64,000 bases of DNA from Acetivibrio saccincola (lineage in GTDB: Bacteria; Bacillota; Clostridia; Acetivibrionales; Acetivibrionaceae), in contig NZ_CP025197.1 of the NCBI RefSeq assembly GCF_002844395.1, forward strand, positions 3,224,001 to 3,288,000, given 5' to 3'. Position 1 is the stretch's first letter; every line of letters begins with the position of its first letter. The notes under the pieces were generated by a model. The model did not search any database and was not told the origin of the DNA. It saw only the letters and a program-made list of their open reading frames with translations. The position numbers and the translations under genes are program-made. Positions 1-64,000 of this stretch are shown in pieces.

Positions 1-80
1 AGGTGAACCCGGAACGGAAAAACATTAGCCTTAAGATATTTTTTAAATCTGTTTTTTATTGCTTTAATAAGTGATTTTGA

Positions 81-272
81 TTAACTTTCTCTTTTACTTT
101 GTTTTTCTATATTGTAGCATGCTATTGTAATAATAGTTGAAATCATTGTAATAATACATGCAACTCCAACTGTCGGCAACTTAAAAGCCAAGAAATTAAT
201 TCCGCTCACAACAACACCTATAATAGATATAAAAATCAAATATTCATAAGCTTTTCTTTTTTGTTCTGTCAT
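81..272 (-). CDS. Small two-helix membrane protein, unknown function
   Basis: Encodes 63 residues with a short charged N-terminus (MTEQKRKAYEY), two hydrophobic stretches at about residues 11-31 and 34-53, and a charged C-terminal tail. A good ribosome site (AGGAGAGGG) lies about 7 bases before the ATG. It has the size and two-helix layout of the 60-residue protein at 2659-2841, though the sequences are not clearly alike. It sits just downstream, on the same strand, of a membrane-protein gene hit by the insertion sequence, so before insertion they may have been one transcript. I do not recognise the family. The first 80 bases of the window show no gene. Confidence 0.6.
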   Translation of the reverse strand: MTEQKRKAYEYLIFISIIGVVVSGINFLAFKLPTVGVACIITMISTIITIACYNIEKQSKRES

Positions 273-426
273 ATTATTTTCTCCCTCTCCTTTTATAAAA
301 GCATAAAATCAGAATTGATTATTTTTTGTGTAACTTTCTCTTTGTTTATTAATCAATAAATCAACTTTCGCACATAGTTAATGTGCAGTGAACATTGAAA
401 AATCAATAGTTTTTGGCAATAAAGAA

Positions 427-504
427 GTTCAAGAAACCTCTTATATGTGATATAATAGAAGTGAATAAAACCCATTAAAATCAACACTTTGGAGGTTCTT
501 GAAC
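427..504 (+). promoter_or_regulatory. IS leader with anti-SD sequence blocking read-through translation
   Basis: Bases 427-440 (GTTCAAGAAACCTC) are complementary, with one extra base, to 491-504 (GGAGGTTCTTGAAC), which holds the transposase ribosome site. The likely promoter lies between the arms, so a transcript entering from outside the element can fold and hide the ribosome site, while the element's own transcript lacks the left arm. Several unrelated insertion sequences use this arrangement to stay silent inside active genes. A second overlapping complementarity joins 439-457 to 510-526. The folding is inferred. Confidence 0.6.
448..456 (+). promoter_or_regulatory. Extended -10 promoter of the transposase gene
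   Basis: TG-A-TATAAT at 448-456 is a full extended -10 element. TTCAAG at 428-433 is a weak -35 candidate 17 bases upstream. Transcription would start near 463, downstream of the anti-SD arm at 427-440. Confidence 0.5.
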
Positions 505-1758
505 ATGTCTATTATATCACATAAGATGAAAGCAGAAAATAGGTTTTCTATGACAGTTGATAACTTTTTCAAAAAGTTTTCTGTAGGCTCATTGCTAAAA
601 CAGGCAAATGCATATAAAGAAAAGGGTGTCCCTTGTGTCAAAGTTTTCAAAGTATTATTCAAACTTGTTTTTACAGGTATGAACTTGTTTATGAATTATG
701 AAACCGAAAATTCTGATATACCATTTGCAAAGGATGTAGCTTACAGATTCCTGAATTCTATGCATATCAACTGGCAGAGATTTCTCTTGTTACTTTCTGC
801 TAAGGTTATAAACCATCATATTGCTCCACTAACAACAGATGAACGAGCTGATGCATTTGTGATAGACGATTCCTTCTTTAGCAGGACAAGAAGCAAAGCG
901 GTAGAACTCCTATGCTGGGTCAAAGATCATGCTGATGGTAATAAAAACAAAAAAGGCTTTCGTATGCTTACTCTTGGTTGGACAGACGGCAATTCATTTG
1001 TTCCTGTAGCCTTTAACCTCTTAAGTTCAGCAAATTCAAAGGTTCGTATCAATCCAGCGAGACAATGTATAGATAAAAGAACTGTTGGGTTTAAACGTCG
1101 TCAAAATGCCTTGACTACTTCGCCGGAATCTGCTCTTTCAATGCTGAAACAAGCTATGTCTGTGGGCATTAAGGCAAAATACGTCCTGTTTGACAGTTGG
1201 TTCTCCTTTCCGGCTACTATTATCAAGATTTGCAAAATGAATCTTAATGTAATAGCCATGTTAAAAGACACGCCAAAGATTTACTACACGTTCAATGGTG
1301 AAAAGAAATCATTACGCGAGATATACCGAACTGTCAGGAAACGTAGAGGAAGGGCAAAATACTTGGCGTCTGTCGCGGTAGAACTGCACGACAAAGAAGA
1401 TAACCTTGTTCCAGCAAAAATTGTCTTTGTACGTGACCGAAGAAATAGGAGCAAATGGCTGGCTCTAATTTCAACGGATATGAATCTTCCTGAGTCAGAG
1501 ATAATCAGGATATATGGAAAACGCTGGGACATCGAGGTGTTCTTTAAAATGTGCAAGTCATACTTAAAGCTTGCAAAGGAATTCCAAGGCCGTTCGTACG
1601 ATATGATGGTTGCCCATACTACTATTGTTTTTTCAAGGTACATCATGTTAGCGGTTGAAAACCGCAATAATACTGATTTGCGTACGATTGGTACTTTGTT
1701 CTACTACTGCTGCGATGAACTTGAGGATATCAAATTGTTGAAGCATTGCAGCTCATAA
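505..1758 (+). CDS. IS4-family DDE transposase, C-terminus lost by frameshift
   Basis: Catalyses cut-and-paste movement of the element. DDE residues are visible: the Asp pair in VIDDSFF (about residue 121), the Asp in YVLFDSWFSFP, and a YREK motif in IYGKRWDIEVFFKMCK (Tyr-2-Arg-3-Glu-6-Lys), the mark of the IS4 group. The ATG at 505 is chosen because GGAGG at 491-495 is 9 bases upstream; a TTG at 499 is too close. After the stop at 1756-1758 the frame one base back stays open from about 1732 to a TGA at 1893-1895. It reads as a natural tail (EALQLIIEALK ... DYIKAKLSVV). A one-base loss near the A-run at 1732-1734 would explain this. The intact protein would have about 460 residues. Confidence 0.85.
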   Translation: MSIISHKMKAENRFSMTVDNFFKKFSVGSLLKQANAYKEKGVPCVKVFKVLFKLVFTGMNLFMNYETENSDIPFAKDVAYRFLNSMHINWQRFLLLLSAKVINHHIAPLTTDERADAFVIDDSFFSRTRSKAVELLCWVKDHADGNKNKKGFRMLTLGWTDGNSFVPVAFNLLSSANSKVRINPARQCIDKRTVGFKRRQNALTTSPESALSMLKQAMSVGIKAKYVLFDSWFSFPATIIKICKMNLNVIAMLKDTPKIYYTFNGEKKSLREIYRTVRKRRGRAKYLASVAVELHDKEDNLVPAKIVFVRDRRNRSKWLALISTDMNLPESEIIRIYGKRWDIEVFFKMCKSYLKLAKEFQGRSYDMMVAHTTIVFSRYIMLAVENRNNTDLRTIGTLFYYCCDELEDIKLLKHCSS

Positions 1759-1852
1759 TAGAAGCTTTAAAAGTAACTTTACAGGAAAAACTGTTTTTGT
1801 CAAAGGAGACAATTAACGAACTTTTGGGCTACTTTGTCTCTTCTTTGCCCGA

Positions 1853-2317
1853 TTATATCAAGGCAAAGCTATCAGTTGTTTCCTGCGAAAGTTGATTCAA
1901 TAATTTATAAACCTGTCTATTAATATGTATAGCTCTTATTAAAAGCATGTATATTATTAGAAAGAAAAAAAATTTAATGCAATCTAAAAAATAATTATAT
2001 TTTCCTATAAACACTAAATGTTCTTTAAAAAAATCAATTTCATAACCTGTTCCTAACAAGTAAATTGGAAATGAAATTAAAATGGCTAATAATAATACTT
2101 CCACCAACATATAAACAAAAACTATCACTATTAAAATTTTGCTGATTATTAACAAGTATTTTGGCAATTTTCTTTCTTCAATGTTTCTATAAACATTTTT
2201 ATAAACATCTTTTAATCCTGATTTCTTAGCTAAAAAATCATTCCTTTTCTTTACAAATATGCATATAATAAGCAAAATATATGCTATTACAACCAGTATT
2301 TCCCACACTAAATCCAT
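1853..2317 (-). CDS. Multi-span membrane protein, 3' end rewritten by the IS
   Basis: 154 residues with four hydrophobic stretches (about residues 5-22, 54-88 as one or two helices, and 113-129). The last 14 residues (NQLSQETTDSFALI) are read from the right end of the insertion sequence. Removing the element and one TCAATAA copy restores an ending INKQRESYTKNNQF and a stop at 309-311, also 14 residues. The gene was therefore interrupted but not shortened. Function is unknown. It heads a group of small minus-strand membrane-protein genes. Confidence 0.55.
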   Translation of the reverse strand: MDLVWEILVVIAYILLIICIFVKKRNDFLAKKSGLKDVYKNVYRNIEERKLPKYLLIISKILIVIVFVYMLVEVLLLAILISFPIYLLGTGYEIDFFKEHLVFIGKYNYFLDCIKFFFFLIIYMLLIRAIHINRQVYKLLNQLSQETTDSFALI

Positions 2318-2658
2318 AATTCATACACCCTTTTTTAAAGATAACCGGTGCTTCTCCTTGTTTTTATGCAATTTCCAAAATTAATTTAGTTCTTCGTTTC
2401 TTACATGGTAATATATCTTTCAGTGTTGCACAAGTGCCATTAGTCACTTTTTTAGTCACTTTTTTTCGTGACTAAAGTCACGAAAAGGTCACGTTACCAC
2501 CTAAACTTAATACATCAAAACCTTTGAGACAGTGGCTTTAAAAAATTAAATATAATAAAAAAGGCGAAACAGAGTGTACTTTTCCCTGCATCACCTATAT
2601 ATCTTAATCTTTAAATAATAATCCCATGTAAATGTGCATCCTTTTTAAATAACCATCA
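2318..2658. other. Intergenic stretch with GTCAC repeats, no gene seen
   Basis: AT-rich spacer between two minus-strand membrane-protein genes. Its notable content is the repeat cluster at 2439-2486. I see no open frame with a ribosome site and no convincing promoter. Confidence 0.5.
2439..2486. repeat. GTCAC repeats and 10-bp perfect inverted repeat
   Basis: Two direct copies of TAGTCACTTTTTT (from 2439) run into a perfect inverted repeat, TTTTCGTGAC (2463-2472), TAAA, GTCACGAAAA (2477-2486), followed by another GTCACG. The stem has no T-run on its 3' side on either strand, so it is not a normal intrinsic terminator. It could be a protein-binding site or an RNA hairpin. Confidence 0.6.
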
Positions 2659-2841
2659 TTAATTAAATTTCCCTTTTTTACTTCCTACAATATAGTAAAT
2701 AACTGAAATAACAGACGCAATTACTACTACAAAAAACAATATCTTTTGTATTGGATTTTTAAAAATTGCGTAACTCAAACCTACTAAAATTACACATACA
2801 ATGCTTAATAAAACTGAATTCAAAGCCTTTTCTTTTGACAT
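2659..2841 (-). CDS. Small two-helix membrane protein, unknown function
   Basis: 60 residues: a short N-terminus (MSKEKALN), two hydrophobic segments at about 8-26 and 33-52, and a basic tail (GSKKGKFN). AGGGGGG lies about 6 bases before the ATG. It follows the bL12-like membrane protein gene by 33 bases on the same strand, so the two are probably co-transcribed. No family recognised. Confidence 0.6.
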   Translation of the reverse strand: MSKEKALNSVLLSIVCVILVGLSYAIFKNPIQKILFFVVVIASVISVIYYIVGSKKGKFN

Positions 2842-2874
2842 TGCCGTTCCCCCCTAATTTGTTTTTATATAAAA

Positions 2875-3252
2875 CTATATATTATTTTCCACTGCTTTAA
2901 TATCTTTAGCCTGCATTAATTTTTCTATGTATTCATGTGCTTCCTTTAAACCCCCACCTGCAATTTCTCTATACCTTTTGACGCCCTCTACCTTTTTTCC
3001 TTCTGCTACAAATGTTTTTATTATACTGTCTTCACAAGGCTCGGGAACACCTAGTTTTTTTGCAATTTTATTTAGCAAAATATTTGTCTTCTTAATCTCT
3101 TGAGCTATATTATTCATAATAATAATGACAAAAATCAGTACTATTCCTATTCCTGCATAAATAATTTCTTCAAAGATGATAAATCCCTCCTTGTTCATTA
3201 ATATATTAATCGTACCTAATATTATCATACCTAATATTATATTATAAATCAT
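2875..3252 (-). CDS. Membrane protein with ribosomal protein bL12-like C-terminal domain
   Basis: 125 residues. Two hydrophobic segments (about 2-17 and 27-45) are followed by a helix with coiled-coil character and a soluble tail. The tail pattern GKKVEGVKRYREIAGGGLKEA (about 85-105) matches the core of the bL12 C-terminal domain, where the same Lys-rich, REITGLGLKEAKE-type motif contacts translation factors. Clostridia and bacilli have short proteins with this domain and no role in the ribosome stalk; their function is not settled. The ribosome site is weak (AAGGG about 8 bases before the ATG). The membrane anchor plus bL12-like tail is the notable point. Confidence 0.65.
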   Translation of the reverse strand: MIYNIILGMIILGTINILMNKEGFIIFEEIIYAGIGIVLIFVIIIMNNIAQEIKKTNILLNKIAKKLGVPEPCEDSIIKTFVAEGKKVEGVKRYREIAGGGLKEAHEYIEKLMQAKDIKAVENNI

Positions 3253-3273
3253 CTAAAAAATCCCTTGATTTAT

Positions 3274-3308
3274 CGAAAAAAAGACAAGGGCATAAATTCC
3301 CCTGTCTT
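3274..3308 (-). terminator. Intrinsic terminator of cellobiose phosphorylase gene
   Basis: On the minus strand AAGACAGGGG pairs with CCCTTGTCTT around an 8-base loop, then a run of T follows (A-run on plus at 3275-3282). It lies just after the phosphorylase stop and before the next gene. Confidence 0.8.
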
Positions 3309-3320
3309 ATACTTTTATTT

Positions 3321-5756
3321 TTAACCCATAATTACTTCTACAGTATGCTCCTTGCCGTCATTAAATACAGGAAGTGTATTGCCTTCTATTTCTTTTCCGT
3401 CTACAATTACCTTCTTAACACCTTTTGAAACATGGTCAGGGTTTTTCACTGTAATTACATAAGTTGATCCCCTGTACCATCTTGTCACTTTATATTCATC
3501 CCAATCCTTTGGAATACATGGATCAATTACAAGCCCGTCGAATCCCGGTTTTATTCCAAGTATCCACTGGGATATTGCTACAAAGTTCCATGCCGCCGTT
3601 CCTGTAAGCCATGAGTTCTTTGCTTCTCCATGGCGCTTGGAATCTTTACCTGCTATCATCTGTGCATATACATATGGCTCAAGCCTGTGTATTTCACTGA
3701 ATTCTTCAGTGTATGCAGGAGCAATCTTTGAATAATATTCAAATGCTCTGTCCCCTCTGCCTACAACAGTTTCTGCACAAATAATCCATGCATTGTTGTG
3801 ACAGAAAATTCCTGCATTTTCTTTATATCCAGGTGGATACGTAGATATTTCACCATACTCCAAATAGTATTTTGTATATGCCGGATTTTGAAGAACCAAG
3901 CCATAAGGCGTATCTAAGTATTTTTTAACTGAATCCAATGCCTTTATTGCTTTTCCGTCTTCAAGTCCAAGTCCTGCCATTACGCAGAAACCTTGAGATT
4001 CAATAAAAATCTTACCTTCTTCGTTTTCCTTGCTTCCCACTTTTCTTCCAAAGTCGTCATATGCCCTTAAGAACCATTCTCCATCATATCCATGTTCCAT
4101 TATAGCCTTCTTCATGTTTTCAATATGGCCTCTTGCTGCTTCAGCTTCATCTTCAAGACCTTTGTGTTTACATAATCTGATGAAGTCGTCCCCAACGAAC
4201 ACAAACATACCTGCAATCATAACAGACTCTGCAACCTTACCATCTTTGCTTGTGGTAGTCTGGAAAGACTCATCTGGCTCAGTTGAGAAGCAGTTTAAGT
4301 TCAGGCAGTCGTTCCAGTCTGCCCTTCCTATGAGAGGAAGTCCGTGAGGTCCTAAGTTGTTTACAACGTGATAGAACGCCCTCTTCAGGTGTTCAAACAT
4401 TGTATCTGCTTTGCTTTCATCGTTGTCAAATGGAACCATTTCATCTAATATTGAATAATCCCCGGTTTCCTTAATGTATGCAGCAACTGCCATAATCAGC
4501 CATAGCGGGTCATCATTGAAGTTTCCGCCAATTTCATTATTACCTTTCTTGGTAAGAGGCTGGTACTGATGGTATGCACCACCATCTTCAAGCTGTGTAG
4601 CTGCAAGGTCTAAAAGTCTTTCCCTTGCTCTTTCAGGTATCTGATGAACAAAGCCTAAAAGGTCCTGGTTTGAGTCTCTAAAGCCCATTCCTCTTCCTAT
4701 ACCTGACTCAAAATATGATGCACTTCTTGACATGTTAAAAGTAACCATGCACTGGTACTGATTCCATATATTAACCATACGGTTTAGTTTTTCATCATGG
4801 CTTTCAAGTCTGTATTTTGAAAGAAGGTCGTCCCAATATTTATTCAATTCTTCTAAAGACTTGTCCACATCCTCTGATGTCTTAAACTTATCTGTCATTT
4901 CAATAGCTTTCTTTTTGTTTATTACGCCTTTTGACTCCCACTTCTCGTCCTGTTCATTTTCAACATAGCCCAGTATAAATACAAGGTCTTTTTGTTCACC
5001 TGGCTTTAACTCAATGTCAATGCTGTGGGATGCTATAGGTGACCATCCGTCAGCAACGGAATTTTTAGATTTTCCGTTTACTACTGCGTCAGGTGCATCA
5101 AAACCGTTATAAAGACCTATAAAGCTTTCCCTGTCACTGTCAAACCCGGTTATCTTTTCATTTACAGAGTAGAATGCATAGTGGTTTCTACGCTCCCTGT
5201 ACTCAGTCTTGTGGTATATAACAGAGTCTTTAACTTCCACCTCACCAGTACTTAAGTTTCTCTGGAAGTTGGTCATATCATCTAATGCATTCCACAAGCA
5301 AAACTCAATAAATGAAAACAGTGTTATCTTTTTGTTTTCTGAAGACTCATTTTTTAACACTACTTTTTGTACTTCTCCATTGTAATTCAAAGGAACAAAG
5401 AATGTAACTTCTGCACTTATCCCATTTCTCTTTCCTTTAATTTTTGTGTAGCCTAGCCCGTGCCTGCATTCATAGCTTTCAAGTTCTTTCTTAACAGGTG
5501 ACCATCCAGGAGACCAGAAATCGCCGTCATCATATATGTAAAAATAACGTCCTCCCATGTCTAATGGCACATTGTTATACCTGTACCTTGTGATACGTCT
5601 TAGCCTTGCATCCCTGTAGAATGAATATCCGCCGGCGGTATTTGAAATCAGTGAAAAGAAGTTTTCTGTTCCTAAATAGTTAATCCACGGGTATGGCGTG
5701 TCAGGCTGAGTAATCACATACTCTTTGTTCACATCGTCAAAATAACCAAATTTCAT
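3321..5756 (-). CDS. cbp: Cellobiose phosphorylase, GH94
   Basis: Splits cellobiose with phosphate to glucose 1-phosphate and glucose in the cytoplasm, saving ATP when cellulose sugars are used. 811 residues, the length I recall for the C. thermocellum enzyme, and it looks very similar along its length (for example [42 protein letters not shown]). Asp-483 in [10 protein letters not shown] matches the catalytic acid of the family. The N-terminal beta-sandwich is followed by a helical linker, an (alpha/alpha)6 barrel and a C-terminal beta domain. AGGAGG precedes the ATG by about 7 bases. It has its own promoter (5865-5893) and terminator, so it is a single-gene unit. A chain-length preference for longer cellodextrins cannot be excluded by eye. 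Confidence 0.96.
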
Positions 5757-5864
5757 ATCAAATCCTCCTGTTTATTTTATAAAATAAATTGTGTTCAACC
5801 ATTTAAAATCTTACAAGAACAGTATTGTACATTTTTTTACAAAACATTCCCTTGCGCTTCTTAA

Positions 5865-5893
5865 ATTATATAGGTGTTTTGCCAATAATTCAA
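5865..5893 (-). promoter_or_regulatory. Sigma-A promoter of cbp
   Basis: On the minus strand TTGAAT (5893-5888), a 17-base spacer and TATAAT (5870-5865). Transcription would start near 5858, leaving a leader of about 100 bases before the ATG at 5756. Confidence 0.65.
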
Positions 5894-5976
5894 GACTGTA
5901 TTCGCTAAATTTTAATATTCCCTTATTTAATAAAGATAATTCCTTTTAAAACGTTTATATGAAATGGAATCCCACC

Positions 5977-7698
5977 TTAAACTTGCATACCCGTTTTCTT
6001 TATTTTTGTAATTATCACAATTGCAAAAATAATTAATACCAGGGGTAATACTACAAGAAGGACAGATGCTTTTCTCATTTTTATTTTTCTTTCCACTCTC
6101 ATTTTATGTTCTTCTACCAAATCAGTCATCTTATTATATAAATCCAATTCAATTGCCTTGTCAAAAGCAACAAGAGCTTCTTCTAATTCTCCTGATTTTT
6201 CCAGCACCAATCCTTTACCGTTGTAAGCCAAAAAACTATCCGGCTTTATTTCTATAGCTTTTAAAATAGTTTCCATAGCCTCTTCCTTTTTACCGGCCTC
6301 CAGCAAAGCCTCAGCTTTTACAACATATGGCTTATCATCCTTCCCATTTAATTCAATTGCAATATCTGCAAATCTTATTGCTTCATCAAAATTATTCTTT
6401 TCTAAAAAAGCTTTGCCCATATTTGAATTTATTTCACTTAGCAATCTGTCATTCACATTGTATTCAGCGGCTTTTTGATACATTTCTATTGCCTTGTCAT
6501 ATTGATGTTTTCCTACATAGGCATTTCCGATACTTATATATCCTTTAGAAATAATGTCTTCATCATTTTCATTCTTTGCCAATTGAATTGCTGTTTCTCC
6601 ATCCTCAATTGCTTTTTCATAGTCTTCCGTATTAAAAAAAGCAATTGATCTGTTTAAATATGCCAATGACTTATCAGGATCTAACTCTATAGCAATATTT
6701 CCTGCTTCCACCGCCTCTTTATACTTCCCCATTCCTAATAATGCAAAGCATCTGTTTACATATGCTTCATAGTTGGTTTCATCCATACCGATTATTTTGT
6801 CTGTCACTTCAAAAGACTCTTCAAACTTTTCCAGTTCAGCTAAAATTAATGATTTATTTATTAAAATATTAAGAGTAGTCTCCGTATTAACGTAATTATC
6901 AATTTCCTCTGCTTTTTTTATCGCTTCTAAAGCCTCTTCGTTTCTTCCTAATTTATTTAACAAAAAAGCTTTATTACCATAGTAAACAGCATTTGCAGAG
7001 TCCAACTCAGTTGCCTTATGGGACTGTTCAAGAGCTTCTTCAATTTTTCCCATATTTGCCAAAGCTAAACTTTTGACTGTGTAGGCCTTTGAGAGCTGCG
7101 GATTTATTTCAATAGCTTTATCACAATAATCAATAGCCTCTTCCCATTTGCCTATATCAGCTAAAATACTTGCTTTATCTGCATAAACATAGCTTAAATA
7201 CTCATTCCCCGGATTCATATTAATAACAATGTCATAATACTCTATTCCTTCATCATATCTCTCGTTTATAGTTAGTGCCAATGCCATTAAATAATTAGCT
7301 GTAGTATTTTGTGAATTTAGTTCTATTAATTTTTTTGCTGATTCTAAAGCCTCTTCTTTTCTTAGCATTTCACACAAAATAGCCGTTTTGTTTATATGTG
7401 CATCTAAAAAATTAGGATTGTACACTATTGCTTTTTCATATTGTTCCAATGCTTCATCGAATTTGTAAAGATTTTGCAGAGCATATGCTTTATTGTAATA
7501 GCTTTCAGACATGGTTGGGTTTTGTTCTATAGCCCTTTCAAAATATTTTATTGCTTCTTCAAAATTCCCCTGCTCCAGTAGCTTAGTTCCCTCATTAAAA
7601 TTTTCAATTGCTGAAAAGGCAAATAAAACATCAGAAAAATACACTGAAATTAAAAACATTACCACTGTTAAAATTAATATTTTTCTTAAACTCTTCAT
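5977..7698 (-). CDS. Membrane-anchored tetratricopeptide repeat protein
   Basis: 573 residues from the ATG at 7698, chosen because GAGGGAG stands 6 bases upstream; a GTG 36 bases earlier has a poorer site. The N-terminus is a signal or anchor (MKSLRKILILTVVMFLISVYF). About fifteen 34-residue TPR units follow (pattern A-x-x-x-Y-x-x-A-I-E-x-N-P), then a C-terminal membrane helix (SVLLVVLPLVLIIFAIVIIT) and a short basic tail. The TPR array should lie outside the membrane as a protein-binding scaffold. It stands between cbp and the transketolase genes but need not share their job. No partner can be named. Confidence 0.8.
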   Translation of the reverse strand: MKSLRKILILTVVMFLISVYFSDVLFAFSAIENFNEGTKLLEQGNFEEAIKYFERAIEQNPTMSESYYNKAYALQNLYKFDEALEQYEKAIVYNPNFLDAHINKTAILCEMLRKEEALESAKKLIELNSQNTTANYLMALALTINERYDEGIEYYDIVINMNPGNEYLSYVYADKASILADIGKWEEAIDYCDKAIEINPQLSKAYTVKSLALANMGKIEEALEQSHKATELDSANAVYYGNKAFLLNKLGRNEEALEAIKKAEEIDNYVNTETTLNILINKSLILAELEKFEESFEVTDKIIGMDETNYEAYVNRCFALLGMGKYKEAVEAGNIAIELDPDKSLAYLNRSIAFFNTEDYEKAIEDGETAIQLAKNENDEDIISKGYISIGNAYVGKHQYDKAIEMYQKAAEYNVNDRLLSEINSNMGKAFLEKNNFDEAIRFADIAIELNGKDDKPYVVKAEALLEAGKKEEAMETILKAIEIKPDSFLAYNGKGLVLEKSGELEEALVAFDKAIELDLYNKMTDLVEEHKMRVERKIKMRKASVLLVVLPLVLIIFAIVIITKIKKTGMQV

Positions 7699-7770
7699 TT
7701 TATACTCCCTCTCTTCCAAACTATAAAATTTCACCGTCTCCGTTACTTCTTATTTACCTCTATATAGTAA

Positions 7771-7807
7771 AATGAACTCACTTAAAATATATTCAAGTAA
7801 GTTCATT
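7771..7807 (-). terminator. Probable terminator after the transketolase pair
   Basis: AATGAACTCACTT (7771-7783) is complementary, with one G-T pair, to 7795-7807. On the minus strand four T follow the stem. It lies between the transketolase stop and the TPR gene. Confidence 0.55.
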
Positions 7808-7848
7808 TCTTCAAAGTTTTACTTATATTAAACTTTGGCTTTGCTTTT

Positions 7849-8784
7849 TTACTTTTTTATTCTTAAAACATCCTTAACATTTGCCACAATATTTTCGGCA
7901 GTAAGTCCAAACATTTTCATAAGGTCCGCCGGTTTCCCTGATTTACCGAACTTGTCCTGAACCCCGACCATTCTTAAAGGAACCGGACAATTTTGAACCA
8001 GCACTTCAGCCACTGCACTGCCAAACCCGCCCATTATATTATGCTCCTCGCATGTTACAATGGCTCCGGTTTCCCTTGCTGCCTTTATTATAATATCTTT
8101 ATCTATAGGCTTTATTGTGTGAATGTTAACAAGCCTTGCACTTATACCTTCTTCTTTTAAGATATCCACAGCCTTTAGGGCCTCTGAAACCATTACACCT
8201 GTTGCCATTATTGTGACATCAGAACCTTCTCTTACAGTAACACCTTTACCCAGCTCAAATTTGTAGGTACTTTCATCAAATATAACCGGGGTTGCAAGCC
8301 TTGCCAGCCTTATGTAAAAAGGTCCTTCCGTCTTATATGCTGCAATAACTGCATGTCTTGTCTCAACTGCATCTGCAGGAGAGAGCACAGTCATATTAGG
8401 TATAGCCCTCATAACAGCAATGTCCTCTATACACTGGTGAGAAGCCCCGTCTTCTCCGACAGTAATTCCTGCATGAGTTGCCCCTATTTTAACATTTAAA
8501 CTCGGGTACGCTATTGAGTTTCTTACCTGCTCAAAAGCCCTGCCTGAAGCAAACATTGCAAAAGTACTTGCAAATACTGTCTTACCACATGTTGCAATAC
8601 CGGCAGCAGTAGCCATCATATTTCCTTCTGCAATTCCCATATTAAAAAACCTTTCAGGGTATTTATTCTTAAACAAATCAGTTTTTGTGGATTTAGAAAG
8701 ATCCGCATCCAAAACCACTATCTTTTCATCTGCACCTATTTCTGCTAAAGCTTTACCGTAAGCCTCCCTTGTTGCTACCTGCAT
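7849..8784 (-). CDS. Transketolase, C-terminal subunit
   Basis: The second half of a split transketolase, which moves two-carbon units between sugar phosphates in the pentose phosphate pathway. 311 residues carry the pyrimidine-binding domain (MGIAEGNMMATAAG with the Glu that activates thiamine diphosphate, then GEDGASHQ) and the C-terminal transketolase domain. The start is one base after the stop of the N-terminal subunit, so the two are translationally linked. GGAGGTGGAG precedes the ATG. Two-gene transketolases are common in clostridia. The 1-deoxyxylulose synthase family is a relative, but the split organisation favours transketolase. Confidence 0.93.
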   Translation of the reverse strand: MQVATREAYGKALAEIGADEKIVVLDADLSKSTKTDLFKNKYPERFFNMGIAEGNMMATAAGIATCGKTVFASTFAMFASGRAFEQVRNSIAYPSLNVKIGATHAGITVGEDGASHQCIEDIAVMRAIPNMTVLSPADAVETRHAVIAAYKTEGPFYIRLARLATPVIFDESTYKFELGKGVTVREGSDVTIMATGVMVSEALKAVDILKEEGISARLVNIHTIKPIDKDIIIKAARETGAIVTCEEHNIMGGFGSAVAEVLVQNCPVPLRMVGVQDKFGKSGKPADLMKMFGLTAENIVANVKDVLRIKK

Positions 8785-8785
8785 A

Positions 8786-9631
8786 TTACTCCACCTCCAA
8801 TTTCTTTAAGAACTCATCCAATTGGGCAATAGCCTCATCCCTTTGCTCAGCGTTAGGAGCAGAACCATGCCAGCCTGCTTCATTTTCCATAAAGGAAACA
8901 CCTTTTCCTTTAATGGACTTTGCAACAATCATTGTAGGCTTACCCTTTGTTTTCTTTCCTTCTTCTATGGCTTCTTTTATCTCTTTATAGTCATGAGCAT
9001 CAATAACAATAACATTCCATCCAAAAGCCTCAAACTTGTCTATCACAGGCTCCGGTGACATAACGTCTGTAATTTTCCCGTCTATCTGAAGCCCATTGTA
9101 GTCTAAAAATGCAATTAAATTGTCCAGCTTGTAATGGGATGCACACATTAGGGCTTCCCAAACCTGCCCCTCTTGTATTTCTCCATCTCCTAAGAGGGCA
9201 TATACATAATAGTCTTTTTTATCAAGCTTACCGGCCAAAGCCATTCCCACCGCCGCTGATATTCCTTGACCCAACGACCCGGTGGACATATCAACACCCG
9301 GTACATACCTCATACTTGGATGCCCTTCGAGGAAACTGTCTGCCTGCCTGAATTTTTTTATTTCCTCAACAGGGAAAAATCCTTTTTCAGCCAAAGTACC
9401 GTACAATACAGGGGAACAGTGACCTTTTGACAGTACAAACCTGTCCCTGTCTTCCCATTGGGGGTTGTTAGCATCTACACGCATTACGTCAAAATATAAT
9501 ACTGTAAGTATATCAGCACTGGAGAGTGAACCACCCGGATGTCCGGAATTTGCATTATAAACCGCTTCAATTACATGTTTTCTTATAATTGTAGCCTGTT
9601 TTTTAAGCTCTTTTATTCTTTTCTCGTCCAT
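8786..9631 (-). CDS. Transketolase, N-terminal subunit
   Basis: First half of the split transketolase, 281 residues, holding the thiamine diphosphate pyrophosphate-binding domain. Visible motifs are SGHPGGSLS near the N-terminus, STGSLGQGIS, and the cofactor and metal motif GDGEIQEGQVWEA followed by the Asn of DYNG. AGGAG lies about 9 bases before the ATG. It is first in a two-gene operon with the C-terminal subunit. A candidate promoter sits at 9676-9704. Confidence 0.94.
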   Translation of the reverse strand: MDEKRIKELKKQATIIRKHVIEAVYNANSGHPGGSLSSADILTVLYFDVMRVDANNPQWEDRDRFVLSKGHCSPVLYGTLAEKGFFPVEEIKKFRQADSFLEGHPSMRYVPGVDMSTGSLGQGISAAVGMALAGKLDKKDYYVYALLGDGEIQEGQVWEALMCASHYKLDNLIAFLDYNGLQIDGKITDVMSPEPVIDKFEAFGWNVIVIDAHDYKEIKEAIEEGKKTKGKPTMIVAKSIKGKGVSFMENEAGWHGSAPNAEQRDEAIAQLDEFLKKLEVE

Positions 9632-9675
9632 TATAACAACTCCTAGCCTTTTATTTCATTACTTTTTCCTACATA

Positions 9676-9704
9676 AGTATACTATATTAAATTGCTTTCG
9701 TCTA
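9676..9704 (-). promoter_or_regulatory. Candidate promoter of the transketolase operon
   Basis: Minus strand: TAGACG (9704-9699), 17 bases, TATACT (9681-9676). The -35 matches TTGACA in four of six places. Confidence 0.45.
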
Positions 9705-9723
9705 GTGAAAGCTGGAAACATAT

Positions 9724-10626
9724 TCAGTAAATTCTTTTAAATCCTTCCCCTAATACTTCCCTTACATCCGTCAAAATTATAAATGCCTTTTCATCTATCT
9801 GGCTAACAATTGTTTTAAGCCTTACAATCTGTCCCCTGTGAACAACACACAACAAAACCTGTTTGTCACTTCCTGTGTACATACCTATGCCACTTAATGC
9901 CGTCACCCCCCTGTCAAGCTCTTTCAAAATCCTGGGGGCTATTTTGTCCGACATATCTGATATTATAAATAAAGCTTTGGCAAAGCCAACTCCTTCTAAT
10001 ATAACGTCTATTACCTTTGAACTTATATAAAGGGAAACGATGGCATACAGTGCAATACGGAAACTTTGAAAAGCAACGGCTGCAAATAAAATAACACCAA
10101 AGTCAATTAAAAGCAAGGTCTGCCCCATTGTTAATGAAGGTACAAATTCATTTACTATTTTAGCTGCAAGGTCAGTACCTCCTGTAGTGGCTCCGGACTT
10201 TAATACCAACCCCAGCCCCAACCCCAAGAGAAATCCTCCAAACATTGAATACAGGAGAATATCAGGATTAAAGTCCCCTGCCTGGGGATTTAGAAGAAAC
10301 CTTTCCACCAAATTAGCGCCAATTGTACTTGTAGTATCTATAATTACAGAAAGAAGTACAGTCCCAAAAAAAGTCTTTATAATGAACTTCTTTCCAATAA
10401 ACCGATATCCCAATATAAACAAAGGAATATTAAGGGCAAGCATAGTAGTACCTACCGGCAGCTTCCCCCCACTTAAATGGTATAACACCGTTGCTATTCC
10501 GCTGACTCCTCCAGGAGCAATTTTGTAGGGAACTATAAAAATATTAATTCCGGCTGCTGCAACAACTGCCCCGATTACTATCCACAAATAGTCTTTCCAC
10601 TTTTCAAAAGCATCCCTAATGCTCAT
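9724..10626 (-). CDS. YitT family membrane protein (DUF161/DUF2179)
   Basis: 300 residues with about six membrane helices in the first 210 (starting WIVIGAVVAAAGINIFIVPYKIAPGGVSGIATVLYH, the usual YitT opening). A soluble domain follows (about 220-300, ending FIILTDVREVLGEGFKRIY), typical of DUF2179. The family is widespread in Firmicutes; its substrate is unknown. Start ATG with AGGGG 6-7 bases upstream. It stands alone between the sRNA-like element and the transketolase promoter. Confidence 0.85.
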   Translation of the reverse strand: MSIRDAFEKWKDYLWIVIGAVVAAAGINIFIVPYKIAPGGVSGIATVLYHLSGGKLPVGTTMLALNIPLFILGYRFIGKKFIIKTFFGTVLLSVIIDTTSTIGANLVERFLLNPQAGDFNPDILLYSMFGGFLLGLGLGLVLKSGATTGGTDLAAKIVNEFVPSLTMGQTLLLIDFGVILFAAVAFQSFRIALYAIVSLYISSKVIDVILEGVGFAKALFIISDMSDKIAPRILKELDRGVTALSGIGMYTGSDKQVLLCVVHRGQIVRLKTIVSQIDEKAFIILTDVREVLGEGFKRIY

Positions 10627-10751
10627 TTTTTACCCCTGTTATAAGCTTTCATTGTAATTATATTTATTTGCATTTAGGGACTTAGTTATACTTTTGCCAT
10701 TAAAAACAGCTGTATTTTGTCCTTAAAAAACAGAAAATACCCCGTGAAAAT

Positions 10752-10830
10752 AAAAAAAAGCCCCGTGCATTCCAAGAAGAGACGGGAGAATGCCACGGGT
10801 TTAGGGGAGTAACTTTTTTCACTAATCACA
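10752..10830 (-). ncRNA. Candidate C-rich small RNA, copy A
   Basis: On the minus strand a -10-like TATATT (10842-10837) is followed by about 80 bases. The body has a conserved single-strand segment (GTTACTCCCCTA) and a hairpin of two 11-bp arms with one bulged base (10762-10799) whose loop is TCTCTTC-rich, then eight T. The 38 hairpin bases are identical in copy B at 13556-13593, and similarity continues upstream to 10919. CTCCCC is complementary to Shine-Dalgarno sequences, as in known Firmicute regulatory RNAs. It could equally act only as the terminator of the anti-sigma operon upstream. The reading frames of the two copies do not agree, which argues against a peptide. Confidence 0.5.
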
Positions 10831-10888
10831 TATCTTAATATACACTATAATTATTTAGAATAAAAGTTAACTTCAACACTTCTTGAAT

Positions 10889-10895
10889 TTCGACA
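10889..10895 (-). promoter_or_regulatory. Spo0A-type box upstream of sRNA copy A
   Basis: TGTCGAA on the minus strand, within a stretch conserved in copy B (13686-13692), about 50 bases upstream of the proposed -10. This is the core of the Spo0A box. The match is short and binding is inferred. Confidence 0.4.
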
Positions 10896-10967
10896 AAAAA
10901 TACTATTAAAAGCAACGGGCTATTTACTTTTGCCGGTGTATTTTCTTGCATAACATTAATATAATGG

Positions 10968-10995
10968 CGGGACATGAGAAATATCCCATGTCCCG
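10968..10995. other. Perfect 9-bp hairpin after the anti-sigma gene
   Basis: CGGGACATG (10968-10976) pairs perfectly with CATGTCCCG (10987-10995). No T-run follows on the minus strand, where the upstream gene ends at 11057. It may stabilise the mRNA 3' end or act with the terminator of copy A further on. Confidence 0.5.
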
Positions 10996-11056
10996 GTAAA
11001 TTTTTCTTTAGCTTAAATTTATCTAAATCAGTCATTTTACGCTATATATTTCTAAA

Positions 11057-12715
11057 CTAAAGGGGGTCATATCCGACTACAGTCCATATTCCTGTACTAT
11101 CCTGCCTTATCAATTTCTTTAAATATACCTTGCTTATATTTGACACGTCCCCGCTTACTTCTAAAACAGCCTCTATTCCGTTATTTTTTATAACCTTTAT
11201 GTCCTCATAATTAACAGGATAATTTCCCACAATGCCTTCAGGAGAAATTTCAAGGCTTACAAATACTTGTGCCACATAAACGGGATCAAGTTTCCAGGGG
11301 GAATGTCCGGCATCCACGCTTTTTTGCTCATTTTCTTCTATATTTAAATCAACAGGAACTTCAATCTGAGGCTTATCCAAAAATTCTTCATCCTCTGGAA
11401 GAAGTACAACTGTGCCATCCCATAAGTTTTTTACAAAGGAAGCCAGATCATTCAATGAAAGGTTTCCGACCACGGCAAATTCAAGCCCGTCTTCCTGCCA
11501 GCGTATAGAGGTAATATCTGTTATACCTGAATATATTCCCCCGCCTGAAATAATTCCATACTCCTCCCTGACAGGTGACTGAATTTCAGCAATATTCCCG
11601 TCAATTTCACCTAAAATAGCGCTTGATGCAGGATTAAATTCGCCTTCTGCCTTACCTTGAAAAACAATCACCCTGTTTTCTTTATCCTGGGAAATATAGT
11701 TGAGTTTAGCTGATTTTCCATCTTTTATAACTGATACACTGTCTAATTTATACCCCTTTAATATTTCATTTGGTATTTTAAAAGAAAATCCAAGCATCTC
11801 TTCCGCTTCTTCCATATTGCTTACCAGCTGCTCAGGGTTTTTGTCTATTTCTTCAAAGCCTTCCGGGATGTTGTAAGCAATTAGTTCTTCAGGTAAAACA
11901 TCATGATAGTCAATGCTTGTATAAACAGCTACATACTGGATTGCGTTTAGCATCGCACTTTCTCTTTTCAGTAGAAGTTTAGTTTCTTTATCAACCCATA
12001 TGCGGTAGGGCTCCCCACCTTCGGGAGTTACCTCAAGAACTGCAGCTTCCCTGTATGAAACCCTGTCCTCTCCAATGGTCTTAACTTCAGCGGCATTTTT
12101 AATCCTGTCTATTTCATTGCCCAACTCAAATGTAAATTGATAGGGGTCCGGAAAGGACGGAAAAATAAATACCTTTCCTTCATCAAAACGCATCTGCCAT
12201 TTTTTCTCGCCGTTGTTTGCAGTTATCATAACCGTCTCTGAACCTTCCAACTCCTTTACATAATAGCGGCCATTCTTATCCGCCCATACTTCCCGGACTT
12301 TTTGTACAGTTTCTTTTCCTTCTGCATTTTTTTCAATGATTTCAATAATTCCATGATATGCCTTTATTTCCTTAAATGCCTGTTCCATAGCAAATACAAT
12401 ATCGGTATTTTTAGGATATAGTGCAAAGTTTAATAAAAGTGCCAAAATAACAACCGCCGCCGCTGCAGCAGCCCATATTCCCCTTTTCTTTCTGCCGGGC
12501 TTTTTATCTGATAATTGTCCTAAAACCTTTCCAGCCAGCTTTTTAGAATAGTCCCCCTCCGGAAAAACAGGCTCTTTTAAACTGCGGACTTTTCTTACAG
12601 TATCCATAAGTTTTTCTATTTCTGGTGACTCATTAAAATTTTTATGGGCTTTAGGTTTTTTTTCATCATTTAAAGAGTCAATATAACTGGATAATTTGTC
12701 TATATCCCTCTTCAT
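11057..12715 (-). CDS. Membrane anti-sigma factor with RseB-like sensor domain
   Basis: Probable anti-sigma protein for the ECF sigma gene just upstream. The start is the ATG at 12715, with AAAGGAGG 6 bases before it, 13 bases after the sigma stop. 552 residues: a cytoplasmic part (about 1-78) that would hold the sigma factor, one membrane helix (about 80-99, AAAAAAVVILALLLNFALYP), and a large outer part. The outer part begins like the LolA/RseB lipoprotein-sorting fold (KEIKAYHGIIEIIEKN, then WADKNGRYYVKE). It continues with a second domain (about 290-420) of the kind found in clostridial anti-sigma proteins, and a C-terminal domain. The signal sensed is unknown. Confidence 0.75.
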   Translation of the reverse strand: MKRDIDKLSSYIDSLNDEKKPKAHKNFNESPEIEKLMDTVRKVRSLKEPVFPEGDYSKKLAGKVLGQLSDKKPGRKKRGIWAAAAAAVVILALLLNFALYPKNTDIVFAMEQAFKEIKAYHGIIEIIEKNAEGKETVQKVREVWADKNGRYYVKELEGSETVMITANNGEKKWQMRFDEGKVFIFPSFPDPYQFTFELGNEIDRIKNAAEVKTIGEDRVSYREAAVLEVTPEGGEPYRIWVDKETKLLLKRESAMLNAIQYVAVYTSIDYHDVLPEELIAYNIPEGFEEIDKNPEQLVSNMEEAEEMLGFSFKIPNEILKGYKLDSVSVIKDGKSAKLNYISQDKENRVIVFQGKAEGEFNPASSAILGEIDGNIAEIQSPVREEYGIISGGGIYSGITDITSIRWQEDGLEFAVVGNLSLNDLASFVKNLWDGTVVLLPEDEEFLDKPQIEVPVDLNIEENEQKSVDAGHSPWKLDPVYVAQVFVSLEISPEGIVGNYPVNYEDIKVIKNNGIEAVLEVSGDVSNISKVYLKKLIRQDSTGIWTVVGYDPL

Positions 12716-12728
12716 TTTTTTACCTCCT

Positions 12729-12956
12729 TTATAGTTGGCCTTCCATTTCATCAAGGATTTCAGAAAGTTTTTTTAGGGCTCTGTATTGCAGCACACGGAT
12801 TGCCCCTTCTTTTTTGTTCAAAATCCTTGCAGTTTCTTTCGTGGAATAGCCTTTAAGTATCCTAAGTTCAATAACCTTACGCTGATGGGCGCTAAGTTTA
12901 TTTAATGCTTCCTGCACAATGGCCCTTTGGGCATACAATCCGGCATCATCATCCAC
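12729..12956 (-). CDS. ECF sigma factor, C-terminal fragment (region 4)
   Basis: 75 residues with the sigma region 4 helix-turn-helix: LNKLSAHQRKVIELRILKGY, then TKETARILNKKEGAIRVLQYR, which reads the -35 element. This is the second half of the gene that begins at 13332. The bases from 13007 down to 12957 in this frame also read as a normal ECF linker (RNFLNVDLEAVNPKE), so the ATG at 12956 is probably not a real start. See the N-terminal fragment for the frameshift. Confidence 0.75.
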   Translation of the reverse strand: MDDDAGLYAQRAIVQEALNKLSAHQRKVIELRILKGYSTKETARILNKKEGAIRVLQYRALKKLSEILDEMEGQL

Positions 12957-13002
12957 CGCTGTTTCTTTAGGGTTTACTGCTTCTAAATCTACATTCAGGA
13001 AA

Positions 13003-13332
13003 TTACGTTTTTTTCTTCCGCCACCTGTCGCGTAAAATATTTAGTGCAGTGGTCTTTAAGAAGCTTATGTGTTTTTCCACTTCTACATTGTTTCTTTTTA
13101 GATACGAAAGTGCTTTTACATAGGCTTCCTGTGTAATATCTTCAGCTTCCTGGCGGTTTTGTACTTTAAAGTATATAAAGCGGTATACAGCCTTCCATGT
13201 TAAAGAGCATATTTCTTCTATTGTATCCCTGGCTTCTTTATCTGAGGCTTTATTATCTGCGTTTTTTGTACTTAAGGCTCTTGTATCTGCATCTTTTCCT
13301 TGTAGTTTTTGTAAACTTTTCTCTACAAACAT
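13003..13332 (-). CDS. ECF sigma factor, N-terminal fragment (region 2), frameshifted
   Basis: Carries sigma region 2 (WKAVYRFIYFKVQNRQEAEDITQEAY), which binds core polymerase and the -10 element. The frame stops at 13003, straight after a run of seven A (T on plus, 13008-13014). With six A the reading would pass into the region 4 fragment at 12729-12956 and give one complete ECF sigma factor of about 200 residues. So this is a one-base insertion, a slippage site or a sequence error. The start is the second ATG (13332), 8 bases after AGGAG. A leading segment of about 40 polar residues precedes region 2, longer than usual. Confidence 0.75.
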   Translation of the reverse strand: MFVEKSLQKLQGKDADTRALSTKNADNKASDKEARDTIEEICSLTWKAVYRFIYFKVQNRQEAEDITQEAYVKALSYLKRNNVEVEKHISFLKTTALNILRDRWRKKKT

Positions 13333-13349
13333 ATTCATAGCTCCTTTTT

Positions 13350-13361
13350 TTGACCGGTCAA
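13350..13361. promoter_or_regulatory. 12-bp palindrome before the ECF sigma ribosome site
   Basis: TTGACCGGTCAA is a perfect palindrome directly upstream of the sigma gene's ribosome site. It may be an operator or fold in the mRNA leader. No factor can be named. Confidence 0.4.
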
Positions 13362-13413
13362 TTGTGTGGACAATTATATTGTGTGTACAATAATTTTATT
13401 TGTACAATAATAA
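13359..13413. repeat. Degenerate repeats of about 18 bp in the sigma leader
   Basis: On the minus strand the leader repeats ATTATTGTACA twice at 18-base spacing and then TAATTGTCCACACAATTG. The TTGT-A/C-CA units are partly palindromic and lie between the candidate ECF promoter and the sigma start, so they could bind a regulator. Confidence 0.45.
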
Positions 13414-13414
13414 T

Positions 13415-13441
13415 GACGTTAAAAGTACACTAAACGTTACA
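13415..13441 (-). promoter_or_regulatory. Candidate ECF-type autoregulated promoter
   Basis: Minus strand: TGTAAC (13441-13436), 17 bases, CGTC (13418-13415). ECF sigma promoters commonly have an AAC-type -35 and a CGTC/CGTA -10, and many ECF genes drive their own transcription. Inference from two short motifs. Confidence 0.4.
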
Positions 13442-13544
13442 TCTTGCTTTTTAAATTTTATTCTTTCTTAAAAGCCCTTTGTAAATTCTGATTTCAGCAT
13501 GAACTTAAGAAATAATGAAATGAAAAACCATAAAAGGAGTGAAT

Positions 13545-13627
13545 AAAAAAAAGCACCCGTGCATTCCAAGAAGAGACGGGAGAATGCCACGGGATTTATA
13601 TAGGGGAGTAACTTTTTTTAATCACCA
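13545..13627 (-). ncRNA. Candidate C-rich small RNA, copy B
   Basis: Second copy of the element at 10752-10830, in the same orientation, here upstream of the ECF sigma gene. TATATT (13639-13634, minus) precedes a body with GTTACTCCCCTA and the same 38-base hairpin (13556-13593) ending in eight T. Because a terminator between an upstream promoter and the sigma gene would make no sense as an operon end, this copy supports a free small transcript. Outside the 38 identical bases the copies have diverged, so the duplication is not recent but the hairpin has been kept. Confidence 0.5.
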
Positions 13628-13685
13628 TAAACTAATATACATTAAACCTTTTAAAAATAAAAGCATACTTCAATACTTCTCAAAA

Positions 13686-13692
13686 TTCGACA
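13686..13692 (-). promoter_or_regulatory. Spo0A-type box upstream of sRNA copy B
   Basis: TGTCGAA on the minus strand at the same place relative to the element as in copy A (10889-10895). It lies within a more diverged part of the repeat, so its conservation is suggestive. Confidence 0.4.
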
Positions 13693-13787
13693 AAGTTCTC
13701 TTTAAAAAGCAACAGGTCATGGACACCCAATAAAAAACAGGAAATATTTTCATCTATAAAAAAAACATAAACCACATCTATATATTA

Positions 13788-13816
13788 TTGCTACTTAAAT
13801 AACAATGTGTTATAAT
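13788..13816 (+). promoter_or_regulatory. Sigma-A promoter of the pseudokinase-GGDEF gene
   Basis: TTGCTA (13788-13793), 17 bases, TATAAT (13811-13816). The leader to the ATG at 13943 is about 120 bases. Confidence 0.65.
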
Positions 13817-13942
13817 ATATTCGTGAAACTAGTGACTTCTAACGCTTATTATACCAACACTTCACATAATTTCAAAAGCTTTTTCAAATTTGTGTCTTAA
13901 TTTTTTAATATTGTAGTACAAACTCAAGAATGGAGAATTTAT

Positions 13943-16900
13943 ATGAACTTAATAAACAATAGGTACAAAATATTGTCAAATATTAAAGATGGTGCCAATA
14001 ATTTATTCTTTCTTGTATCGGATTTATATAATGATGATAGAAAGTTAGCTTTGCGCATTATAAATTCTGATTTGCTTTCTTCAAAAGCTATTGATTTTAT
14101 AAAAGAGGATTTTATATCCTTTTCATCCCTATATCACCCTAATATTGCATATATATACGGTATAGGGATAGTTGATAATATTGATGGTAATTATATCAGT
14201 AAAAAACAATATTTTTGTACGTTTGAATATGTAGAGGGTAAAGATTTATTCAATTTTTCTAAAAATTTAAGTTTTAATGACATTATAAATATTCTTATGC
14301 AAATATGCAGCGGGCTCTATTATCTTCACAAAAGAGGCTACCATCATGGAAACCTTGATCTTAAAAATATAATTGTTTCAAAATCAATAAACCCCTTTTT
14401 GGTAAAAATACTGCCTGGGCTGTCAGGATGCCCGGATTTTGATAAACTAGTCCTTAACTTAAAGAGAAACAGCCTCCAGTTTAGGGCACCTGAGGTTTTA
14501 AAATATAATAAAATTACTTATCTTTCTGATTTGTACTCTTTAGGTGTAATTATTTTTTATCTTTTTTCAAGGCAAAATCCTGATAAAAATAATTTTTTAA
14601 ACCTTTGGGAATCTTACAAAAAAAATCCCTTTGATTTAGATTGTATTCCAACAGATATGAAAAATTCTTTTATAAACCTAATTGATAAGCTAACAAGTGA
14701 AAATCCATACAAAAGATACCAAAGCGTACTTGATATAGTTAAAGAACTGGAGAAAATTTGTCGTACCACTTTTGCCCTAAATATTAAACCTTTGGAAAGA
14801 ATAATAACAAATACTAAACTTATTGGAAGAAAAGAAAATATTTTGCAGCTGTATAATTGGAAAAACAAAATTATAAACAACAGTACAAAAAACAGGATTT
14901 TTTGCATACACGGGGATGCAGGTATTGGAAAAACTAGGCTTTTGAAGGAATTTTCCTTCCACATGAATATGGATAAACTACTGGTTTTATCAGGCGTGTC
15001 ATTGGATAATGATAAAATTAATTACGAGCCTTTTATACAAATTTTAAAAAAAATTATTCCTTTAGCACACAACGATATTTTGGAAAAGTACGGTCCTGAA
15101 TTGGTTAAAGTACTACCTGATGAAAAACTTTTAAAGGACATAATTCCGTCCCCTCCTTTATCTCCTGAAAAGGAGAAACTACGTTTAAAAATAGCTATAA
15201 CCGCTTTTATTTCAAATGTACTGGAAAAAAGACCTACCATAATGATGTTTGATAATGCACATTTACTGGACGAGGCTAGTTTTGAAGTTATAGATTATCT
15301 TGCAAATATTAACAAGACAATACCCCTTTGCATAATACTTTCTTATAGAAAAAAGGAACTGGAAAAAAATAAATTTGCAAATGATTATATTAAAAAATTT
15401 CTAAAAGCCCAAATTGCCATAGATATGCCGTTAGGTAAATTTGGATTTGAAGAGACAAATAAGTTTATCCAAAAGCTTTTAGGCATTAAATATTCCCCTA
15501 CTGCCTTTTCCACAGAAATTTTTAAATATACTGAAGGAAACCCGGGCTTTATAATTGATGTTATTGCAGCTCTATATAAAGACGGTAAATTATACATGGA
15601 CTCTTATGGCGACTGGTGTACTGACTTTGATGATAATGCAGACTACTCCATGCTTTATATACCTTCAAGCAAAAAAGAAGCAGTACAAAAATATATTGGC
15701 AATTTGAAAGAAGACTCTTATAAAGTTTTAGAGCCAATTTCTGTTTTTAATACACCTGTATATTTTCATGTCCTTGAAAAGGTTTCTAAAATTGAACAAA
15801 ATACATTAAAATCCATCCTTGAAGAATTAATATCTTACCAGCTAATTGAAAAAAGACTGGCGGACTTAGGGTATACCTATACTTTTCATTCTAAAAGCCT
15901 TAAAACTGAAATATACATAAAGATAGATTCAAAAAGGAAAAAGGAACTTCACCGGCAGTACGCAATGATTTTGGAAAGTATTTATTCTATAGAAGAAAAA
16001 ATTAATACAGATGAACTAATCTATCACTATACACAGGCGGACAGCAATGAAAAAGCTTTAGAACTAATTATAAAAGCTGCGGAAAAAATGTTAAAGCTTC
16101 ACATCAGTGCCCAGACAATGGCATACCTTAAAAGGGGTATTGAGCTGTCAAAAAAAATTTCCTCTGTAGAACACACCATTAAAATTCTTCTGATGATGGG
16201 GGAATTATACCGTAAAAACGGTGAAAACCAAAAGGCTTTTGACTGCTATAATGAGGCTTTAGAATATGCAACAAATATTGACGATAAAATCACCATTGCA
16301 AAAGTAAAAGAAATGATAGGGGCACTGTACACCAGGAAAAATGATTTTAACAAAGCCCTTGACCTTTTAAATGAATCCCTTTCACTTTCAAAAGAAATCG
16401 GGTATGTGGAAGGATACTTAGAATCCCTTAGAAGAATATGCTGGATATATATTTTTAAAAGAAAAAATTCTGAGGCAATTGATATAATTAATAATGTCCT
16501 CAATGAATATCCTGATGAAAAATACTCATATTATCATGCATCTTTATATAATGTATTAGGAACTCACTATTTAGAAATTGGAAATATTGACAAGGCTATT
16601 TACTGTTATAACAAAAGTATAGAACTTTTTAAAAAGTCCGGTAACAATGTTGAAATTGCATATCCTTTAAACAATATTGCCACTGTATTTGCTGAGTTTT
16701 TAAATGATAATGAAAAGGCACGGGAATACTTTCAAAAATCCCTTCAAATAAATATAGACAATAATTTGGTTGAAGGCATCTCAGGCTGCTACGACAATTT
16801 AGGCGAAATATGCAGGTTAGAAGATGATTATAAGAATGCGTTAAAATACTATTTTAAATGTGAAGAAATTTCCAAAGAATGTGATTTGAACTCAATTCTC

Positions 16901-19378
16901 TTTGGAGTATATAAAAATATTCTTCTTGCGTTTTTGGAACTGGATGAGTATGAAAAATCCCATGACTATCTACTAAAGGCTAAGGCTGAAATAAAATCAA
17001 ATGCTGACAGGGGCTTGGATTTACAAATTTTTTATGAATACGCCACCAGGTTTTACTATGAAATTGGAAGCTTCAAAGAAGCAAGAGACCATGCTTCTTT
17101 GGGAATAGAAATATTTAAAAACTCAGGGGCGTTAGAAAGCATATCTATTTATAGCATTAAAATGTTGTCAGAGTATTTTATGTCCCCTGACAGCGGTATA
17201 GACAGTCTTTTTACTGAATTTTATAATTTTCTTCCTAAGTACAACAGCTGCCCTTCCCTAAAAGAAAAAAGAGAAACCCTGCACAGGGTTGCAAATGTTT
17301 TTATTGAAGAAAAAAAATATGAAAATGCTGTTTTGCTCCTCAATGAAAGTAAAAACTTAAGTGATAAAATAGATACAAAACGGCTTAAAATAGAATATTT
17401 AATTGCCCTTGGCGCTGCAACAAGAGGCAGGGAAGGAGTTGAATATATTAATGAAGCCCTCAATTTAAATGAGGAATATAAATCCCTGCGCATGGAGTGG
17501 AGAGGATACAAAGCACTAGGTGACATCTTTTTTGAAGAAAAAAACAATAAATCCGCATACTTTTATTACATGAAAGCTTTAAATACATTGTATTCTCTTG
17601 TACAGCATGTTCCTGAAAAATATAAGGAAGCTTTCCTGTACTCCCATTACAGATATATTCCACGTGAAAAGCTTTTGTCTATACGTTTAAATTGGCTATC
17701 AGAATATAAGGATTATGTAAATAACCAGATGAATAAAAAATTATGCAGCAATTTTAATGAAATTGAATCTTTCTTTGAAATTGTAAACTCCGGATTTTCA
17801 TTACTTCCTGAGGAAATGCATTTTAAAAATTATTTAGACAATAAAGGCTTAGGCAGAATTAAAGATATTTTTGCTAATTTTTCAAATAACCATATGCAAA
17901 ACTTAAAACAAATCCTGGAATTCTCTTATGAATTGACACAAGCAGATACGGGGTGCATACTTAAATACAATGACAATATGGAACTGGATGTATTTGTAAA
18001 GCACTATAGTGGCAACACTTTTCATTACTATCAATATGTAATTGAACAAGCTGCCGGAAATCCCAAAGGTATCTTTGTATCAGACGTTTTAAACAAAAAA
18101 ATCGGAAACACTGATATCGCTCTTCCCGGGAAAATAAAAGCAGTTATTTGCATACCTTTACATATCTCTGATACAGAGAAAAAACATTTTAAAGAAAAAA
18201 GAAAATACGCCCAAAACTCAAATCTGGATGTGAAAGGATATATTTACCTTTCAACTAATAATATATTTAACAGATTTACATGGGATAATTTTGATATTAT
18301 TAATATTCTCTCAAAACAAGCAGCTATAATTATTGACAACTATAATTTAAAACTTGCCTCATCCATTGACAAATTAACGGGGGCTTATACAAGAAAACAT
18401 TTTGAAAATAATATTGATGCCTATCTAAATAAAGCTTACAAAAGCAAACAGCCTTTGACATTTATAATGGCTGATATTGATAAGTTTAAAAATGTAAATG
18501 ACAACTTTGGCCATCAAAAAGGCGATGAGATATTGGCAAAGGTAGGGGGCATCATTTTAAACAATATCAGGTCAACAGATATGTGCTGTAGGTATGGGGG
18601 GGAAGAATTTATAATTGTTCTCCCAAATACCGGTTTGAAGGATGCAGAAATGATGGCAGAAAAGTTAAGAAGTGCGGTGGAAAATGCACACCTTATGGGG
18701 AAGACAAACAGCCTTACTATAAGCCTTGGAATATCATCCTACCCTAAACACAGCCAGTTAAAGGAGGAACTTATAGCCAAAGCTGACCAGGCACTATACC
18801 ATGCAAAGGAATCCGGAAGAAACCAGTATTCTGTCTGGACTCCTAAAATGCAAAAAACAAGCAAAAGAATGGACACCCTTGCAGGGATTATTACCGGAAA
18901 TGTGGTACAGGATCAGCGAAATGTTCTTGCAATGTTGGAAATAAATAATATAATAAATAGTAAAGTAAGTACCGATATAAAAATATATAATATTCTTAAA
19001 AAGCTAATGGATATATTTGAGGCAGAATACTGTGCTTTTATAAAAATTTTAAGTTCAGGTTCAAGAAAATTTAAAACATATGTACATCATAAAGGAACGC
19101 CCCAATCAGATGACGGGGAGAGCTATAATGAAAAAATCGTAGAAAAAGCAATTAAAACCCAGACCGGAACATATATGCTTGATTGGGAAAATGTAAATAT
19201 AATTGACTCAGAATCCGGGGAACCAATATTAAACTCTGTACTTGTTGAACCTATAATAAAAAACGAAAGTGTAAAAGCTGTATTGTACTTGTCCTGTCCT
19301 ATGACACGAAAGGAATATGGATTTAACGAGCTGAATTTTCTCAGCGCTTTAGCCAGCTTCATTTATCCAATAATATAA
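13943..19378 (+). CDS. Pseudokinase-ATPase-TPR-GAF-GGDEF-GAF signalling protein
   Basis: 1811 residues, soluble. Order: a protein kinase-like domain (1-270); a P-loop ATPase of the AAA_16/STAND kind (about 285-600; Walker A GDAGIGKTR near 323, Walker B TIMMFDNAH near 431); a long TPR region (about 650-1260); GAF (about 1310-1470); GGDEF (about 1473-1630); and a second GAF to the end. The kinase domain is degenerate: HRDLKxxN reads HGNLDLKN, the beta-3 Lys is Arg (LALRI), and DFG is missing, so it is probably a pseudokinase. The GGDEF has the active GGEEF and an RxxD inhibitory site (RSTD) five residues before it, so it should make c-di-GMP with product feedback. GGAG precedes the ATG. Single-gene unit ending at a two-way terminator. 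Confidence 0.85.
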   Translation: MNLINNRYKILSNIKDGANNLFFLVSDLYNDDRKLALRIINSDLLSSKAIDFIKEDFISFSSLYHPNIAYIYGIGIVDNIDGNYISKKQYFCTFEYVEGKDLFNFSKNLSFNDIINILMQICSGLYYLHKRGYHHGNLDLKNIIVSKSINPFLVKILPGLSGCPDFDKLVLNLKRNSLQFRAPEVLKYNKITYLSDLYSLGVIIFYLFSRQNPDKNNFLNLWESYKKNPFDLDCIPTDMKNSFINLIDKLTSENPYKRYQSVLDIVKELEKICRTTFALNIKPLERIITNTKLIGRKENILQLYNWKNKIINNSTKNRIFCIHGDAGIGKTRLLKEFSFHMNMDKLLVLSGVSLDNDKINYEPFIQILKKIIPLAHNDILEKYGPELVKVLPDEKLLKDIIPSPPLSPEKEKLRLKIAITAFISNVLEKRPTIMMFDNAHLLDEASFEVIDYLANINKTIPLCIILSYRKKELEKNKFANDYIKKFLKAQIAIDMPLGKFGFEETNKFIQKLLGIKYSPTAFSTEIFKYTEGNPGFIIDVIAALYKDGKLYMDSYGDWCTDFDDNADYSMLYIPSSKKEAVQKYIGNLKEDSYKVLEPISVFNTPVYFHVLEKVSKIEQNTLKSILEELISYQLIEKRLADLGYTYTFHSKSLKTEIYIKIDSKRKKELHRQYAMILESIYSIEEKINTDELIYHYTQADSNEKALELIIKAAEKMLKLHISAQTMAYLKRGIELSKKISSVEHTIKILLMMGELYRKNGENQKAFDCYNEALEYATNIDDKITIAKVKEMIGALYTRKNDFNKALDLLNESLSLSKEIGYVEGYLESLRRICWIYIFKRKNSEAIDIINNVLNEYPDEKYSYYHASLYNVLGTHYLEIGNIDKAIYCYNKSIELFKKSGNNVEIAYPLNNIATVFAEFLNDNEKAREYFQKSLQINIDNNLVEGISGCYDNLGEICRLEDDYKNALKYYFKCEEISKECDLNSILFGVYKNILLAFLELDEYEKSHDYLLKAKAEIKSNADRGLDLQIFYEYATRFYYEIGSFKEARDHASLGIEIFKNSGALESISIYSIKMLSEYFMSPDSGIDSLFTEFYNFLPKYNSCPSLKEKRETLHRVANVFIEEKKYENAVLLLNESKNLSDKIDTKRLKIEYLIALGAATRGREGVEYINEALNLNEEYKSLRMEWRGYKALGDIFFEEKNNKSAYFYYMKALNTLYSLVQHVPEKYKEAFLYSHYRYIPREKLLSIRLNWLSEYKDYVNNQMNKKLCSNFNEIESFFEIVNSGFSLLPEEMHFKNYLDNKGLGRIKDIFANFSNNHMQNLKQILEFSYELTQADTGCILKYNDNMELDVFVKHYSGNTFHYYQYVIEQAAGNPKGIFVSDVLNKKIGNTDIALPGKIKAVICIPLHISDTEKKHFKEKRKYAQNSNLDVKGYIYLSTNNIFNRFTWDNFDIINILSKQAAIIIDNYNLKLASSIDKLTGAYTRKHFENNIDAYLNKAYKSKQPLTFIMADIDKFKNVNDNFGHQKGDEILAKVGGIILNNIRSTDMCCRYGGEEFIIVLPNTGLKDAEMMAEKLRSAVENAHLMGKTNSLTISLGISSYPKHSQLKEELIAKADQALYHAKESGRNQYSVWTPKMQKTSKRMDTLAGIITGNVVQDQRNVLAMLEINNIINSKVSTDIKIYNILKKLMDIFEAEYCAFIKILSSGSRKFKTYVHHKGTPQSDDGESYNEKIVEKAIKTQTGTYMLDWENVNIIDSESGEPILNSVLVEPIIKNESVKAVLYLSCPMTRKEYGFNELNFLSALASFIYPII

Positions 19379-19423
19379 AAGTGTTTTATACTTAAAAGCC
19401 CTCTTATGTTTATATAGATAAAA

Positions 19424-19465
19424 AATATGCTCCTCTTTGAAACCTTATAAAAAGAGGAGCATATT
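19424..19465. terminator. Two-way terminator between convergent genes
   Basis: AATATGCTCCTCTTT (19424-19438) pairs perfectly with 19451-19465. Six T follow on the minus strand and a T-rich tract on the plus strand, so it can stop both the GGDEF gene and the RsgI-like gene. Confidence 0.85.
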
Positions 19466-19481
19466 ACTTTTCTTAATTTTT

Positions 19482-21650
19482 TTAAAAACGCAAATAGTCT
19501 ATATAAAAATCAGTTTGGCCTATGCTTCCTGACGGATAATAGAACTTAACTCCAATTTCACTTACATCATATAGATCTGGTATGCCATTTAAATTTAAAA
19601 TCAGAGTGTGTTTACTGCCCGGCTGGATTGTTGTTTTACCTGTAGAATATTCTTTATCAGTTACTATATATAGAACTGCTTGTACTTCACCTCCAAAGCT
19701 GCCTCTGTCAGAAATATATACATCCACCTGCAGCTTGCTTTTTTGGCTAATATTAAGTCCTGTATAATCCCTTCTGTACATATGAATCATTCCGCCGTCA
19801 CCTGACAGTGAAATATTAGGACTTGCCAGGGACTTATTCCCGCTGGAGGCCCAGGCATCTGATGTATGCGGGTTTGGGGCTTTCCATCCGTTTTCACCGT
19901 TCTCCCAATCTTCCAATACACTTCCGGTTACCGGCTCTGGCGTAGGTTTTTGCACTTGTGTTGGAGTTGATGTTGGTACAGGTGTTGGTGTTGGTGATGG
20001 CACAAGTGTTGGTGTTGATGTTACTGTTGGCACCGGTGTTGGCGTTTGTATTGGAGTAGATGTTGGTGATGGTTTTGGTGTTGGTGTAGGTGTTGGCGTT
20101 GGCACTAAAGTAGGTGATGGTGTTGGTGTCACTGTTGGCACTGGTGTTGGCGTTTGTATTGGCACTAATGTTGGTGTTAGCGTTGTTACCAACGTAGGTG
20201 ATGGTGTTGGCGTCACCGTTGGCACCGGTGTTGGTGTTGGTACAGGTGTTGGCGTTGGCACCGGCGTTAGGGTTGGTGTTGATGTTGATGTTAATGTTGG
20301 TGCTGATATTGGTATAGTGGTTGATGCCGGGGTTGGTGTTGGAGTTGGTATTACTTCCGGTGATGATATTGTCGTTGGCTCCGGTGCTGGTGTTGATACT
20401 GAAGTTGGCATTGGTACCACATCCGGCACCGGTGTTGATGTTATCACCAGCGTTGATATTGGTGATGGGGCTGGTACTGAGCTTGTATCAATTATAATTT
20501 TTGATTCTAAATCAATTTCCTGTTTGTCAATAATTTCAAATAATTCATGTACGGTTTTTTCTGCAATTAAATCCAATGGCATATCAAACTGTTTATTAAC
20601 TTCTAAATAAACAGTATATCTTCCCATTGAAACATTGTGTTCTAATGCCTTTTCCCTTATACTTTTATCCACTATAATGCCTTTTACACTAATATTTTCT
20701 CCAAATGTAGCTAAAGAATCTTTGGCGTCTAATAACTGGTTAATAATCTTTTCTTCATTGGCGGCATTGTTTTCTGCATTAAGTGACGCAGATATAAATA
20801 CAGCCATTTTTTCTCCTAAATCTCTTTCATCTTTTAGCTTTCCTACCACCATTTCAAGGGCATTGGCAAAATATATCCCGTCTAATTCCATGTCTTCAAT
20901 TGCAAAGTCATCATTATCATTTAATAACGTTACCTTATTTACTGTACCATTCTCATCTAAAGTAAATGTAATGCTCGGGTTAATATCCACATCCACGTAT
21001 GCGAATTCTCCCAGTCCTTTTGGTTTTCCATCTCCGGTATAGAAAAACTCTACAATTGCAAAAATCATTATAAAAGCTGCTGCTACTCCTGCTATTCTTG
21101 TAAAATTCTTTATTATTTTTTTCCTGTTACTTATACGGGTAAACCCTTTTATTTTATCATCTTTTGACTGTTCCTTATCTCCACCCATGCCTGATACGCG
21201 GGTAAAACCTTTTATTTTATCACCATTTAACGATTCCTTATCTCCCATGCCTGATATGCGGGTAAACCCTTCTATTTTATCACCTTTTAACGACTCCTTA
21301 TCTCCCATGCCTGATATGCGGGTAAACCCTTCTATTTTATCACCTTTTAACGATTCCTTATCTTCCATGCCTGATATGCGGGTAAACCCTTCTATTTTAT
21401 CACCTTTTAACGACTCCTTATCTTCCATGCCTGATATACGGGTAAACCTTTCTACCCTGCTGCTTTTTGATGAATTTTTCAACTGTGAATCTTGTATCCC
21501 CTCATCATAGACAATAATGTCTTCTGTTGAAAACTCAATTTCATCCCCTACAATCATACCAGCCCGTCTCTTAATACGTACAAATTCGTACTCTTTTACC
21601 ATTACAAATGCTTCTTCATCTGTTATTTTTACTATCTTTCCTTTATACAT
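19482..21650 (-). CDS. RsgI-like anti-sigma factor with CBM-like outer domain
   Basis: RsgI proteins hold an alternative sigma-I factor inside the cell and sense polysaccharide outside, controlling cellulosome genes in C. thermocellum. 722 residues: an RsgI N-terminal domain (1-55, MYKGKIVKITDEEAFVMVKE), 20-residue repeats with FTRISGM (about 69-190), one membrane helix (186-204), and the conserved juxtamembrane domain (AYVDVDINPSITFTLDENG). A Pro/Thr/Ser-rich linker follows (about 390-575), then a C-terminal beta-rich domain (about 578-722, starting LEDWENGENGW and ending DFYIDYLRF) that looks like a carbohydrate-binding module. AGAGGTG precedes the ATG. No sigI gene is adjacent, which is unusual. 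The ligand and the exact CBM family are uncertain. Confidence 0.85.
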   Translation of the reverse strand: MYKGKIVKITDEEAFVMVKEYEFVRIKRRAGMIVGDEIEFSTEDIIVYDEGIQDSQLKNSSKSSRVERFTRISGMEDKESLKGDKIEGFTRISGMEDKESLKGDKIEGFTRISGMGDKESLKGDKIEGFTRISGMGDKESLNGDKIKGFTRVSGMGGDKEQSKDDKIKGFTRISNRKKIIKNFTRIAGVAAAFIMIFAIVEFFYTGDGKPKGLGEFAYVDVDINPSITFTLDENGTVNKVTLLNDNDDFAIEDMELDGIYFANALEMVVGKLKDERDLGEKMAVFISASLNAENNAANEEKIINQLLDAKDSLATFGENISVKGIIVDKSIREKALEHNVSMGRYTVYLEVNKQFDMPLDLIAEKTVHELFEIIDKQEIDLESKIIIDTSSVPAPSPISTLVITSTPVPDVVPMPTSVSTPAPEPTTISSPEVIPTPTPTPASTTIPISAPTLTSTSTPTLTPVPTPTPVPTPTPVPTVTPTPSPTLVTTLTPTLVPIQTPTPVPTVTPTPSPTLVPTPTPTPTPKPSPTSTPIQTPTPVPTVTSTPTLVPSPTPTPVPTSTPTQVQKPTPEPVTGSVLEDWENGENGWKAPNPHTSDAWASSGNKSLASPNISLSGDGGMIHMYRRDYTGLNISQKSKLQVDVYISDRGSFGGEVQAVLYIVTDKEYSTGKTTIQPGSKHTLILNLNGIPDLYDVSEIGVKFYYPSGSIGQTDFYIDYLRF
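19925..20480. repeat. Low-complexity Pro/Thr/Ser linker coding repeat
   Basis: Within the RsgI-like gene, a run of GTTGGTGTT-type hexamers and nonamers (plus strand) encodes PTPTPVPTPTP-like sequence. It is a flexible linker carrying the outer domain through the cell wall. Such DNA changes length easily by slippage. Confidence 0.85.
21121..21470. repeat. 60-bp tandem repeats inside the RsgI-like gene
   Basis: About six copies of a 60-base unit, in exact register at 21181, 21241, 21301, 21361 and 21421, with a diverged unit at 21121. The inner copies differ by one or two bases. Each encodes 20 residues (GFTRISGMEDKESLKGDKIE). They lie on the cytoplasmic side, between the N-terminal domain and the membrane helix. 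Confidence 0.92.
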
Positions 21651-21722
21651 AAATAATGCACCTCTATTTTATATATCGGCAACAGATAAACGCTTGATAA
21701 CGGCGTATTCCTTGTAAATTAC

Positions 21723-21734
21723 AGGTTATAACCT
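21723..21734. promoter_or_regulatory. 12-bp palindrome upstream of the RsgI-like gene
   Basis: AGGTTATAACCT is a perfect palindrome about 75 bases before the start of the RsgI-like gene, just after the terminator of the upstream gene. Candidate operator. Confidence 0.4.
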
Positions 21735-21745
21735 ATATTTGTACC

Positions 21746-21788
21746 AAAAAAGTCTGCCACATATATAATTTTTGTGGCAGACTTTTTT
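21746..21788 (-). terminator. Terminator after the thioesterase gene
   Basis: AAAAAAGTCTGCCAC (21746-21760) pairs with GTGGCAGACTTTTTT (21774-21788). T-runs on both strands. It separates the thioesterase gene from the RsgI-like gene, which therefore needs its own promoter. Confidence 0.85.
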
Positions 21789-21834
21789 AGCATGACCTGT
21801 TGCATGTATTTTTGTTATAAATGTGAATATGGTT

Positions 21835-22338
21835 TTATTCCTTTTCTCTTCTTTTTAGACGATATTCACGCCTTTTTTCTGCTTCTTTATAAACTCTTCT
21901 TTCTTCTTCTGTCTCTAAAATAAGGGGCGGCACCTCTGTAGGCTTTCCATCGTCGTCCAAAGCTACAAAAGTTATAAAAGCTTTATTTGTAAGTATGGTA
22001 TTGCCTGTCTTCATATTTTCAGCGTAGACATCTACACTTACCTCCATAGAAGTCCTTCCCACCCAGGTGAGCCTTGCTTTTAATATTACCATCTCTCCTA
22101 AGCGCACAGGATGCCTGAAATCAAGACTGTCTAATGCGACAGTGGCAACTACTTTATTAGAATGCCTTGATGCAGCCAAAGCACCTGCAATATCAATCCA
22201 GTGCATCAGCTGCCCGCCTAATAAGTTCCCTAAAATATTTGTATCGTTAGGAAGCACTAATTGTGTCATTTCTATCTCAGACTGACCGGGAGTCTTCCCT
22301 TTAAGGTGCTTTTTATGCTCATTTAAATCTTTGTCCAT
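21835..22338 (-). CDS. Acyl-CoA thioesterase, hotdog fold (YkhA/YciA type)
   Basis: Hydrolyses acyl-CoA to free acid and CoA. 167 residues with one hotdog domain: the motif NILGNLLGGQLMHWIDIAGA (about 34-53) carries the conserved helix, and VATVALDSLDFRHPVRLGE and AYxxxGRTSMEV-like strands follow. The C-terminus is a highly charged helix (EEERRVYKEAEKRREYRLKRREKE) common in this subgroup. AAGGAG precedes the ATG. Single-gene unit with its own terminator. Chain length specificity cannot be told. Confidence 0.88.
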   Translation of the reverse strand: MDKDLNEHKKHLKGKTPGQSEIEMTQLVLPNDTNILGNLLGGQLMHWIDIAGALAASRHSNKVVATVALDSLDFRHPVRLGEMVILKARLTWVGRTSMEVSVDVYAENMKTGNTILTNKAFITFVALDDDGKPTEVPPLILETEEERRVYKEAEKRREYRLKRREKE

Positions 22339-22566
22339 CCGTCATTCTCCTTATCCTTGTGTATTTATATTAATCTTTCCCTTCTTTTTGCATATTGTAT
22401 CAAAAAATATAATTGAATTTAAATGAAATATTTAAAGACTTTAGGACTTTAAAAAATTTTTAAGATATGAATTAACAAAAAATTAAGTATAAAATTTTGA
22501 GTTATTAAAGATACATTTATCAATAGATTTAAGTAAAAGATACCATTTTTGCTGATAAAAAAACAC
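22339..22566. other. AT-rich intergenic stretch, no gene seen
   Basis: Very AT-rich sequence between the thioesterase start and the candidate small RNA. No open frame with a ribosome site. Its plus strand could hold a promoter for the RNA at 22567, but no clear -35/-10 pair stands out. Confidence 0.45.
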
Positions 22567-22648
22567 AACATCCTTCTAAGACATCTTTAGTCTGAAGAAT
22601 TGATTATTTTACGGAATGTTTTGACCTTCAAACTGAAGGTTTTTTTTA
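22567..22648 (+). ncRNA. Candidate small structured RNA with intrinsic terminator
   Basis: A plus-strand terminator (ACCTTCA, AAC, TGAAGGT, then eight T; 22624-22647) has no gene upstream on its strand. Directly before it AACATCC (22567-22573) can pair with GGAATGTT (22613-22620), enclosing a bulged hairpin CTTC-TA-AGAC ... GTCT-GAAG. This looks like a compact RNA between minus-strand genes. The 5' end is unknown. Confidence 0.4.
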
Positions 22649-22672
22649 AATTAAATGAACATAACAGTAAAA

Positions 22673-23779
22673 TCAGGACAATGTTATTCCAACAGAATTT
22701 ATCAGGTAATTAAGCCTGTCACTATCTAAACCTTCATTTATTCTTATACCAGCTATGCTGAGCAAGCCCACATGGTAAACAGGAACCTGTAGAACACTTT
22801 CTAAATAAGAAGTCAGTCCTTTAAGTTGGGAACCACCACCTATTATATATACTTTCCCCACCTTATCTCCAAAACATCTTTTTTCATAAAACTCAAAACA
22901 TTGAAATATCTGTCTTACTATTTCGTTTATGACACCTTTTATGCTGTTGTGAATCTTTACCTGTTCTTCGTCAAAGCTTAAATCTAAAGGTGTCAGCCCT
23001 TGAATCTTTTTAAGCCTTTCTGCTTCATCCAATTTTACATGGTTGCTTTCTGCTATGGCTTCGTCTATATTGCTGCTTCCTTTTAATATAACTTTATTAA
23101 ATTCCAAAACCCTGTCCTTTAATATGTTAACTATTGTTGTTTCAGAACCAAAGTCTATAACAGCAAGTGTACTTTGGTCAAGCTTTGAGTATTTGTTTCT
23201 CTTAAACCATGTATCGCTTTCAGTGGTTATTATATCCCTGTTAAAAAACTTGGCAGCACTATTAGCCGGAATATCCACCGATATAGGCTTTAATCCCAAC
23301 TCTACCAGTATATCTATGTAGCTTTTTATAATATTTTTTAAAACAGCGGTAACAAAAACCTTAACCTTCGGAACTCCATCATCTTTTATTTCTTTTAAAA
23401 CCTTATAATCGATTTTGTGGGCATCTAAATCAATAGGCATGCTTTGAGAAATGGTCATTCTTACAGTGTTGTCTAAATTCTCACCCGGGATATTCTCCAC
23501 CAAAAAAACACGGGATATTATGTTAGTACCTGACATAACAATTTTGGCATTCTTGGTCTTCACACCTATTTCTTTCAATACCTTGCTTATTTCATTGGTG
23601 ACAGCACGGACATCTTGAATGGCACCATTCTTAATAGAGCCCTTAGGTGTGGAAGCTATACCAAAATTCTTTATAAAAATCTCCTTATTCCTGTTTACTT
23701 CTACTTCTACAATTTTTATGTTCCTGAAACCGATGTCAATACTTAAAAGGTTGTTTTTTAAGAAAGGTATAGTCACCAT
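22673..23779 (-). CDS. pilM: PilM-like type IV pilus assembly ATPase
   Basis: Actin-like cytoplasmic protein that couples the pilus motor to the inner-membrane PilN/PilO complex. 368 residues. Visible nucleotide-binding motifs: LLSIDIGFRNIKIVEV at the N-terminus, LAVIDFGSETTIVNI in the middle, and VYIIGGGSQLKGL near the C-terminus. Start ATG with AAGGAG 7 bases upstream. No pilN, pilO, pilB or pilC follows, so this is a lone copy and may serve a competence or secretion system elsewhere. Confidence 0.82.
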   Translation of the reverse strand: MVTIPFLKNNLLSIDIGFRNIKIVEVEVNRNKEIFIKNFGIASTPKGSIKNGAIQDVRAVTNEISKVLKEIGVKTKNAKIVMSGTNIISRVFLVENIPGENLDNTVRMTISQSMPIDLDAHKIDYKVLKEIKDDGVPKVKVFVTAVLKNIIKSYIDILVELGLKPISVDIPANSAAKFFNRDIITTESDTWFKRNKYSKLDQSTLAVIDFGSETTIVNILKDRVLEFNKVILKGSSNIDEAIAESNHVKLDEAERLKKIQGLTPLDLSFDEEQVKIHNSIKGVINEIVRQIFQCFEFYEKRCFGDKVGKVYIIGGGSQLKGLTSYLESVLQVPVYHVGLLSIAGIRINEGLDSDRLNYLINSVGITLS

Positions 23780-23924
23780 TGTATTACTCCTTAAGTATTA
23801 TAAATTTTTATATGATTTTGTTCCTATATAATATATCTTATCACCCATGCATATTAAAATCAATAATTTTGATTGAACTTACATATAAAATTAATATAAT
23901 TTTTTTGTTTTTCTTTTTTTTGCC

Positions 23925-24908
23925 TTACAAAGTTAAATTCCGTTTCTTTATATTTATAGTACTGATATTTTGCAAATATTCATATAATAAACTAATTATC
24001 TCATCTTTTGAGTCTGATTTAAAAATTTTGTCCTTTAAATCAGCTGATTTATACATACCTTTCATGTACCAGGCAATATGTTTTCTCATTTCCTTAACGG
24101 CTTTATGTTCACCTTTAAATTCAATCATCAGGTTAAAGTGCTTTATTATCATGGATATTTTTTCTTCGCAACTTATTTCTTCGTCTGAATTTTGAAGTAT
24201 ATTCTTAAAAATCCATGGATTTCCCTGTGCTCCCCTTCCAACCATTATGGCATCACAATTTGTTTCCCTGAACATTTTTTTTGCATCCTCTGATGAAAAT
24301 ATATCCCCGTTTCCAATCACCGGAATGCTCACCGCTTCTTTTACTTTTTTTATTATTTCCCAATCTGCCTCCCCTCTGTAAAACTGCTCCCTGGTCCTGC
24401 CATGGACTGTAACTGCCTTAGCACCGTTTTCCTCAGCAATTTTTGCAATTTCAACGGCATTTACTTTTGTATCGTCCCATCCTTTGCGAATCTTAACAGT
24501 TACAGGTTTTTCAGATGCCTTTGAAACTTCCTTTACAATTTCCCCTGCCAGGGAAGGCTGAAGCATAAGTGCACATCCCTCACTATTTTTGGTTATCTTA
24601 GGGGTAGGGCACCCCATATTTATGTCAATTATGCAGGCATTGCTGTCATTTAAAAGCTCTACAGCCTTTGCCATAACATAAGGCTCTGAACCAAATATCT
24701 GAATAGCGCAGGGTTCTTCTCTTTTATCAATGAATGTAAGTTTTTTTGTCTTCTCATCTTTATAATAAAGCCCCTTTGCGCTGACCATTTCAGTATACGT
24801 AAAACCACAGCCCTGTTCTTTACACAAAAGCCTAAATGGCATATCTGTAACTCCTGCCATTGGGGCTAAAAAAACATTGTTTTTAAATTCAATATTTCCT
24901 ATACGCAT
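23925..24908 (-). CDS. dusB: tRNA-dihydrouridine synthase DusB
   Basis: FMN enzyme that reduces uridines in the tRNA D-loop with NADPH. 327 residues from the ATG at 24908, which has GGAGGG 5 bases upstream; a GTG 15 bases earlier lacks a site. TIM-barrel motifs: [16 protein letters not shown] at the N-terminus, [10 protein letters not shown] with the catalytic Cys, [24 protein letters not shown], and [15 protein letters not shown]-terminal helical domain binds tRNA. It is adjacent to pilM but spaced by 145 bases. Confidence 0.93.
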
Positions 24909-25026
24909 TTCATCCCTCCACACTCTATTTTACCATATTAGCAATTTAAAAATCATTTTTATCTTTAATTTTATTTTTCATTAATTTAATTTTTTTAATT
25001 TGTTCACAACTTATTCACAGCATCTA

Positions 25027-25035
25027 TGCTATAAT
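25027..25035 (+). promoter_or_regulatory. Extended -10 promoter of lepB
   Basis: TG-C-TATAAT at 25027-25035, about 55 bases before the ATG at 25092. No good -35 at 17 bases, as is common for extended -10 promoters. Confidence 0.5.
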
Positions 25036-25091
25036 ATTATAAAGACAAATAATTTCCTTTAAAATAAATTTCTCTTGGGGGTAAAAAGCCT

Positions 25092-25661
25092 ATGAAAAAA
25101 GTTTTAAAAGAAATACTAAGCTGGACACTACACATAGTTATTGCCGTTGTATGCGGTCTTGCAATAAATATTTTTATCCTTCAGCCTACACAAGTTCAAG
25201 GAATATCAATGGAATCCACGTTGACGCAAAATGACAGGGTAATAATAAATAAACTTATGCATACCTTAAGGCAAGAACCTGATTATGGCGATATTGTTGT
25301 TATTGACAGCCGTGTACACCGTCCCCGTTCAATAAAAGACGATATTATGGACAGCATTAAATATAATGCTATTTCATATTTTTTCACAGGAGAACAGGAA
25401 GAAGTGCTTTGGATTAAAAGGGTTATTGGAAAAGAAGGGGATGTGCTGGAATTCAAAGACGGTAAAATTTATAGAAACAACGAATTGTTAGAAGAACCCT
25501 ATATTAACGAACCTATGTATCCAAGCGGGAATTGGACTGTAACGGTACCTGAGGGACATGTATTTGTAATGGGTGATAACAGGAACCACAGTAAAGACAG
25601 CCGGGCAATAGGTGCTATCCCGCTGGATCATGTACTTGGTAAATACCTTTTTAAATTTTAA
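25092..25661 (+). CDS. lepB: Signal peptidase I
   Basis: Membrane serine protease that removes signal peptides from exported proteins. 189 residues with one N-terminal membrane helix (about 12-31). The catalytic dyad is Ser-39 in QGISMESTL and Lys-109 in WIKRVIGKEGD. The later box VMGDNRNHSKDSR is also present. TTGGGGG precedes the ATG. An extra stretch between the two catalytic boxes (about 75-105) is a little longer than in the shortest family members. Single-gene unit with promoter and terminator. Confidence 0.95.
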   Translation: MKKVLKEILSWTLHIVIAVVCGLAINIFILQPTQVQGISMESTLTQNDRVIINKLMHTLRQEPDYGDIVVIDSRVHRPRSIKDDIMDSIKYNAISYFFTGEQEEVLWIKRVIGKEGDVLEFKDGKIYRNNELLEEPYINEPMYPSGNWTVTVPEGHVFVMGDNRNHSKDSRAIGAIPLDHVLGKYLFKF

Positions 25662-25673
25662 TAAAATGCCGAA

Positions 25674-25708
25674 AAAAGAGAGACATTTAAATGTCTCTCT
25701 TTTATTTT
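25674..25708 (+). terminator. Intrinsic terminator of lepB
   Basis: A perfect inverted repeat, AAAAGAGAGACATTT (25674-25688) followed directly by its complement (25689-25703), then TTTTATTTT. Confidence 0.85.
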
Positions 25709-25752
25709 ATCCTTAATTTAAATATTAAAAAAACAGTCCCACCATTTATCAT

Positions 25753-26148
25753 TTACAGACTGTTAAATATAGATTCTTCTCCTATGTATTTTTTAAAAGA
25801 GAGATTTATTAAAGACTTTTCTTGATTTTCCTCAATAAGCTTCATTGCTTCATCTATTTTATAAAAATTATCATTTTGTTTTTGGGCTTTCATTATATAC
25901 CATGTGATTTTATCGCAGAAAGGTTTTTGACGTGGATTTGAAGAATACTCGTAATTCGTGTAACCTGCCGTCGAAACAAACTCAGCTAATATACCCGACT
26001 CTTCCATCTTCTTCTTGACAACTTCATTAGAAAGCTGACCTTTGCTAATCTTGCTTCTTGGCAACATCCATTTGCCGCCTTCTCCTTTTGAAAGAAGAAC
26101 CCTGTCGCCTGAGAATACTACTCCGCCGGCATAATTTCTGACAATCAT
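25753..26148 (-). CDS. Degenerate Nudix-like protein
   Basis: 131 residues. The opening VRNYAGGVVFSGDRVLLSKGEGGKWMLPRSKISKGQ has the shape of the Nudix fold (strand, then LPRG-like turn). The Nudix box is broken, however: where G-x5-E-x7-REx2EExGU is expected the protein reads KGQLSNEVVKKKMEESGI, keeping only the final EE-SG part. The metal-binding REx2EE is thus incomplete and hydrolase activity is doubtful. It may bind a nucleotide as a sensor. AAAGGGG precedes the ATG. No co-transcribed neighbour. Confidence 0.6.
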   Translation of the reverse strand: MIVRNYAGGVVFSGDRVLLSKGEGGKWMLPRSKISKGQLSNEVVKKKMEESGILAEFVSTAGYTNYEYSSNPRQKPFCDKITWYIMKAQKQNDNFYKIDEAMKLIEENQEKSLINLSFKKYIGEESIFNSL

Positions 26149-26512
26149 AACTAAAACCCCTTTCGTATTAAACTTGATAATTTATTCCATTCCCCTAAAA
26201 AGTTTATTAAGACTGGCTTTTAGAGAAATTTGTTTCACTTATCGTTTCTTACGTCGGGCTGTTATTTTGAATTGTATATATAAATGTCTCATTATATATT
26301 ATAATACTACAGAACTGGTTTTTATTCAATTATTATTAAAAATTATTTCTAATACTTTTCACATTATTTCTTTTTTATAAAAACTATATATAAAAACTAA
26401 AATAATCTAAATAAAACTATAAATAATTTCGATACATGATATGTATAAAATTTTGCATATATACTCAAAAAAAAGAATTATATGCATTTACTACATTAAA
26501 GAGGTGATATTC
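26149..26512. other. Divergent AT-rich intergenic stretch
   Basis: Lies between the Nudix-like gene (minus) and the FapA-domain gene (plus) and must hold both promoters. TATAAT-like hexamers are frequent in the AT-rich sequence, and I could not pick a unique promoter. No gene seen. Confidence 0.4.
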
Positions 26513-28282
26513 TTGTTTGAGAACAAGATTTTAGGAAATACAGTAAAAAATGAAGATGGCTATGTGTGGATACTGGAGGGAAAAGTATTTGTAAAGGATC
26601 CAATTGGTAAAGGCATCCCTCCTGCCCTTAATCCCTGTGAAGGTGTTAAGCTTACTGTAAATGGTGTGGAGACAAGACATCTTGTTATGGTTTCTGAAAA
26701 AGATACTATAGAAGTTGAAGCTATTCATGAAGAAAAAGAAATGGAAATAGATATAGAAATATCCCCGGACAATTTAAAAGCTTATATGTCTTTTAAACCC
26801 CGCCGCACCGTTAAAAGATATCTAAAAGACTCTTATCCAATGAATAAGCTGGATATATGTGTATATGAGGAGGAAATTTACAAAAAAAGCGATGTAAATG
26901 AGCTTCTGAATATAATAAAAGAACAGGGTATTGTTTATGGGATAAAGGAGGATTTAATAAGAGAAATATTCGAAAATAACAAAAAGGGCAGATTCCTTAT
27001 AGCAGAAGGAAAAGCCCCCATAGATGCTACAGATGACACCTTAGAATGCTTATTAACCATCAGTGATAAAAAAGATATTGGTGAAAACGAAAATATTGAT
27101 TATAAAAATCTCATTACATATATATCTGTAAAACCAGGAGATAAAATTGCCCGCTTAATTAGGGGCTTTAGGGGTGAAGAGGGAATATCTGTGCTAGGTG
27201 TCCCTATTGAACCAAAGGAAGCCCGCAGAATAATTATTGAAAGCAATAGTAACATTCAATTTGATGAAGAAACCAATTTAATAATAGCTAAAAAACACGG
27301 AACCCCCGAAAAAAAAGAAAACGGCAATGTAATAACTTATGATATACGTGAACAGTTAAAATTAAATGAAGTAAGCTTAAAAACAGGAAATATAAATTTT
27401 AAAGGTGATGTGGAAGTAATAGGCAGTGTACATGAGGATATGGAGGTAATTTCCACCAATAATATAACTGTATTAGGAGATGTAAACTTTTCAAGATTGT
27501 ATTCCGGGAATGAAATAGTTGTTAAGGGAAATGTTATTTCCAGCAAGTTAATTTCCGGAGACACCTCACTAGCACTAAAAACTCCTGCCACTGAAGTACA
27601 GAGAATTATTTGGGAAATAGAAGACCTTATTTCAAATATTAAAAATTTTTCTCAAAATGAGTTTGAATTTTATAATATATCAACTTTCCCGAATACAGTG
27701 TTTTATTTGCTGAATACAAAAAACAGAAAACTTTCCACCACTATATATGATGTAATCCGCAATTTAAGAAAAGGTAGTTATGATATCGATGATATTTCCA
27801 TATACAAATTGGTGGAAAAATGCAAATGTTTTTTAGGAAATTATAATGAAATTACAGATTTAGACTACATATATGGAGTAATTGAATCTATCAAAAATAC
27901 CTATTTCATAGAAGGAGAACGCAAAATTTCCGGCAACATTTCTTTAACAGGGGCACTTAATTCAGAAATACAGTCTTATGGAAACGTAATTATATCAGGT
28001 AAAACCTGTTTTAACACCAAAATTTTTGCCGGCGGTAAAGTATCCATATTAGGAAACTTAAGGGGTGGAAGGGTGGAGTCTGAAAAAAGTGTAGAAATAA
28101 ATAACGCTGGGACCAGTATGGGTGCTAAGACTTTTATCAGGGTGCCTGATAAGGGTTTTATAAAAATGAGAATTGTCTACCCTGATACTACAATTATGAT
28201 TGGAAGACATTCATATAAGTTTATAAATTATCAGACAAATATTTATGCAAGAGTCATTAAAAATAAACTTATTTTTAAATAA
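26513..28282 (+). CDS. FapA-domain (DUF342) protein
   Basis: 589 residues from a TTG at 26513, which has GAGGTG 6 bases upstream; the frame is open 24 codons further but without a ribosome site. The N-terminal part has repeated beta-strand segments; the middle (about 215-345) is the DUF342/FapA region (GNINFKGDVEVIGSVHEDMEVISTNN-type beta-helix turns). After a helical insert, a second set of beta-helix turns follows (GNISLTGALNSEIQSYGNVIISGKT). FapA proteins are large cytoplasmic proteins of Gram-positive bacteria whose role is unclear. It is followed after 29 bases by a PilZ-like gene, so the pair may act together in c-di-GMP output. Confidence 0.75.
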   Translation: MFENKILGNTVKNEDGYVWILEGKVFVKDPIGKGIPPALNPCEGVKLTVNGVETRHLVMVSEKDTIEVEAIHEEKEMEIDIEISPDNLKAYMSFKPRRTVKRYLKDSYPMNKLDICVYEEEIYKKSDVNELLNIIKEQGIVYGIKEDLIREIFENNKKGRFLIAEGKAPIDATDDTLECLLTISDKKDIGENENIDYKNLITYISVKPGDKIARLIRGFRGEEGISVLGVPIEPKEARRIIIESNSNIQFDEETNLIIAKKHGTPEKKENGNVITYDIREQLKLNEVSLKTGNINFKGDVEVIGSVHEDMEVISTNNITVLGDVNFSRLYSGNEIVVKGNVISSKLISGDTSLALKTPATEVQRIIWEIEDLISNIKNFSQNEFEFYNISTFPNTVFYLLNTKNRKLSTTIYDVIRNLRKGSYDIDDISIYKLVEKCKCFLGNYNEITDLDYIYGVIESIKNTYFIEGERKISGNISLTGALNSEIQSYGNVIISGKTCFNTKIFAGGKVSILGNLRGGRVESEKSVEINNAGTSMGAKTFIRVPDKGFIKMRIVYPDTTIMIGRHSYKFINYQTNIYARVIKNKLIFK

Positions 28283-28311
28283 ACAACCAGGGTTAAGGAG
28301 GATTTTTAAAT

Positions 28312-28995
28312 ATGGAATCTTTGACAAAATACATGAATAAAAAATTAGCATTGGAAGTGGTAGATAATAACGGTGAAAAAGTAGGACCTTCTTATACTAC
28401 AGAAATTGTCCATGTGAACACTCCAGAGGAAATAGATATACTAGCCCCCTCTTTTGACAAGTACACCATACCACTTCCGGCTGAAACAAAAATTAAAATA
28501 TTTTTAGAAACACAGCCGGCGAGAAATATGTGCTTAAATGGTGTAGTTGTTTCTAAATCCGCCGGTGAAAATGAAATATTGCTAAAAATTAAATTAGACA
28601 GTGAAAATAAAGAAAGATGTCACAGCACATTAACAGTCAAAACAGACTGCAATTTAAAAGCAGAATATCTTCAGATTAATTTAAAAAACTATGAGGAATT
28701 TAACCTGGCAAAAGTGATAAATATAAGCAAATACGGCCTGACTTTACTGCTAAATGAAGATTTAGAGCTCCATGAGCTTATTGATATTTACATTTGGATT
28801 AGCGACACTAAAATTATAAATGCAGTATGCGTTGTAACGAAAAAAAAGCTGTTGCAAAATACAAACGTCTATAAAAATGAATACAAATACCAGGCAGAGC
28901 TAGAATTCACTGAAATAACCCAGCCTGCCAGAGACGTCATAATAAAATATATTTTTCAAAAGCAAAAAGAATACCTTAAAAAAAAGATGAATTAG
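28312..28995 (+). CDS. YcgR-like PilZ-domain protein
   Basis: 227 residues. The N-terminal half resembles the YcgR N-terminal domain. The C-terminal half (about 105-220) has the PilZ shape, including the (D/N)xSxxG motif as NISKYG. The other c-di-GMP motif, RxxxR, is not intact: the expected place reads RCHST, with only the first Arg. Binding of c-di-GMP is therefore uncertain. AAGGAGG precedes the ATG. It is co-transcribed with the FapA-domain gene, and its stop is two bases from the stop of convergent hflX with no terminator between. Confidence 0.65.
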   Translation: MESLTKYMNKKLALEVVDNNGEKVGPSYTTEIVHVNTPEEIDILAPSFDKYTIPLPAETKIKIFLETQPARNMCLNGVVVSKSAGENEILLKIKLDSENKERCHSTLTVKTDCNLKAEYLQINLKNYEEFNLAKVINISKYGLTLLLNEDLELHELIDIYIWISDTKIINAVCVVTKKKLLQNTNVYKNEYKYQAELEFTEITQPARDVIIKYIFQKQKEYLKKKMN

Positions 28996-28996
28996 T

Positions 28997-30799
28997 TTAT
29001 ACAAAATACTTTTTTATTGCACCTGTTTTACTCTTGTTTATTTTTGCAACAATTTCAGTTCCTTGTTCTTTATGTTCCTCACTTAGTATTTTCCCGTTTT
29101 GATGCAGGTATGAAATTACCCAGCCTTCAGCATATGGTACAAATAATTTTACCTCAACCTCATTCTGGGGCAGTGCATCTTTTATCCCCTTTTTCAATTC
29201 CTCAATGCCGTCACCGTTTACTGCTGAAATCTCAAAGCACTTGCCGTTTTTATTTATTATGCCGGGTCTTGTGTAAGAAGAAACCTTATCTATTTTATTA
29301 AATGCCATTATAACAGGTTTGTCCAAAACTCCCAAGTCTTCCAAAATACTGTCCACCACTTTAACTTGTTCCTCCACTTCTTCACTTGATACATCCACTA
29401 CATGAATGAGTAAATCTGCATACACCGCCTCTTCTAATGTGGATTTAAATGCTTCTATAAGGTGGTGGGGCAGTTTTCTTATAAACCCTACTGTGTCAAT
29501 AAGCAGTGCATATTTCCCATCCTCTAATGGGAGCCTTCTTGTGGTAGGGTCTAAAGTTGCAAATAATTTATTTTCTGCAAATACGTCTGCATCACATAAT
29601 TTATTCATAAGGGTGGACTTTCCGGCATTTGTATATCCCACCAATGCAATAACAGGCACATCCCTGTCACTTCTGGCACTTCTTAAGGAATTTCTCCTGC
29701 TTTCTATTTGCTCTAATTGTGAATTTAAATATTTTATCCTGTTTCTTATATGGCGCCTGTCGGTTTCAAGCTTTTTCTCCCCGGGTCCTCTTGTACCTAT
29801 ACCTCCCCCAAGCCTTGAAAGCTGCCTTCCAAGCCCTGAAAGCCTTGAAATTCTGTATTTTAGCTGGGCAAGTTCCACTTGGTATTTCCCTTCTTTGGAT
29901 CTGGCTCTCTGGGCAAATATATCAAGAATCAGGCTGGTTCTGTCTATCACCTTGATACCGACAACACTTTCTATATTATTTATCTGAGAAGCTGAAAGTT
30001 CGTCATCAAAAATAAGTAAATCTGCATGGAGAGCCTGGCATATAAGTGCTATTTCTTCAAGTTTTCCCTTCCCCACATAGAAGGCCGGGTCTTTTTTGGG
30101 TCTTGTCTGAAGTATTTTTTTCAGCACAATAGCACCTGCTGTAATTGCAAGCTCTTCCAGTTCAGCCAGTGACCTTTCACCATAACTCATCCCGTTAATT
30201 TTATCTTTGGATGTACTTTCTAATCCTACAAGAACCGCCCTTTCACTTTCCTCTTCATTCTCATACAGTAAATCTGTCTTTTCCTTGTCTATTTCATATA
30301 TATAGTCCATAAGTTTATTAATTTCATCGTCGTCTTTTCTAAAAGGGCCGAATATCTGGGACTCTCTAAACTCCCCGTTTTCATCCCTTTGGGGAAGGGC
30401 TGCATATATCTCATCCGCTTCTCCGTCCCTTACACCAATGGCAATCATGGCATCTAAGCGCAAATCTATCATGGAGCTTATGTCAACTGCTGAGACCATT
30501 CCCCCGCCACTTGGATGTGTATGGACGCACCTTATTCCGGAAAGCCTTTTAAGGCTCCTTTTTCCCTCAACAAATGGAAGGGAAACAGTACTGCTGTCCC
30601 CAACGCTTATGTCCGTTATATTTCCTTTCCTGTCAATATATACTGCTATTTCACGGTTGATTTTTTCTGTCAGCACCGCCATTTTAGAGGCAAGGTCTTC
30701 TGTAATTAAAAAGCCGCCGGGAATCTTAATATCGTATATTTTTTCAATTTCCTCTAAAACTGAATTCTTTAGTGATTCTATATTGCCTCTTATGTTAAT
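28997..30799 (-). CDS. hflX: HflX GTPase with N-terminal JAMM-like domain, probable ATT start
   Basis: HflX binds 50S and 70S ribosomes and helps rescue or split them under stress. The C-terminal two-thirds is a normal HflX: the glycine-rich GLGRQLSRLGGGIGTRGPGE, G1 GYTNAGKST (about residue 385), G3 DTVGFIRKLP and G4 NKID. The first 180 residues are extra and carry HTH-x7-S-x2-D (His-93, His-95, Ser-103, Asp-106), a complete JAMM metal motif as in RadC and MPN proteins. AAGGAGG lies 8 bases before an in-frame ATT at 30799. A TTG at 30823 would lie upstream of that site, inside a short duplicated segment, so ATT is my preferred start. Last gene of a run from zapA. Confidence 0.88.
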   Translation of the reverse strand: MNIRGNIESLKNSVLEEIEKIYDIKIPGGFLITEDLASKMAVLTEKINREIAVYIDRKGNITDISVGDSSTVSLPFVEGKRSLKRLSGIRCVHTHPSGGGMVSAVDISSMIDLRLDAMIAIGVRDGEADEIYAALPQRDENGEFRESQIFGPFRKDDDEINKLMDYIYEIDKEKTDLLYENEEESERAVLVGLESTSKDKINGMSYGERSLAELEELAITAGAIVLKKILQTRPKKDPAFYVGKGKLEEIALICQALHADLLIFDDELSASQINNIESVVGIKVIDRTSLILDIFAQRARSKEGKYQVELAQLKYRISRLSGLGRQLSRLGGGIGTRGPGEKKLETDRRHIRNRIKYLNSQLEQIESRRNSLRSARSDRDVPVIALVGYTNAGKSTLMNKLCDADVFAENKLFATLDPTTRRLPLEDGKYALLIDTVGFIRKLPHHLIEAFKSTLEEAVYADLLIHVVDVSSEEVEEQVKVVDSILEDLGVLDKPVIMAFNKIDKVSSYTRPGIINKNGKCFEISAVNGDGIEELKKGIKDALPQNEVEVKLFVPYAEGWVISYLHQNGKILSEEHKEQGTEIVAKINKSKTGAIKKYFV

Positions 30800-30813
30800 G
30801 GTTCTTCCCTCCT

Positions 30814-30872
30814 TATTATACAACCCCGTATTATATAAAATTATATAATGCTGTATTATATAACCCCGTATT
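30814..30872. repeat. 19-bp direct repeat spanning the gap before hflX
   Basis: TATTATACAACCCCGTATT (30814-30832) recurs with one change at 30854-30872, 40 bases away. The second copy covers the last codons of the alpha-oxoamine synthase gene, and the first creates the TTG upstream of the hflX ribosome site. A local duplication. Confidence 0.75.
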
Positions 30873-32103
30873 TTTTCCCTGCAGCTTCTAAGGCATTAAG
30901 CGCTTTATCCAAATGTTCCTTAGTGTGGTCGCACATCAGGCTCATTCTGATTCTTGAAAGCCTCTTTGGTACTGCAGGATACAGAACAGGGTTTACATAT
31001 ATATCGGCATCATGGAGGTACCTGCACATTTCCCTCACTTTCAGCTCATCCCCTATTATTACAGGGAATATAGCCGTCTCAGAATTACCAAGGGAAAACC
31101 CTAAATTTTCTAGATTTTTCTTGAAATATCTGATGTTATCCCACAGCCTTTCCCTACGGTCCGGCTCATTTTCAATTACATTCAGTGCTTCGGTAATTGA
31201 AGCTGTAGCCTGGGGGGTCATTGCAGTGGAAAACATATATGTCCTGGAATAAAAGTTTAAAAGACTCACCAGTTCCTTATTTGTAGCAATAAATCCACCC
31301 ACACCTCCAACAGCTTTTGAAAATGTGCCGGCAACAATATCCACTTTTCCTTCCAGATTGAAATATTCCGGTGTTCCCCTGCCATTTTTACCTATAACAC
31401 CTGTGGCATGTGCCTCATCCACCATGACATATGCACCGTACTTTTTGGCTATTTCCACTATTTTGTCAAGGGGGGCTATGTCCCCGTCCATTGAATAAAC
31501 ACCATCAACCGCTATAAGCTTTGTCCTGTATTTATCCTTTACCTTTTTTAACACACTTTCCAGACTGTCCATATCATTGTGTTTAAAAAATTTAACATTT
31601 GTGTTTTTACACCCGTCAATTATACTGGCATGAACCAGCATGTCAAGGATTGCCACATCCTCTTTGTGAAGCATTGAAAGGAGTGTCCCGGAATTTGAAC
31701 CAAATCCTGAAGTATATATAATTGCAGCCTCACACCCTTTAAAAGCTGCAACCCTTTCCTCTAGTTCTATGTGTATATCCAAAGTTCCTCCTAAAAGAGG
31801 TACACTTCCGGCACCTGCCCCGTACTTCTCTAAAGCAATCCTTCCGGCTTCTATAACCTTTGGATGCCTGGTAAGGTTTAAATAGTCATTAGATGCCAGA
31901 TATACCATTTCCTTGATTTTTCCGCTATAGCTGTCCCTGATTTTCCTAACCGGACCTGAGCCTTCAATTGCAACTCTTTTGTAGTGCAAATGCTGCTTTT
32001 CTTTAAGGTGTTCTAAAAGCTCGTAGTATTTATTGGCTTTTTCCATTATATCAAGATCATGCATGTTGAAAAAATCTGAAAAACTTAAATTAGCTGAGTC
32101 CAT
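30856..32103 (-). CDS. Alpha-oxoamine synthase (BioF/Kbl/SPT family)
   Basis: PLP enzyme joining an acyl-CoA to an amino acid with loss of CO2, or in Kbl cleaving 2-amino-3-oxobutyrate with CoA. 415 residues. The fold-type I core is complete: YLASNDYLNLTRHP, GSVPLLGGT, TSGFGSN, Asp-229 and His-232 in VDEAHATGVIG, and the cofactor Lys-263 in TFSKAVGGVGGF. The N-terminus is about 20 residues longer than in BioF. Other bio genes are absent apart from birA far away. The neighbouring zinc dehydrogenase suggests a Tdh-Kbl-like threonine pathway, but that enzyme is not a typical Tdh. GGAGGGG precedes the ATG. Confidence 0.82.
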   Translation of the reverse strand: MDSANLSFSDFFNMHDLDIMEKANKYYELLEHLKEKQHLHYKRVAIEGSGPVRKIRDSYSGKIKEMVYLASNDYLNLTRHPKVIEAGRIALEKYGAGAGSVPLLGGTLDIHIELEERVAAFKGCEAAIIYTSGFGSNSGTLLSMLHKEDVAILDMLVHASIIDGCKNTNVKFFKHNDMDSLESVLKKVKDKYRTKLIAVDGVYSMDGDIAPLDKIVEIAKKYGAYVMVDEAHATGVIGKNGRGTPEYFNLEGKVDIVAGTFSKAVGGVGGFIATNKELVSLLNFYSRTYMFSTAMTPQATASITEALNVIENEPDRRERLWDNIRYFKKNLENLGFSLGNSETAIFPVIIGDELKVREMCRYLHDADIYVNPVLYPAVPKRLSRIRMSLMCDHTKEHLDKALNALEAAGKKYGVI

Positions 32104-32174
32104 TTTTCCCCTCCAACAATTAATATCTTTTTAATAATAAGTTTACAAAACTCAATATCAAAAATTATATATTT

Positions 32175-33404
32175 TCAATCAGGCTTTAGCAACACTTTTA
32201 CTGATTTTTCCTTACCTTTTGAAGTTGCCACATCTATTGCCTTTTTATATTCACTTAGTTTAAAAATATGGGTAACCAAAGGCAACACATCTATTTTATC
32301 AGATAAAAGCATATCAAGTCCAATTTTATATGTCCTGATTTTCTCCCCTTTAAAAATATCACTTCCATAACAATATATTCCCTTTAGATTTATTTCTTTA
32401 AACCAAATAAGGGTCCAGTCAATATCTATATTAGAAGCAAGTCCTGTTAATACAATGGTGGCTCCTGTTTTTGCATATCTTAAAGAATCACTTATGCTTT
32501 TTTTAGAACCCACACAATCAAATATCTTATCAAAACCGCCTAATAAATATCTTTCACCCATTATTGGCTTTTGTATGGAAGCTTTGGTTATTTCCGCTAT
32601 TTCCTCTGTCAAATTTTGTGAGGAAGAATAAATTACCCTGTCTGCGCCATACTTTTTTGCCAGCTCCCCCTGGAAAGGATACCTTGCCATAACAGTTATA
32701 TCAGCCCTGCATCCAGCATACCTTAAAAATGCCACCATTAAAAGCCCTACAATCCCCATGCCTATAATAAGAACTTTATCAGTATCCTCAGGATAACCTA
32801 CAAGAGCGGGATGAATAGCTGATGATAAGGGGTCAACAAGCACTGCCTCCTCATTTTTTAGTTTGTCAGGCACTTTAAATAACTGGGACTTGTGGGCAAT
32901 ATAATACTCCCCCCAACTTCCCCCCGTTTCTTTACAAGTCCCGAGCATCATTCCTGTTAAAATACCGCCTTTTGAAAAATTAGAACACTGATTTGTCTTA
33001 CCTTCATTACAGGCTTTGCATTCGGGAATATTTCTTGTTTGGCAGGTAAGGAGGATATCTGCAACAACCCTGTCCCCTATTTGAAATTCTTTAATATTTG
33101 CCCCCTTTTCCACTATGATGCCTATATTTTCATGACCCATTACAAACTTATCTGACACAAAAGGTGAAAGTTCCGGGGTATCATTTAAAAAAACCAAATT
33201 GATATCGCTTCCGCAAATGCCCCCGTATATGGTCTTAATCTTTACCCAGTCATCCCCTAAAAGTTCCGGTTCTTTTACTTTTTCATATTTTACACAGGAC
33301 AATTTCCCGCAATAAAAGTTTTTGTTTATTTTACCTGCCGCTTTAGTGAATATATATTTTGAAACACTGGAGTCAAATGTAACAGCATACATATTAAGTA
33401 TCAT
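32175..33404 (-). CDS. Zinc-dependent medium-chain dehydrogenase
   Basis: Oxidises an alcohol or amino alcohol with NAD(P). About 409 residues; I prefer the ATG at 33404 (AGGTGG 5 bases before), with another ATG at 33392. Catalytic zinc ligands are visible in GGICGSDINL and VMGHENIG. Structural zinc cysteines follow in the CQTRNIPECKACNEGKTNQC segment; nucleotide fold at KVLIIGMGIVGLLMV. It is longer than threonine dehydrogenase (about 345) with an unusual N-terminal segment of 50 residues. It lies 71 bases before the alpha-oxoamine synthase gene in the same run, so the products may act in sequence. Substrate unknown. Confidence 0.78.
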   Translation of the reverse strand: MILNMYAVTFDSSVSKYIFTKAAGKINKNFYCGKLSCVKYEKVKEPELLGDDWVKIKTIYGGICGSDINLVFLNDTPELSPFVSDKFVMGHENIGIIVEKGANIKEFQIGDRVVADILLTCQTRNIPECKACNEGKTNQCSNFSKGGILTGMMLGTCKETGGSWGEYYIAHKSQLFKVPDKLKNEEAVLVDPLSSAIHPALVGYPEDTDKVLIIGMGIVGLLMVAFLRYAGCRADITVMARYPFQGELAKKYGADRVIYSSSQNLTEEIAEITKASIQKPIMGERYLLGGFDKIFDCVGSKKSISDSLRYAKTGATIVLTGLASNIDIDWTLIWFKEINLKGIYCYGSDIFKGEKIRTYKIGLDMLLSDKIDVLPLVTHIFKLSEYKKAIDVATSKGKEKSVKVLLKPD

Positions 33405-33449
33405 CCCTTCCACCTTGATTTAAGGCATAAAAAAATATCTTTAAAATGT

Positions 33450-33938
33450 TTAAACCCCTGTAGAGCCAAAACCTCCCCCCCGGTCATTGCCTATATCCTT
33501 TACGGAATCCACTTTTACAAAATTGATGCGCGGGACAGCCTGAAGGACTATCTGGGCTATCCTGTCCCCTTTTTTTATTTTGTATGTTCCCTTTTTATTT
33601 CCGTCACTATTAGTTTCAATTAGCGGATAATCATTTCTTTCTGAAGTATTGGTGATTATTATTCCCAATTCCCCCCTGTATCCGCTGTCAATGGTTCCCG
33701 GCGAATTGGCTATTCTAAGGGGGGTTTTGTAAGATATACCGCTCCTTGGCCTTACCTGTATCTCGTATCCTTTAGGGATGGCAAATTTAATTCCTGTAGG
33801 AACTATAACCGTCTCTCCGGGTTCTATTAAAACATCCTCTGCCGCATAGACATCCATCCCCGCATCACCTTCATTGGCATAGGTTGGTATTATGGCATCT
33901 TCTCTGCAAATTTCTAAATATACATTTACCTCATTCAA
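33450..33938 (-). CDS. dut: dUTP diphosphatase
   Basis: Splits dUTP to dUMP and pyrophosphate, keeping uracil out of DNA. 162 residues with the five dUTPase motifs: AGMDVYA, RPRSGISYKT, GTIDSGYRGELGIIITN (with the catalytic Asp and Tyr), GDRIAQIVL and RGGGFGSTG at the C-terminus. An insert of about 15 polar residues (ETNSDGNKKGTYK) lies before motif 4. It follows the U32 peptidase gene by 12 bases. TAGGAGGGG precedes the ATG. Confidence 0.96.
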   Translation of the reverse strand: MNEVNVYLEICREDAIIPTYANEGDAGMDVYAAEDVLIEPGETVIVPTGIKFAIPKGYEIQVRPRSGISYKTPLRIANSPGTIDSGYRGELGIIITNTSERNDYPLIETNSDGNKKGTYKIKKGDRIAQIVLQAVPRINFVKVDSVKDIGNDRGGGFGSTGV

Positions 33939-33950
33939 TAAAATCCCCTC

Positions 33951-36440
33951 CTAAAGTACACCCCTTAAAAAATGTCCTTTTGTAAATCCTTTTTTCTTTA
34001 TTCCTTCTATTAAGGATTGATGTTTTGAAAATGCATCAGTTTTATTTTGAACCATGTCCCTGTACATACTGACTATATTTCTCATTTTTAAAGGTTCTTC
34101 ATCTGTAAAAATAAGTCTTAGCACATCAATTCCCCACAAACTCATTTTATCAATATTTTCTGTAAAAAGTAATACCTGTCCGTTGAAAATTGTAGTCCTG
34201 CAATCAGTATCATCCATAATAACAGGGAATTTCATGCCTTTTCTGTCCTTTAAATAAAAACCTTCTTCCCTGCACCTTCCCTTACACCCTTCTAAAGCAC
34301 TTAACGGACAGTACTGGCTTGTCATCAAAGGAATCTTTCCGTAAACCACTATTTCCTTTTGAAAACCCGGGATATCTTTAATGTTTTTTATCTGGTTTAA
34401 ATTCATCTCATAAGAAAGTACAGTCCCTGAAAATCCTAAGTCTTTTAATGCACAAATGCTGCTGCCGTTAAAAATATTTAAAGAATAATCCCCCATTACT
34501 TTTATATTTTCTTTATTTACTTTTTGTATATCTTTTAAAGCTCCGGTATTTCCTATAATAAAACCATCAACCCCTGCATTAACTAAAGCTTTTAACTTTG
34601 AATTTACAATGCCTTGGTAATTCCCCCGTGTTATAGGAGGAATGCTTACAAATACTTCTTTAACTCTTTTCTTTATATTAGAAATCATTTTTATATTTTT
34701 TTCATCTTGAAAAATCTTTATTGGAAGATACACTCTGTCTGTGCCAACACAGTAATACTCTTCCTTTTCATCTGCTCTATAAAAATACGCAGCTATAACG
34801 AGTTCCCTTTCTTTTAAAATTTCTTTATCCCCTATATCTTCACCTTCACATGAGAGATTGTCAAATTCCTTTACAAGCACTCTCTTATACTTATTTTTCT
34901 TGTAATGCTCTAATTTTTTTATAGCCTCTCTTCTTAAATTATTTATCTCACTTATAGGTAAAGAAACTCCTTCTTCTAAATTAATTTCTATCTTTTTAAA
35001 TTCAAAAGCAGTACCCCCTGTTTTTTTTAGCTGCTCTTCTATTCTCTCCTTCGTAAGGGGTCGGTTTATTGCCTTTTGTACAATTTGGCTGCCCACTACT
35101 TTATGTTCATTTCCCAAATTGTCCTTCACAGTAAAAATTGCCGGCTGCCCGTGTAAAATGTTAATTTCCCCTTCTATATAAACCTTACGGATATCCTTCC
35201 CTGAAAAAGTTTCTTGGGCCTCTTTATTCAGCCTGCTGCTGGATGTCCTGAAGACTTTATCCCCTTTTGAAATATTTCCTCTGATGCTGCCTATAGATAC
35301 CAGTTCACCTGTATAAGAACTTTTAACATCTCTTTTTCTGTTCTTTATTGAAGTTACAATTGTGCCCGGACTTTCATCTTCACCATTCCAGATTTCAATT
35401 CCATCTCCAATGGAAATGTTATCTTTAAGGTTTAATGTAATTGTATTTGAATGCCTGTTATAGGAAATTACATCTCCAATATATATTCCCCAATTTTTAG
35501 GTTTTTCAAAGGACATTAAGGATTTTCCTGTCCTTCTTTTAAGATGCCCTTCTGTAAAGCCTCCCCTGTTAAAAATCTGGGCTAAATCCTTTAAATCATC
35601 CTCATCTATACAATCTTGATGGTTTTCTTCCCCTTTTAAAATTTTATTCAAATATTTTCTGTATATTCTAACAGTAACAGCAACATATTCCGGACTTTTC
35701 ATCCTGCCCTCTATTTTAAGGGATTTAACCCCGCTATTTACCACTTCATTTAAAAAATTTAGTGTACATAAATCCTTAGGGCTGAGAAGATATGAATTCC
35801 CTAAAACTTTATCATTTTTATCAATCAGCTGATAGTTAAGCCTGCAGGGCTGGGCACATCTTCCCCTGTTTCCGCTCCTTCCCCCTATAATACTGCTCAT
35901 AAGGCATTGTCCTGAGTAGGAAATGCATAAAGCCCCATGTACAAATACCTCTGTCTCAATGGAAGTATTTCTTGAGATATTGTCTGTTTCCTCTAAAGAC
36001 AGCTCCCTTGCAAGTACAACCCTGTTAAAACCCAGTTCTTCAAGAATTCTAACGCCTTCCACATTATATACAGTCATCTGGGTACTTGCATGCAAGCTAA
36101 GTTGGGGAAAAAATCTCCTTACTTCCCTGGCAAACCCCAAATCCTGTACGATTACCCCGTCAATGCCTGAGTAACATGCTTCATCCAAAAAATTAAGGGC
36201 TCTTTTCAATTCTTTATCTGATATAAGGGTATTCATGGTAAGATACACATTTACATCTCTTATATGAGCATATTCTATGGACTGTCTCAATAAATCATTA
36301 TCAAAATTTTCTGCAAACTGTCTTGCACTAAAATCCTTTCCTCCTAAATAAACAGCATCCGCACCATTTTCAACAGCTGCTAAAAAAGACTCCCGGCTTC
36401 CGCATGGTGCAAGAAGTTCAACCTTACTCTTTATATGCAT
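33951..36440 (-). CDS. U32 family protein (RlhA type) with DUF3656
   Basis: 829 residues. The N-terminal half is a U32 domain: VELLAPCGSRESFLAAVENG at the start, then the signature VFVHGALCISYSGQC and the cysteines of GRCAQPCRLNY and CAQPC-type sites that bind an iron-sulfur cluster. U32 relatives RlhA and TrhP hydroxylate rRNA or tRNA, so a role in RNA modification is more likely than peptidase activity. The middle is DUF3656 (about 390-480). The C-terminal third is a second U32-like part with more Cys (QYCPLSALEGCKGRC). It follows zapA by 32 bases. AGAGGAG precedes the ATG. Confidence 0.88.
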   Translation of the reverse strand: MHIKSKVELLAPCGSRESFLAAVENGADAVYLGGKDFSARQFAENFDNDLLRQSIEYAHIRDVNVYLTMNTLISDKELKRALNFLDEACYSGIDGVIVQDLGFAREVRRFFPQLSLHASTQMTVYNVEGVRILEELGFNRVVLARELSLEETDNISRNTSIETEVFVHGALCISYSGQCLMSSIIGGRSGNRGRCAQPCRLNYQLIDKNDKVLGNSYLLSPKDLCTLNFLNEVVNSGVKSLKIEGRMKSPEYVAVTVRIYRKYLNKILKGEENHQDCIDEDDLKDLAQIFNRGGFTEGHLKRRTGKSLMSFEKPKNWGIYIGDVISYNRHSNTITLNLKDNISIGDGIEIWNGEDESPGTIVTSIKNRKRDVKSSYTGELVSIGSIRGNISKGDKVFRTSSSRLNKEAQETFSGKDIRKVYIEGEINILHGQPAIFTVKDNLGNEHKVVGSQIVQKAINRPLTKERIEEQLKKTGGTAFEFKKIEINLEEGVSLPISEINNLRREAIKKLEHYKKNKYKRVLVKEFDNLSCEGEDIGDKEILKERELVIAAYFYRADEKEEYYCVGTDRVYLPIKIFQDEKNIKMISNIKKRVKEVFVSIPPITRGNYQGIVNSKLKALVNAGVDGFIIGNTGALKDIQKVNKENIKVMGDYSLNIFNGSSICALKDLGFSGTVLSYEMNLNQIKNIKDIPGFQKEIVVYGKIPLMTSQYCPLSALEGCKGRCREEGFYLKDRKGMKFPVIMDDTDCRTTIFNGQVLLFTENIDKMSLWGIDVLRLIFTDEEPLKMRNIVSMYRDMVQNKTDAFSKHQSLIEGIKKKGFTKGHFLRGVL

Positions 36441-36472
36441 ATCTCTCCTCTTTAATTAATTTATTAATTTTA

Positions 36473-36877
36473 TTATTGCCTTTTTTCCCTTTTAAATGAG
36501 TTTCTAACTTCATTTAATTCTGCTTCTCTTTTGGCAAGCTGCAACTGGTAATTGGTGTTCTTATTTATTAATACTTCATTTTCATTGGCAAGACTGGTGT
36601 TTTCGTCTCTGAGCTTTTGGATTTCTTCCCTCAGGCTGTTTAGCTCCCTGCTTAAATTATCTATATTTTCACATGCTTTAAAATAGTCATCTGCAATATT
36701 TATAGCCGCTAAAACAGATGCCATGGAGGTGCTGAGTTTACTATTTTGGTTCATAATTGTATTTAGCTTTTTGTCAACGTAAAGGGCAACTTTTTGTATA
36801 TACTCTTCAGTTTCTTTTCCCAGAAGGGTATAGTCTTTGCCTGCTATCCTCACATTTACCTTGTTTCTCTCTGCCAC
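36473..36877 (-). CDS. zapA: Cell division protein ZapA
   Basis: Binds and bundles FtsZ at the division ring. 134 residues: a globular N-terminal domain (NKVNVRIAGKDYTLLGKETEEYIQKVA) followed by a long coiled coil (about 65-130) with heptad pattern. Somewhat longer than the 85-100 residues of B. subtilis ZapA owing to the extended coil. The start is GTG with AAGGAG upstream. First gene of the run zapA, U32, dut, dehydrogenase, oxoamine synthase, hflX. Confidence 0.88.
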   Translation of the reverse strand: MAERNKVNVRIAGKDYTLLGKETEEYIQKVALYVDKKLNTIMNQNSKLSTSMASVLAAINIADDYFKACENIDNLSRELNSLREEIQKLRDENTSLANENEVLINKNTNYQLQLAKREAELNEVRNSFKREKRQ

Positions 36878-37006
36878 AGTTACCAGCTCCTTTTTTGGAA
36901 ATTAATGCTTACCTTCCCCACAAAAAAGACACATTTTTTAATATTATACTATATTTCGTCATAAAAAGCATTTACAAATTAAAAACCCCTTATTTAAAGA
37001 ATATTT

Positions 37007-37042
37007 AAAAAAGAGAATGATATTTTTATCATTCTCTTTTTT
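37007..37042. terminator. Two-way intrinsic terminator, distal
   Basis: GAGAATGAT (37013-37021) pairs with ATCATTCTC (37028-37036), flanked by six A and six T. On the minus strand it is the second of two hairpins after the GH48 gene. Confidence 0.85.
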
Positions 37043-37052
37043 ACTTTAAAAT

Positions 37053-37084
37053 AAAATTAAGGGGGCAATCTGCCCCCTAATTTT
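37053..37084 (-). terminator. Strong GC-rich hairpin at the GH48 stop
   Basis: Fourteen-base-pair stem with a GGGGGCA core and a 3-base loop starting one base after the stop codon of the cellulase gene. It probably also protects the mRNA 3' end. Confidence 0.8.
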
Positions 37085-37085
37085 A

Positions 37086-39350
37086 TTATCTAGGTTGTCT
37101 TATTGGAGAAATTTCTAATACGTGTCTTGATAGTAGTGAGTAGTCTAAAGTATCGATTTCACCGTCTTGGTTAATGTCAGCAGCTTTTCTGTTTGCATTG
37201 TTTACTCTGATTTCAAGGATAAGTCTTGATAGCAATGTTGCGTCTATTGAGTCAATTACTCCATCGCTGTTAATGTCTCCAAGCAATACGTCGCCGCCGT
37301 CATCATCATCTTTATCTTCCATAGTATTTCTATATTTCAGATCTGGGAAGTATTCTTCCAATCTGCTTATTGCAAGTGCGTAGTCAACCTGTGCCCAGTA
37401 ACGGTGGAAGTAAACTTCTGGATCTTCTCCAGCTTCGTAAGCTCTTCTAATTGTGTCATACATTGGGTCATCTTTATATTTTGAACGGATGTCTATGAAT
37501 TTTACTCCAGGTTTAATTTCGTCACCGTTAGGCATTTTTCCGCTCCATCCTGATGGAACATATATTTCTTGTGAGAAGAAGCGGTGGAAGTCTCCACGGG
37601 TTTCAGGAGCCATAACTCCCTTGTCTGTACGGTATATAGTCCAAACAGTGTCAACTATGTCTTTACCAAGTTTTAAAGCTTTATTTGCCAGTTCTGTACG
37701 TGAACCCTTATGTCTCTCTACAGCTGCTGCGTATGTAATTAAGCAGTTTGCAAGTGCACCTGCAACTCCAAGGTCTTGTCCTCTTGAAGTAACTTCTACT
37801 CTTAGTGAACTGTTAGCTGATCTTCTTCCTGTCCATGTATCTGGCTCTCCGCTCCAGTCTATTCCTGATGGTATGTATATAGTTCCGCCGTCTTCAACTT
37901 CAGTTACATCCAGAACCCAAGGTACCCATTTGTCAAGTAATTCTTCTGCCATCTTGTTTCCGGATTCTAAGTATAGGTCAACCATACGAAGCATTGACCA
38001 TGCCTGCATACCAAACCAAGTGTTACTTCCTGGGTCTGCATAAACAGGGTTTTCTACATATGCCATTCCGTAGAATGTTGATTTTCCGGATGGATATCTT
38101 TCGTATCTACCTTTCCATGAGTTTGTAGCTCCACCAGCTATAGCACCGTCAGCTGATTGTAACCATGTATAGAATTCTAATTGTCTCTCTAAGCTTGTCT
38201 CCCAGTCTCTCTTACCATTTGCTGACTTAGGAGCAAAATCGCTTTGAGTTGACATAATCCATGCTAAGAATGGGCTCTGGTATCCAAAGTGAGCGTGGCT
38301 GCAGCCTATTTTCCATGACCAGTCATACTGTATTCCGCCACCCCATGCTGTATACCATGCTAATAGATAGTGTGCACTGTTATAACCTGTACCAGGTGTT
38401 GGGTTACCATCATTTTGAGCTGAACCAATTTCGTAAAAGTATTTATCAAAGAAGTTATTTCTTACAAAGTCTCCCATCTTTGTAGCTTTCTCAACTACAG
38501 TTCTTATCTGGCTTTGTTTACCTTGCTCTTTAGCATATTTGTTAGCCCAGTATACACCCTGGATAGTACGTGCTTCTGCGTCAGGAGCATTTGTAAAACG
38601 CCACTGTGTTGAGTATGAATTGTCTATAGTAAATAAGTCAAGGAATCCGTTTGGTCCACCATATTTAAATTCTTCAATTGATGGGTGAGGGATTGTTTCC
38701 CATGTTGACTCCTGTTCCCCTCTTTGGAAAGTATTGATAAATGTAGCTTCAGTTCCTCTACCAAATCCATACCAGTTGTCAACGTCCATTAACCAGTGCA
38801 TTAGGTAAATGCTTGGACCATAAGCACTTGTTAAATCATTATGAACAGGGTCGCTTCCCACTGGCTTGTCAAATTCTAATTGGGATGGATAGTAGTCAGG
38901 TAGTTCATGCTCAGCAGCGTAAGTAGCAGGGCTGCTAGGATTATAATTTCTCATACCTGCCTGTTGGATACTGTCACTAGGAATTAAGTATTCAAGCACA
39001 TCCCATGATTTGTTGAAACGTGACCAGTCTCCTGTGAATTTTCCATAAACAGCTTCTAACCAAACATAGTAACTTAATGCTTCACTGGTTGTAACATGTC
39101 CATAGTCAGGTGCCTCAGCAAGCATTGTTTCAATTGAGTGGTAAGGAATACCTTCGTCTGGGCTGTAGTAGCCGCTGTTTGTAATGTCTTCATGAAGCTC
39201 TAAGAACAAGTCCTTGTATGATGCCCCACTCTTTGTGTGGTTATAAGGCTTGTGCTCAGATGTTCTTCTAATTTCTGCAAATGACGTAATAGGTGTCATA
39301 ATACTGACAATCATAATTACTGCTAGCAGAATTGAAATTTTTCTTTTCAT
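37086..39350 (-). CDS. cel48: GH48 processive cellulase with type I dockerin
   Basis: Main exo-acting cellulase of cellulosomes, releasing cellobiose processively from chain ends. 754 residues from the ATG at 39350 (GGGGAAG about 9-12 bases upstream; an earlier ATG has no site). Signal peptide about 1-25 ([20 protein letters not shown], ending SFA). GH48 catalytic domain about 30-670, with Glu-99 in [12 protein letters not shown] in the place of the proposed acid. The C-terminal type I dockerin has two calcium loops, [22 protein letters not shown] and [22 protein letters not shown], for binding a scaffoldin cohesin. A DDDD-rich linker precedes it. Single-gene unit with tandem terminators and a long leader. 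Confidence 0.96.
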
Positions 39351-40036
39351 TCTCACTTCTTCCCCTTTCATTTATACATGTTTGTTTTTAAGTAATATGA
39401 TGATATAATGCAGTCCTACCTACAATTAAATCATTCCCCCTTTTTGCAGATATTATTTTTTCTACATTAAACTCATCATAAAACTTAAAATTTAACCAAA
39501 ACACAAAATTGGTAAATTTATAATTCTGCATAAAAATGCAGCAGAAAACAAAGGTAAAGTTATATAAAGGTTATAATATAAAACATATACATAAAGTATA
39601 TAAAGGCGTTGAAAACTCATTAATTGGAATACTTAAATTAAAATGGATATATTGGTGAGATGAATTATTTCCAAATTGCTTTTAAATCTTAGTTGAACAG
39701 ACAACAATGAACATTGAACGGACTGTACTTGAAAAAAACATCATTTCTTACTTATACATTACTTCATAAATTTGCACTTCTATAGTGGGATGTTAAAAAA
39801 AGACCGGTAAATTTTCAACTTAAACAATATGTAGTAAATATGCCAAAATATTTAATTTTCAATGTTCCACAGGGCAAATCCCTAGTTCTATTTTACATTA
39901 AAATAATTAGATAATCAATAAATTTATCATAAAGATAAAAAAGATTATCTAGTTATTGTAAAAATAATACATAATCCTGTATATTAGATTCAATTTTATT
40001 ATAATACACATCCCATTTATGTGCAAGTAATAATAT
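39351..40036 (-). promoter_or_regulatory. Long control region upstream of the GH48 gene
   Basis: 686 bases, AT-rich. At its far end, minus strand, TTGCAC (40026-40021), 17 bases, TATAAT (40003-39998) form a good sigma-A promoter. It would give a leader of about 640 bases. Nearer the gene there are further TATA-like elements and a small hairpin CTGCATAAAAATGCAG (39527-39542). Cellulosome genes in C. thermocellum often have several promoters, some read by sigma-I factors, but I cannot assign one here. No gene seen. Confidence 0.5.
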
Positions 40037-40459
40037 TCAATTGTCACCGTTTTTGTCTTCCTTATTTCTTAAATAGTTCCCAAAAGCCCTGTCAGCAGTA
40101 CCTATATGGTGAATTAACCACTCTACAACAAATTTGTTTACCATTGCTACAAACTGAAGGGTTGGTCCTTCACTTTCAAATTTCCTTTTTATTTCTTCAA
40201 AATTCTCTACAAATTTTATATGCAGAAGTTTGTGTCCCTTGTACTCAGGATATAGATTTTTTACGTGAAGCTTTTCCTCTGATGTAAAATGAATGTCAAC
40301 ATACTCTTCTAAAAAGTCAATCATTTTAGAAACTTCTTGTCTTCCTTTGTTTTGGGAACATGCATCTAAAAGATCCCTTATCCTTTTAAATAGTTCTTTG
40401 TGCTGGCTGTCTATCTCCTCTACACCTATTTCATAGCTTTTTCTCCATTGTATAGACAT
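40037..40459 (-). CDS. Bacteriohemerythrin
   Basis: Di-iron oxygen-binding protein of 140 residues, possibly for oxygen sensing or scavenging in an anaerobe. Iron ligands are placed as in the family: His in EIDSQHKEL (about 20), His and Glu in DIHFTSEEKL, the HKLLH pair, and HH with Asp in LIHHIGTAD. AAGGAGGG precedes the ATG. It starts with W and stops next to the GH48 control region. Confidence 0.92.
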   Translation of the reverse strand: MSIQWRKSYEIGVEEIDSQHKELFKRIRDLLDACSQNKGRQEVSKMIDFLEEYVDIHFTSEEKLHVKNLYPEYKGHKLLHIKFVENFEEIKRKFESEGPTLQFVAMVNKFVVEWLIHHIGTADRAFGNYLRNKEDKNGDN

Positions 40460-40476
40460 AATAGCCCTCCTTGGTT

Positions 40477-41718
40477 TTAATTATTGCTGAGTATCCTCCC
40501 TGTTGCCGGATTTATATAAATCAGCCAATATCCAAAAGCCCCATACCTGGGTTTATCCCCTTCTACCTGTGCCCATCTGCAAACTTCCCCAAAGGGGTTT
40601 TCGTCCACCCAGTAAAGACCGGGAATCCCGCATACAATGTACTTAAGTTTTTTCTTCCGGTCTTCATACAAGCCCACTATCATGTGCTTATACTTAAAGT
40701 ACGACATCATTACAAGGGGATTAAAGAGTAAAGGAACTTTTATATTGAATTTATAAAAAATATTATTTAAGTCTGCGGGATTAAGTATCTGCCACCATTT
40801 GTAGTCCTTTCTCTCCACCCTGAAGGGTTTGATTTTTTTAAAAAATTTATCAAAATACCCTTCCAGGTTTTTTTCTTCTTCTGAATTCTTAGGGTTTGTA
40901 TTCTTATCGTTTTTTTCTTCTTCAAACTTAATACCTTTTTCACTTATCCCGGTATTTCCTGTATTACCTATAATACTCTCTTCCTTATTTCCATTGCTGT
41001 TTCCGGTTTTATTTTCACTGCCGTACTCATTACCCCTGCCTGTATATTTTATACCGGTATCTTTTATATCATTTTTAATATTTCCTTTATTATTATCTTT
41101 ATTATTACCACCTTTATTATTATCTTTGTCGCTATCCCCTTTACCATATTTAATACCTGTATCTTTATTAGTCTCTTTATTATCTGTTGCTACCTTATTA
41201 TTAGCAATGATGTTATCTACTATATTATTCGTTATAGACTCATCTTTTTTAGTCCGTGTTGCACTATTTTCTGTAAAATTTTTATTTTGGGGTATAGCTT
41301 TAGCATTAAGACTTCTTTTTAGTTTGCTTCTCCACTCTTTTTTTTTGTCTTTATACCCTGCTAAAGGACATATAATGCTGTCATAAGAAGAGTCCAACAG
41401 CAGTGCTGCGGCATTAAAATGTTCGATGGATATGCCTGTACCTCCTACATTGGAAGGGTCAAAATATTTTATAAGTTCCCCTTCCCTTCCTTTAAAGTTA
41501 ATATAGCCTGGTGAAAAGTACACAACATTTTCCTCATCCACCTTCATAATATATAGTTTGTATTTTAAATTTTCACTTTTCAAATTGGAAACATGACAAT
41601 CAAGCCTGCCTTTTCCTTCCCTCGCCTCGATTTTTACATAGCCAGAAGGACTGTTGCCTTCTTTAAAGCCTCTGTCTTCCTCATTTAACATAAAAAAAGT
41701 TTTATAATATTTAACCAT
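40477..41718 (-). CDS. Clostridial protein of unknown function with Asn/Lys-rich middle
   Basis: 413 residues. A folded N-terminal domain (about 1-125, YYKTFFMLNEEDRGF, then GYVKIEAREGKGRLDCHVSNL) and a folded C-terminal domain (about 290-413, WWQILNPADLNNIFYK, later YIVCGIPGLYWVDENPFGEV) are joined by about 140 residues of low-complexity N/K/D/G/T sequence. I recognise the type from clostridial genomes but know no function; a link to sporulation or the envelope is only a guess. Start ATG with GGGGGG 7 bases upstream. The plus-strand frame opposite the linker is a shadow. Confidence 0.65.
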   Translation of the reverse strand: MVKYYKTFFMLNEEDRGFKEGNSPSGYVKIEAREGKGRLDCHVSNLKSENLKYKLYIMKVDEENVVYFSPGYINFKGREGELIKYFDPSNVGGTGISIEHFNAAALLLDSSYDSIICPLAGYKDKKKEWRSKLKRSLNAKAIPQNKNFTENSATRTKKDESITNNIVDNIIANNKVATDNKETNKDTGIKYGKGDSDKDNNKGGNNKDNNKGNIKNDIKDTGIKYTGRGNEYGSENKTGNSNGNKEESIIGNTGNTGISEKGIKFEEEKNDKNTNPKNSEEEKNLEGYFDKFFKKIKPFRVERKDYKWWQILNPADLNNIFYKFNIKVPLLFNPLVMMSYFKYKHMIVGLYEDRKKKLKYIVCGIPGLYWVDENPFGEVCRWAQVEGDKPRYGAFGYWLIYINPATGRILSNN

Positions 41719-41801
41719 TTACATCCCCCCTTCATATTTATATGTTACTTTAGGAGGGACATTACTATTTTAAATGTAATACTTAAAAAAATCTTTGAAA
41801 A

Positions 41802-42650
41802 CTAAAGAGAGCTTTCATAAAGTAAATTAGAAAGCATGGCAAACTGTTGAATTGACAGCATCTCTCCCCTTGTGTTTTCATCCACACCCATGCTTTTTAG
41901 AATTTCCTTTATTTCCTCCTTGGATTTGTTAAGCCCTCCTGTATTGTAAAGGGCATTTATTAAAGTCTTTCTTCTTTGGGCAAAAGAACACTTTACAGTT
42001 TTAAAAAACATACCTTTGTCTAAGAGTTTTACCGGTGGTTCTTTATTAATAATAAGCTTTATAACTGCAGAGTCCACATCAGGCTGAGGGATAAAACAGT
42101 GGGGCGGCACATCAAAAGCCTTTTCCGGTTTGGAATAGTATTGGACAGCCACAGACAGGGCACCATAATCCTTTGTTCCCGGTCCGGCAACTATCCTTCT
42201 GGCAACTTCCTTTTGAATCATAAAAACCATCATATCTGCTTTTGTATCTTCTTCTAAAAACTTCATGATGATGGGAGTTGTTATGTAATAAGGTAAGTTT
42301 GCAACCACCTTTATATTTGAGCTGTCATATTCAGATGTTATAGCATTTATATCTGCCTTCATTATATCCATATTTATAATTTGTACATTAGAAAAACCAC
42401 TTAAATTATCTTCCAATGCAGGAATAAGTCTTTTGTCAATTTCTATTGCTATTACCTTTTTAGCCCTTTTGGCAAGCTCTAAAGTCATTGTACCAATTCC
42501 CGGTCCTACTTCAATTACAACATCCTCTTGCCCCACATCCGCAGTATTTACTATTTTCTTTACCACATTAAAATCAGTTAAAAAATTTTGCCCTAAAGAC
42601 TTTGTCAATTGTATATTATATTTTTTAATAGTTTCCCTTGTATTTTGCAT
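41802..42650 (-). CDS. rsmA: 16S rRNA dimethyladenosine transferase RsmA/KsgA
   Basis: Methylates two adjacent adenines in the 3' hairpin of 16S rRNA late in 30S assembly. 282 residues. Motifs: KSLGQNFLTD, the SAM site VVIEVGPGIGTMTLEL, and VVANLPYYITTPI with the NLPY catalytic loop; then FAQRRKTL in the C-terminal helical domain. GAGGAT precedes the ATG. It follows yabE as in Bacillus, but the RNase M5 gene usually found between them is missing here. Confidence 0.96.
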   Translation of the reverse strand: MQNTRETIKKYNIQLTKSLGQNFLTDFNVVKKIVNTADVGQEDVVIEVGPGIGTMTLELAKRAKKVIAIEIDKRLIPALEDNLSGFSNVQIINMDIMKADINAITSEYDSSNIKVVANLPYYITTPIIMKFLEEDTKADMMVFMIQKEVARRIVAGPGTKDYGALSVAVQYYSKPEKAFDVPPHCFIPQPDVDSAVIKLIINKEPPVKLLDKGMFFKTVKCSFAQRRKTLINALYNTGGLNKSKEEIKEILKSMGVDENTRGEMLSIQQFAMLSNLLYESSL

Positions 42651-42720
42651 ATCTTATATCCTCGCTAAATTATTTTGTTCTCACCGGATTTAAGAATTTT
42701 AAAAAATATTCATGATAAAA

Positions 42721-42758
42721 TTTAAATTCCACCTTAAATATTTAAGGTGGAATTTAAA
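42721..42758 (-). terminator. Terminator of the yabE-like gene
   Basis: Perfect 18-bp arms (42721-42738 and 42741-42758) with a 2-base centre and AT-rich ends. It separates the yabE-like gene from rsmA. Confidence 0.8.
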
Positions 42759-42764
42759 TTTTTG

Positions 42765-43826
42765 TTAATCCCTCAATATGTATACCCTGACTTTTCTAAC
42801 GCCCCATTTTTTTACTTCTTCTGTGCTTTCTTTGTAAAGGTCTATTATATCACCCTTTACAGCACTTCCAATATCAGCAGCCAAGGCATACCCATAATCC
42901 GGAGTATCCCCGATACCTTCAATATACAGCCTTGACCCTAATGGAATGACATTAGGATCTACAGCTACAATCCCCGGTCTTACCGGTATACCTGTATATG
43001 TAATACCAAAACCAGGGTCGCCGGGTCTCTTACCTGTACACTCATAAGAGGCTGTATACGCTGTAGCCCGCATTTCAAGTACCTTTGAGTACCTGAACCG
43101 GTCTCCCCTTGAACTTACATAGCTTGCAACAGTACCATATTCAACAATTTTTTCTGAAGGCTCTGAAACAACGGCCTCGTACATAAGCTGACGGTATACT
43201 TCCTTACCGTCCTCGTATTTTACCACATACACTTTTTCTATTTTACCTTCAGTACCTTCTTGAACTACCCTTTGTTCTCCAATTTCCATGTTGCCGTTTT
43301 CTCTTTCTATAACTTCATAAGGGATGGTTTCTTCTTCTGTTACTACTTTGTGCTTTACCCTGATAACCTTTACTTCCAGATTCTCTTTTACTTTTTGACT
43401 GTAATTAGCACCTTCAATTCTATCTCCTATGCGAAGATTTACAGGTTCCTCTTTTAATGCCTCGCCAACGGTGTCCTTTACAGTCATTAAAGTTATCTTT
43501 TTGCCATCCACCTCCACAATTAATGGTACTGCTCTCTTTATGTTTATAATGTTGGTATTTTTCTTTTGTAACTTAGTTTCTAATGGTAAGCTTATGTAAT
43601 CGTGTTCTCCTATTTCCAGCCCACTTTGATTCAGTATCTCTCCTACGGTAGATTTCATTGTACGCACTACAATAACGTCACCATCTGCATTGATAACTAC
43701 ATCTTTACTTAAGTAAAGACAAGTACCAACAACAGCTGACATAGATACTATGAAAGCTACTATCATTACTGCAAGTGCTTTTAATGAAATATACCGTCTG
43801 ATACTTTTTCCAAGTAACGGTGACAA
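42765..43826 (-). CDS. YabE-like protein: DUF348, G5 and 3D domains
   Basis: Probable cell-wall lytic or wall-remodelling protein, of the Gram-positive resuscitation factor-like family. 353 residues: an N-terminal membrane anchor (about 15-37), two ubiquitin-like DUF348 repeats (DGDVIVVRTMKSTVGEILNQ and DGKKITLMTVKDTVGEALKE), a G5 domain (about 160-235), and a C-terminal 3D domain. The 3D domain has its aspartates in VDPNVIPLGS and AADIGSAVKGDIIDLY. The start is TTG with AGGAGG 8 bases upstream. Between tatD and rsmA, as in B. subtilis. Confidence 0.88.
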   Translation of the reverse strand: MSPLLGKSIRRYISLKALAVMIVAFIVSMSAVVGTCLYLSKDVVINADGDVIVVRTMKSTVGEILNQSGLEIGEHDYISLPLETKLQKKNTNIINIKRAVPLIVEVDGKKITLMTVKDTVGEALKEEPVNLRIGDRIEGANYSQKVKENLEVKVIRVKHKVVTEEETIPYEVIERENGNMEIGEQRVVQEGTEGKIEKVYVVKYEDGKEVYRQLMYEAVVSEPSEKIVEYGTVASYVSSRGDRFRYSKVLEMRATAYTASYECTGKRPGDPGFGITYTGIPVRPGIVAVDPNVIPLGSRLYIEGIGDTPDYGYALAADIGSAVKGDIIDLYKESTEEVKKWGVRKVRVYILRD

Positions 43827-44044
43827 ATTATCATCCTCCTAATAATTTTTAGGGGCTAATGGTTATTTTATTTCAAATATTTTTTTTTGTCAAATCCTTC
43901 TTGTTTCAAAGTGGGCTAAACCTTTACACCACAAGCTTTTCCGTTATTTACTTTTACTTTTTATACAATTCCTCTTAAATCCTCAATATCTAGTTTTGAC
44001 CAGAAATTCACTGTTTATTCTAAAGTTATTTAATTTTTTTACAT

Positions 44045-44455
44045 TTAGTACAATCCCATGCAATCACTGCCTGACATTCCCTGACCCATACCTGTATAAT
44101 CCATATTTGGCATACCATAGTACATGCCTGCACAATCCATACCCGGCATCATACCGTGCATCATCATCGGCCAGTACATCATTGGCATACCTGCCATGTG
44201 GTGCATATAAGGCATTTGATATGGCATATGTCCCATGTAAGGCATTTGAGGCATACAGGGCATATGAGGAAAACCTCCGTGCATTTGTCCCATGTGCATC
44301 TGCGGACATTGAGGTGCCTTTGGGGGGCATTGGGGTACCGGCGGCGGGCATTGGGGCATTTGAAGATTTGCTAATGCTTCCTGTGTCCCGCATTTTTGAT
44401 TGGGAATATTTTCACCTGGCATTGCTCCGCCTTTAACACTTCTGTTTTTCTCCAT
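44045..44455 (-). CDS. Met/Pro/His/Cys-rich protein of unknown function
   Basis: 136 residues. The first 30 are ordinary; the rest is low complexity: QCPP-x-PQCPPKAPQCPQ, then MPYMGHMPYQMPYMHHM and GMPGMDCAGM-type repeats, with about a quarter Met. The many Met, His and Cys could bind copper or another soft metal, or the protein could be a spore-coat component. GGAGG lies 6-7 bases before the ATG and supports this frame over the overlapping one. That ribosome site is inside a long inverted repeat (44461-44511). Confidence 0.7.
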   Translation of the reverse strand: MEKNRSVKGGAMPGENIPNQKCGTQEALANLQMPQCPPPVPQCPPKAPQCPQMHMGQMHGGFPHMPCMPQMPYMGHMPYQMPYMHHMAGMPMMYWPMMMHGMMPGMDCAGMYYGMPNMDYTGMGQGMSGSDCMGLY

Positions 44456-44460
44456 AAAAC

Positions 44461-44511
44461 AACCTCCAATACATGATGAATATTATATATCCATTATATG
44501 TATTGGAGGTT
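44461..44511 (-). promoter_or_regulatory. 14-bp stem enclosing the ribosome site of the Met-rich gene
   Basis: AACCTCCAATACAT (44461-44474) and its exact complement (44498-44511) are separated by 23 bases. In minus-strand RNA the 3' arm, ATGTATTGGAGGTT, contains the Shine-Dalgarno of the Met-rich gene, so the folded leader hides it. The loop contains TATAAT twice, so a transcript starting from there would lack the 5' arm and be free. It may also help end tatD transcripts. Confidence 0.65.
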
Positions 44512-44517
44512 AATTGG

Positions 44518-45291
44518 TTACCCTTTCCGGATTTTAAATAATTTTTTAGCATTGGCAGTAGTCTTTTCTGCCACCTCTTCTAATTCCATTCCTTTTATCT
44601 CTGCAATTTTTTCTGCAACATATTTTACATAGGCTGAATAATTTCTTTTGCCTCTATAAGGCTCCGGTGTCAGATAGGGACAATCCGTCTCAATCAAAAG
44701 CCTGTCTATTGGCACATATTCTGCAACTTCAGCTGCTTTTCTGGCATTTTTAAAAGTTACAGGACCTGCCAGTGAAATGTAGAAATTATTATTCAAAACT
44801 TCCCTGGCCATCTCCACACTGCCTGAAAAACAGTGAAAAACTCCTCCCACTTCACCGGCTTTTTCACTTTTTACTATATCAAGAACATCTTTATGGGCTT
44901 CCCTGTCATGTATTATTATTGGAAGCTTTAGCTCTTTTGCTAAATTTATCTGCCTTTTAAACCAGAATTTTTGAGTATCCCTGGGGGAAAAATCATAGTG
45001 GTAGTCAAGTCCTATCTCCCCAACGGCAACCACCTTCGGATTTTTTGCATAATTTTTTAGCTCCTCCAAAAAATCCTCATCCATATCTTTTGCATCGTGG
45101 GGGTGAATACCCACTGCAGCGTAAATTTTTTCAAATTCATTGGCCAAAGAGACGGTCTCTGCCACCGACTTTCTGCTTGATGATGCATTTAATATGTAGC
45201 TTACCCCGTTATTAAATGCATCCTTTATAATTTCTTCCCTGTCATTGTCAAATCTTCTATCATCATAATGGGCATGTGAATCAAAAAACAT
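44518..45291 (-). CDS. tatD: TatD-family metal-dependent DNase
   Basis: TIM-barrel hydrolase, probably a 3'-5' DNase as shown for relatives. 257 residues. Metal ligands are visible: FFDSHAHYDD at the N-terminus, AVGEIGLDYHYDFS, PIIIHDREA, VFHCFSGS and LIETDCPYL. CAGGAGAG precedes the ATG. It follows metG by 25 bases, the same order as B. subtilis metS-yabD. Confidence 0.94.
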   Translation of the reverse strand: MFFDSHAHYDDRRFDNDREEIIKDAFNNGVSYILNASSSRKSVAETVSLANEFEKIYAAVGIHPHDAKDMDEDFLEELKNYAKNPKVVAVGEIGLDYHYDFSPRDTQKFWFKRQINLAKELKLPIIIHDREAHKDVLDIVKSEKAGEVGGVFHCFSGSVEMAREVLNNNFYISLAGPVTFKNARKAAEVAEYVPIDRLLIETDCPYLTPEPYRGKRNYSAYVKYVAEKIAEIKGMELEEVAEKTTANAKKLFKIRKG

Positions 45292-45316
45292 AGTACTCTC
45301 CTGTTTTTTATAAATT

Positions 45317-47272
45317 TTATTTAACTTTAGCTCCTGTTTCTATCATATTGTCAACTGTTGCAAGAACCAGTTCTTTGTCATTTGAAGCGGCAAGAATCAT
45401 TCCCTGGGATTCAATACCGCGGAGTTTAACCGGTTTTAAATTTGCAACAATTAAGACATATTTTCCTATAATATCCTCAGGTTTGTAATGTTTGGCTATG
45501 CCGGCCACCACCTGTCTGGTCTCTTCTCCAACTTCCAGCTTTAATTTTAAAAGTTTGTCGGCTTTTTCAACTTTCTCTGCCTCTAAAACCTTTCCCACCC
45601 TAAGGTCTATTTTTGCAAAATCCTCTATAGTTATATATTCTTTTTTGCCGCCTTCATTCTCTTTTTGGGAAGGTTCTTCCTTGCTGTCTTTTTTTATTTT
45701 CTTTTCAATTTCTTCAAGCTCTTTCATTTCCTTTTCTAAATCTATTCTAGGGAATAAGCTTTCCCCTTTATTCACCTTTGCACCTTCAGGATAGCCTCCC
45801 CATTTCTTTGCACTTTCCCAGGATGTTGCATCACCCTGTGCAAGTCCTAACTGATGCCATATTTTCTCAGGTGTTTCAGGCATAAAGGGCTGTATCAGGA
45901 TTGAGATAACCCGGATGCTCTCTGCAAGGTTGTAAAGTACTGCAGCAAGCCTGTCTTTCTTTGCCTCTTCTTTAGCTAAAACCCAGGGCATTGTCTCATC
46001 TATATATTTGTTTGTCCTGGAAACTGTTTTCCAAATCTCTGAAAGAGCCACATTAAACTGGAGATTGTCCATAAGTTCTTCAACTTTTCCGGGTGTATTC
46101 ATAACCACTTCCATTAAATCATCGTCAAAATCCCCCGGCTCTCTATTAGAAGGTATAGTACCGTCAAAATACTTGTCTATCATTGCAACGGTCCTGCTTA
46201 CCAAATTGCCCAAATCATTAGCAAGGTCTGAGTTTATTCTGTTAATTAAAGCTTCGTTGGTGAAAACCCCGTCAGAACCAAAGGGCACTTCTCTTAAAAG
46301 AAAATATCTTACAGCATCAAGCCCGTATTTTTCTACAAGTATTACAGGGTCAACCACATTCCCCTTTGACTTGGACATCTTGCCCCCTTCTAAAAGAAGC
46401 CAGCCATGACCGTAAACCTGCTTAGGCAGCGGTTCGCCAAGAGCCATAAGCATAGCAGGCCATATAATGGTATGGAAACGCACAATTTCTTTTCCTAGCA
46501 GCTGAACATCTGCCGGCCAGTATTTTTTGTAGAGGGAATCATCTTCTGACATATAGCCCAGTGCTGTAATATAATTGGAAAGGGCGTCAATCCACACATA
46601 CACCACATGACCTTCATCAAAGGTTACAGGAACCCCCCAGTTAAAGGTGGTTCTTGATACGCATAAATCCTCAAGACCAGGCTTTAAAAAATTGTTGATC
46701 ATTTCATTCCGCCTTGAAACCGGCTGGATAAAATCAGGGTTTTCTTCAATATGCTTCATAAGCCTGTCCTGGTATTTAGAAAGCCTGAAGAAGTAACTTT
46801 CTTCTTTTGTCAGCTCAACATCCCTTCCACAATCAGGGCATTTCCCGTCCTCAAGCTGGGTTTTAGTCCAAAATGACTCGCAAGGAGTGCAATACCAGCC
46901 CTCATACTCGCTTTTGTAAATGTCCCCGTTATCATATAGTTTTTTGAATATTTTTTGAACTGCCTTTATATGATAATCATCTGTGGTTCTTATAAACTTA
47001 TCATTTGTTATTTTCATAAGTTTCCACATTTTCTTTATTCCTTCAACTATCTCATCAACATGCTGCTTAGGTGTAACACCTCTTTTTTCTGCAACCCTTT
47101 GTATCTTCTGCCCATGTTCATCTGTTCCTGTAAGAAACATTACGTCATAACCTTTAAGCCTTTTATATCTAGCCATTGCATCCGCCGCAACGGTTGTATA
47201 AGAATGACCTATGTGCAATTTGTCACTTGGGTAATATATTGGTGTTGTTATATAAAATTTTCCACTGCTCAT
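45317..47272 (-). CDS. metG: Methionyl-tRNA synthetase
   Basis: Charges tRNA-Met. 651 residues: catalytic domain with HIGH-type DKLHIGHSY, a zinc knuckle of two CxxC pairs (CTPCESFW and CPDCGRDVE), the KMSKS loop (GGKMSKSKGNVVDP) near 300, an anticodon-binding helical domain, a charged linker (about 515-545) and a C-terminal tRNA-binding domain (FAKIDLRVGKVLEAE). AAGGAGG precedes the ATG. No T-box leader is seen in the 117 bases upstream. Confidence 0.97.
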   Translation of the reverse strand: MSSGKFYITTPIYYPSDKLHIGHSYTTVAADAMARYKRLKGYDVMFLTGTDEHGQKIQRVAEKRGVTPKQHVDEIVEGIKKMWKLMKITNDKFIRTTDDYHIKAVQKIFKKLYDNGDIYKSEYEGWYCTPCESFWTKTQLEDGKCPDCGRDVELTKEESYFFRLSKYQDRLMKHIEENPDFIQPVSRRNEMINNFLKPGLEDLCVSRTTFNWGVPVTFDEGHVVYVWIDALSNYITALGYMSEDDSLYKKYWPADVQLLGKEIVRFHTIIWPAMLMALGEPLPKQVYGHGWLLLEGGKMSKSKGNVVDPVILVEKYGLDAVRYFLLREVPFGSDGVFTNEALINRINSDLANDLGNLVSRTVAMIDKYFDGTIPSNREPGDFDDDLMEVVMNTPGKVEELMDNLQFNVALSEIWKTVSRTNKYIDETMPWVLAKEEAKKDRLAAVLYNLAESIRVISILIQPFMPETPEKIWHQLGLAQGDATSWESAKKWGGYPEGAKVNKGESLFPRIDLEKEMKELEEIEKKIKKDSKEEPSQKENEGGKKEYITIEDFAKIDLRVGKVLEAEKVEKADKLLKLKLEVGEETRQVVAGIAKHYKPEDIIGKYVLIVANLKPVKLRGIESQGMILAASNDKELVLATVDNMIETGAKVK

Positions 47273-47388
47273 TTTAAAAATTCCTCCTTAAAAATTAAAT
47301 AGCCGCATAGAATAAATATCATCCCTCAAAAATTCCATTAATACTAATATACATATTTAAGAAGTTTTTTTCAAGCTAATTTCTTCTA

Positions 47389-47916
47389 TCAGGATACCAG
47401 AGTGCATATCCACACTGACACAATGGCACTTGCAAAATCTGCCATAAGGGCTGCTAAAAGGGTATATCTTACTTTTTTTACTCCCACAGCGCCAAAATAA
47501 ACGGTCAGGGTATAAAATATTGTTTCCGTTGAACCCATCATTGTAGATGCAACCCTTCCTATAAAAGAATCCGCCCCGTACTCTTTTAATATGTCAGAGA
47601 GTAAAGCCAGGGAAGCACTGCCTGAAATAGGGCGGATAAATACAAGGGGCAGGGTTTCAGATGGAATATTAAACAGCCCTGCAATTGGCTTTGCTGCATA
47701 AATTAAAAGTTCAAGGGCACCAGACGCCCTAAACACCCCGGTAGCCACAATTAATCCCACTAATGGGGGAATAATTTTTACAACGGTTGTTATGCCTTCC
47801 TTAGCACTGTCAACAAATATATCATACACCTTTACATCCCTATACATACCGGCTATCAGAATAACTGCAAAAATTGCCGGTACGGCATATGAAGACACTG
47901 CCTTTATTATGTCCAT
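47389..47916 (-). CDS. spmB: Spore maturation protein B
   Basis: Integral membrane protein of 175 residues with the nucleoside-recognition (Gate) domain: VVKIIPPLVGLIVATGVFRASGA, VFIRPISGSASLALL, STMMGSTETIFYTLTVYFG. Needed with SpmA for core dehydration of spores in Bacillus and Clostridium. GGGGGG precedes the ATG. It follows spmA by 80 bases. Confidence 0.93.
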   Translation of the reverse strand: MDIIKAVSSYAVPAIFAVILIAGMYRDVKVYDIFVDSAKEGITTVVKIIPPLVGLIVATGVFRASGALELLIYAAKPIAGLFNIPSETLPLVFIRPISGSASLALLSDILKEYGADSFIGRVASTMMGSTETIFYTLTVYFGAVGVKKVRYTLLAALMADFASAIVSVWICTLVS

Positions 47917-47996
47917 AAAACCCCCCGCTTTTTGTAGTTAATTGCTTGCTTTTATAATTCGTTACTTTTATAATTTGTTGCTTTCATAATTAGTAG

Positions 47997-48584
47997 TTAA
48001 TTATTGCTTTTATAAACAGCTGAGAAAAATTTAACTGCTATTATCCCCACTATAGTGCCACATATGGTCGCAACCCAGATGGTTCCTATTATCCCTGCAG
48101 GGTTTTTTGAACCGGCAGAAGCCCTTACTGCAATAATTGTCGCAGGTATAAACTGTACACAGCATGTATTGAGAACAAGAAATGTACTCATGGCATTGGT
48201 TGAAGTGTCTTTTTGTTTATTCAGCTTTTGGAGCTCCTTCATGGCTTTAATGCCCAATGGCGTAGCTGCATTTCCCAGTCCAAAAAAGTTGGCAACCAGA
48301 TTCATCACTATTGCCCCTGCTGCAGGGTGGTTTTTGGGTATTTCAGGGAATAGGAATTTTATTAATGGTCTCAAAATTTTGGCAATACCCTCTATAATCC
48401 CGCTTTTCTCAGCTATCCCCATAAGACCGGTCCAAAGGCACATAACCCCCAAAAGTCCTATGCTAAGCTCAATTGCGTTTTGGGATGAGGTGATGATTGC
48501 TTTTGTCACCTCATCAATTCTTCCGTTCATTGCACCTACAATAATTCCCGTAATAAGCATTCCTGCCCAAATATAATTCAGCAC
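47997..48584 (-). CDS. spmA: Spore maturation protein A
   Basis: Partner of SpmB, 195 residues, several membrane helices and the Gate motif LGLMCLWTGLMGIAEKSG, then NLVANFFGLGNAATPLGIKAM. The start is GTG with GAGGG 6 bases upstream. Its presence, with spmB, shows the organism forms endospores or descends from one that did. Confidence 0.93.
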   Translation of the reverse strand: MLNYIWAGMLITGIIVGAMNGRIDEVTKAIITSSQNAIELSIGLLGVMCLWTGLMGIAEKSGIIEGIAKILRPLIKFLFPEIPKNHPAAGAIVMNLVANFFGLGNAATPLGIKAMKELQKLNKQKDTSTNAMSTFLVLNTCCVQFIPATIIAVRASAGSKNPAGIIGTIWVATICGTIVGIIAVKFFSAVYKSNN

Positions 48585-49127
48585 ATCAAACCCTCGGATA
48601 TAAAAGCATTTCTCTAAATTAATTATATGGGCTTATATTGTATTTATACTAAATGTTTTATTTAAAAATTATTATATTTAGACTTTTATATTTTTTATTT
48701 AGTAAATTTTTTTGTTGTAAACTTTTTAAGTAATCCGTCTTTTATTATTGTTTCAGCATTATTTCAGCATTGAAATAAATTTATGAACAAAATGTAAAAT
48801 TTAAAAAATTTTTTGACTTTTTTAAAGGTTTTAGTTGTTTTTTAGATAAATTCATGTATAATTATTTTATATAAATAATTTTATGTAATTATATAAATTA
48901 TATATATATATGATATTTTAAAATAATCTTTTAAGTATCATATTTTTAATATTTATGCAGAAATATCAATATTTTAATTGTCTGCATATTTTATTTGAAT
49001 TTGGTTTATTTGTTATTCCCTTACGTATTTTATTGTTTTATAAACAGTAAAATATAGAATTTGTTGTACTTTGAAATTATTTTGATGTTTTATCATTGTA
49101 TTTTCTTGAAGATTTTTTAAAAAATCC
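48585..49127. other. Very AT-rich divergent spacer before abrB
   Basis: About 540 bases of almost pure A/T sequence between spmA (minus) and abrB (plus). It must hold the spmA promoter. Long A/T tracts give a curved region, but I can pick out no gene or defined element. Confidence 0.5.
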
Positions 49128-49156
49128 TTGACTATTATTGGCATATATGGTATGAT
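49128..49156 (+). promoter_or_regulatory. Sigma-A promoter of abrB
   Basis: TTGACT (49128-49133), 17 bases, TATGAT (49151-49156). Transcription should start near 49163. Confidence 0.75.
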
Positions 49157-49168
49157 GAAAGTGCAAAG

Positions 49169-49179
49169 TTTGTCGAATA
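49169..49179 (+). promoter_or_regulatory. Spo0A box downstream of the abrB promoter
   Basis: TTTGTCGAATA contains the Spo0A core TGTCGAA (49171-49177) just after the expected start of transcription. In B. subtilis phosphorylated Spo0A represses abrB by binding boxes at this place. The agreement of gene, position and sequence makes this convincing. Confidence 0.75.
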
Positions 49180-49204
49180 CTGTTATAATGGAGGAGGATT
49201 TATT

Positions 49205-49444
49205 ATGAAATCTACTGGTATTGTAAGAAAAGTTGACGAGCTAGGAAGAGTGGTTTTACCAATCGAGCTAAGAAGAACTCTTGATATCGCCGAAAAGGAC
49301 GCGCTGGAAATTTATGTGGACGGTTCAACCATCATACTTAAGAAGTATGAGCCTGCGTGTATTTTCTGCGGAAATGCAAAGGACGTAACTGTTTACAAAT
49401 CAAAAAACATATGTCCTGATTGCTTAAGAGAGTTGAAGAGTTAA
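49205..49444 (+). CDS. abrB: AbrB-type transition-state regulator
   Basis: Dimeric DNA-binding protein that holds back post-exponential genes. 79 residues: an N-terminal swapped-hairpin AbrB domain (STGIVRKVDELGRVVLPIEL) and a C-terminal part with two CxxC pairs (CIFCGNAKD and CPDCLREL) likely to bind zinc, as in other clostridial AbrB proteins. GGAGGAGG precedes the ATG. Its promoter carries a Spo0A box. Confidence 0.94.
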   Translation: MKSTGIVRKVDELGRVVLPIELRRTLDIAEKDALEIYVDGSTIILKKYEPACIFCGNAKDVTVYKSKNICPDCLRELKS

Positions 49445-49465
49445 TTAGGCTTTATAATTTAAATT

Positions 49466-49497
49466 AAAAGAAGTCTGACAAAAGTCAGGCTTCTTTT
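49466..49497. terminator. Two-way terminator between abrB and rsmI
   Basis: AAAGAAG-T-CTGAC pairs with GTCAG-G-CTTCTTT around AAAA, with flanking A and T runs. The genes converge here. Confidence 0.8.
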
Positions 49498-49506
49498 AAT
49501 TTTATC

Positions 49507-50367
49507 CTAATTACCTTTAATGAGCTTATTATATACATCCCTTTTACTAATACCCCTGTCACTTGCTACTTTTTTCATGGCTTCTTTCTTTTCAAAACCC
49601 TGGGAAATATACATCTGATAGTGCTCCTCAAGGCTTAGCTCCTGCCACTTGTTTATTTTTTCTTTTAGAATTTCATCCCTGTCTGCACCTTCAATTACAA
49701 TTACAAATTCCCCCTTAGGTGCTTCATTTTCATATTTTAAAATGGCATCTTTTAAATTTAAACGCAGCACTTCTTCGTATTTTTTTGTAAGCTCCCTGGC
49801 TAAAGCTATTTTTCTGTTCCCTAAAGCTTCATATAAATCATTTAATGTTTTTAAAAGTTTGTGAGGTGCCTCATACAGTACTATAGTTCTCACTTCTTCC
49901 TTCAGTGAACTTATTTTTTCCCTTCTCTCTTTTTTATTCATGGATAAAAAGCCTTCATATACAAAACTCTTTGAAGAAATCCCTGACAAAACCAGACCCA
50001 CAATTGCCGCTACCGCTCCAGGCACCATTGTAACTTTGATTTCATTTTCAATACAAAGCTTTACAATATCCTCACCCGGATCAGAAATACCGGGGGTACC
50101 GGCATCTGAAATTAATGCAATGTTCTTTCCCTCTAAAAGCTTATTTATTAGAAAATCCCCTCTCGTCCTTTTATTGTGCTCATAATAACTTACAAGGGGT
50201 TTTTTTATTTCAAAATGATTTAAAAGTTTCATTGCATGCCTGGTATCTTCCGCTGCAATAATATCCACTTCATTCAATACCCTTATTCCCCTGTATGTCA
50301 TATCTTCAAGATTTCCTATAGGGGTGGCAACCAAAAACAAAGTCCCCTTAGACTCAGCTGCTGGCAT
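49507..50367 (-). CDS. rsmI: 16S rRNA 2'-O-ribose C1402 methyltransferase RsmI
   Basis: SAM enzyme acting on C1402 of 16S rRNA. 286 residues of the tetrapyrrole-methylase fold: LFLVATPIGNLEDMTYRGI at the N-terminus, EDTRHAMKLLNH, ISDAGTPGISDPGE, and a C-terminal YraL-like helical tail. GGGAGAG precedes the ATG. The start directly follows trmN6, one base after its stop, as in B. subtilis yabB-yazA-yabC. Confidence 0.95.
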   Translation of the reverse strand: MPAAESKGTLFLVATPIGNLEDMTYRGIRVLNEVDIIAAEDTRHAMKLLNHFEIKKPLVSYYEHNKRTRGDFLINKLLEGKNIALISDAGTPGISDPGEDIVKLCIENEIKVTMVPGAVAAIVGLVLSGISSKSFVYEGFLSMNKKERREKISSLKEEVRTIVLYEAPHKLLKTLNDLYEALGNRKIALARELTKKYEEVLRLNLKDAILKYENEAPKGEFVIVIEGADRDEILKEKINKWQELSLEEHYQMYISQGFEKKEAMKKVASDRGISKRDVYNKLIKGN

Positions 50368-50368
50368 T

Positions 50369-51127
50369 TTATTCTCTCCCGTAAATTTTATTTATTTCAT
50401 CTGTAAATTGCCCTTTTTCATTATATACATAAAGGGGTTCCATCATTTTAAGCTGCGGTCTTGCCTGCTTTGTACCCTTTATTAAAATTAAATTTGCCTT
50501 TTTATTTGCTGACGGATAAACAAATCTCATATATTTAGGCTCTATAGAATATTTTCTCATGAACCATATGATATCAACCAGCCTGTCCGGCCTGTGAACC
50601 ATAACAAAGCGTCCCATAGGCTTTAATATCTTTTCAGATACCTTCATAATATCCTCTAAAGTACATAAAATCTCATGCCTTGAAATGGCTTTTTTTTCAT
50701 TTGGGTTTAACAAACCTCCTCCCACGTTCATATAGGGGGGGTTTGTAACAACAACATCAAATTTAGAAATGCCGAAAATCTCAGGACTTTTTCTCAAATC
50801 ACCGCAAATTATTTTTACCCTGTCCTGAAGATTATTGAGCTTAATGCTCCTGTTTGCCATCTCTGCCATATCTTCCTGAATTTCAATTCCTGTTATGCTT
50901 TTAGCCTCTGTCTTTCCGGCAATTAAAATTGAAATAATGCCTGTACCGGTGCCAAGATCTATAACACAATCATTTTTCCTGACATCTGCAAAATTAGAAA
51001 CCAATACTGCATCAAGTCCAAAACAAAATCCATCATCCTTTTGGATAATTTTCAAACCTTTATATTGTAAATCATCTATTCTCTCATTTTTTTTAAGCAA
51101 TACATCCAAATCCAACACCTGCGCCAT
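50369..51127 (-). CDS. tRNA1(Val) adenine-37 N6-methyltransferase-like (YabB)
   Basis: 252 residues. SAM site VIDLGTGTGIISILIAG and the N6-adenine motif NPPYMN near residue 127 are clear. No good ribosome site stands before the ATG at 51127; a TTG at 51109 has AGGTG 7 bases upstream and may be the true start. B. subtilis YabB is at the same place. Next downstream is rsmI. Confidence 0.87.
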   Translation of the reverse strand: MAQVLDLDVLLKKNERIDDLQYKGLKIIQKDDGFCFGLDAVLVSNFADVRKNDCVIDLGTGTGIISILIAGKTEAKSITGIEIQEDMAEMANRSIKLNNLQDRVKIICGDLRKSPEIFGISKFDVVVTNPPYMNVGGGLLNPNEKKAISRHEILCTLEDIMKVSEKILKPMGRFVMVHRPDRLVDIIWFMRKYSIEPKYMRFVYPSANKKANLILIKGTKQARPQLKMMEPLYVYNEKGQFTDEINKIYGRE

Positions 51128-51271
51128 TAAAAATATCTTAAAAAAATACTCAAAAAAGGAGTCAAAAAAGATGTTTAAAACCCTTCGACTCCTTTTTTAG
51201 CCTGTTTTAACAACATTAGCTTGTGAATTCTTCTTAAAATAGTATCCCTTTTAAGGTATTTCCTTTAAAAT

Positions 51272-51442
51272 TTATTTCTGTACTGGAGCGTCTACAGGAC
51301 AAACATTTGCACATGCTCCGCAATCAATACATGCATCTTCATCAATTACATAAATATTATCTCCAGCTGAAATACAAGAAACCGGACACTCTGACTCACA
51401 AGCGCCACAACTTATACATGCATCAGTTATAAAGTATGCCAT
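51272..51442 (-). CDS. 2[4Fe-4S] ferredoxin
   Basis: 56 residues. Two clusters are bound by CISCGACESECPVSC and CIDCGACANVCPVDA, both with the CxxCxxCxxxCP spacing. AGGAGGTG precedes the ATG by 6 bases. Small electron carrier for clostridial redox enzymes. It occupies the slot that holds yabA in B. subtilis, between ricT and yabB. Confidence 0.96.
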   Translation of the reverse strand: MAYFITDACISCGACESECPVSCISAGDNIYVIDEDACIDCGACANVCPVDAPVQK

Positions 51443-51558
51443 GACTAACACCTCCTATAAAGAATACGCTTTTGCTTTTTTAAGAATAATATCTTTACCC
51501 CATCCTTTATTTTACCACTAAATTTAGCGAATGCAAATAAATTTTAAAAATATTATTA

Positions 51559-52434
51559 TCAGTCCTCTAATTCCTTCAATTCTTCCATATCAATTTCAGC
51601 TTCTTCAGCTTCATCCCGTCTGGCATCTTTTATCACTTTAACATCATTTGCATTGTATATTTTAAGGTCAGTCTCATTTTCATCGTCAAGTTTTACCTTA
51701 ACCAGCTCTTTTAAAAGACTTGAAGAAATTACAACCCCTTGTCCGTCAGGTGTTTCCACAATAGCTCCTTCTTTAGGAACTCTTGTAAGCATTTCTTCAT
51801 AAGCTTCATGCTCATATTTTAAACAGCACATAAGCCTGCCACAGGCTCCTGAAATTTTTGAAGGGTTTAAGGATAATCCCTGCTCCTTTGCCATTCTTAT
51901 GGACACAGGCTGAAAGTCTGTCAAAAATGAGTAGCAGCATATAACCCGGCCGCATACTCCTAAGCCCCCCATCATTTTGGCTTCGTCCCTTACCCCTATT
52001 TGCCTCAGTTCAATTCTTGTCCTGAATACAGAGGCAAGGTCTTTTACCAATTCCCTGAAGTCCACCCTGCCATCGGCAGTAAAATAAAAAAGTATCTTGT
52101 TGTTATCAAATGTATACTCCACATCAATTAGCTTCATTTCAAGGTTGTGGTTCTTTATTTTTTCAAGGCATATATGAAATGCTTCTTTTTCTTTTCTTGT
52201 ATTTTCTTCATGGTGCTTTTTATCCTCTTCGGTAGCCACCCTTATTACGCTTTTTAAAGGTGTTACAATCTCTTCTTCGCTGATTTCTGTATTTGGAACC
52301 ACTACATAACCAAATTCTACGCCTCTGGCAGTTTCTACTATAACATTTTCATTAAGACCTATTTCCAAATCCCCTGGATCAAAATAATAAATTTTCCCCG
52401 CCTTTTTAAATCTTACTCCTACCACTTTTACCAT
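51559..52434 (-). CDS. ricT: PSP1-domain protein RicT (YaaT)
   Basis: 291 residues with the PSP1 domain. The cysteines GVCGRVICCYSFL and ACGRLMCCLKYE hold the iron-sulfur clusters of the RicA-RicF-RicT complex, which in B. subtilis speeds the sporulation phosphorelay and helps RNase Y maturation. The acidic C-terminus (EAEIDMEELKELED) is extra. It overlaps holB by one base. AGGAGG precedes the ATG. Confidence 0.93.
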   Translation of the reverse strand: MVKVVGVRFKKAGKIYYFDPGDLEIGLNENVIVETARGVEFGYVVVPNTEISEEEIVTPLKSVIRVATEEDKKHHEENTRKEKEAFHICLEKIKNHNLEMKLIDVEYTFDNNKILFYFTADGRVDFRELVKDLASVFRTRIELRQIGVRDEAKMMGGLGVCGRVICCYSFLTDFQPVSIRMAKEQGLSLNPSKISGACGRLMCCLKYEHEAYEEMLTRVPKEGAIVETPDGQGVVISSSLLKELVKVKLDDENETDLKIYNANDVKVIKDARRDEAEEAEIDMEELKELED

Positions 52435-53447
52435 TACAATTCTTCCTCCTGAAGTTTCATAAGCATAACTTCTACAGCAAGTTGATAATTTACATTTTTA
52501 CCAATGTTATTGCTTAAATTATCTATTGTTTCAATATTCTTGTAAATTTTTTCTGTAGAAAAATTATTTAGATTCTCTAATATAATATCTTTTTTGTCCA
52601 AGTTAATCAACATTTTTTCATTTCCAAACTTTTTAGCTATAAGTATGTCCCTATAAAATATCAGCATTATATCCAGTATATCCTGTATTTTTTCTTTATT
52701 CTCCTCAAAAAAATCATACGCAAAAAAAATATCTTTAAGGTTTCCTTCATTTAATTTTAATAAAATTCCAATCGTTCTCTCCCTGAGTTCTTTAAATTCA
52801 TCAGATTCTGAAAGCTCTTTTGCCTTCCCTATTACCCCGTCTGCATAAGAAGCAATGAAACTTGCCTCTTTTTCATCTAAATTAATATTTTCAATTAGAT
52901 ATTTTTTTACTTCCTCATAAGTATTTTTTTTAAAATTATAAATTACACTTCTTGAGCGTATTGTCTCTAAAAGGCTTTCATTGTTGGATGTGGTCATTAT
53001 AATAATTGCATACAGGGGAGGCTCCTCCAATGTCTTTAAGAGGGAATTTTGAGCCTGTACAGTCATTTTTTCTGCTTCCTCTATCAAATAAACTTTCTTA
53101 GGGGAATAAAGAGGTTTTACATACACATCTTTTTGCATACTCCTTATTTCTTCAACACTAATTGTGTTTTTCTCTGTTTTAATGCGGTAAAAGTCAGGAT
53201 TTGTACCCCCCTTAAAAAGCCTGCATGAATGACACACCCCACAGTTTCCATATCCGCCGTCCTCCTGGCACATAACCATTGAAGCAAATATTTCAGCCAC
53301 AGTTCTCTTTCCTATCCCTTTAGGTCCTGAAAATATATATGCATGTCCAACTTTTTTATTTTTTATTTGCTCTTCAAGGCGTTTTACAACTTCCCTTTGC
53401 CCAATAATGCCTTTAAAATTCACTGCTAATCCCTGCCTCATATACAT
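52434..53447 (-). CDS. holB: DNA polymerase III delta-prime subunit
   Basis: Clamp-loader subunit. 337 residues: AAA domain with Walker A GPKGIGKRT, a zinc module with four cysteines (CQEDGGYGNCGVCHSC), LIEEAEKMTVQAQNSLLKTLEEPP, and a C-terminal collar domain. The P-loop still looks complete, as in many Gram-positive forms. AGAGG precedes the ATG. Conserved order yaaR, holB, ricT. Confidence 0.93.
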   Translation of the reverse strand: MYMRQGLAVNFKGIIGQREVVKRLEEQIKNKKVGHAYIFSGPKGIGKRTVAEIFASMVMCQEDGGYGNCGVCHSCRLFKGGTNPDFYRIKTEKNTISVEEIRSMQKDVYVKPLYSPKKVYLIEEAEKMTVQAQNSLLKTLEEPPLYAIIIMTTSNNESLLETIRSRSVIYNFKKNTYEEVKKYLIENINLDEKEASFIASYADGVIGKAKELSESDEFKELRERTIGILLKLNEGNLKDIFFAYDFFEENKEKIQDILDIMLIFYRDILIAKKFGNEKMLINLDKKDIILENLNNFSTEKIYKNIETIDNLSNNIGKNVNYQLAVEVMLMKLQEEEL

Positions 53448-53460
53448 ATTGTGCCTCTAA

Positions 53461-53922
53461 TTATATAAAAAGGTCTAAAACCAGTCCCCTTATATCTTCG
53501 ATTTTTTTCAGTACTGCAATATTGTCTTTTTCTTCTTTTAAAACTTCCTGAGTAAGCTCATCCAATTCTTTGTTGATTTTTTTCACAGTTGCATAAACCT
53601 TGTATCTTCCCCTTCTGTCTAAAGTACTGTCTTTAGTGAATTTGTGGGAGTTGCTTACAACTTCATCTAAAAAATCAGCTATAAGTCTTTTATATATTTT
53701 AAGCTCCCTTAAGTCTATTTTTTTACTTAGCTTTTCCCCCTGTTCTTCAATTTTATTTACCAAATGTTTGATTCTTTCTTCAAAGGACAGTTTGTCCATT
53801 TCTTTTAAATGATTTTTAAAAGAAGTTTCTTTTCCTTCAATTACTTTTTTCTCTTCTTTAGTTGTTATTCCTTGTATACCGGCTGTATTTGCAACTGTTT
53901 CCTTTATTCTCATCATTATCAC
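53461..53922 (-). CDS. YaaR-family protein (DUF327)
   Basis: 153 residues, mostly helical and charged, matching YaaR of B. subtilis in length, composition and place before holB. Function unknown. Typical C-terminal LYKRLIADFLDEVV and NKELDELTQEVLKEEKDNI segments. The start is ATG with GGAG. The usual yaaQ gene between tmk and yaaR is missing; the 241 bases upstream show no gene. Confidence 0.83.
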   Translation of the reverse strand: MIMMRIKETVANTAGIQGITTKEEKKVIEGKETSFKNHLKEMDKLSFEERIKHLVNKIEEQGEKLSKKIDLRELKIYKRLIADFLDEVVSNSHKFTKDSTLDRRGRYKVYATVKKINKELDELTQEVLKEEKDNIAVLKKIEDIRGLVLDLFI

Positions 53923-54163
53923 TCCATGGTTTGATATTTAAGACAATGCTTCTTCTTTTATATCGTCTATATATCCTGTTTCTTTTATGAGAGTTTATAT
54001 ATTTTCAAGGTTTGTATATAAATTCAGCATTTGTATATTTACATTGTTTATATTATAGTTTGCATACAGACTGAAAGCTTTAACTTTTTTTGTGTATTTT
54101 TATTTATTTAAGTTTTTATTATTGTGTTTTTATGTTTTTTGGTTATTTTCTTTAGTTGCAATT

Positions 54164-54844
54164 TTACAGCACAGTTTCAACAAGTTTATTGTAAATCTCC
54201 TCATGTATATCTTCAATGGTTCTAAGATTTCCGTCCCTTACACATTCAATTCTCAGCCAGTTGTATTTTTTGGCAATGTAAAGGGAATTATTATAAGAGT
54301 CCTCAAGGTATTTGTAGTTACTCTCATGTATATCCTTTTTATCTTCCCCTGTAATTTTATTTGCCCTATTATCCATAAGGATTTTGCTGTACTTTGGGGG
54401 CATATCCAAAAAGAAAACACAGTCCGGCACGGGAAGTTTGTACAAATTAAACTCAAAATCCCAAAGCCAGTCTAAGAAAGCATCTTTTTTGGACAAATCC
54501 TGTATTTTAGCAGCCTGGTGAACCATGTTAGAAGTTGTGTACCTGTCTGCTAAAATTATTTCCCCATAATCATAATTTTTCCCCCATTTTGTTTTATAAG
54601 ATGCAAACCTATCAACAGCATAAAAAGTTGAAGCCACATATGGATTTACATCTTCCGGGTTATTACCAAAATCCCCCTTTAGGTACATTTTTACCAAGGC
54701 AGATGAATCACTATCATAATCAGGAAAAGTTATTTTTTTGACTTTATAGTTTTCACTTACAAGCCTTTTATAAAGCTTTTCAGTTTGAGTGGCTTTGCCG
54801 CTTGCATCAGACCCACTTTCTATTATAATAAGCTTTCCTTTCAT
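54164..54844 (-). CDS. tmk: Thymidylate kinase-like P-loop kinase
   Basis: 226 residues from the ATG at 54844 (GGAAGG 4-5 bases upstream); the frame is open further but without a site. P-loop ESGSDASGKATQTEKL near the N-terminus is unlike the usual FEGxDGSGKTTQ of Tmk, and the DRY-like segment ADRYTTSNMVHQ is present. It sits where tmk lies in B. subtilis (after the decarboxylase gene). It belongs to the thymidylate kinase family, but the P-loop suggests a divergent subgroup of clostridia, perhaps with different specificity. Confidence 0.78.
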   Translation of the reverse strand: MKGKLIIIESGSDASGKATQTEKLYKRLVSENYKVKKITFPDYDSDSSALVKMYLKGDFGNNPEDVNPYVASTFYAVDRFASYKTKWGKNYDYGEIILADRYTTSNMVHQAAKIQDLSKKDAFLDWLWDFEFNLYKLPVPDCVFFLDMPPKYSKILMDNRANKITGEDKKDIHESNYKYLEDSYNNSLYIAKKYNWLRIECVRDGNLRTIEDIHEEIYNKLVETVL

Positions 54845-54912
54845 AAGACCTTCCCTTTCATAAATACTTTTCCTTTCACAGGGCTTTTCTTTCAACAAGA
54901 TTTTTATCACAA

Positions 54913-56334
54913 TCAAGCCAAAACTTCTACTTCCGGCCCTTCATATACACCGTTTACATTTCCGCCGGATTCTAAAATCCCCATTATATATTCTATAGAA
55001 CTTTCTGTCATAACTTCCCCGGGACAAATAACAGGAATTCCCGGAGGGTATGGTGTTATCATCCTCCGGCTTACCATACCGCAGGCCTCTTTAAGTTTTA
55101 TTCTTCTAAAACTTTTATGCATCAATTCACTTAATTTAACCTTTTGCTCCGGTATTTCATAAGCTCCGATATGTATTTCAGGAAGGGGCAAAGAATCTTT
55201 GCAATCCCTGTGAATATCCATAAGGGCATTTTTAAGCTCTTCTAGATCCTGTCCCCTGTTGGCATTTGTAACTATACAAACTATATTATATAAATCAGCC
55301 ATTTCCACCTGTATATTGTACCGGCTTCTTAAAATGTTTTCAATTTCAAAGCCTGTTAACCCGTAACTTTTTGTATTTATAACCAGTCTCGTCCTGTCCA
55401 AATCCCCTGATTTAAAATTATCTTTTGAAAGCATTCTAAACCGGGTATTATAACTTATACTATCATGAAACTTCTCAATATCCTCAAGTAAAGACTCTAA
55501 AATTTCCCTGCCTTCCTTTTCCATAATGGCCCTCGATATATCTAAAAAAGCCATCACTAAATACGAGGGACTTGATGTCTGCAGAATATTAAGGCTGTAT
55601 CTTACTTTTTCCACATCCGCCCTGGTCCCTTTAACATGAAGATATGCACCTTGACCAAGTGCAGGAAGAGTTTTGTGAGCACTCTGAATGCAAATATCAC
55701 TGTCAAATTCCAGGGCACCCGGCGGAAGTTTGTCAGAAAAATTAAAATGTGCCCCGTGAGCTTCATCAACTATAAGTACTTTTCCGTAGGAATGCACCAA
55801 ATTAGATATTTCTTCTATATCTGAACACACTCCGTAGTAATTGGGTCTTGTTATGTATACTCCAACTGCGTCACTGTTTTCTGTCAATGCTTTTTCGATA
55901 TGTTCACATTTGAGTACCGATGGTATTTTAAAGCTATGGTCAAACTCCGGCTTTATATATACAGGCTCAACCCCTGCAAGCATCATCCCGTTTATTGCCG
56001 CCATGTGGCAATCCCTAGCCACTATAAGTTTGTCCCCTCTTTTGCACACAGACATAATGGCAGCATGTATACCGCAAGTGGAGCCATTTACCAAAAAAAA
56101 AGTGTAATCGGCTCCAAAAGCTTTTGCCGCAAGTTCCTGGGCTTCTTTTATTACTCCACTGGGCTGATGCAAATTATCCAAGCCGGGAACTTCAGTAACA
56201 TCCATTAGATACAGTTTGTCCCCATAAGGAATATAGGGATCATTTCCTAATTTATGTCCCGGCATGTGAAAACAAACAGGATTTTTACCTGAATACTGCA
56301 TTAAAGCTTGGTATATCGGAACATTCAGATTAAT
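54913..56334 (-). CDS. Orn/Lys/Arg decarboxylase-like, probable ATT start
   Basis: PLP enzyme of the aminotransferase-like group (YaaO/SpeA type), making a polyamine precursor such as agmatine or cadaverine. Cofactor Lys in SAHKTLPALGQG, with VDEAHGAHF before it; C-terminal TPYPPGIPVICPGE is typical. The first ATG (56301) has no ribosome site. Upstream the frame is open and reads INLNVPIYQALMQYSG, a normal family N-terminus, back to a TAA with no ATG, GTG or TTG. AGGGGAG lies 8 bases before an in-frame ATT at 56334. I take ATT as the likely start, giving 473 residues. Confidence 0.88.
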   Translation of the reverse strand: MNLNVPIYQALMQYSGKNPVCFHMPGHKLGNDPYIPYGDKLYLMDVTEVPGLDNLHQPSGVIKEAQELAAKAFGADYTFFLVNGSTCGIHAAIMSVCKRGDKLIVARDCHMAAINGMMLAGVEPVYIKPEFDHSFKIPSVLKCEHIEKALTENSDAVGVYITRPNYYGVCSDIEEISNLVHSYGKVLIVDEAHGAHFNFSDKLPPGALEFDSDICIQSAHKTLPALGQGAYLHVKGTRADVEKVRYSLNILQTSSPSYLVMAFLDISRAIMEKEGREILESLLEDIEKFHDSISYNTRFRMLSKDNFKSGDLDRTRLVINTKSYGLTGFEIENILRSRYNIQVEMADLYNIVCIVTNANRGQDLEELKNALMDIHRDCKDSLPLPEIHIGAYEIPEQKVKLSELMHKSFRRIKLKEACGMVSRRMITPYPPGIPVICPGEVMTESSIEYIMGILESGGNVNGVYEGPEVEVLA

Positions 56335-56370
56335 GCTGACAGCTCCCCTCTCTTTTATTTGCGGAACATT

Positions 56371-56553
56371 TTATTTCTCTATCAGCCACACCGATGTTAC
56401 CCTGTGTCCCGGAAACATCTCCAAGACTTTTTGCCTTGCTTCTTTGACATTTGAAGCTGTTACTTTGGAAATCTGTTTTTCGTCAAATTTGGAACAGATT
56501 TTTTTGTCGGTGTGCCAAACCCTGTACATCTTTGCTCTCTTTTTTTCTTTCAT
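56371..56553 (-). CDS. Small basic protein, unknown function
   Basis: 60 residues: KEKKRAKMYRVWHTDKK then a likely alpha-beta fold (SNVKEARQKVLEMFPGHRVTSVWLIEK). AGGGG lies 8-9 bases before the ATG. It is in the same frame as, and 36 bases before, the decarboxylase, so the two are probably translated from one mRNA. Not recognised. Confidence 0.6.
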   Translation of the reverse strand: MKEKKRAKMYRVWHTDKKICSKFDEKQISKVTASNVKEARQKVLEMFPGHRVTSVWLIEK

Positions 56554-56665
56554 TATACATACCCCTAACTTAATATATTTTTCTATATCTCTATCTATTT
56601 TCTACACAGCTATTATACCATTAATTTCTTAAAGAAAAAAGCCGATTGCATTCGCATTTTTGCAT

Positions 56666-57838
56666 CTATATTCTTGCTACACCTGATTGTTTCGCCGCCT
56701 TTGCAACTTCTTTTGCAACCTCCTGGCTTACCTTGGGATTGAAAGGTTCAGGTATAATATAATCTGCATTCAGCTCCTCATCAGTTACTATAGATGCTAT
56801 TGCCTTTGCAGCAGCTATTTTCATCTGGTCATTGATATCACTTGCCCTCACATCTAAAGCACCCCTGAATATACCCGGAAAAGCCAAGACGTTATTTATC
56901 TGGTTTGGGAAATCTGACCTTCCCGTACCTACAACTTTTGCGCCTGCTTCTTTTGCCTCTTTTGGCGTTATTTCAGGAACAGGATTTGCCATGGCAAAAA
57001 TCACCGGGTCTTCTGCCATTGTTTTTATCATTTCCTTTGTCAAAACCCCGGGTGCTGAAACCCCTATAAATACATCTGCACCCTTTATTACTTCCTCCAG
57101 TGTGCCCTTTTTCATACCAGAATTTGAAATGGCAGCTATTTCTTCTTTTTCTTTGTTTAAACCTTCTCGTCCTTTATAAATAGCCCCTTTTCTGTCACAC
57201 AAAATAACATCCTTTAGTCCTGTACTCATTAAAAGCCTGGCCGTTGCTATTCCTGCTGCCCCGGAACCGTTTATAACTACAGATATATCCCCTATGTCCT
57301 TCTTTACTATCTTTAAAGCATTAATTAGGGCAGCCAAAGTCACAATTGCCGTCCCATGCTGGTCATCATGAAATACAGGTATGTCGCACTGTTCTTTGAG
57401 CTTTCTTTCAATTTCAAAACATCTGGGGGCTGAAATATCTTCAATATTTATTCCCCCAAAGCTTCCCTGTAAAAGCCTTATTGTATTAACTATTTCATCA
57501 ACATCCTTTGACTTTATGCAAAGGGGAAATGCATCAACATCTGCAAAAGTTTTAAATAATACACATTTACCCTCCATAACAGGCATTGCCGCCTCCGGTC
57601 CTATATCACCAAGTCCTAAAACTGCACTTCCGTCAGTAACAACTGCAACTAAATTCCATCTCCTTGTGTATGTATAAGACAAATTTACATCCTTTTGAAT
57701 TTCAAGACAGGGCTGTGCAACTCCTGGAGTATATGCCAAAGACAAATCCTCTTTGCTGTTTGCAGCCACTTTGCTGATGACCTCAATTTTTCCCTTCCAT
57801 TCTCTATGGACCTTTATTGCCTCTTCTTCTATTGTCAT
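56666..57838 (-). CDS. NAD-dependent malic enzyme
   Basis: Oxidative decarboxylation of malate to pyruvate. 390 residues, the short bacterial type. Motifs: LAYTPGVAQPC, VTDGSAVLGLGDIGPEA, FHDDQHGTAIVTLAAL (metal ligands) and the nucleotide site VVINGSGAAGIATARLL. GGAGG precedes the ATG. Links glycolysis and the malate shunt, important in C. thermocellum for NADPH. Cofactor preference cannot be read reliably. Confidence 0.95.
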   Translation of the reverse strand: MTIEEEAIKVHREWKGKIEVISKVAANSKEDLSLAYTPGVAQPCLEIQKDVNLSYTYTRRWNLVAVVTDGSAVLGLGDIGPEAAMPVMEGKCVLFKTFADVDAFPLCIKSKDVDEIVNTIRLLQGSFGGINIEDISAPRCFEIERKLKEQCDIPVFHDDQHGTAIVTLAALINALKIVKKDIGDISVVINGSGAAGIATARLLMSTGLKDVILCDRKGAIYKGREGLNKEKEEIAAISNSGMKKGTLEEVIKGADVFIGVSAPGVLTKEMIKTMAEDPVIFAMANPVPEITPKEAKEAGAKVVGTGRSDFPNQINNVLAFPGIFRGALDVRASDINDQMKIAAAKAIASIVTDEELNADYIIPEPFNPKVSQEVAKEVAKAAKQSGVARI

Positions 57839-57875
57839 AAAATACCTCCGGATCTTACATTAAATTTCTAAATTT

Positions 57876-58649
57876 TTAATTTTGTTTATTCATTTCATAT
57901 ATTATTCTCAAACCTTCCAATGTAATAAGACCATTTATTTCATCAATTGTCTCAGATTCGCTGGCTATTAACCTTGCCATTCCCCCTGTGGCAACTACTT
58001 TTACGTTGTTTTCATTCATTTCTTTTTTCATCCGCCTGACTATATAATCTACTTTTCCAACATAACCGTATACCATTCCTGACTGCATACTGGCCACAGT
58101 ATTTTTGCCTATAACAGTATCAGGCTTTGCAATTTCTATCCGGGGAAGTTTGGCGGTCTTTTGAAATAAAGCCTCTGCTGCTATTTTAATTCCCGGACAA
58201 ATTACCCCGCCAAGATATTCATTTTTAGAAGATATAGCACAAAAAGTAGTGGCTGTGCCAAAGTCAACAATTATTACAGGACCCCCGTATATAGTACATG
58301 CAGCCACTGCATTTACAATTCTATCTGAACCAACTTCCTTTGGATTGTCATATTTAATATTAATTCCTGTTTTAATACCCGGACCTACAACAATGGGCTT
58401 TAATTTGAAATATTTTTTAAATGCGTGTTCTAACGAATACATAATGGGAGGCACAACAGATGCTATAACTACCGCTTCTATATCAGAAACTTTAATATTT
58501 TCATATCTCAATAAATCCAGTACAAACATACCAAATTCATCTGATGATATCCCTCTGTCGGTATTCATTCTCCAGTAATTAATGAGTTTCTTTCCTTCAT
58601 AAGCTCCTAATGTTATATTTGTATTTCCCACATCTAAAACTAGTATCAT
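57876..58649 (-). CDS. coaX: Type III pantothenate kinase
   Basis: First step of CoA synthesis, the form not inhibited by CoA. 257 residues of the actin-like fold: [16 protein letters not shown] (P-loop), [12 protein letters not shown] and [13 protein letters not shown], and [25 protein letters not shown] precedes the ATG. It lies downstream of birA as in B. subtilis-like orders, with the N/S/K-rich gene in between. Confidence 0.96.
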
Positions 58650-58696
58650 TTCCTATACCTTCTTTTATTACCTTCTTTTTTAAATTTTTTTAGTTT

Positions 58697-59089
58697 TTAA
58701 ACACCAAGTTTTAAACTTTTTATTTCTTTTATTTCAAGTCTTATTTCCTTTTCTATTCTCTCAATATCTGACCTTATATCTGCAATGGTTTCAGTTTCCT
58801 TAATCCTTTCCGGATCTTTGTAATGGGATTTTCTGTTTTGATAATTTTGTTTTGAACTGCTATAATCCCTTTTGTTGTAGTTAGCACTTCTATGTAAGCT
58901 GCTGTCTTTGTAATTATTACTTTTGCTATAGCTGCTTTTTTTATTTCTATTTTGAAATTTTGAGTTACTGCTTTTAGATGTCATGGAATCACCGTTCTTT
59001 TTCTTTTGATAGTCTTTTGTTCTGTCGCTGCCTTCACCGTTTATCCTGGTGTTTTTATTATAATTATTCCCTTTGCTATTACTATTAAT
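58697..59089 (-). CDS. Asn/Ser/Lys-rich protein with C-terminal coiled coil, probable ATT start
   Basis: The obvious ATG (58984, 95 residues) has only a weak ribosome site. Upstream the same frame is open to the birA stop and reads more N/S/K-rich sequence (NSNSKGNNYNKNTRING). It has no ATG, GTG or TTG, and GGGGG (59098-59102) lies 8 bases before an ATT at 59089. From that ATT the protein has 130 residues: a disordered SSYSKSNNYKDSS-like part and a helix (about 95-128, IADIRSDIERIEKEIRLEIKEI). Function unknown. It sits between birA and coaX. Confidence 0.55.
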   Translation of the reverse strand: MNSNSKGNNYNKNTRINGEGSDRTKDYQKKKNGDSMTSKSSNSKFQNRNKKSSYSKSNNYKDSSLHRSANYNKRDYSSSKQNYQNRKSHYKDPERIKETETIADIRSDIERIEKEIRLEIKEIKSLKLGV

Positions 59090-59182
59090 TGTAATAACCC
59101 CCTTTTCTTTTATGTTTATAATTGGTTTTTGTATTTTGTTAAACTTAGGAAGGTTTTGTTGTAACAGGTCAAACCACTAAAC

Positions 59183-60190
59183 TTACTGATACCCTAAAAG
59201 ACCTTTTACATAAATCTCACCTGATAACACTTCCTTTCTGCTTCCATCGGTACACTCAACAACAAGTTTACCTTCATTTGTTATATCTATAGCTATTCCA
59301 CTATGCTGTTCACCTTTAACTGAAATAAGTACTTCTCTACCTAAAGTAACAGAGTATTTCTTCCAAAGAGTCGTTATTGAGCCTAAATCTCCTTTGTTTA
59401 TCTTGTCATATAGTTCTTCCAGTTTATATAATATCCTTATAATTAATCTGCTTCTTCTTATAATTATATCATTTAATTGGCTTTTTTGCTTCATATAAAT
59501 TGATAATGATGTGGCCTTTTCTTCCAGCTCATCGGGAAAGTCTTCTTTTTCATGCCAGACATTCAGACCAATACCTAAAACTACGAAATTAATTTTATCC
59601 ATTTCCATGCTGGCTTCAGTTAAAATGCCGCAAACTTTTCTCCCGTCTAATATTATATCATTTGGCCACTTTACACCCAAGCCAATACCTATCAATTCTT
59701 TCACAGTTTCAACCACAGCAACGGAAGCTGCTAGTGTGATAATCTGCAGTTCTTCTATAGATATTTCAGGCTTTAGCACAACTGACATTAAAATCCCTTT
59801 TTTATTCTTAGAACTCCACTTTCTTCCCAGCCTGCCCCTTCCGGATGTCTGTAGGTCAGCTATAACAACTGTACCTTCTTCACACCCCTCCTGGGCTATT
59901 TTTTTTGCATAATTATTTGTTGAGTCAATTTGTGGAAAATAGATGACATTTTTACCTAAAATTTTACTTTCCCTTTCTGTCATTATTTCTTTGCTATTTA
60001 TAATATCCGGAATAAAAGTCAATTTATACCCTACCTTAGGGGAAGATTCAATGACATATCCTTCTTCCCTAAGTTCTTTTATACACTTCCATATGTATGT
60101 CCTTGAGACACCAAGATACTCACTTAGCTGCTCTCCTGAAACATATTTTCCTTCTGCACTTTTTAGTTTCTTTAAAACTTTATTTTTCAC
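59183..60190 (-). CDS. birA: Biotin-protein ligase and repressor BirA
   Basis: Joins biotin to carboxylases and represses biotin genes. About 335 residues: an N-terminal helix-turn-helix (VSGEQLSEYLGVSRTYIWKCI), the ligase domain with GRGRLGRKWSS and KWPNDIILDGRKV, and a C-terminal SH3-like domain. I choose GTG at 60190 (GAGGG 6 bases upstream). Biotin synthesis genes are not adjacent, although an oxoamine synthase occurs at 30856. Confidence 0.95.
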   Translation of the reverse strand: MKNKVLKKLKSAEGKYVSGEQLSEYLGVSRTYIWKCIKELREEGYVIESSPKVGYKLTFIPDIINSKEIMTERESKILGKNVIYFPQIDSTNNYAKKIAQEGCEEGTVVIADLQTSGRGRLGRKWSSKNKKGILMSVVLKPEISIEELQIITLAASVAVVETVKELIGIGLGVKWPNDIILDGRKVCGILTEASMEMDKINFVVLGIGLNVWHEKEDFPDELEEKATSLSIYMKQKSQLNDIIIRRSRLIIRILYKLEELYDKINKGDLGSITTLWKKYSVTLGREVLISVKGEQHSGIAIDITNEGKLVVECTDGSRKEVLSGEIYVKGLLGYQ

Positions 60191-60315
60191 TTCCAACCCT
60201 CTTTGAAATTTAAATTGTCTTTAAAATATAATTTATCTTTAAATAGTTTATCTTTAATAAAAAATAATTAATATATAGAACTAAAACATAACATGAAATA
60301 AATATATTTTGACGG

Positions 60316-60924
60316 CTAAACCGGCTTTTTTACAACAAAAGGTCTTTGTATTTTTTCATCAACAAAAACCACCGTTTTGTCAGTTTCGTATTTTTTTAGC
60401 TTTTTGTTTTCTGCCAGGTGCGAATAATAATGATATAGCAAAGTATCATAAAAGTCAGAATGGGCATTTTTATAGTCTTCCACTATATTATTTACGTACA
60501 ATTCTTCGGAGTTGTCATACAAGACCGGAGAATCCATCCTCTTGTCTAAAATACTCACCTGGTCCCCTATAATTGTGCTTGTTACAAGGCATTCAGGCAT
60601 TCTGTACAAACCAAAAGTGTAGTTTTCTACAGGCATAATGGAATCTAAATACAGCTTCATAATTTCTTCATGAACAAGCCCTGCTTCATATAAGTACCTG
60701 TCCGCTACATAGCAGTATCTTTGATACAACTCAAATTTAACACATACCAGCTTATCTGAATTATATTTTTCCATATCGTCTTTAGGATTTAAAAGCGCAG
60801 AAATGCATTTGGTTTTTTCCAAACCAATTAAAACTTCCTTGTCATACCATTTTGAAAGCTTTAACCCGCACTCTACGGCATTTTCAATCTCCTCAACGGG
60901 CACATAATAGTATACTTCTACCAT
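60316..60924 (-). CDS. Protein of unknown function, 202 residues
   Basis: Begins MVEVYYYVPVEEIENAVECG, then LKLSKWYDKEVL, and has several short conserved-looking blocks (HEEIMKLYLDSIMPVENYTFGLYRMPECLV and TLLYHYYSHLAE). The opening (VP, IENAxECGLKL) faintly recalls ADP-ribosyl-transfer folds, but no catalytic residues can be fixed. GGAGGTG precedes the ATG. It stands alone between birA and folK. Confidence 0.6.
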   Translation of the reverse strand: MVEVYYYVPVEEIENAVECGLKLSKWYDKEVLIGLEKTKCISALLNPKDDMEKYNSDKLVCVKFELYQRYCYVADRYLYEAGLVHEEIMKLYLDSIMPVENYTFGLYRMPECLVTSTIIGDQVSILDKRMDSPVLYDNSEELYVNNIVEDYKNAHSDFYDTLLYHYYSHLAENKKLKKYETDKTVVFVDEKIQRPFVVKKPV

Positions 60925-61059
60925 AGAGACACCTCCGTGACCCTTTCGTCATTATAACACCTCAATATAACATTTTTTATGCTTTTTATGCTTAATTTAT
61001 ATATTAATAAGATTTAAGGTCAGATCTTAAATCTTTAACTCTTATCCGGGTGAATTTTT

Positions 61060-61560
61060 CTATGGTAAAAATTCAAATTCTTTATAATGCCTTACTCCCT
61101 GCTTTTCCCTGTACTTATTTATCATTTCATCAATGTTTACTCCAAAAATCTCGTCTCCTTCATATATTTCCTTTAGGGGCACCAATACAAAAGCCCTTTC
61201 AAACATTAAAGGATGAGGTATTTTAAGATGCTCTAAATTCAGTTTTAAAAAATCAAAAAGCAGTATATCAATATCTATAGTTCTAGGTCCCCATTTAATT
61301 GTGCTTTTTCTGTTTAAAAATTTTTCTATATTTTGTAGCTCCTTAAGAAGAACTTCAGCATCTAATTTTGTGTAAATTGATACTGCCATGTTTAAAAAAT
61401 CCTGCTGCTTAGAATATCCCCAAGGCTCAGTTTCATAAATATCTGATATCTTATGAAGCTCCACATTTTCTAAAGAGGAAATTTCCTTTACCGCCATCTT
61501 TAGATATTCTTCCCTGTCTCCCACGTTAGAACCAAGGGACAAAAAAACATTATGCTTCAT
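61060..61560 (-). CDS. folK: Hydroxymethyl-dihydropterin pyrophosphokinase
   Basis: Folate synthesis step giving the pyrophosphate substrate for FolP. 166 residues: FLSLGSNVGDREEYL at the N-terminus, YETEPWGYSKQQDFLNMAV, GPRTIDIDILLF, and HPLMFERAFVLVPL. It overlaps folB by 11 bases. GAGGTCAAGG precedes the ATG. Confidence 0.96.
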   Translation of the reverse strand: MKHNVFLSLGSNVGDREEYLKMAVKEISSLENVELHKISDIYETEPWGYSKQQDFLNMAVSIYTKLDAEVLLKELQNIEKFLNRKSTIKWGPRTIDIDILLFDFLKLNLEHLKIPHPLMFERAFVLVPLKEIYEGDEIFGVNIDEMINKYREKQGVRHYKEFEFLP

Positions 61561-61918
61561 TCCTTGACCTCTTTATCTTTACTCCCATCCATTTAAATTT
61601 CCCTTTAACAGGTGCCTGGGGTTTCCTAATAGATACTATTACTTCTTGTACTTCTTTATATGTCGACATTATTTCCTGGGAAATTACATGGGCAAATCTC
61701 TCTATAAGTCGGAATTTGTTGGTTTCATTAATTCTTTTTACAATATCATAGACTTTTGAATAATCCACTGTGTCCTCAAGGTTATCACTTTCCCCCGCCT
61801 TTTTCAAATCCAAAAACAGCTCTACATCTATTTTAAAGGTCTGCCCGTTTTCCCTTTCAATTGGCAGCACCCCATGATAACCATGAAGTTTAATGCTTTT
61901 TAAAATAATGCTGTCCAA
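61550..61918 (-). CDS. folB: Dihydroneopterin aldolase
   Basis: Forms hydroxymethyl-dihydropterin. About 122 residues from the TTG at 61918, chosen because GGAAAGGGTGAT lies about 6 bases upstream; the resulting (M)DSIILKSIKLHGYHGVLP is the usual FolB opening. Glu in YHGVLPIEREN and Lys near 100 are conserved. Preceded by short repeats (61937-62019) after folP. Confidence 0.92.
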   Translation of the reverse strand: MDSIILKSIKLHGYHGVLPIERENGQTFKIDVELFLDLKKAGESDNLEDTVDYSKVYDIVKRINETNKFRLIERFAHVISQEIMSTYKEVQEVIVSIRKPQAPVKGKFKWMGVKIKRSRNEA

Positions 61919-61936
61919 AAAAATCACCCTTTCCAT

Positions 61937-62019
61937 CAATATTAAATTTCTGCCAAATATCAAATATGCTAAACCTCAATATTAAATGTGCTAAAACTAT
62001 ATTAAATATACTAAAACCA
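61937..62019. repeat. Degenerate tandem repeats of about 20 bp between folP and folB
   Basis: Three to four units like AATATTAAATGTGCTAAAAC follow one another. They lie in the gap between folP and folB and cover the upstream end of the folB frame. Their role is unknown; slippage repeats of this sort change spacing between co-transcribed genes. Confidence 0.7.
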
Positions 62020-62029
62020 TAAAATGACA

Positions 62030-62881
62030 TTAAGTCCTGACTATGGCATCTGTCATTCTTGCCACCCGGGTCATTTCTTTTACATCATGAACCCTGACTA
62101 TGTCTGCACCATTTGCAATTCCCAATGCTACAGTGGCTGCCGTTCCTTCAAGCCTTTCGTTTACAGGAAGGTTTAGTACATTTCCAATAAGGGACTTTCT
62201 TGAAGTTCCAATTAATACTGGTACATTTAAGCAATCCAACTCTTTAAGCCTTCTCATCACCTCTAAATTGTGCTGAAGGGTTTTGCCAAATCCTATACCA
62301 GGATCCACAACTACTCTTTCTCTGTGTATTCCGGCATTTCCTGCTATCCTGATACTTTCTTTTAAAAATTTTATTATATCCCCCATTAAATCTGTATATT
62401 CTTCACTATGGCTATTATGCATTACAACAACCCCTGCACCTGTTTTAGAAACAACCTCAGCCATGTTTTTGTCCCTTTGCATACCCCAGACATCGTTTAC
62501 AATACTCGCCCCGGCCATAATTGCCTTCTCTGCCACAGCCGCCTTTGATGTATCTACAGAAATAGGAACATTTATTTCTTTAGCTAATCTCTCAATAACA
62601 GGAACAACCCTGTTCATTTCAGAAAGAGGGTCAACAGGCTGGTATCCCGGCCTTGTGGACTCACCTCCCACGTCAATTATATCCGCTCCATTTTCTACCA
62701 TTTCTATAGCTCTTTTTACGGCGCTGTCTATATCTGTATATTTTCCCCCGTCAGAAAAAGAGTCGGGAGTTACATTTAGTATTCCCATTATATATGTTCT
62801 TTCCCCGATTGGGAGTTTATACTTCCCGCATTGAAAATATTCCGGCTTTCCTTTAATTTGATTATTTATTGTATTAACCAT
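62030..62881 (-). CDS. folP: Dihydropteroate synthase
   Basis: Joins p-aminobenzoate to the pterin. 283 residues: IMGILNVTPDSFSDGGKY, GADIIDVGGESTRPGYQPV, SIVNDVWGMQ, VVDPGIGFGKTLQHN and VLIGTSRKSLIG. GGAGAG precedes the ATG. First of the folP, folB, folK run. Target of sulfonamides in other bacteria. Confidence 0.97.
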   Translation of the reverse strand: MVNTINNQIKGKPEYFQCGKYKLPIGERTYIMGILNVTPDSFSDGGKYTDIDSAVKRAIEMVENGADIIDVGGESTRPGYQPVDPLSEMNRVVPVIERLAKEINVPISVDTSKAAVAEKAIMAGASIVNDVWGMQRDKNMAEVVSKTGAGVVVMHNSHSEEYTDLMGDIIKFLKESIRIAGNAGIHRERVVVDPGIGFGKTLQHNLEVMRRLKELDCLNVPVLIGTSRKSLIGNVLNLPVNERLEGTAATVALGIANGADIVRVHDVKEMTRVARMTDAIVRT

Positions 62882-62961
62882 AGGTTTTTCTCTCCTTCCA
62901 ATATATTTATTATAATAAAAATAGTAAAATTATTAAAGTATTTTGGGGCATTTGCTTTCTG

Positions 62962-62970
62962 TGGTATAAT
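62962..62970 (+). promoter_or_regulatory. Extended -10 promoter of the ppx/gppA gene
   Basis: TG-G-TATAAT at 62962-62970, with TTGGGG (62943-62948) 16 bases upstream as a weak -35. Leader of about 115 bases. Confidence 0.55.
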
Positions 62971-63092
62971 TACATTATTACAATGAAGAACTGACAAAAT
63001 TACAATTAAAAATTTACAAAGTGAAATTTTTAAACAAAATTTTTATATAACTATAATTTTATATAACTATAATTAGAAAAGTGGGATTACAA

Positions 63093-64000
63093 ATGCCAAA
63101 AAAAGTAGGAATAATTGATTTAGGTTCAAACTCAGTGAGACTGGTGGTTTTTGAGGTTGGGAAAAACGGTGCCTTCAGGTTAATTGACGATATTAACGAC
63201 CCTATAAGGCTTATGGAAAATATGGTATGTGATAAATACTTAAACGATTTGGCAATGCACAGGACATTAAAAACCATTAAGCTATATAAAAAACTTTGTG
63301 CTGCCCATGAAATCAGTGCCAACAGAATAATCGGCGTGGCTACTGCTGCTATGCGGAAGGCAGAAAACCGGGATCACCTTTTAAAGCTTCTCAGCAATTC
63401 CACAGGAATAAACTTTAAAATTCTATCAGGCAGGGAAGAATGTCTGTATGTGTATAAAGCCATTGCCAATTCCATGGACATAAATGCAGGTATAATTGTG
63501 GATATTGGCGGAGGAAGCACTGAAATAATAAAGTTTAAAGATAAACATATGAAAAACTATGTCTGCCTGCCCATTGGTTCTATTGTTGCTACAGAAAAGT
63601 TTTTGGACAAAAATACCATATCACCCCATAAACTTGACGCCCTGCACAGCTACATCAAAGAACTTTTGTCTGAATCAGACTGGCTTTTTGAAGAAAAAAA
63701 CCCGGTTTTAATAGGTGTAGGCGGTGTAATCAGGAACCTTGGCAAAATCCACAGGAATCACATAAATTACCCTCTAAACAAAACTCATAACTACCAGATG
63801 AGTATAGAGGATTTTCAGTTTATATATAATATGTTAAAAAATACTGATTTAGAATCCAGAAAAAAAATCAGCGGTGTTTCCAAAAACAGAAATGACATAA
63901 TAGTAGGGGGACTTGCCATTTTAAATGCTATAATATCTGCAATTTCCCCGTCCAAACTTGTGATAAGCGGTTTTGGCCTTAGGGAGGGCATTCTCTATGA
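63093..64000 (+). CDS. Ppx/GppA exopolyphosphatase-like, 5' part
   Basis: Breaks down polyphosphate or ppGpp-related nucleotides. The window ends inside the gene, so only about 302 codons are seen. VGIIDLGSNSVRLVVFEV at the N-terminus, GVATAAMRKAENRD, and IIVDIGGGSTEIIKF form the actin-like ATP/phosphate-binding fold. Start ATG at 63093 with a modest GTGGGAT upstream. Divergent from folP with its own promoter. Confidence 0.9.
   Translation, partial: MPKKVGIIDLGSNSVRLVVFEVGKNGAFRLIDDINDPIRLMENMVCDKYLNDLAMHRTLKTIKLYKKLCAAHEISANRIIGVATAAMRKAENRDHLLKLLSNSTGINFKILSGREECLYVYKAIANSMDINAGIIVDIGGGSTEIIKFKDKHMKNYVCLPIGSIVATEKFLDKNTISPHKLDALHSYIKELLSESDWLFEEKNPVLIGVGGVIRNLGKIHRNHINYPLNKTHNYQMSIEDFQFIYNMLKNTDLESRKKISGVSKNRNDIIVGGLAILNAIISAISPSKLVISGFGLREGILY

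Follow-up and report, generated by a model that had tools for sequence, protein, structure and literature searches.

A putative family of ~80-base regulatory RNAs sharing a C-rich seed in cellulose-degrading spore-formers

The window, the whole 64-kb stretch of DNA that was analysed, carries two copies of an element that, judged from sequence comparison, belong to an undescribed family of ~80-base regulatory RNAs in cellulose-degrading spore-formers. The elements are probably stand-alone genes for trans-acting non-coding sRNAs, with a seed that would pair with Shine-Dalgarno (SD) sequences and with promoters of the Spo0A or sigma-D type. About 50 members in three promoter classes were found, all of which keep TACTCCCCTA and the terminator hairpin, and the family can be pictured as one constant seed placed behind varied promoters. 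Rfam gave no match at the gathering threshold and nothing relevant at a lax threshold (LhrC, RsaE, FsrA and 6S included), and no description of this RNA was found in the open-licence literature, in agreement with the preliminary description, which knew of no RNA of this layout.

Copies A and B in the window

Direct reading of the sequence confirmed the coordinates previously given for two copies of ~175 bp on the minus strand, each with TGTCGAA, TATATT, GTTACTCCCCTA, an identical 38-nt hairpin and eight T.

Copy A
10744-10919, minus strand: whole element (promoter, sRNA gene and terminator)
10889-10895, minus strand: putative 0A box TGTCGAA, at about -65 to -59 from the inferred start
10837-10842, minus strand: -10-like TATATT
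10752-10830, minus strand: predicted sRNA of ~79 nt, its 5' end inferred from the -10
10802-10813, minus strand: seed GTTACTCCCCTA, the complement of UAGGGGAGUAAC
10762-10799, minus strand: terminator hairpin of 38 nt, with CTCCC in the loop
10752-10759, minus strand: eight T after the hairpin
Copy B
13540-13717, minus strand: whole element
13686-13692, minus strand: putative 0A box TGTCGAA
13634-13639, minus strand: -10-like TATATT
13545-13627, minus strand: predicted sRNA of ~83 nt, from sequence and folds
13601-13612, minus strand: seed GTTACTCCCCTA
13556-13593, minus strand: terminator hairpin of 38 nt, identical to that of copy A
13545-13552, minus strand: eight T after the hairpin

A repeat search aligned the copies in segments of 73%, 92% and 85% identity, alike in order and spacing, and their direct comparison gave E=4e-37 at 80% identity. 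Even with one mismatch allowed, GTTACTCCCCTA occurs in the 64-kb window in copies A and B only (0.21 expected); TGTCGAA occurs three times, which is the chance level, two of the three being inside the copies. The C-rich segment is unpaired in the predicted folds of both RNAs (z-scores -2.25 and -2.18).

What had been taken for a pair proved to belong to a family that numbers six or more members in the source genome (G000), here copies A-F. Copies C and D were found by whole-genome search, E with the covariance model R1 and F by a search for the seed pattern; A, B and C form class 1, D and E class 2, and F class 3.

G000:C1:2524939-2525023: copy C (class 1)

Each copy would yield a trans-acting non-coding sRNA of ~75-95 nt. 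We propose that the RNA consists of an exposed seed, (U)UACUCCCCUA, and a terminator hairpin with a second CUCCC in its loop, preceded in class 1 by a short stem at the 5' end (AGUAA/UUACU), and that the seed, probably together with the loop, pairs with G-rich SD regions, which would block translation of the targets.

Copy A is located downstream of the anti-sigma gene; copy B occupies the gap that separates the sigma gene start from a divergent gene. These two copies flank the ECF operon, as noted earlier; they are common only to the nearest relative (G004), at the same positions around the operon, and this context is incidental to the family.

Several other features of the region were observed. 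A one-base frameshift within an A7 run (window 13003-13012, minus strand) interrupts the ECF sigma gene, which is intact in G004; this could reflect a pseudogene, slippage or phase variation, or a sequencing error. Just upstream of this gene are tandem operator-like repeats, TTGTGTGGACAAT / TTGTGTGTACAAT / TTGTACAAT (window 13361-13410), and between the anti-sigma gene and copy A there is a near-perfect inverted repeat without a T-run, CGGGACATGAGA/TCCCATGTCCCG (window 10968-10995). The gene divergent from copy B (window 13943-19378) encodes a protein of 1811 aa that combines a Ser/Thr-kinase-like region at the N terminus with a diguanylate cyclase (GGDEF) domain.

Seed conservation and candidate targets

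Across 25 class-1 sequences GTTACTCCCCTA is unchanged within variable flanks, and the loop CATTCTCCC is nearly so (CGTTCTCCC in one); TACTCCCCTA is unchanged in 31 class-1 and class-2 sequences. The seed is mostly unpaired in predicted folds, with a mean unpaired probability of 0.77. Like other UCCC-type sRNAs, the family has an unpaired CUCCC/UCCC motif conserved above background and, to judge from motifs and positions, a promoter and an intrinsic terminator of its own. Copy D contains two TTACTCCCC in tandem and its relative in G004 (G004d) three, suggesting that the unit of function is the seed. Copy F has a GTTGAACA-type motif upstream, followed by TACTCCCCTA, then CCCGTAGTTTAGC...GCTAAATGTACGGG and a T-run. 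When inspected by eye, most predicted class-1 transcripts lacked an evident start codon accompanied by a ribosome site, so these RNAs are likely non-coding.

Among the genes examined, only one recurrently has the seed complement beside its start codon: a lineage-specific second paralogue of YyaC (TIGR02841/DUF1256), present besides the canonical one and here called yyaC2.

G000:C1:3516653-3517243: yyaC2, second YyaC paralogue

All 11 genomes with yyaC2 have T(A/T)GGGGAG before its start; two genera have the leader TAGGGGAGTAG or TTGGGGAGTA and a third has TAGGGGAGAA, GGGGAG being kept in 11/11. The canonical yyaC leaders inspected are without the seed-complement motif. Compared with shuffled leaders, the predicted duplex energy at yyaC2 was clearly better in G006, G007, G009 and G013, marginal in G000, G003, G005 and G010, and no better in G001, G002 and G004. 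From its leader sequence, yyaC2 is a candidate target; G008, G011 and G012 have the sRNA but yielded no yyaC2, so it cannot be the only one. Sites of the form GGGGAGTA-N-ATG are only modestly more frequent than in a reversed-pattern control, and most matches in target searches with TAGGGGAGT-N-ATG and GGGGAGTA-N-ATG are not conserved genes. Hfq is encoded in 14/14 family genomes.

The weak target enrichment, and the repeated seeds of D-type members, which resemble multi-site sponges, would also suit an RNA that is genuinely controlled by Spo0A or sigma-D and binds or titrates a protein or another RNA instead of masking SD sequences. We consider this unlikely, as CUCCCC belongs to a known class of SD-pairing motifs in sRNAs of low-GC Gram-positive bacteria (PMC4132741) and the complementary motif is retained before yyaC2 in all 11 genomes.

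Genomic positions and stem covariation

At least one copy, and at least one class-1 member, is present in each of the 14 family genomes (Acetivibrio/Herbivorax); one class-1 and one class-2 copy were found in an apparent C. thermocellum genome. The copy number reaches eight in one genome. Class-1 members also occur in three genomes of a neighbouring family (f5), and neighbouring families hold further relatives of the RNA. A covariance search of f4, the other large group of the order, found no members, and outside the order (391 genomes across the class) it gave only three weak candidate matches; the sRNA family is therefore lineage-restricted.

A class-1 copy lies upstream of cca (tRNA nucleotidyltransferase) in 14/14 family genomes, stand-alone and intergenic, its neighbour on the far side being divergent or unrelated, and is the ancestral gene. 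Class 3 adjoins an rpoD-like gene in two genera, and the positions of class 2 are genus-specific, yet conserved. The names cca and rpoD were read from the protein sequences and not from a family scan.

In the terminator stem, two-sided changes were found at three pairs (GC to AU in nine sequences; CG to UA in three and in six). Paired cells make up 98.6% of the total. Two-sided changes number 18, while shuffles gave 4.6 and slid pairings no more than 8; the covariation score was reached by 0/500 shuffles and slid controls were far lower. Compensatory stem changes with TACTCCCCTA unchanged are the kind of support named in the preliminary description.

These data also bear on whether the elements serve adjacent operons simply as intrinsic terminators, with the C-rich stretch belonging to a longer termination signal. 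A hairpin and T-run do end every copy, and copy A is placed as a terminator of the anti-sigma gene would be, but copy B and the copy upstream of cca are free-standing, which argues against plain operon terminators, and the promoter motif and seed are conserved better than the stem, whose changes are compensatory. Hairpins confined to operon ends, with no conserved C-rich segment or box, were not seen, and we regard this explanation as very improbable. A MITE-like origin, in which a small mobile or repetitive element spread at the DNA level and recent copying accounts for the conservation, is hardly credible. Numerous and dispersed as the copies are, orthologous positions are kept across genera, conservation is a mosaic of seed, box and hairpin and is not uniform, stem changes are compensatory, and a viral collection gave no match. 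Copy A has a single inverted repeat close to its ends, an imperfect one (79%) for which copy B showed no counterpart. The conserved positions, mosaic conservation and stem covariation largely refute it.

Promoter classes and comparison with known systems

In class 1 the TGTCGAA box (TTTGTCGAA) is invariant in all 22 members from the family genomes and has the fixed promoter position expected of a Spo0A regulon: its start precedes the seed by 79-82 nt, or by 94 nt in a member that carries an insertion. The box is preceded by a conserved TGC-TTTT block and followed by a TATATT/TATAGT-like -10. The three f5 orthologues have TGTCGTT at this place; in G012 another perfect box is present 12 nt further upstream, and in G029a two 0A boxes face each other. 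This invariant box, together with the invariant GTTACTCCCCTA, is consistent with the free sRNA, Spo0A-box promoter and selected C-rich segment suggested in the preliminary description. The heptamer is short, which counts against our preferred reading. The classic Spo0A activation position overlaps the -35, and the class-1 box, at about -62, is further upstream.

Spo0A is encoded in 14/14 family genomes, each with two proteins above the Spo0A cut-off (the first of the two in G013 is a partial match). We hypothesize that Spo0A~P, or the second Spo0A paralogue, switches on class 1 at the start of sporulation.

G000:C1:2164682-2165467: Spo0A-type protein of the source genome
G000:C1:2651535-2652326: Spo0A-type protein of the source genome

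The class-2 promoters read TAAA/TAAT-N18-CGATA in 19 of 20 cases, with N17 in one, and are preceded by A/T tracts. As expected of a sigma-D regulon, the flagellin promoters of the same genomes share this arrangement (for example TAAAGTTAATCATAATTTATAACGATAT in the source genome), with N18 in six of ten and N16-17 in the others, so class 2 looks sigma-D-driven. The TAAA-N18-CGAT spacing is one base above the textbook sigma-D consensus. A sigma-D pattern with a fixed leading C and N18 matched only the sRNAs themselves in the source genome; it was too strict, because the flagellin promoters read ATAAAGT. Flagellin was found in 13/14 family genomes, the exception being 55% complete. Sigma-D would produce class-2 RNAs with the same seed in motile cells.

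Class 3 (copy F; members in G005, G007, G009 and G044) has a putative operator motif, CATGTTnAACA...AAATAGAAC. The metagenome-assembled genome G044 (SKW257 MAG) has seven sRNA matches, mostly class 3 (L068, L100, L332-L336), and in several of its copies TGTCGAA also directly precedes the -10. We put forward tentatively, as somewhat less than an even prospect, that promoter exchange among sRNA paralogues wired one anti-SD seed to sporulation, motility and a third regulator, such that each fate would silence the same mRNAs.

To our knowledge, few sRNAs are directly under Spo0A in clostridia, and no directly Spo0A-controlled sRNA was found described for the cellulolytic Acetivibrio group in the open-licence literature. 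Sporulation limits the industrial use of this group. The family allows a test of whether the programmes for motility and for sporulation meet at the same translational targets by way of sibling sRNAs that share a seed, and the conserved seed and promoters, with a single ancestral class-1 copy beside cca, offer a simple genetic entry point.

Several known sRNAs resemble the family in part. FsrA, RoxS-RsaE and IsrR of Bacillus and Staphylococcus likewise use unpaired C-rich segments to pair with SD sequences. They have few copies per genome and are under iron or redox control, and the present family shows no Rfam similarity to them. CsfG of endospore formers is a forespore sigma-F/G RNA; the promoters identified in the present family are of different types. 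Like CsfG, SpoX/SpoY of C. difficile, which act on spo0A mRNA, are sporulation-linked sRNAs of Firmicutes (PMC10267692); here, in contrast to both, the promoter itself has an 0A box, and there is no sequence match in Rfam.

The csRNAs of Streptococcus are controlled by CiaR (PMC4507080, PMC3091779). They too are small, very similar to one another and under a single response regulator, acting additively by pairing around the SD sequence or AUG; they differ from the present RNAs in regulator, sequence and taxon. We know of no sigma-D-type siblings among them. By analogy, the closest working model is LhrC1-5, the multicopy sRNAs of Listeria monocytogenes controlled by LisRK (PMC4132741). Shared features are the multiple copies, control by a response regulator (here inferred), and UCCC motifs both in single-stranded regions and in the terminator loop; moreover, the promoter element required by LisR, at about -53 to -75 (PMC4132741), is close to the position of the 0A box here. 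LhrC1-5 all depend on one regulator, whereas sister copies here have Spo0A, sigma-D-like or other promoters, and the Listeria RNAs show no sequence relation to the family, with no Rfam match even at the lax threshold. Most likely, the family described here works in the manner of LhrC and the csRNAs but belongs to neither.
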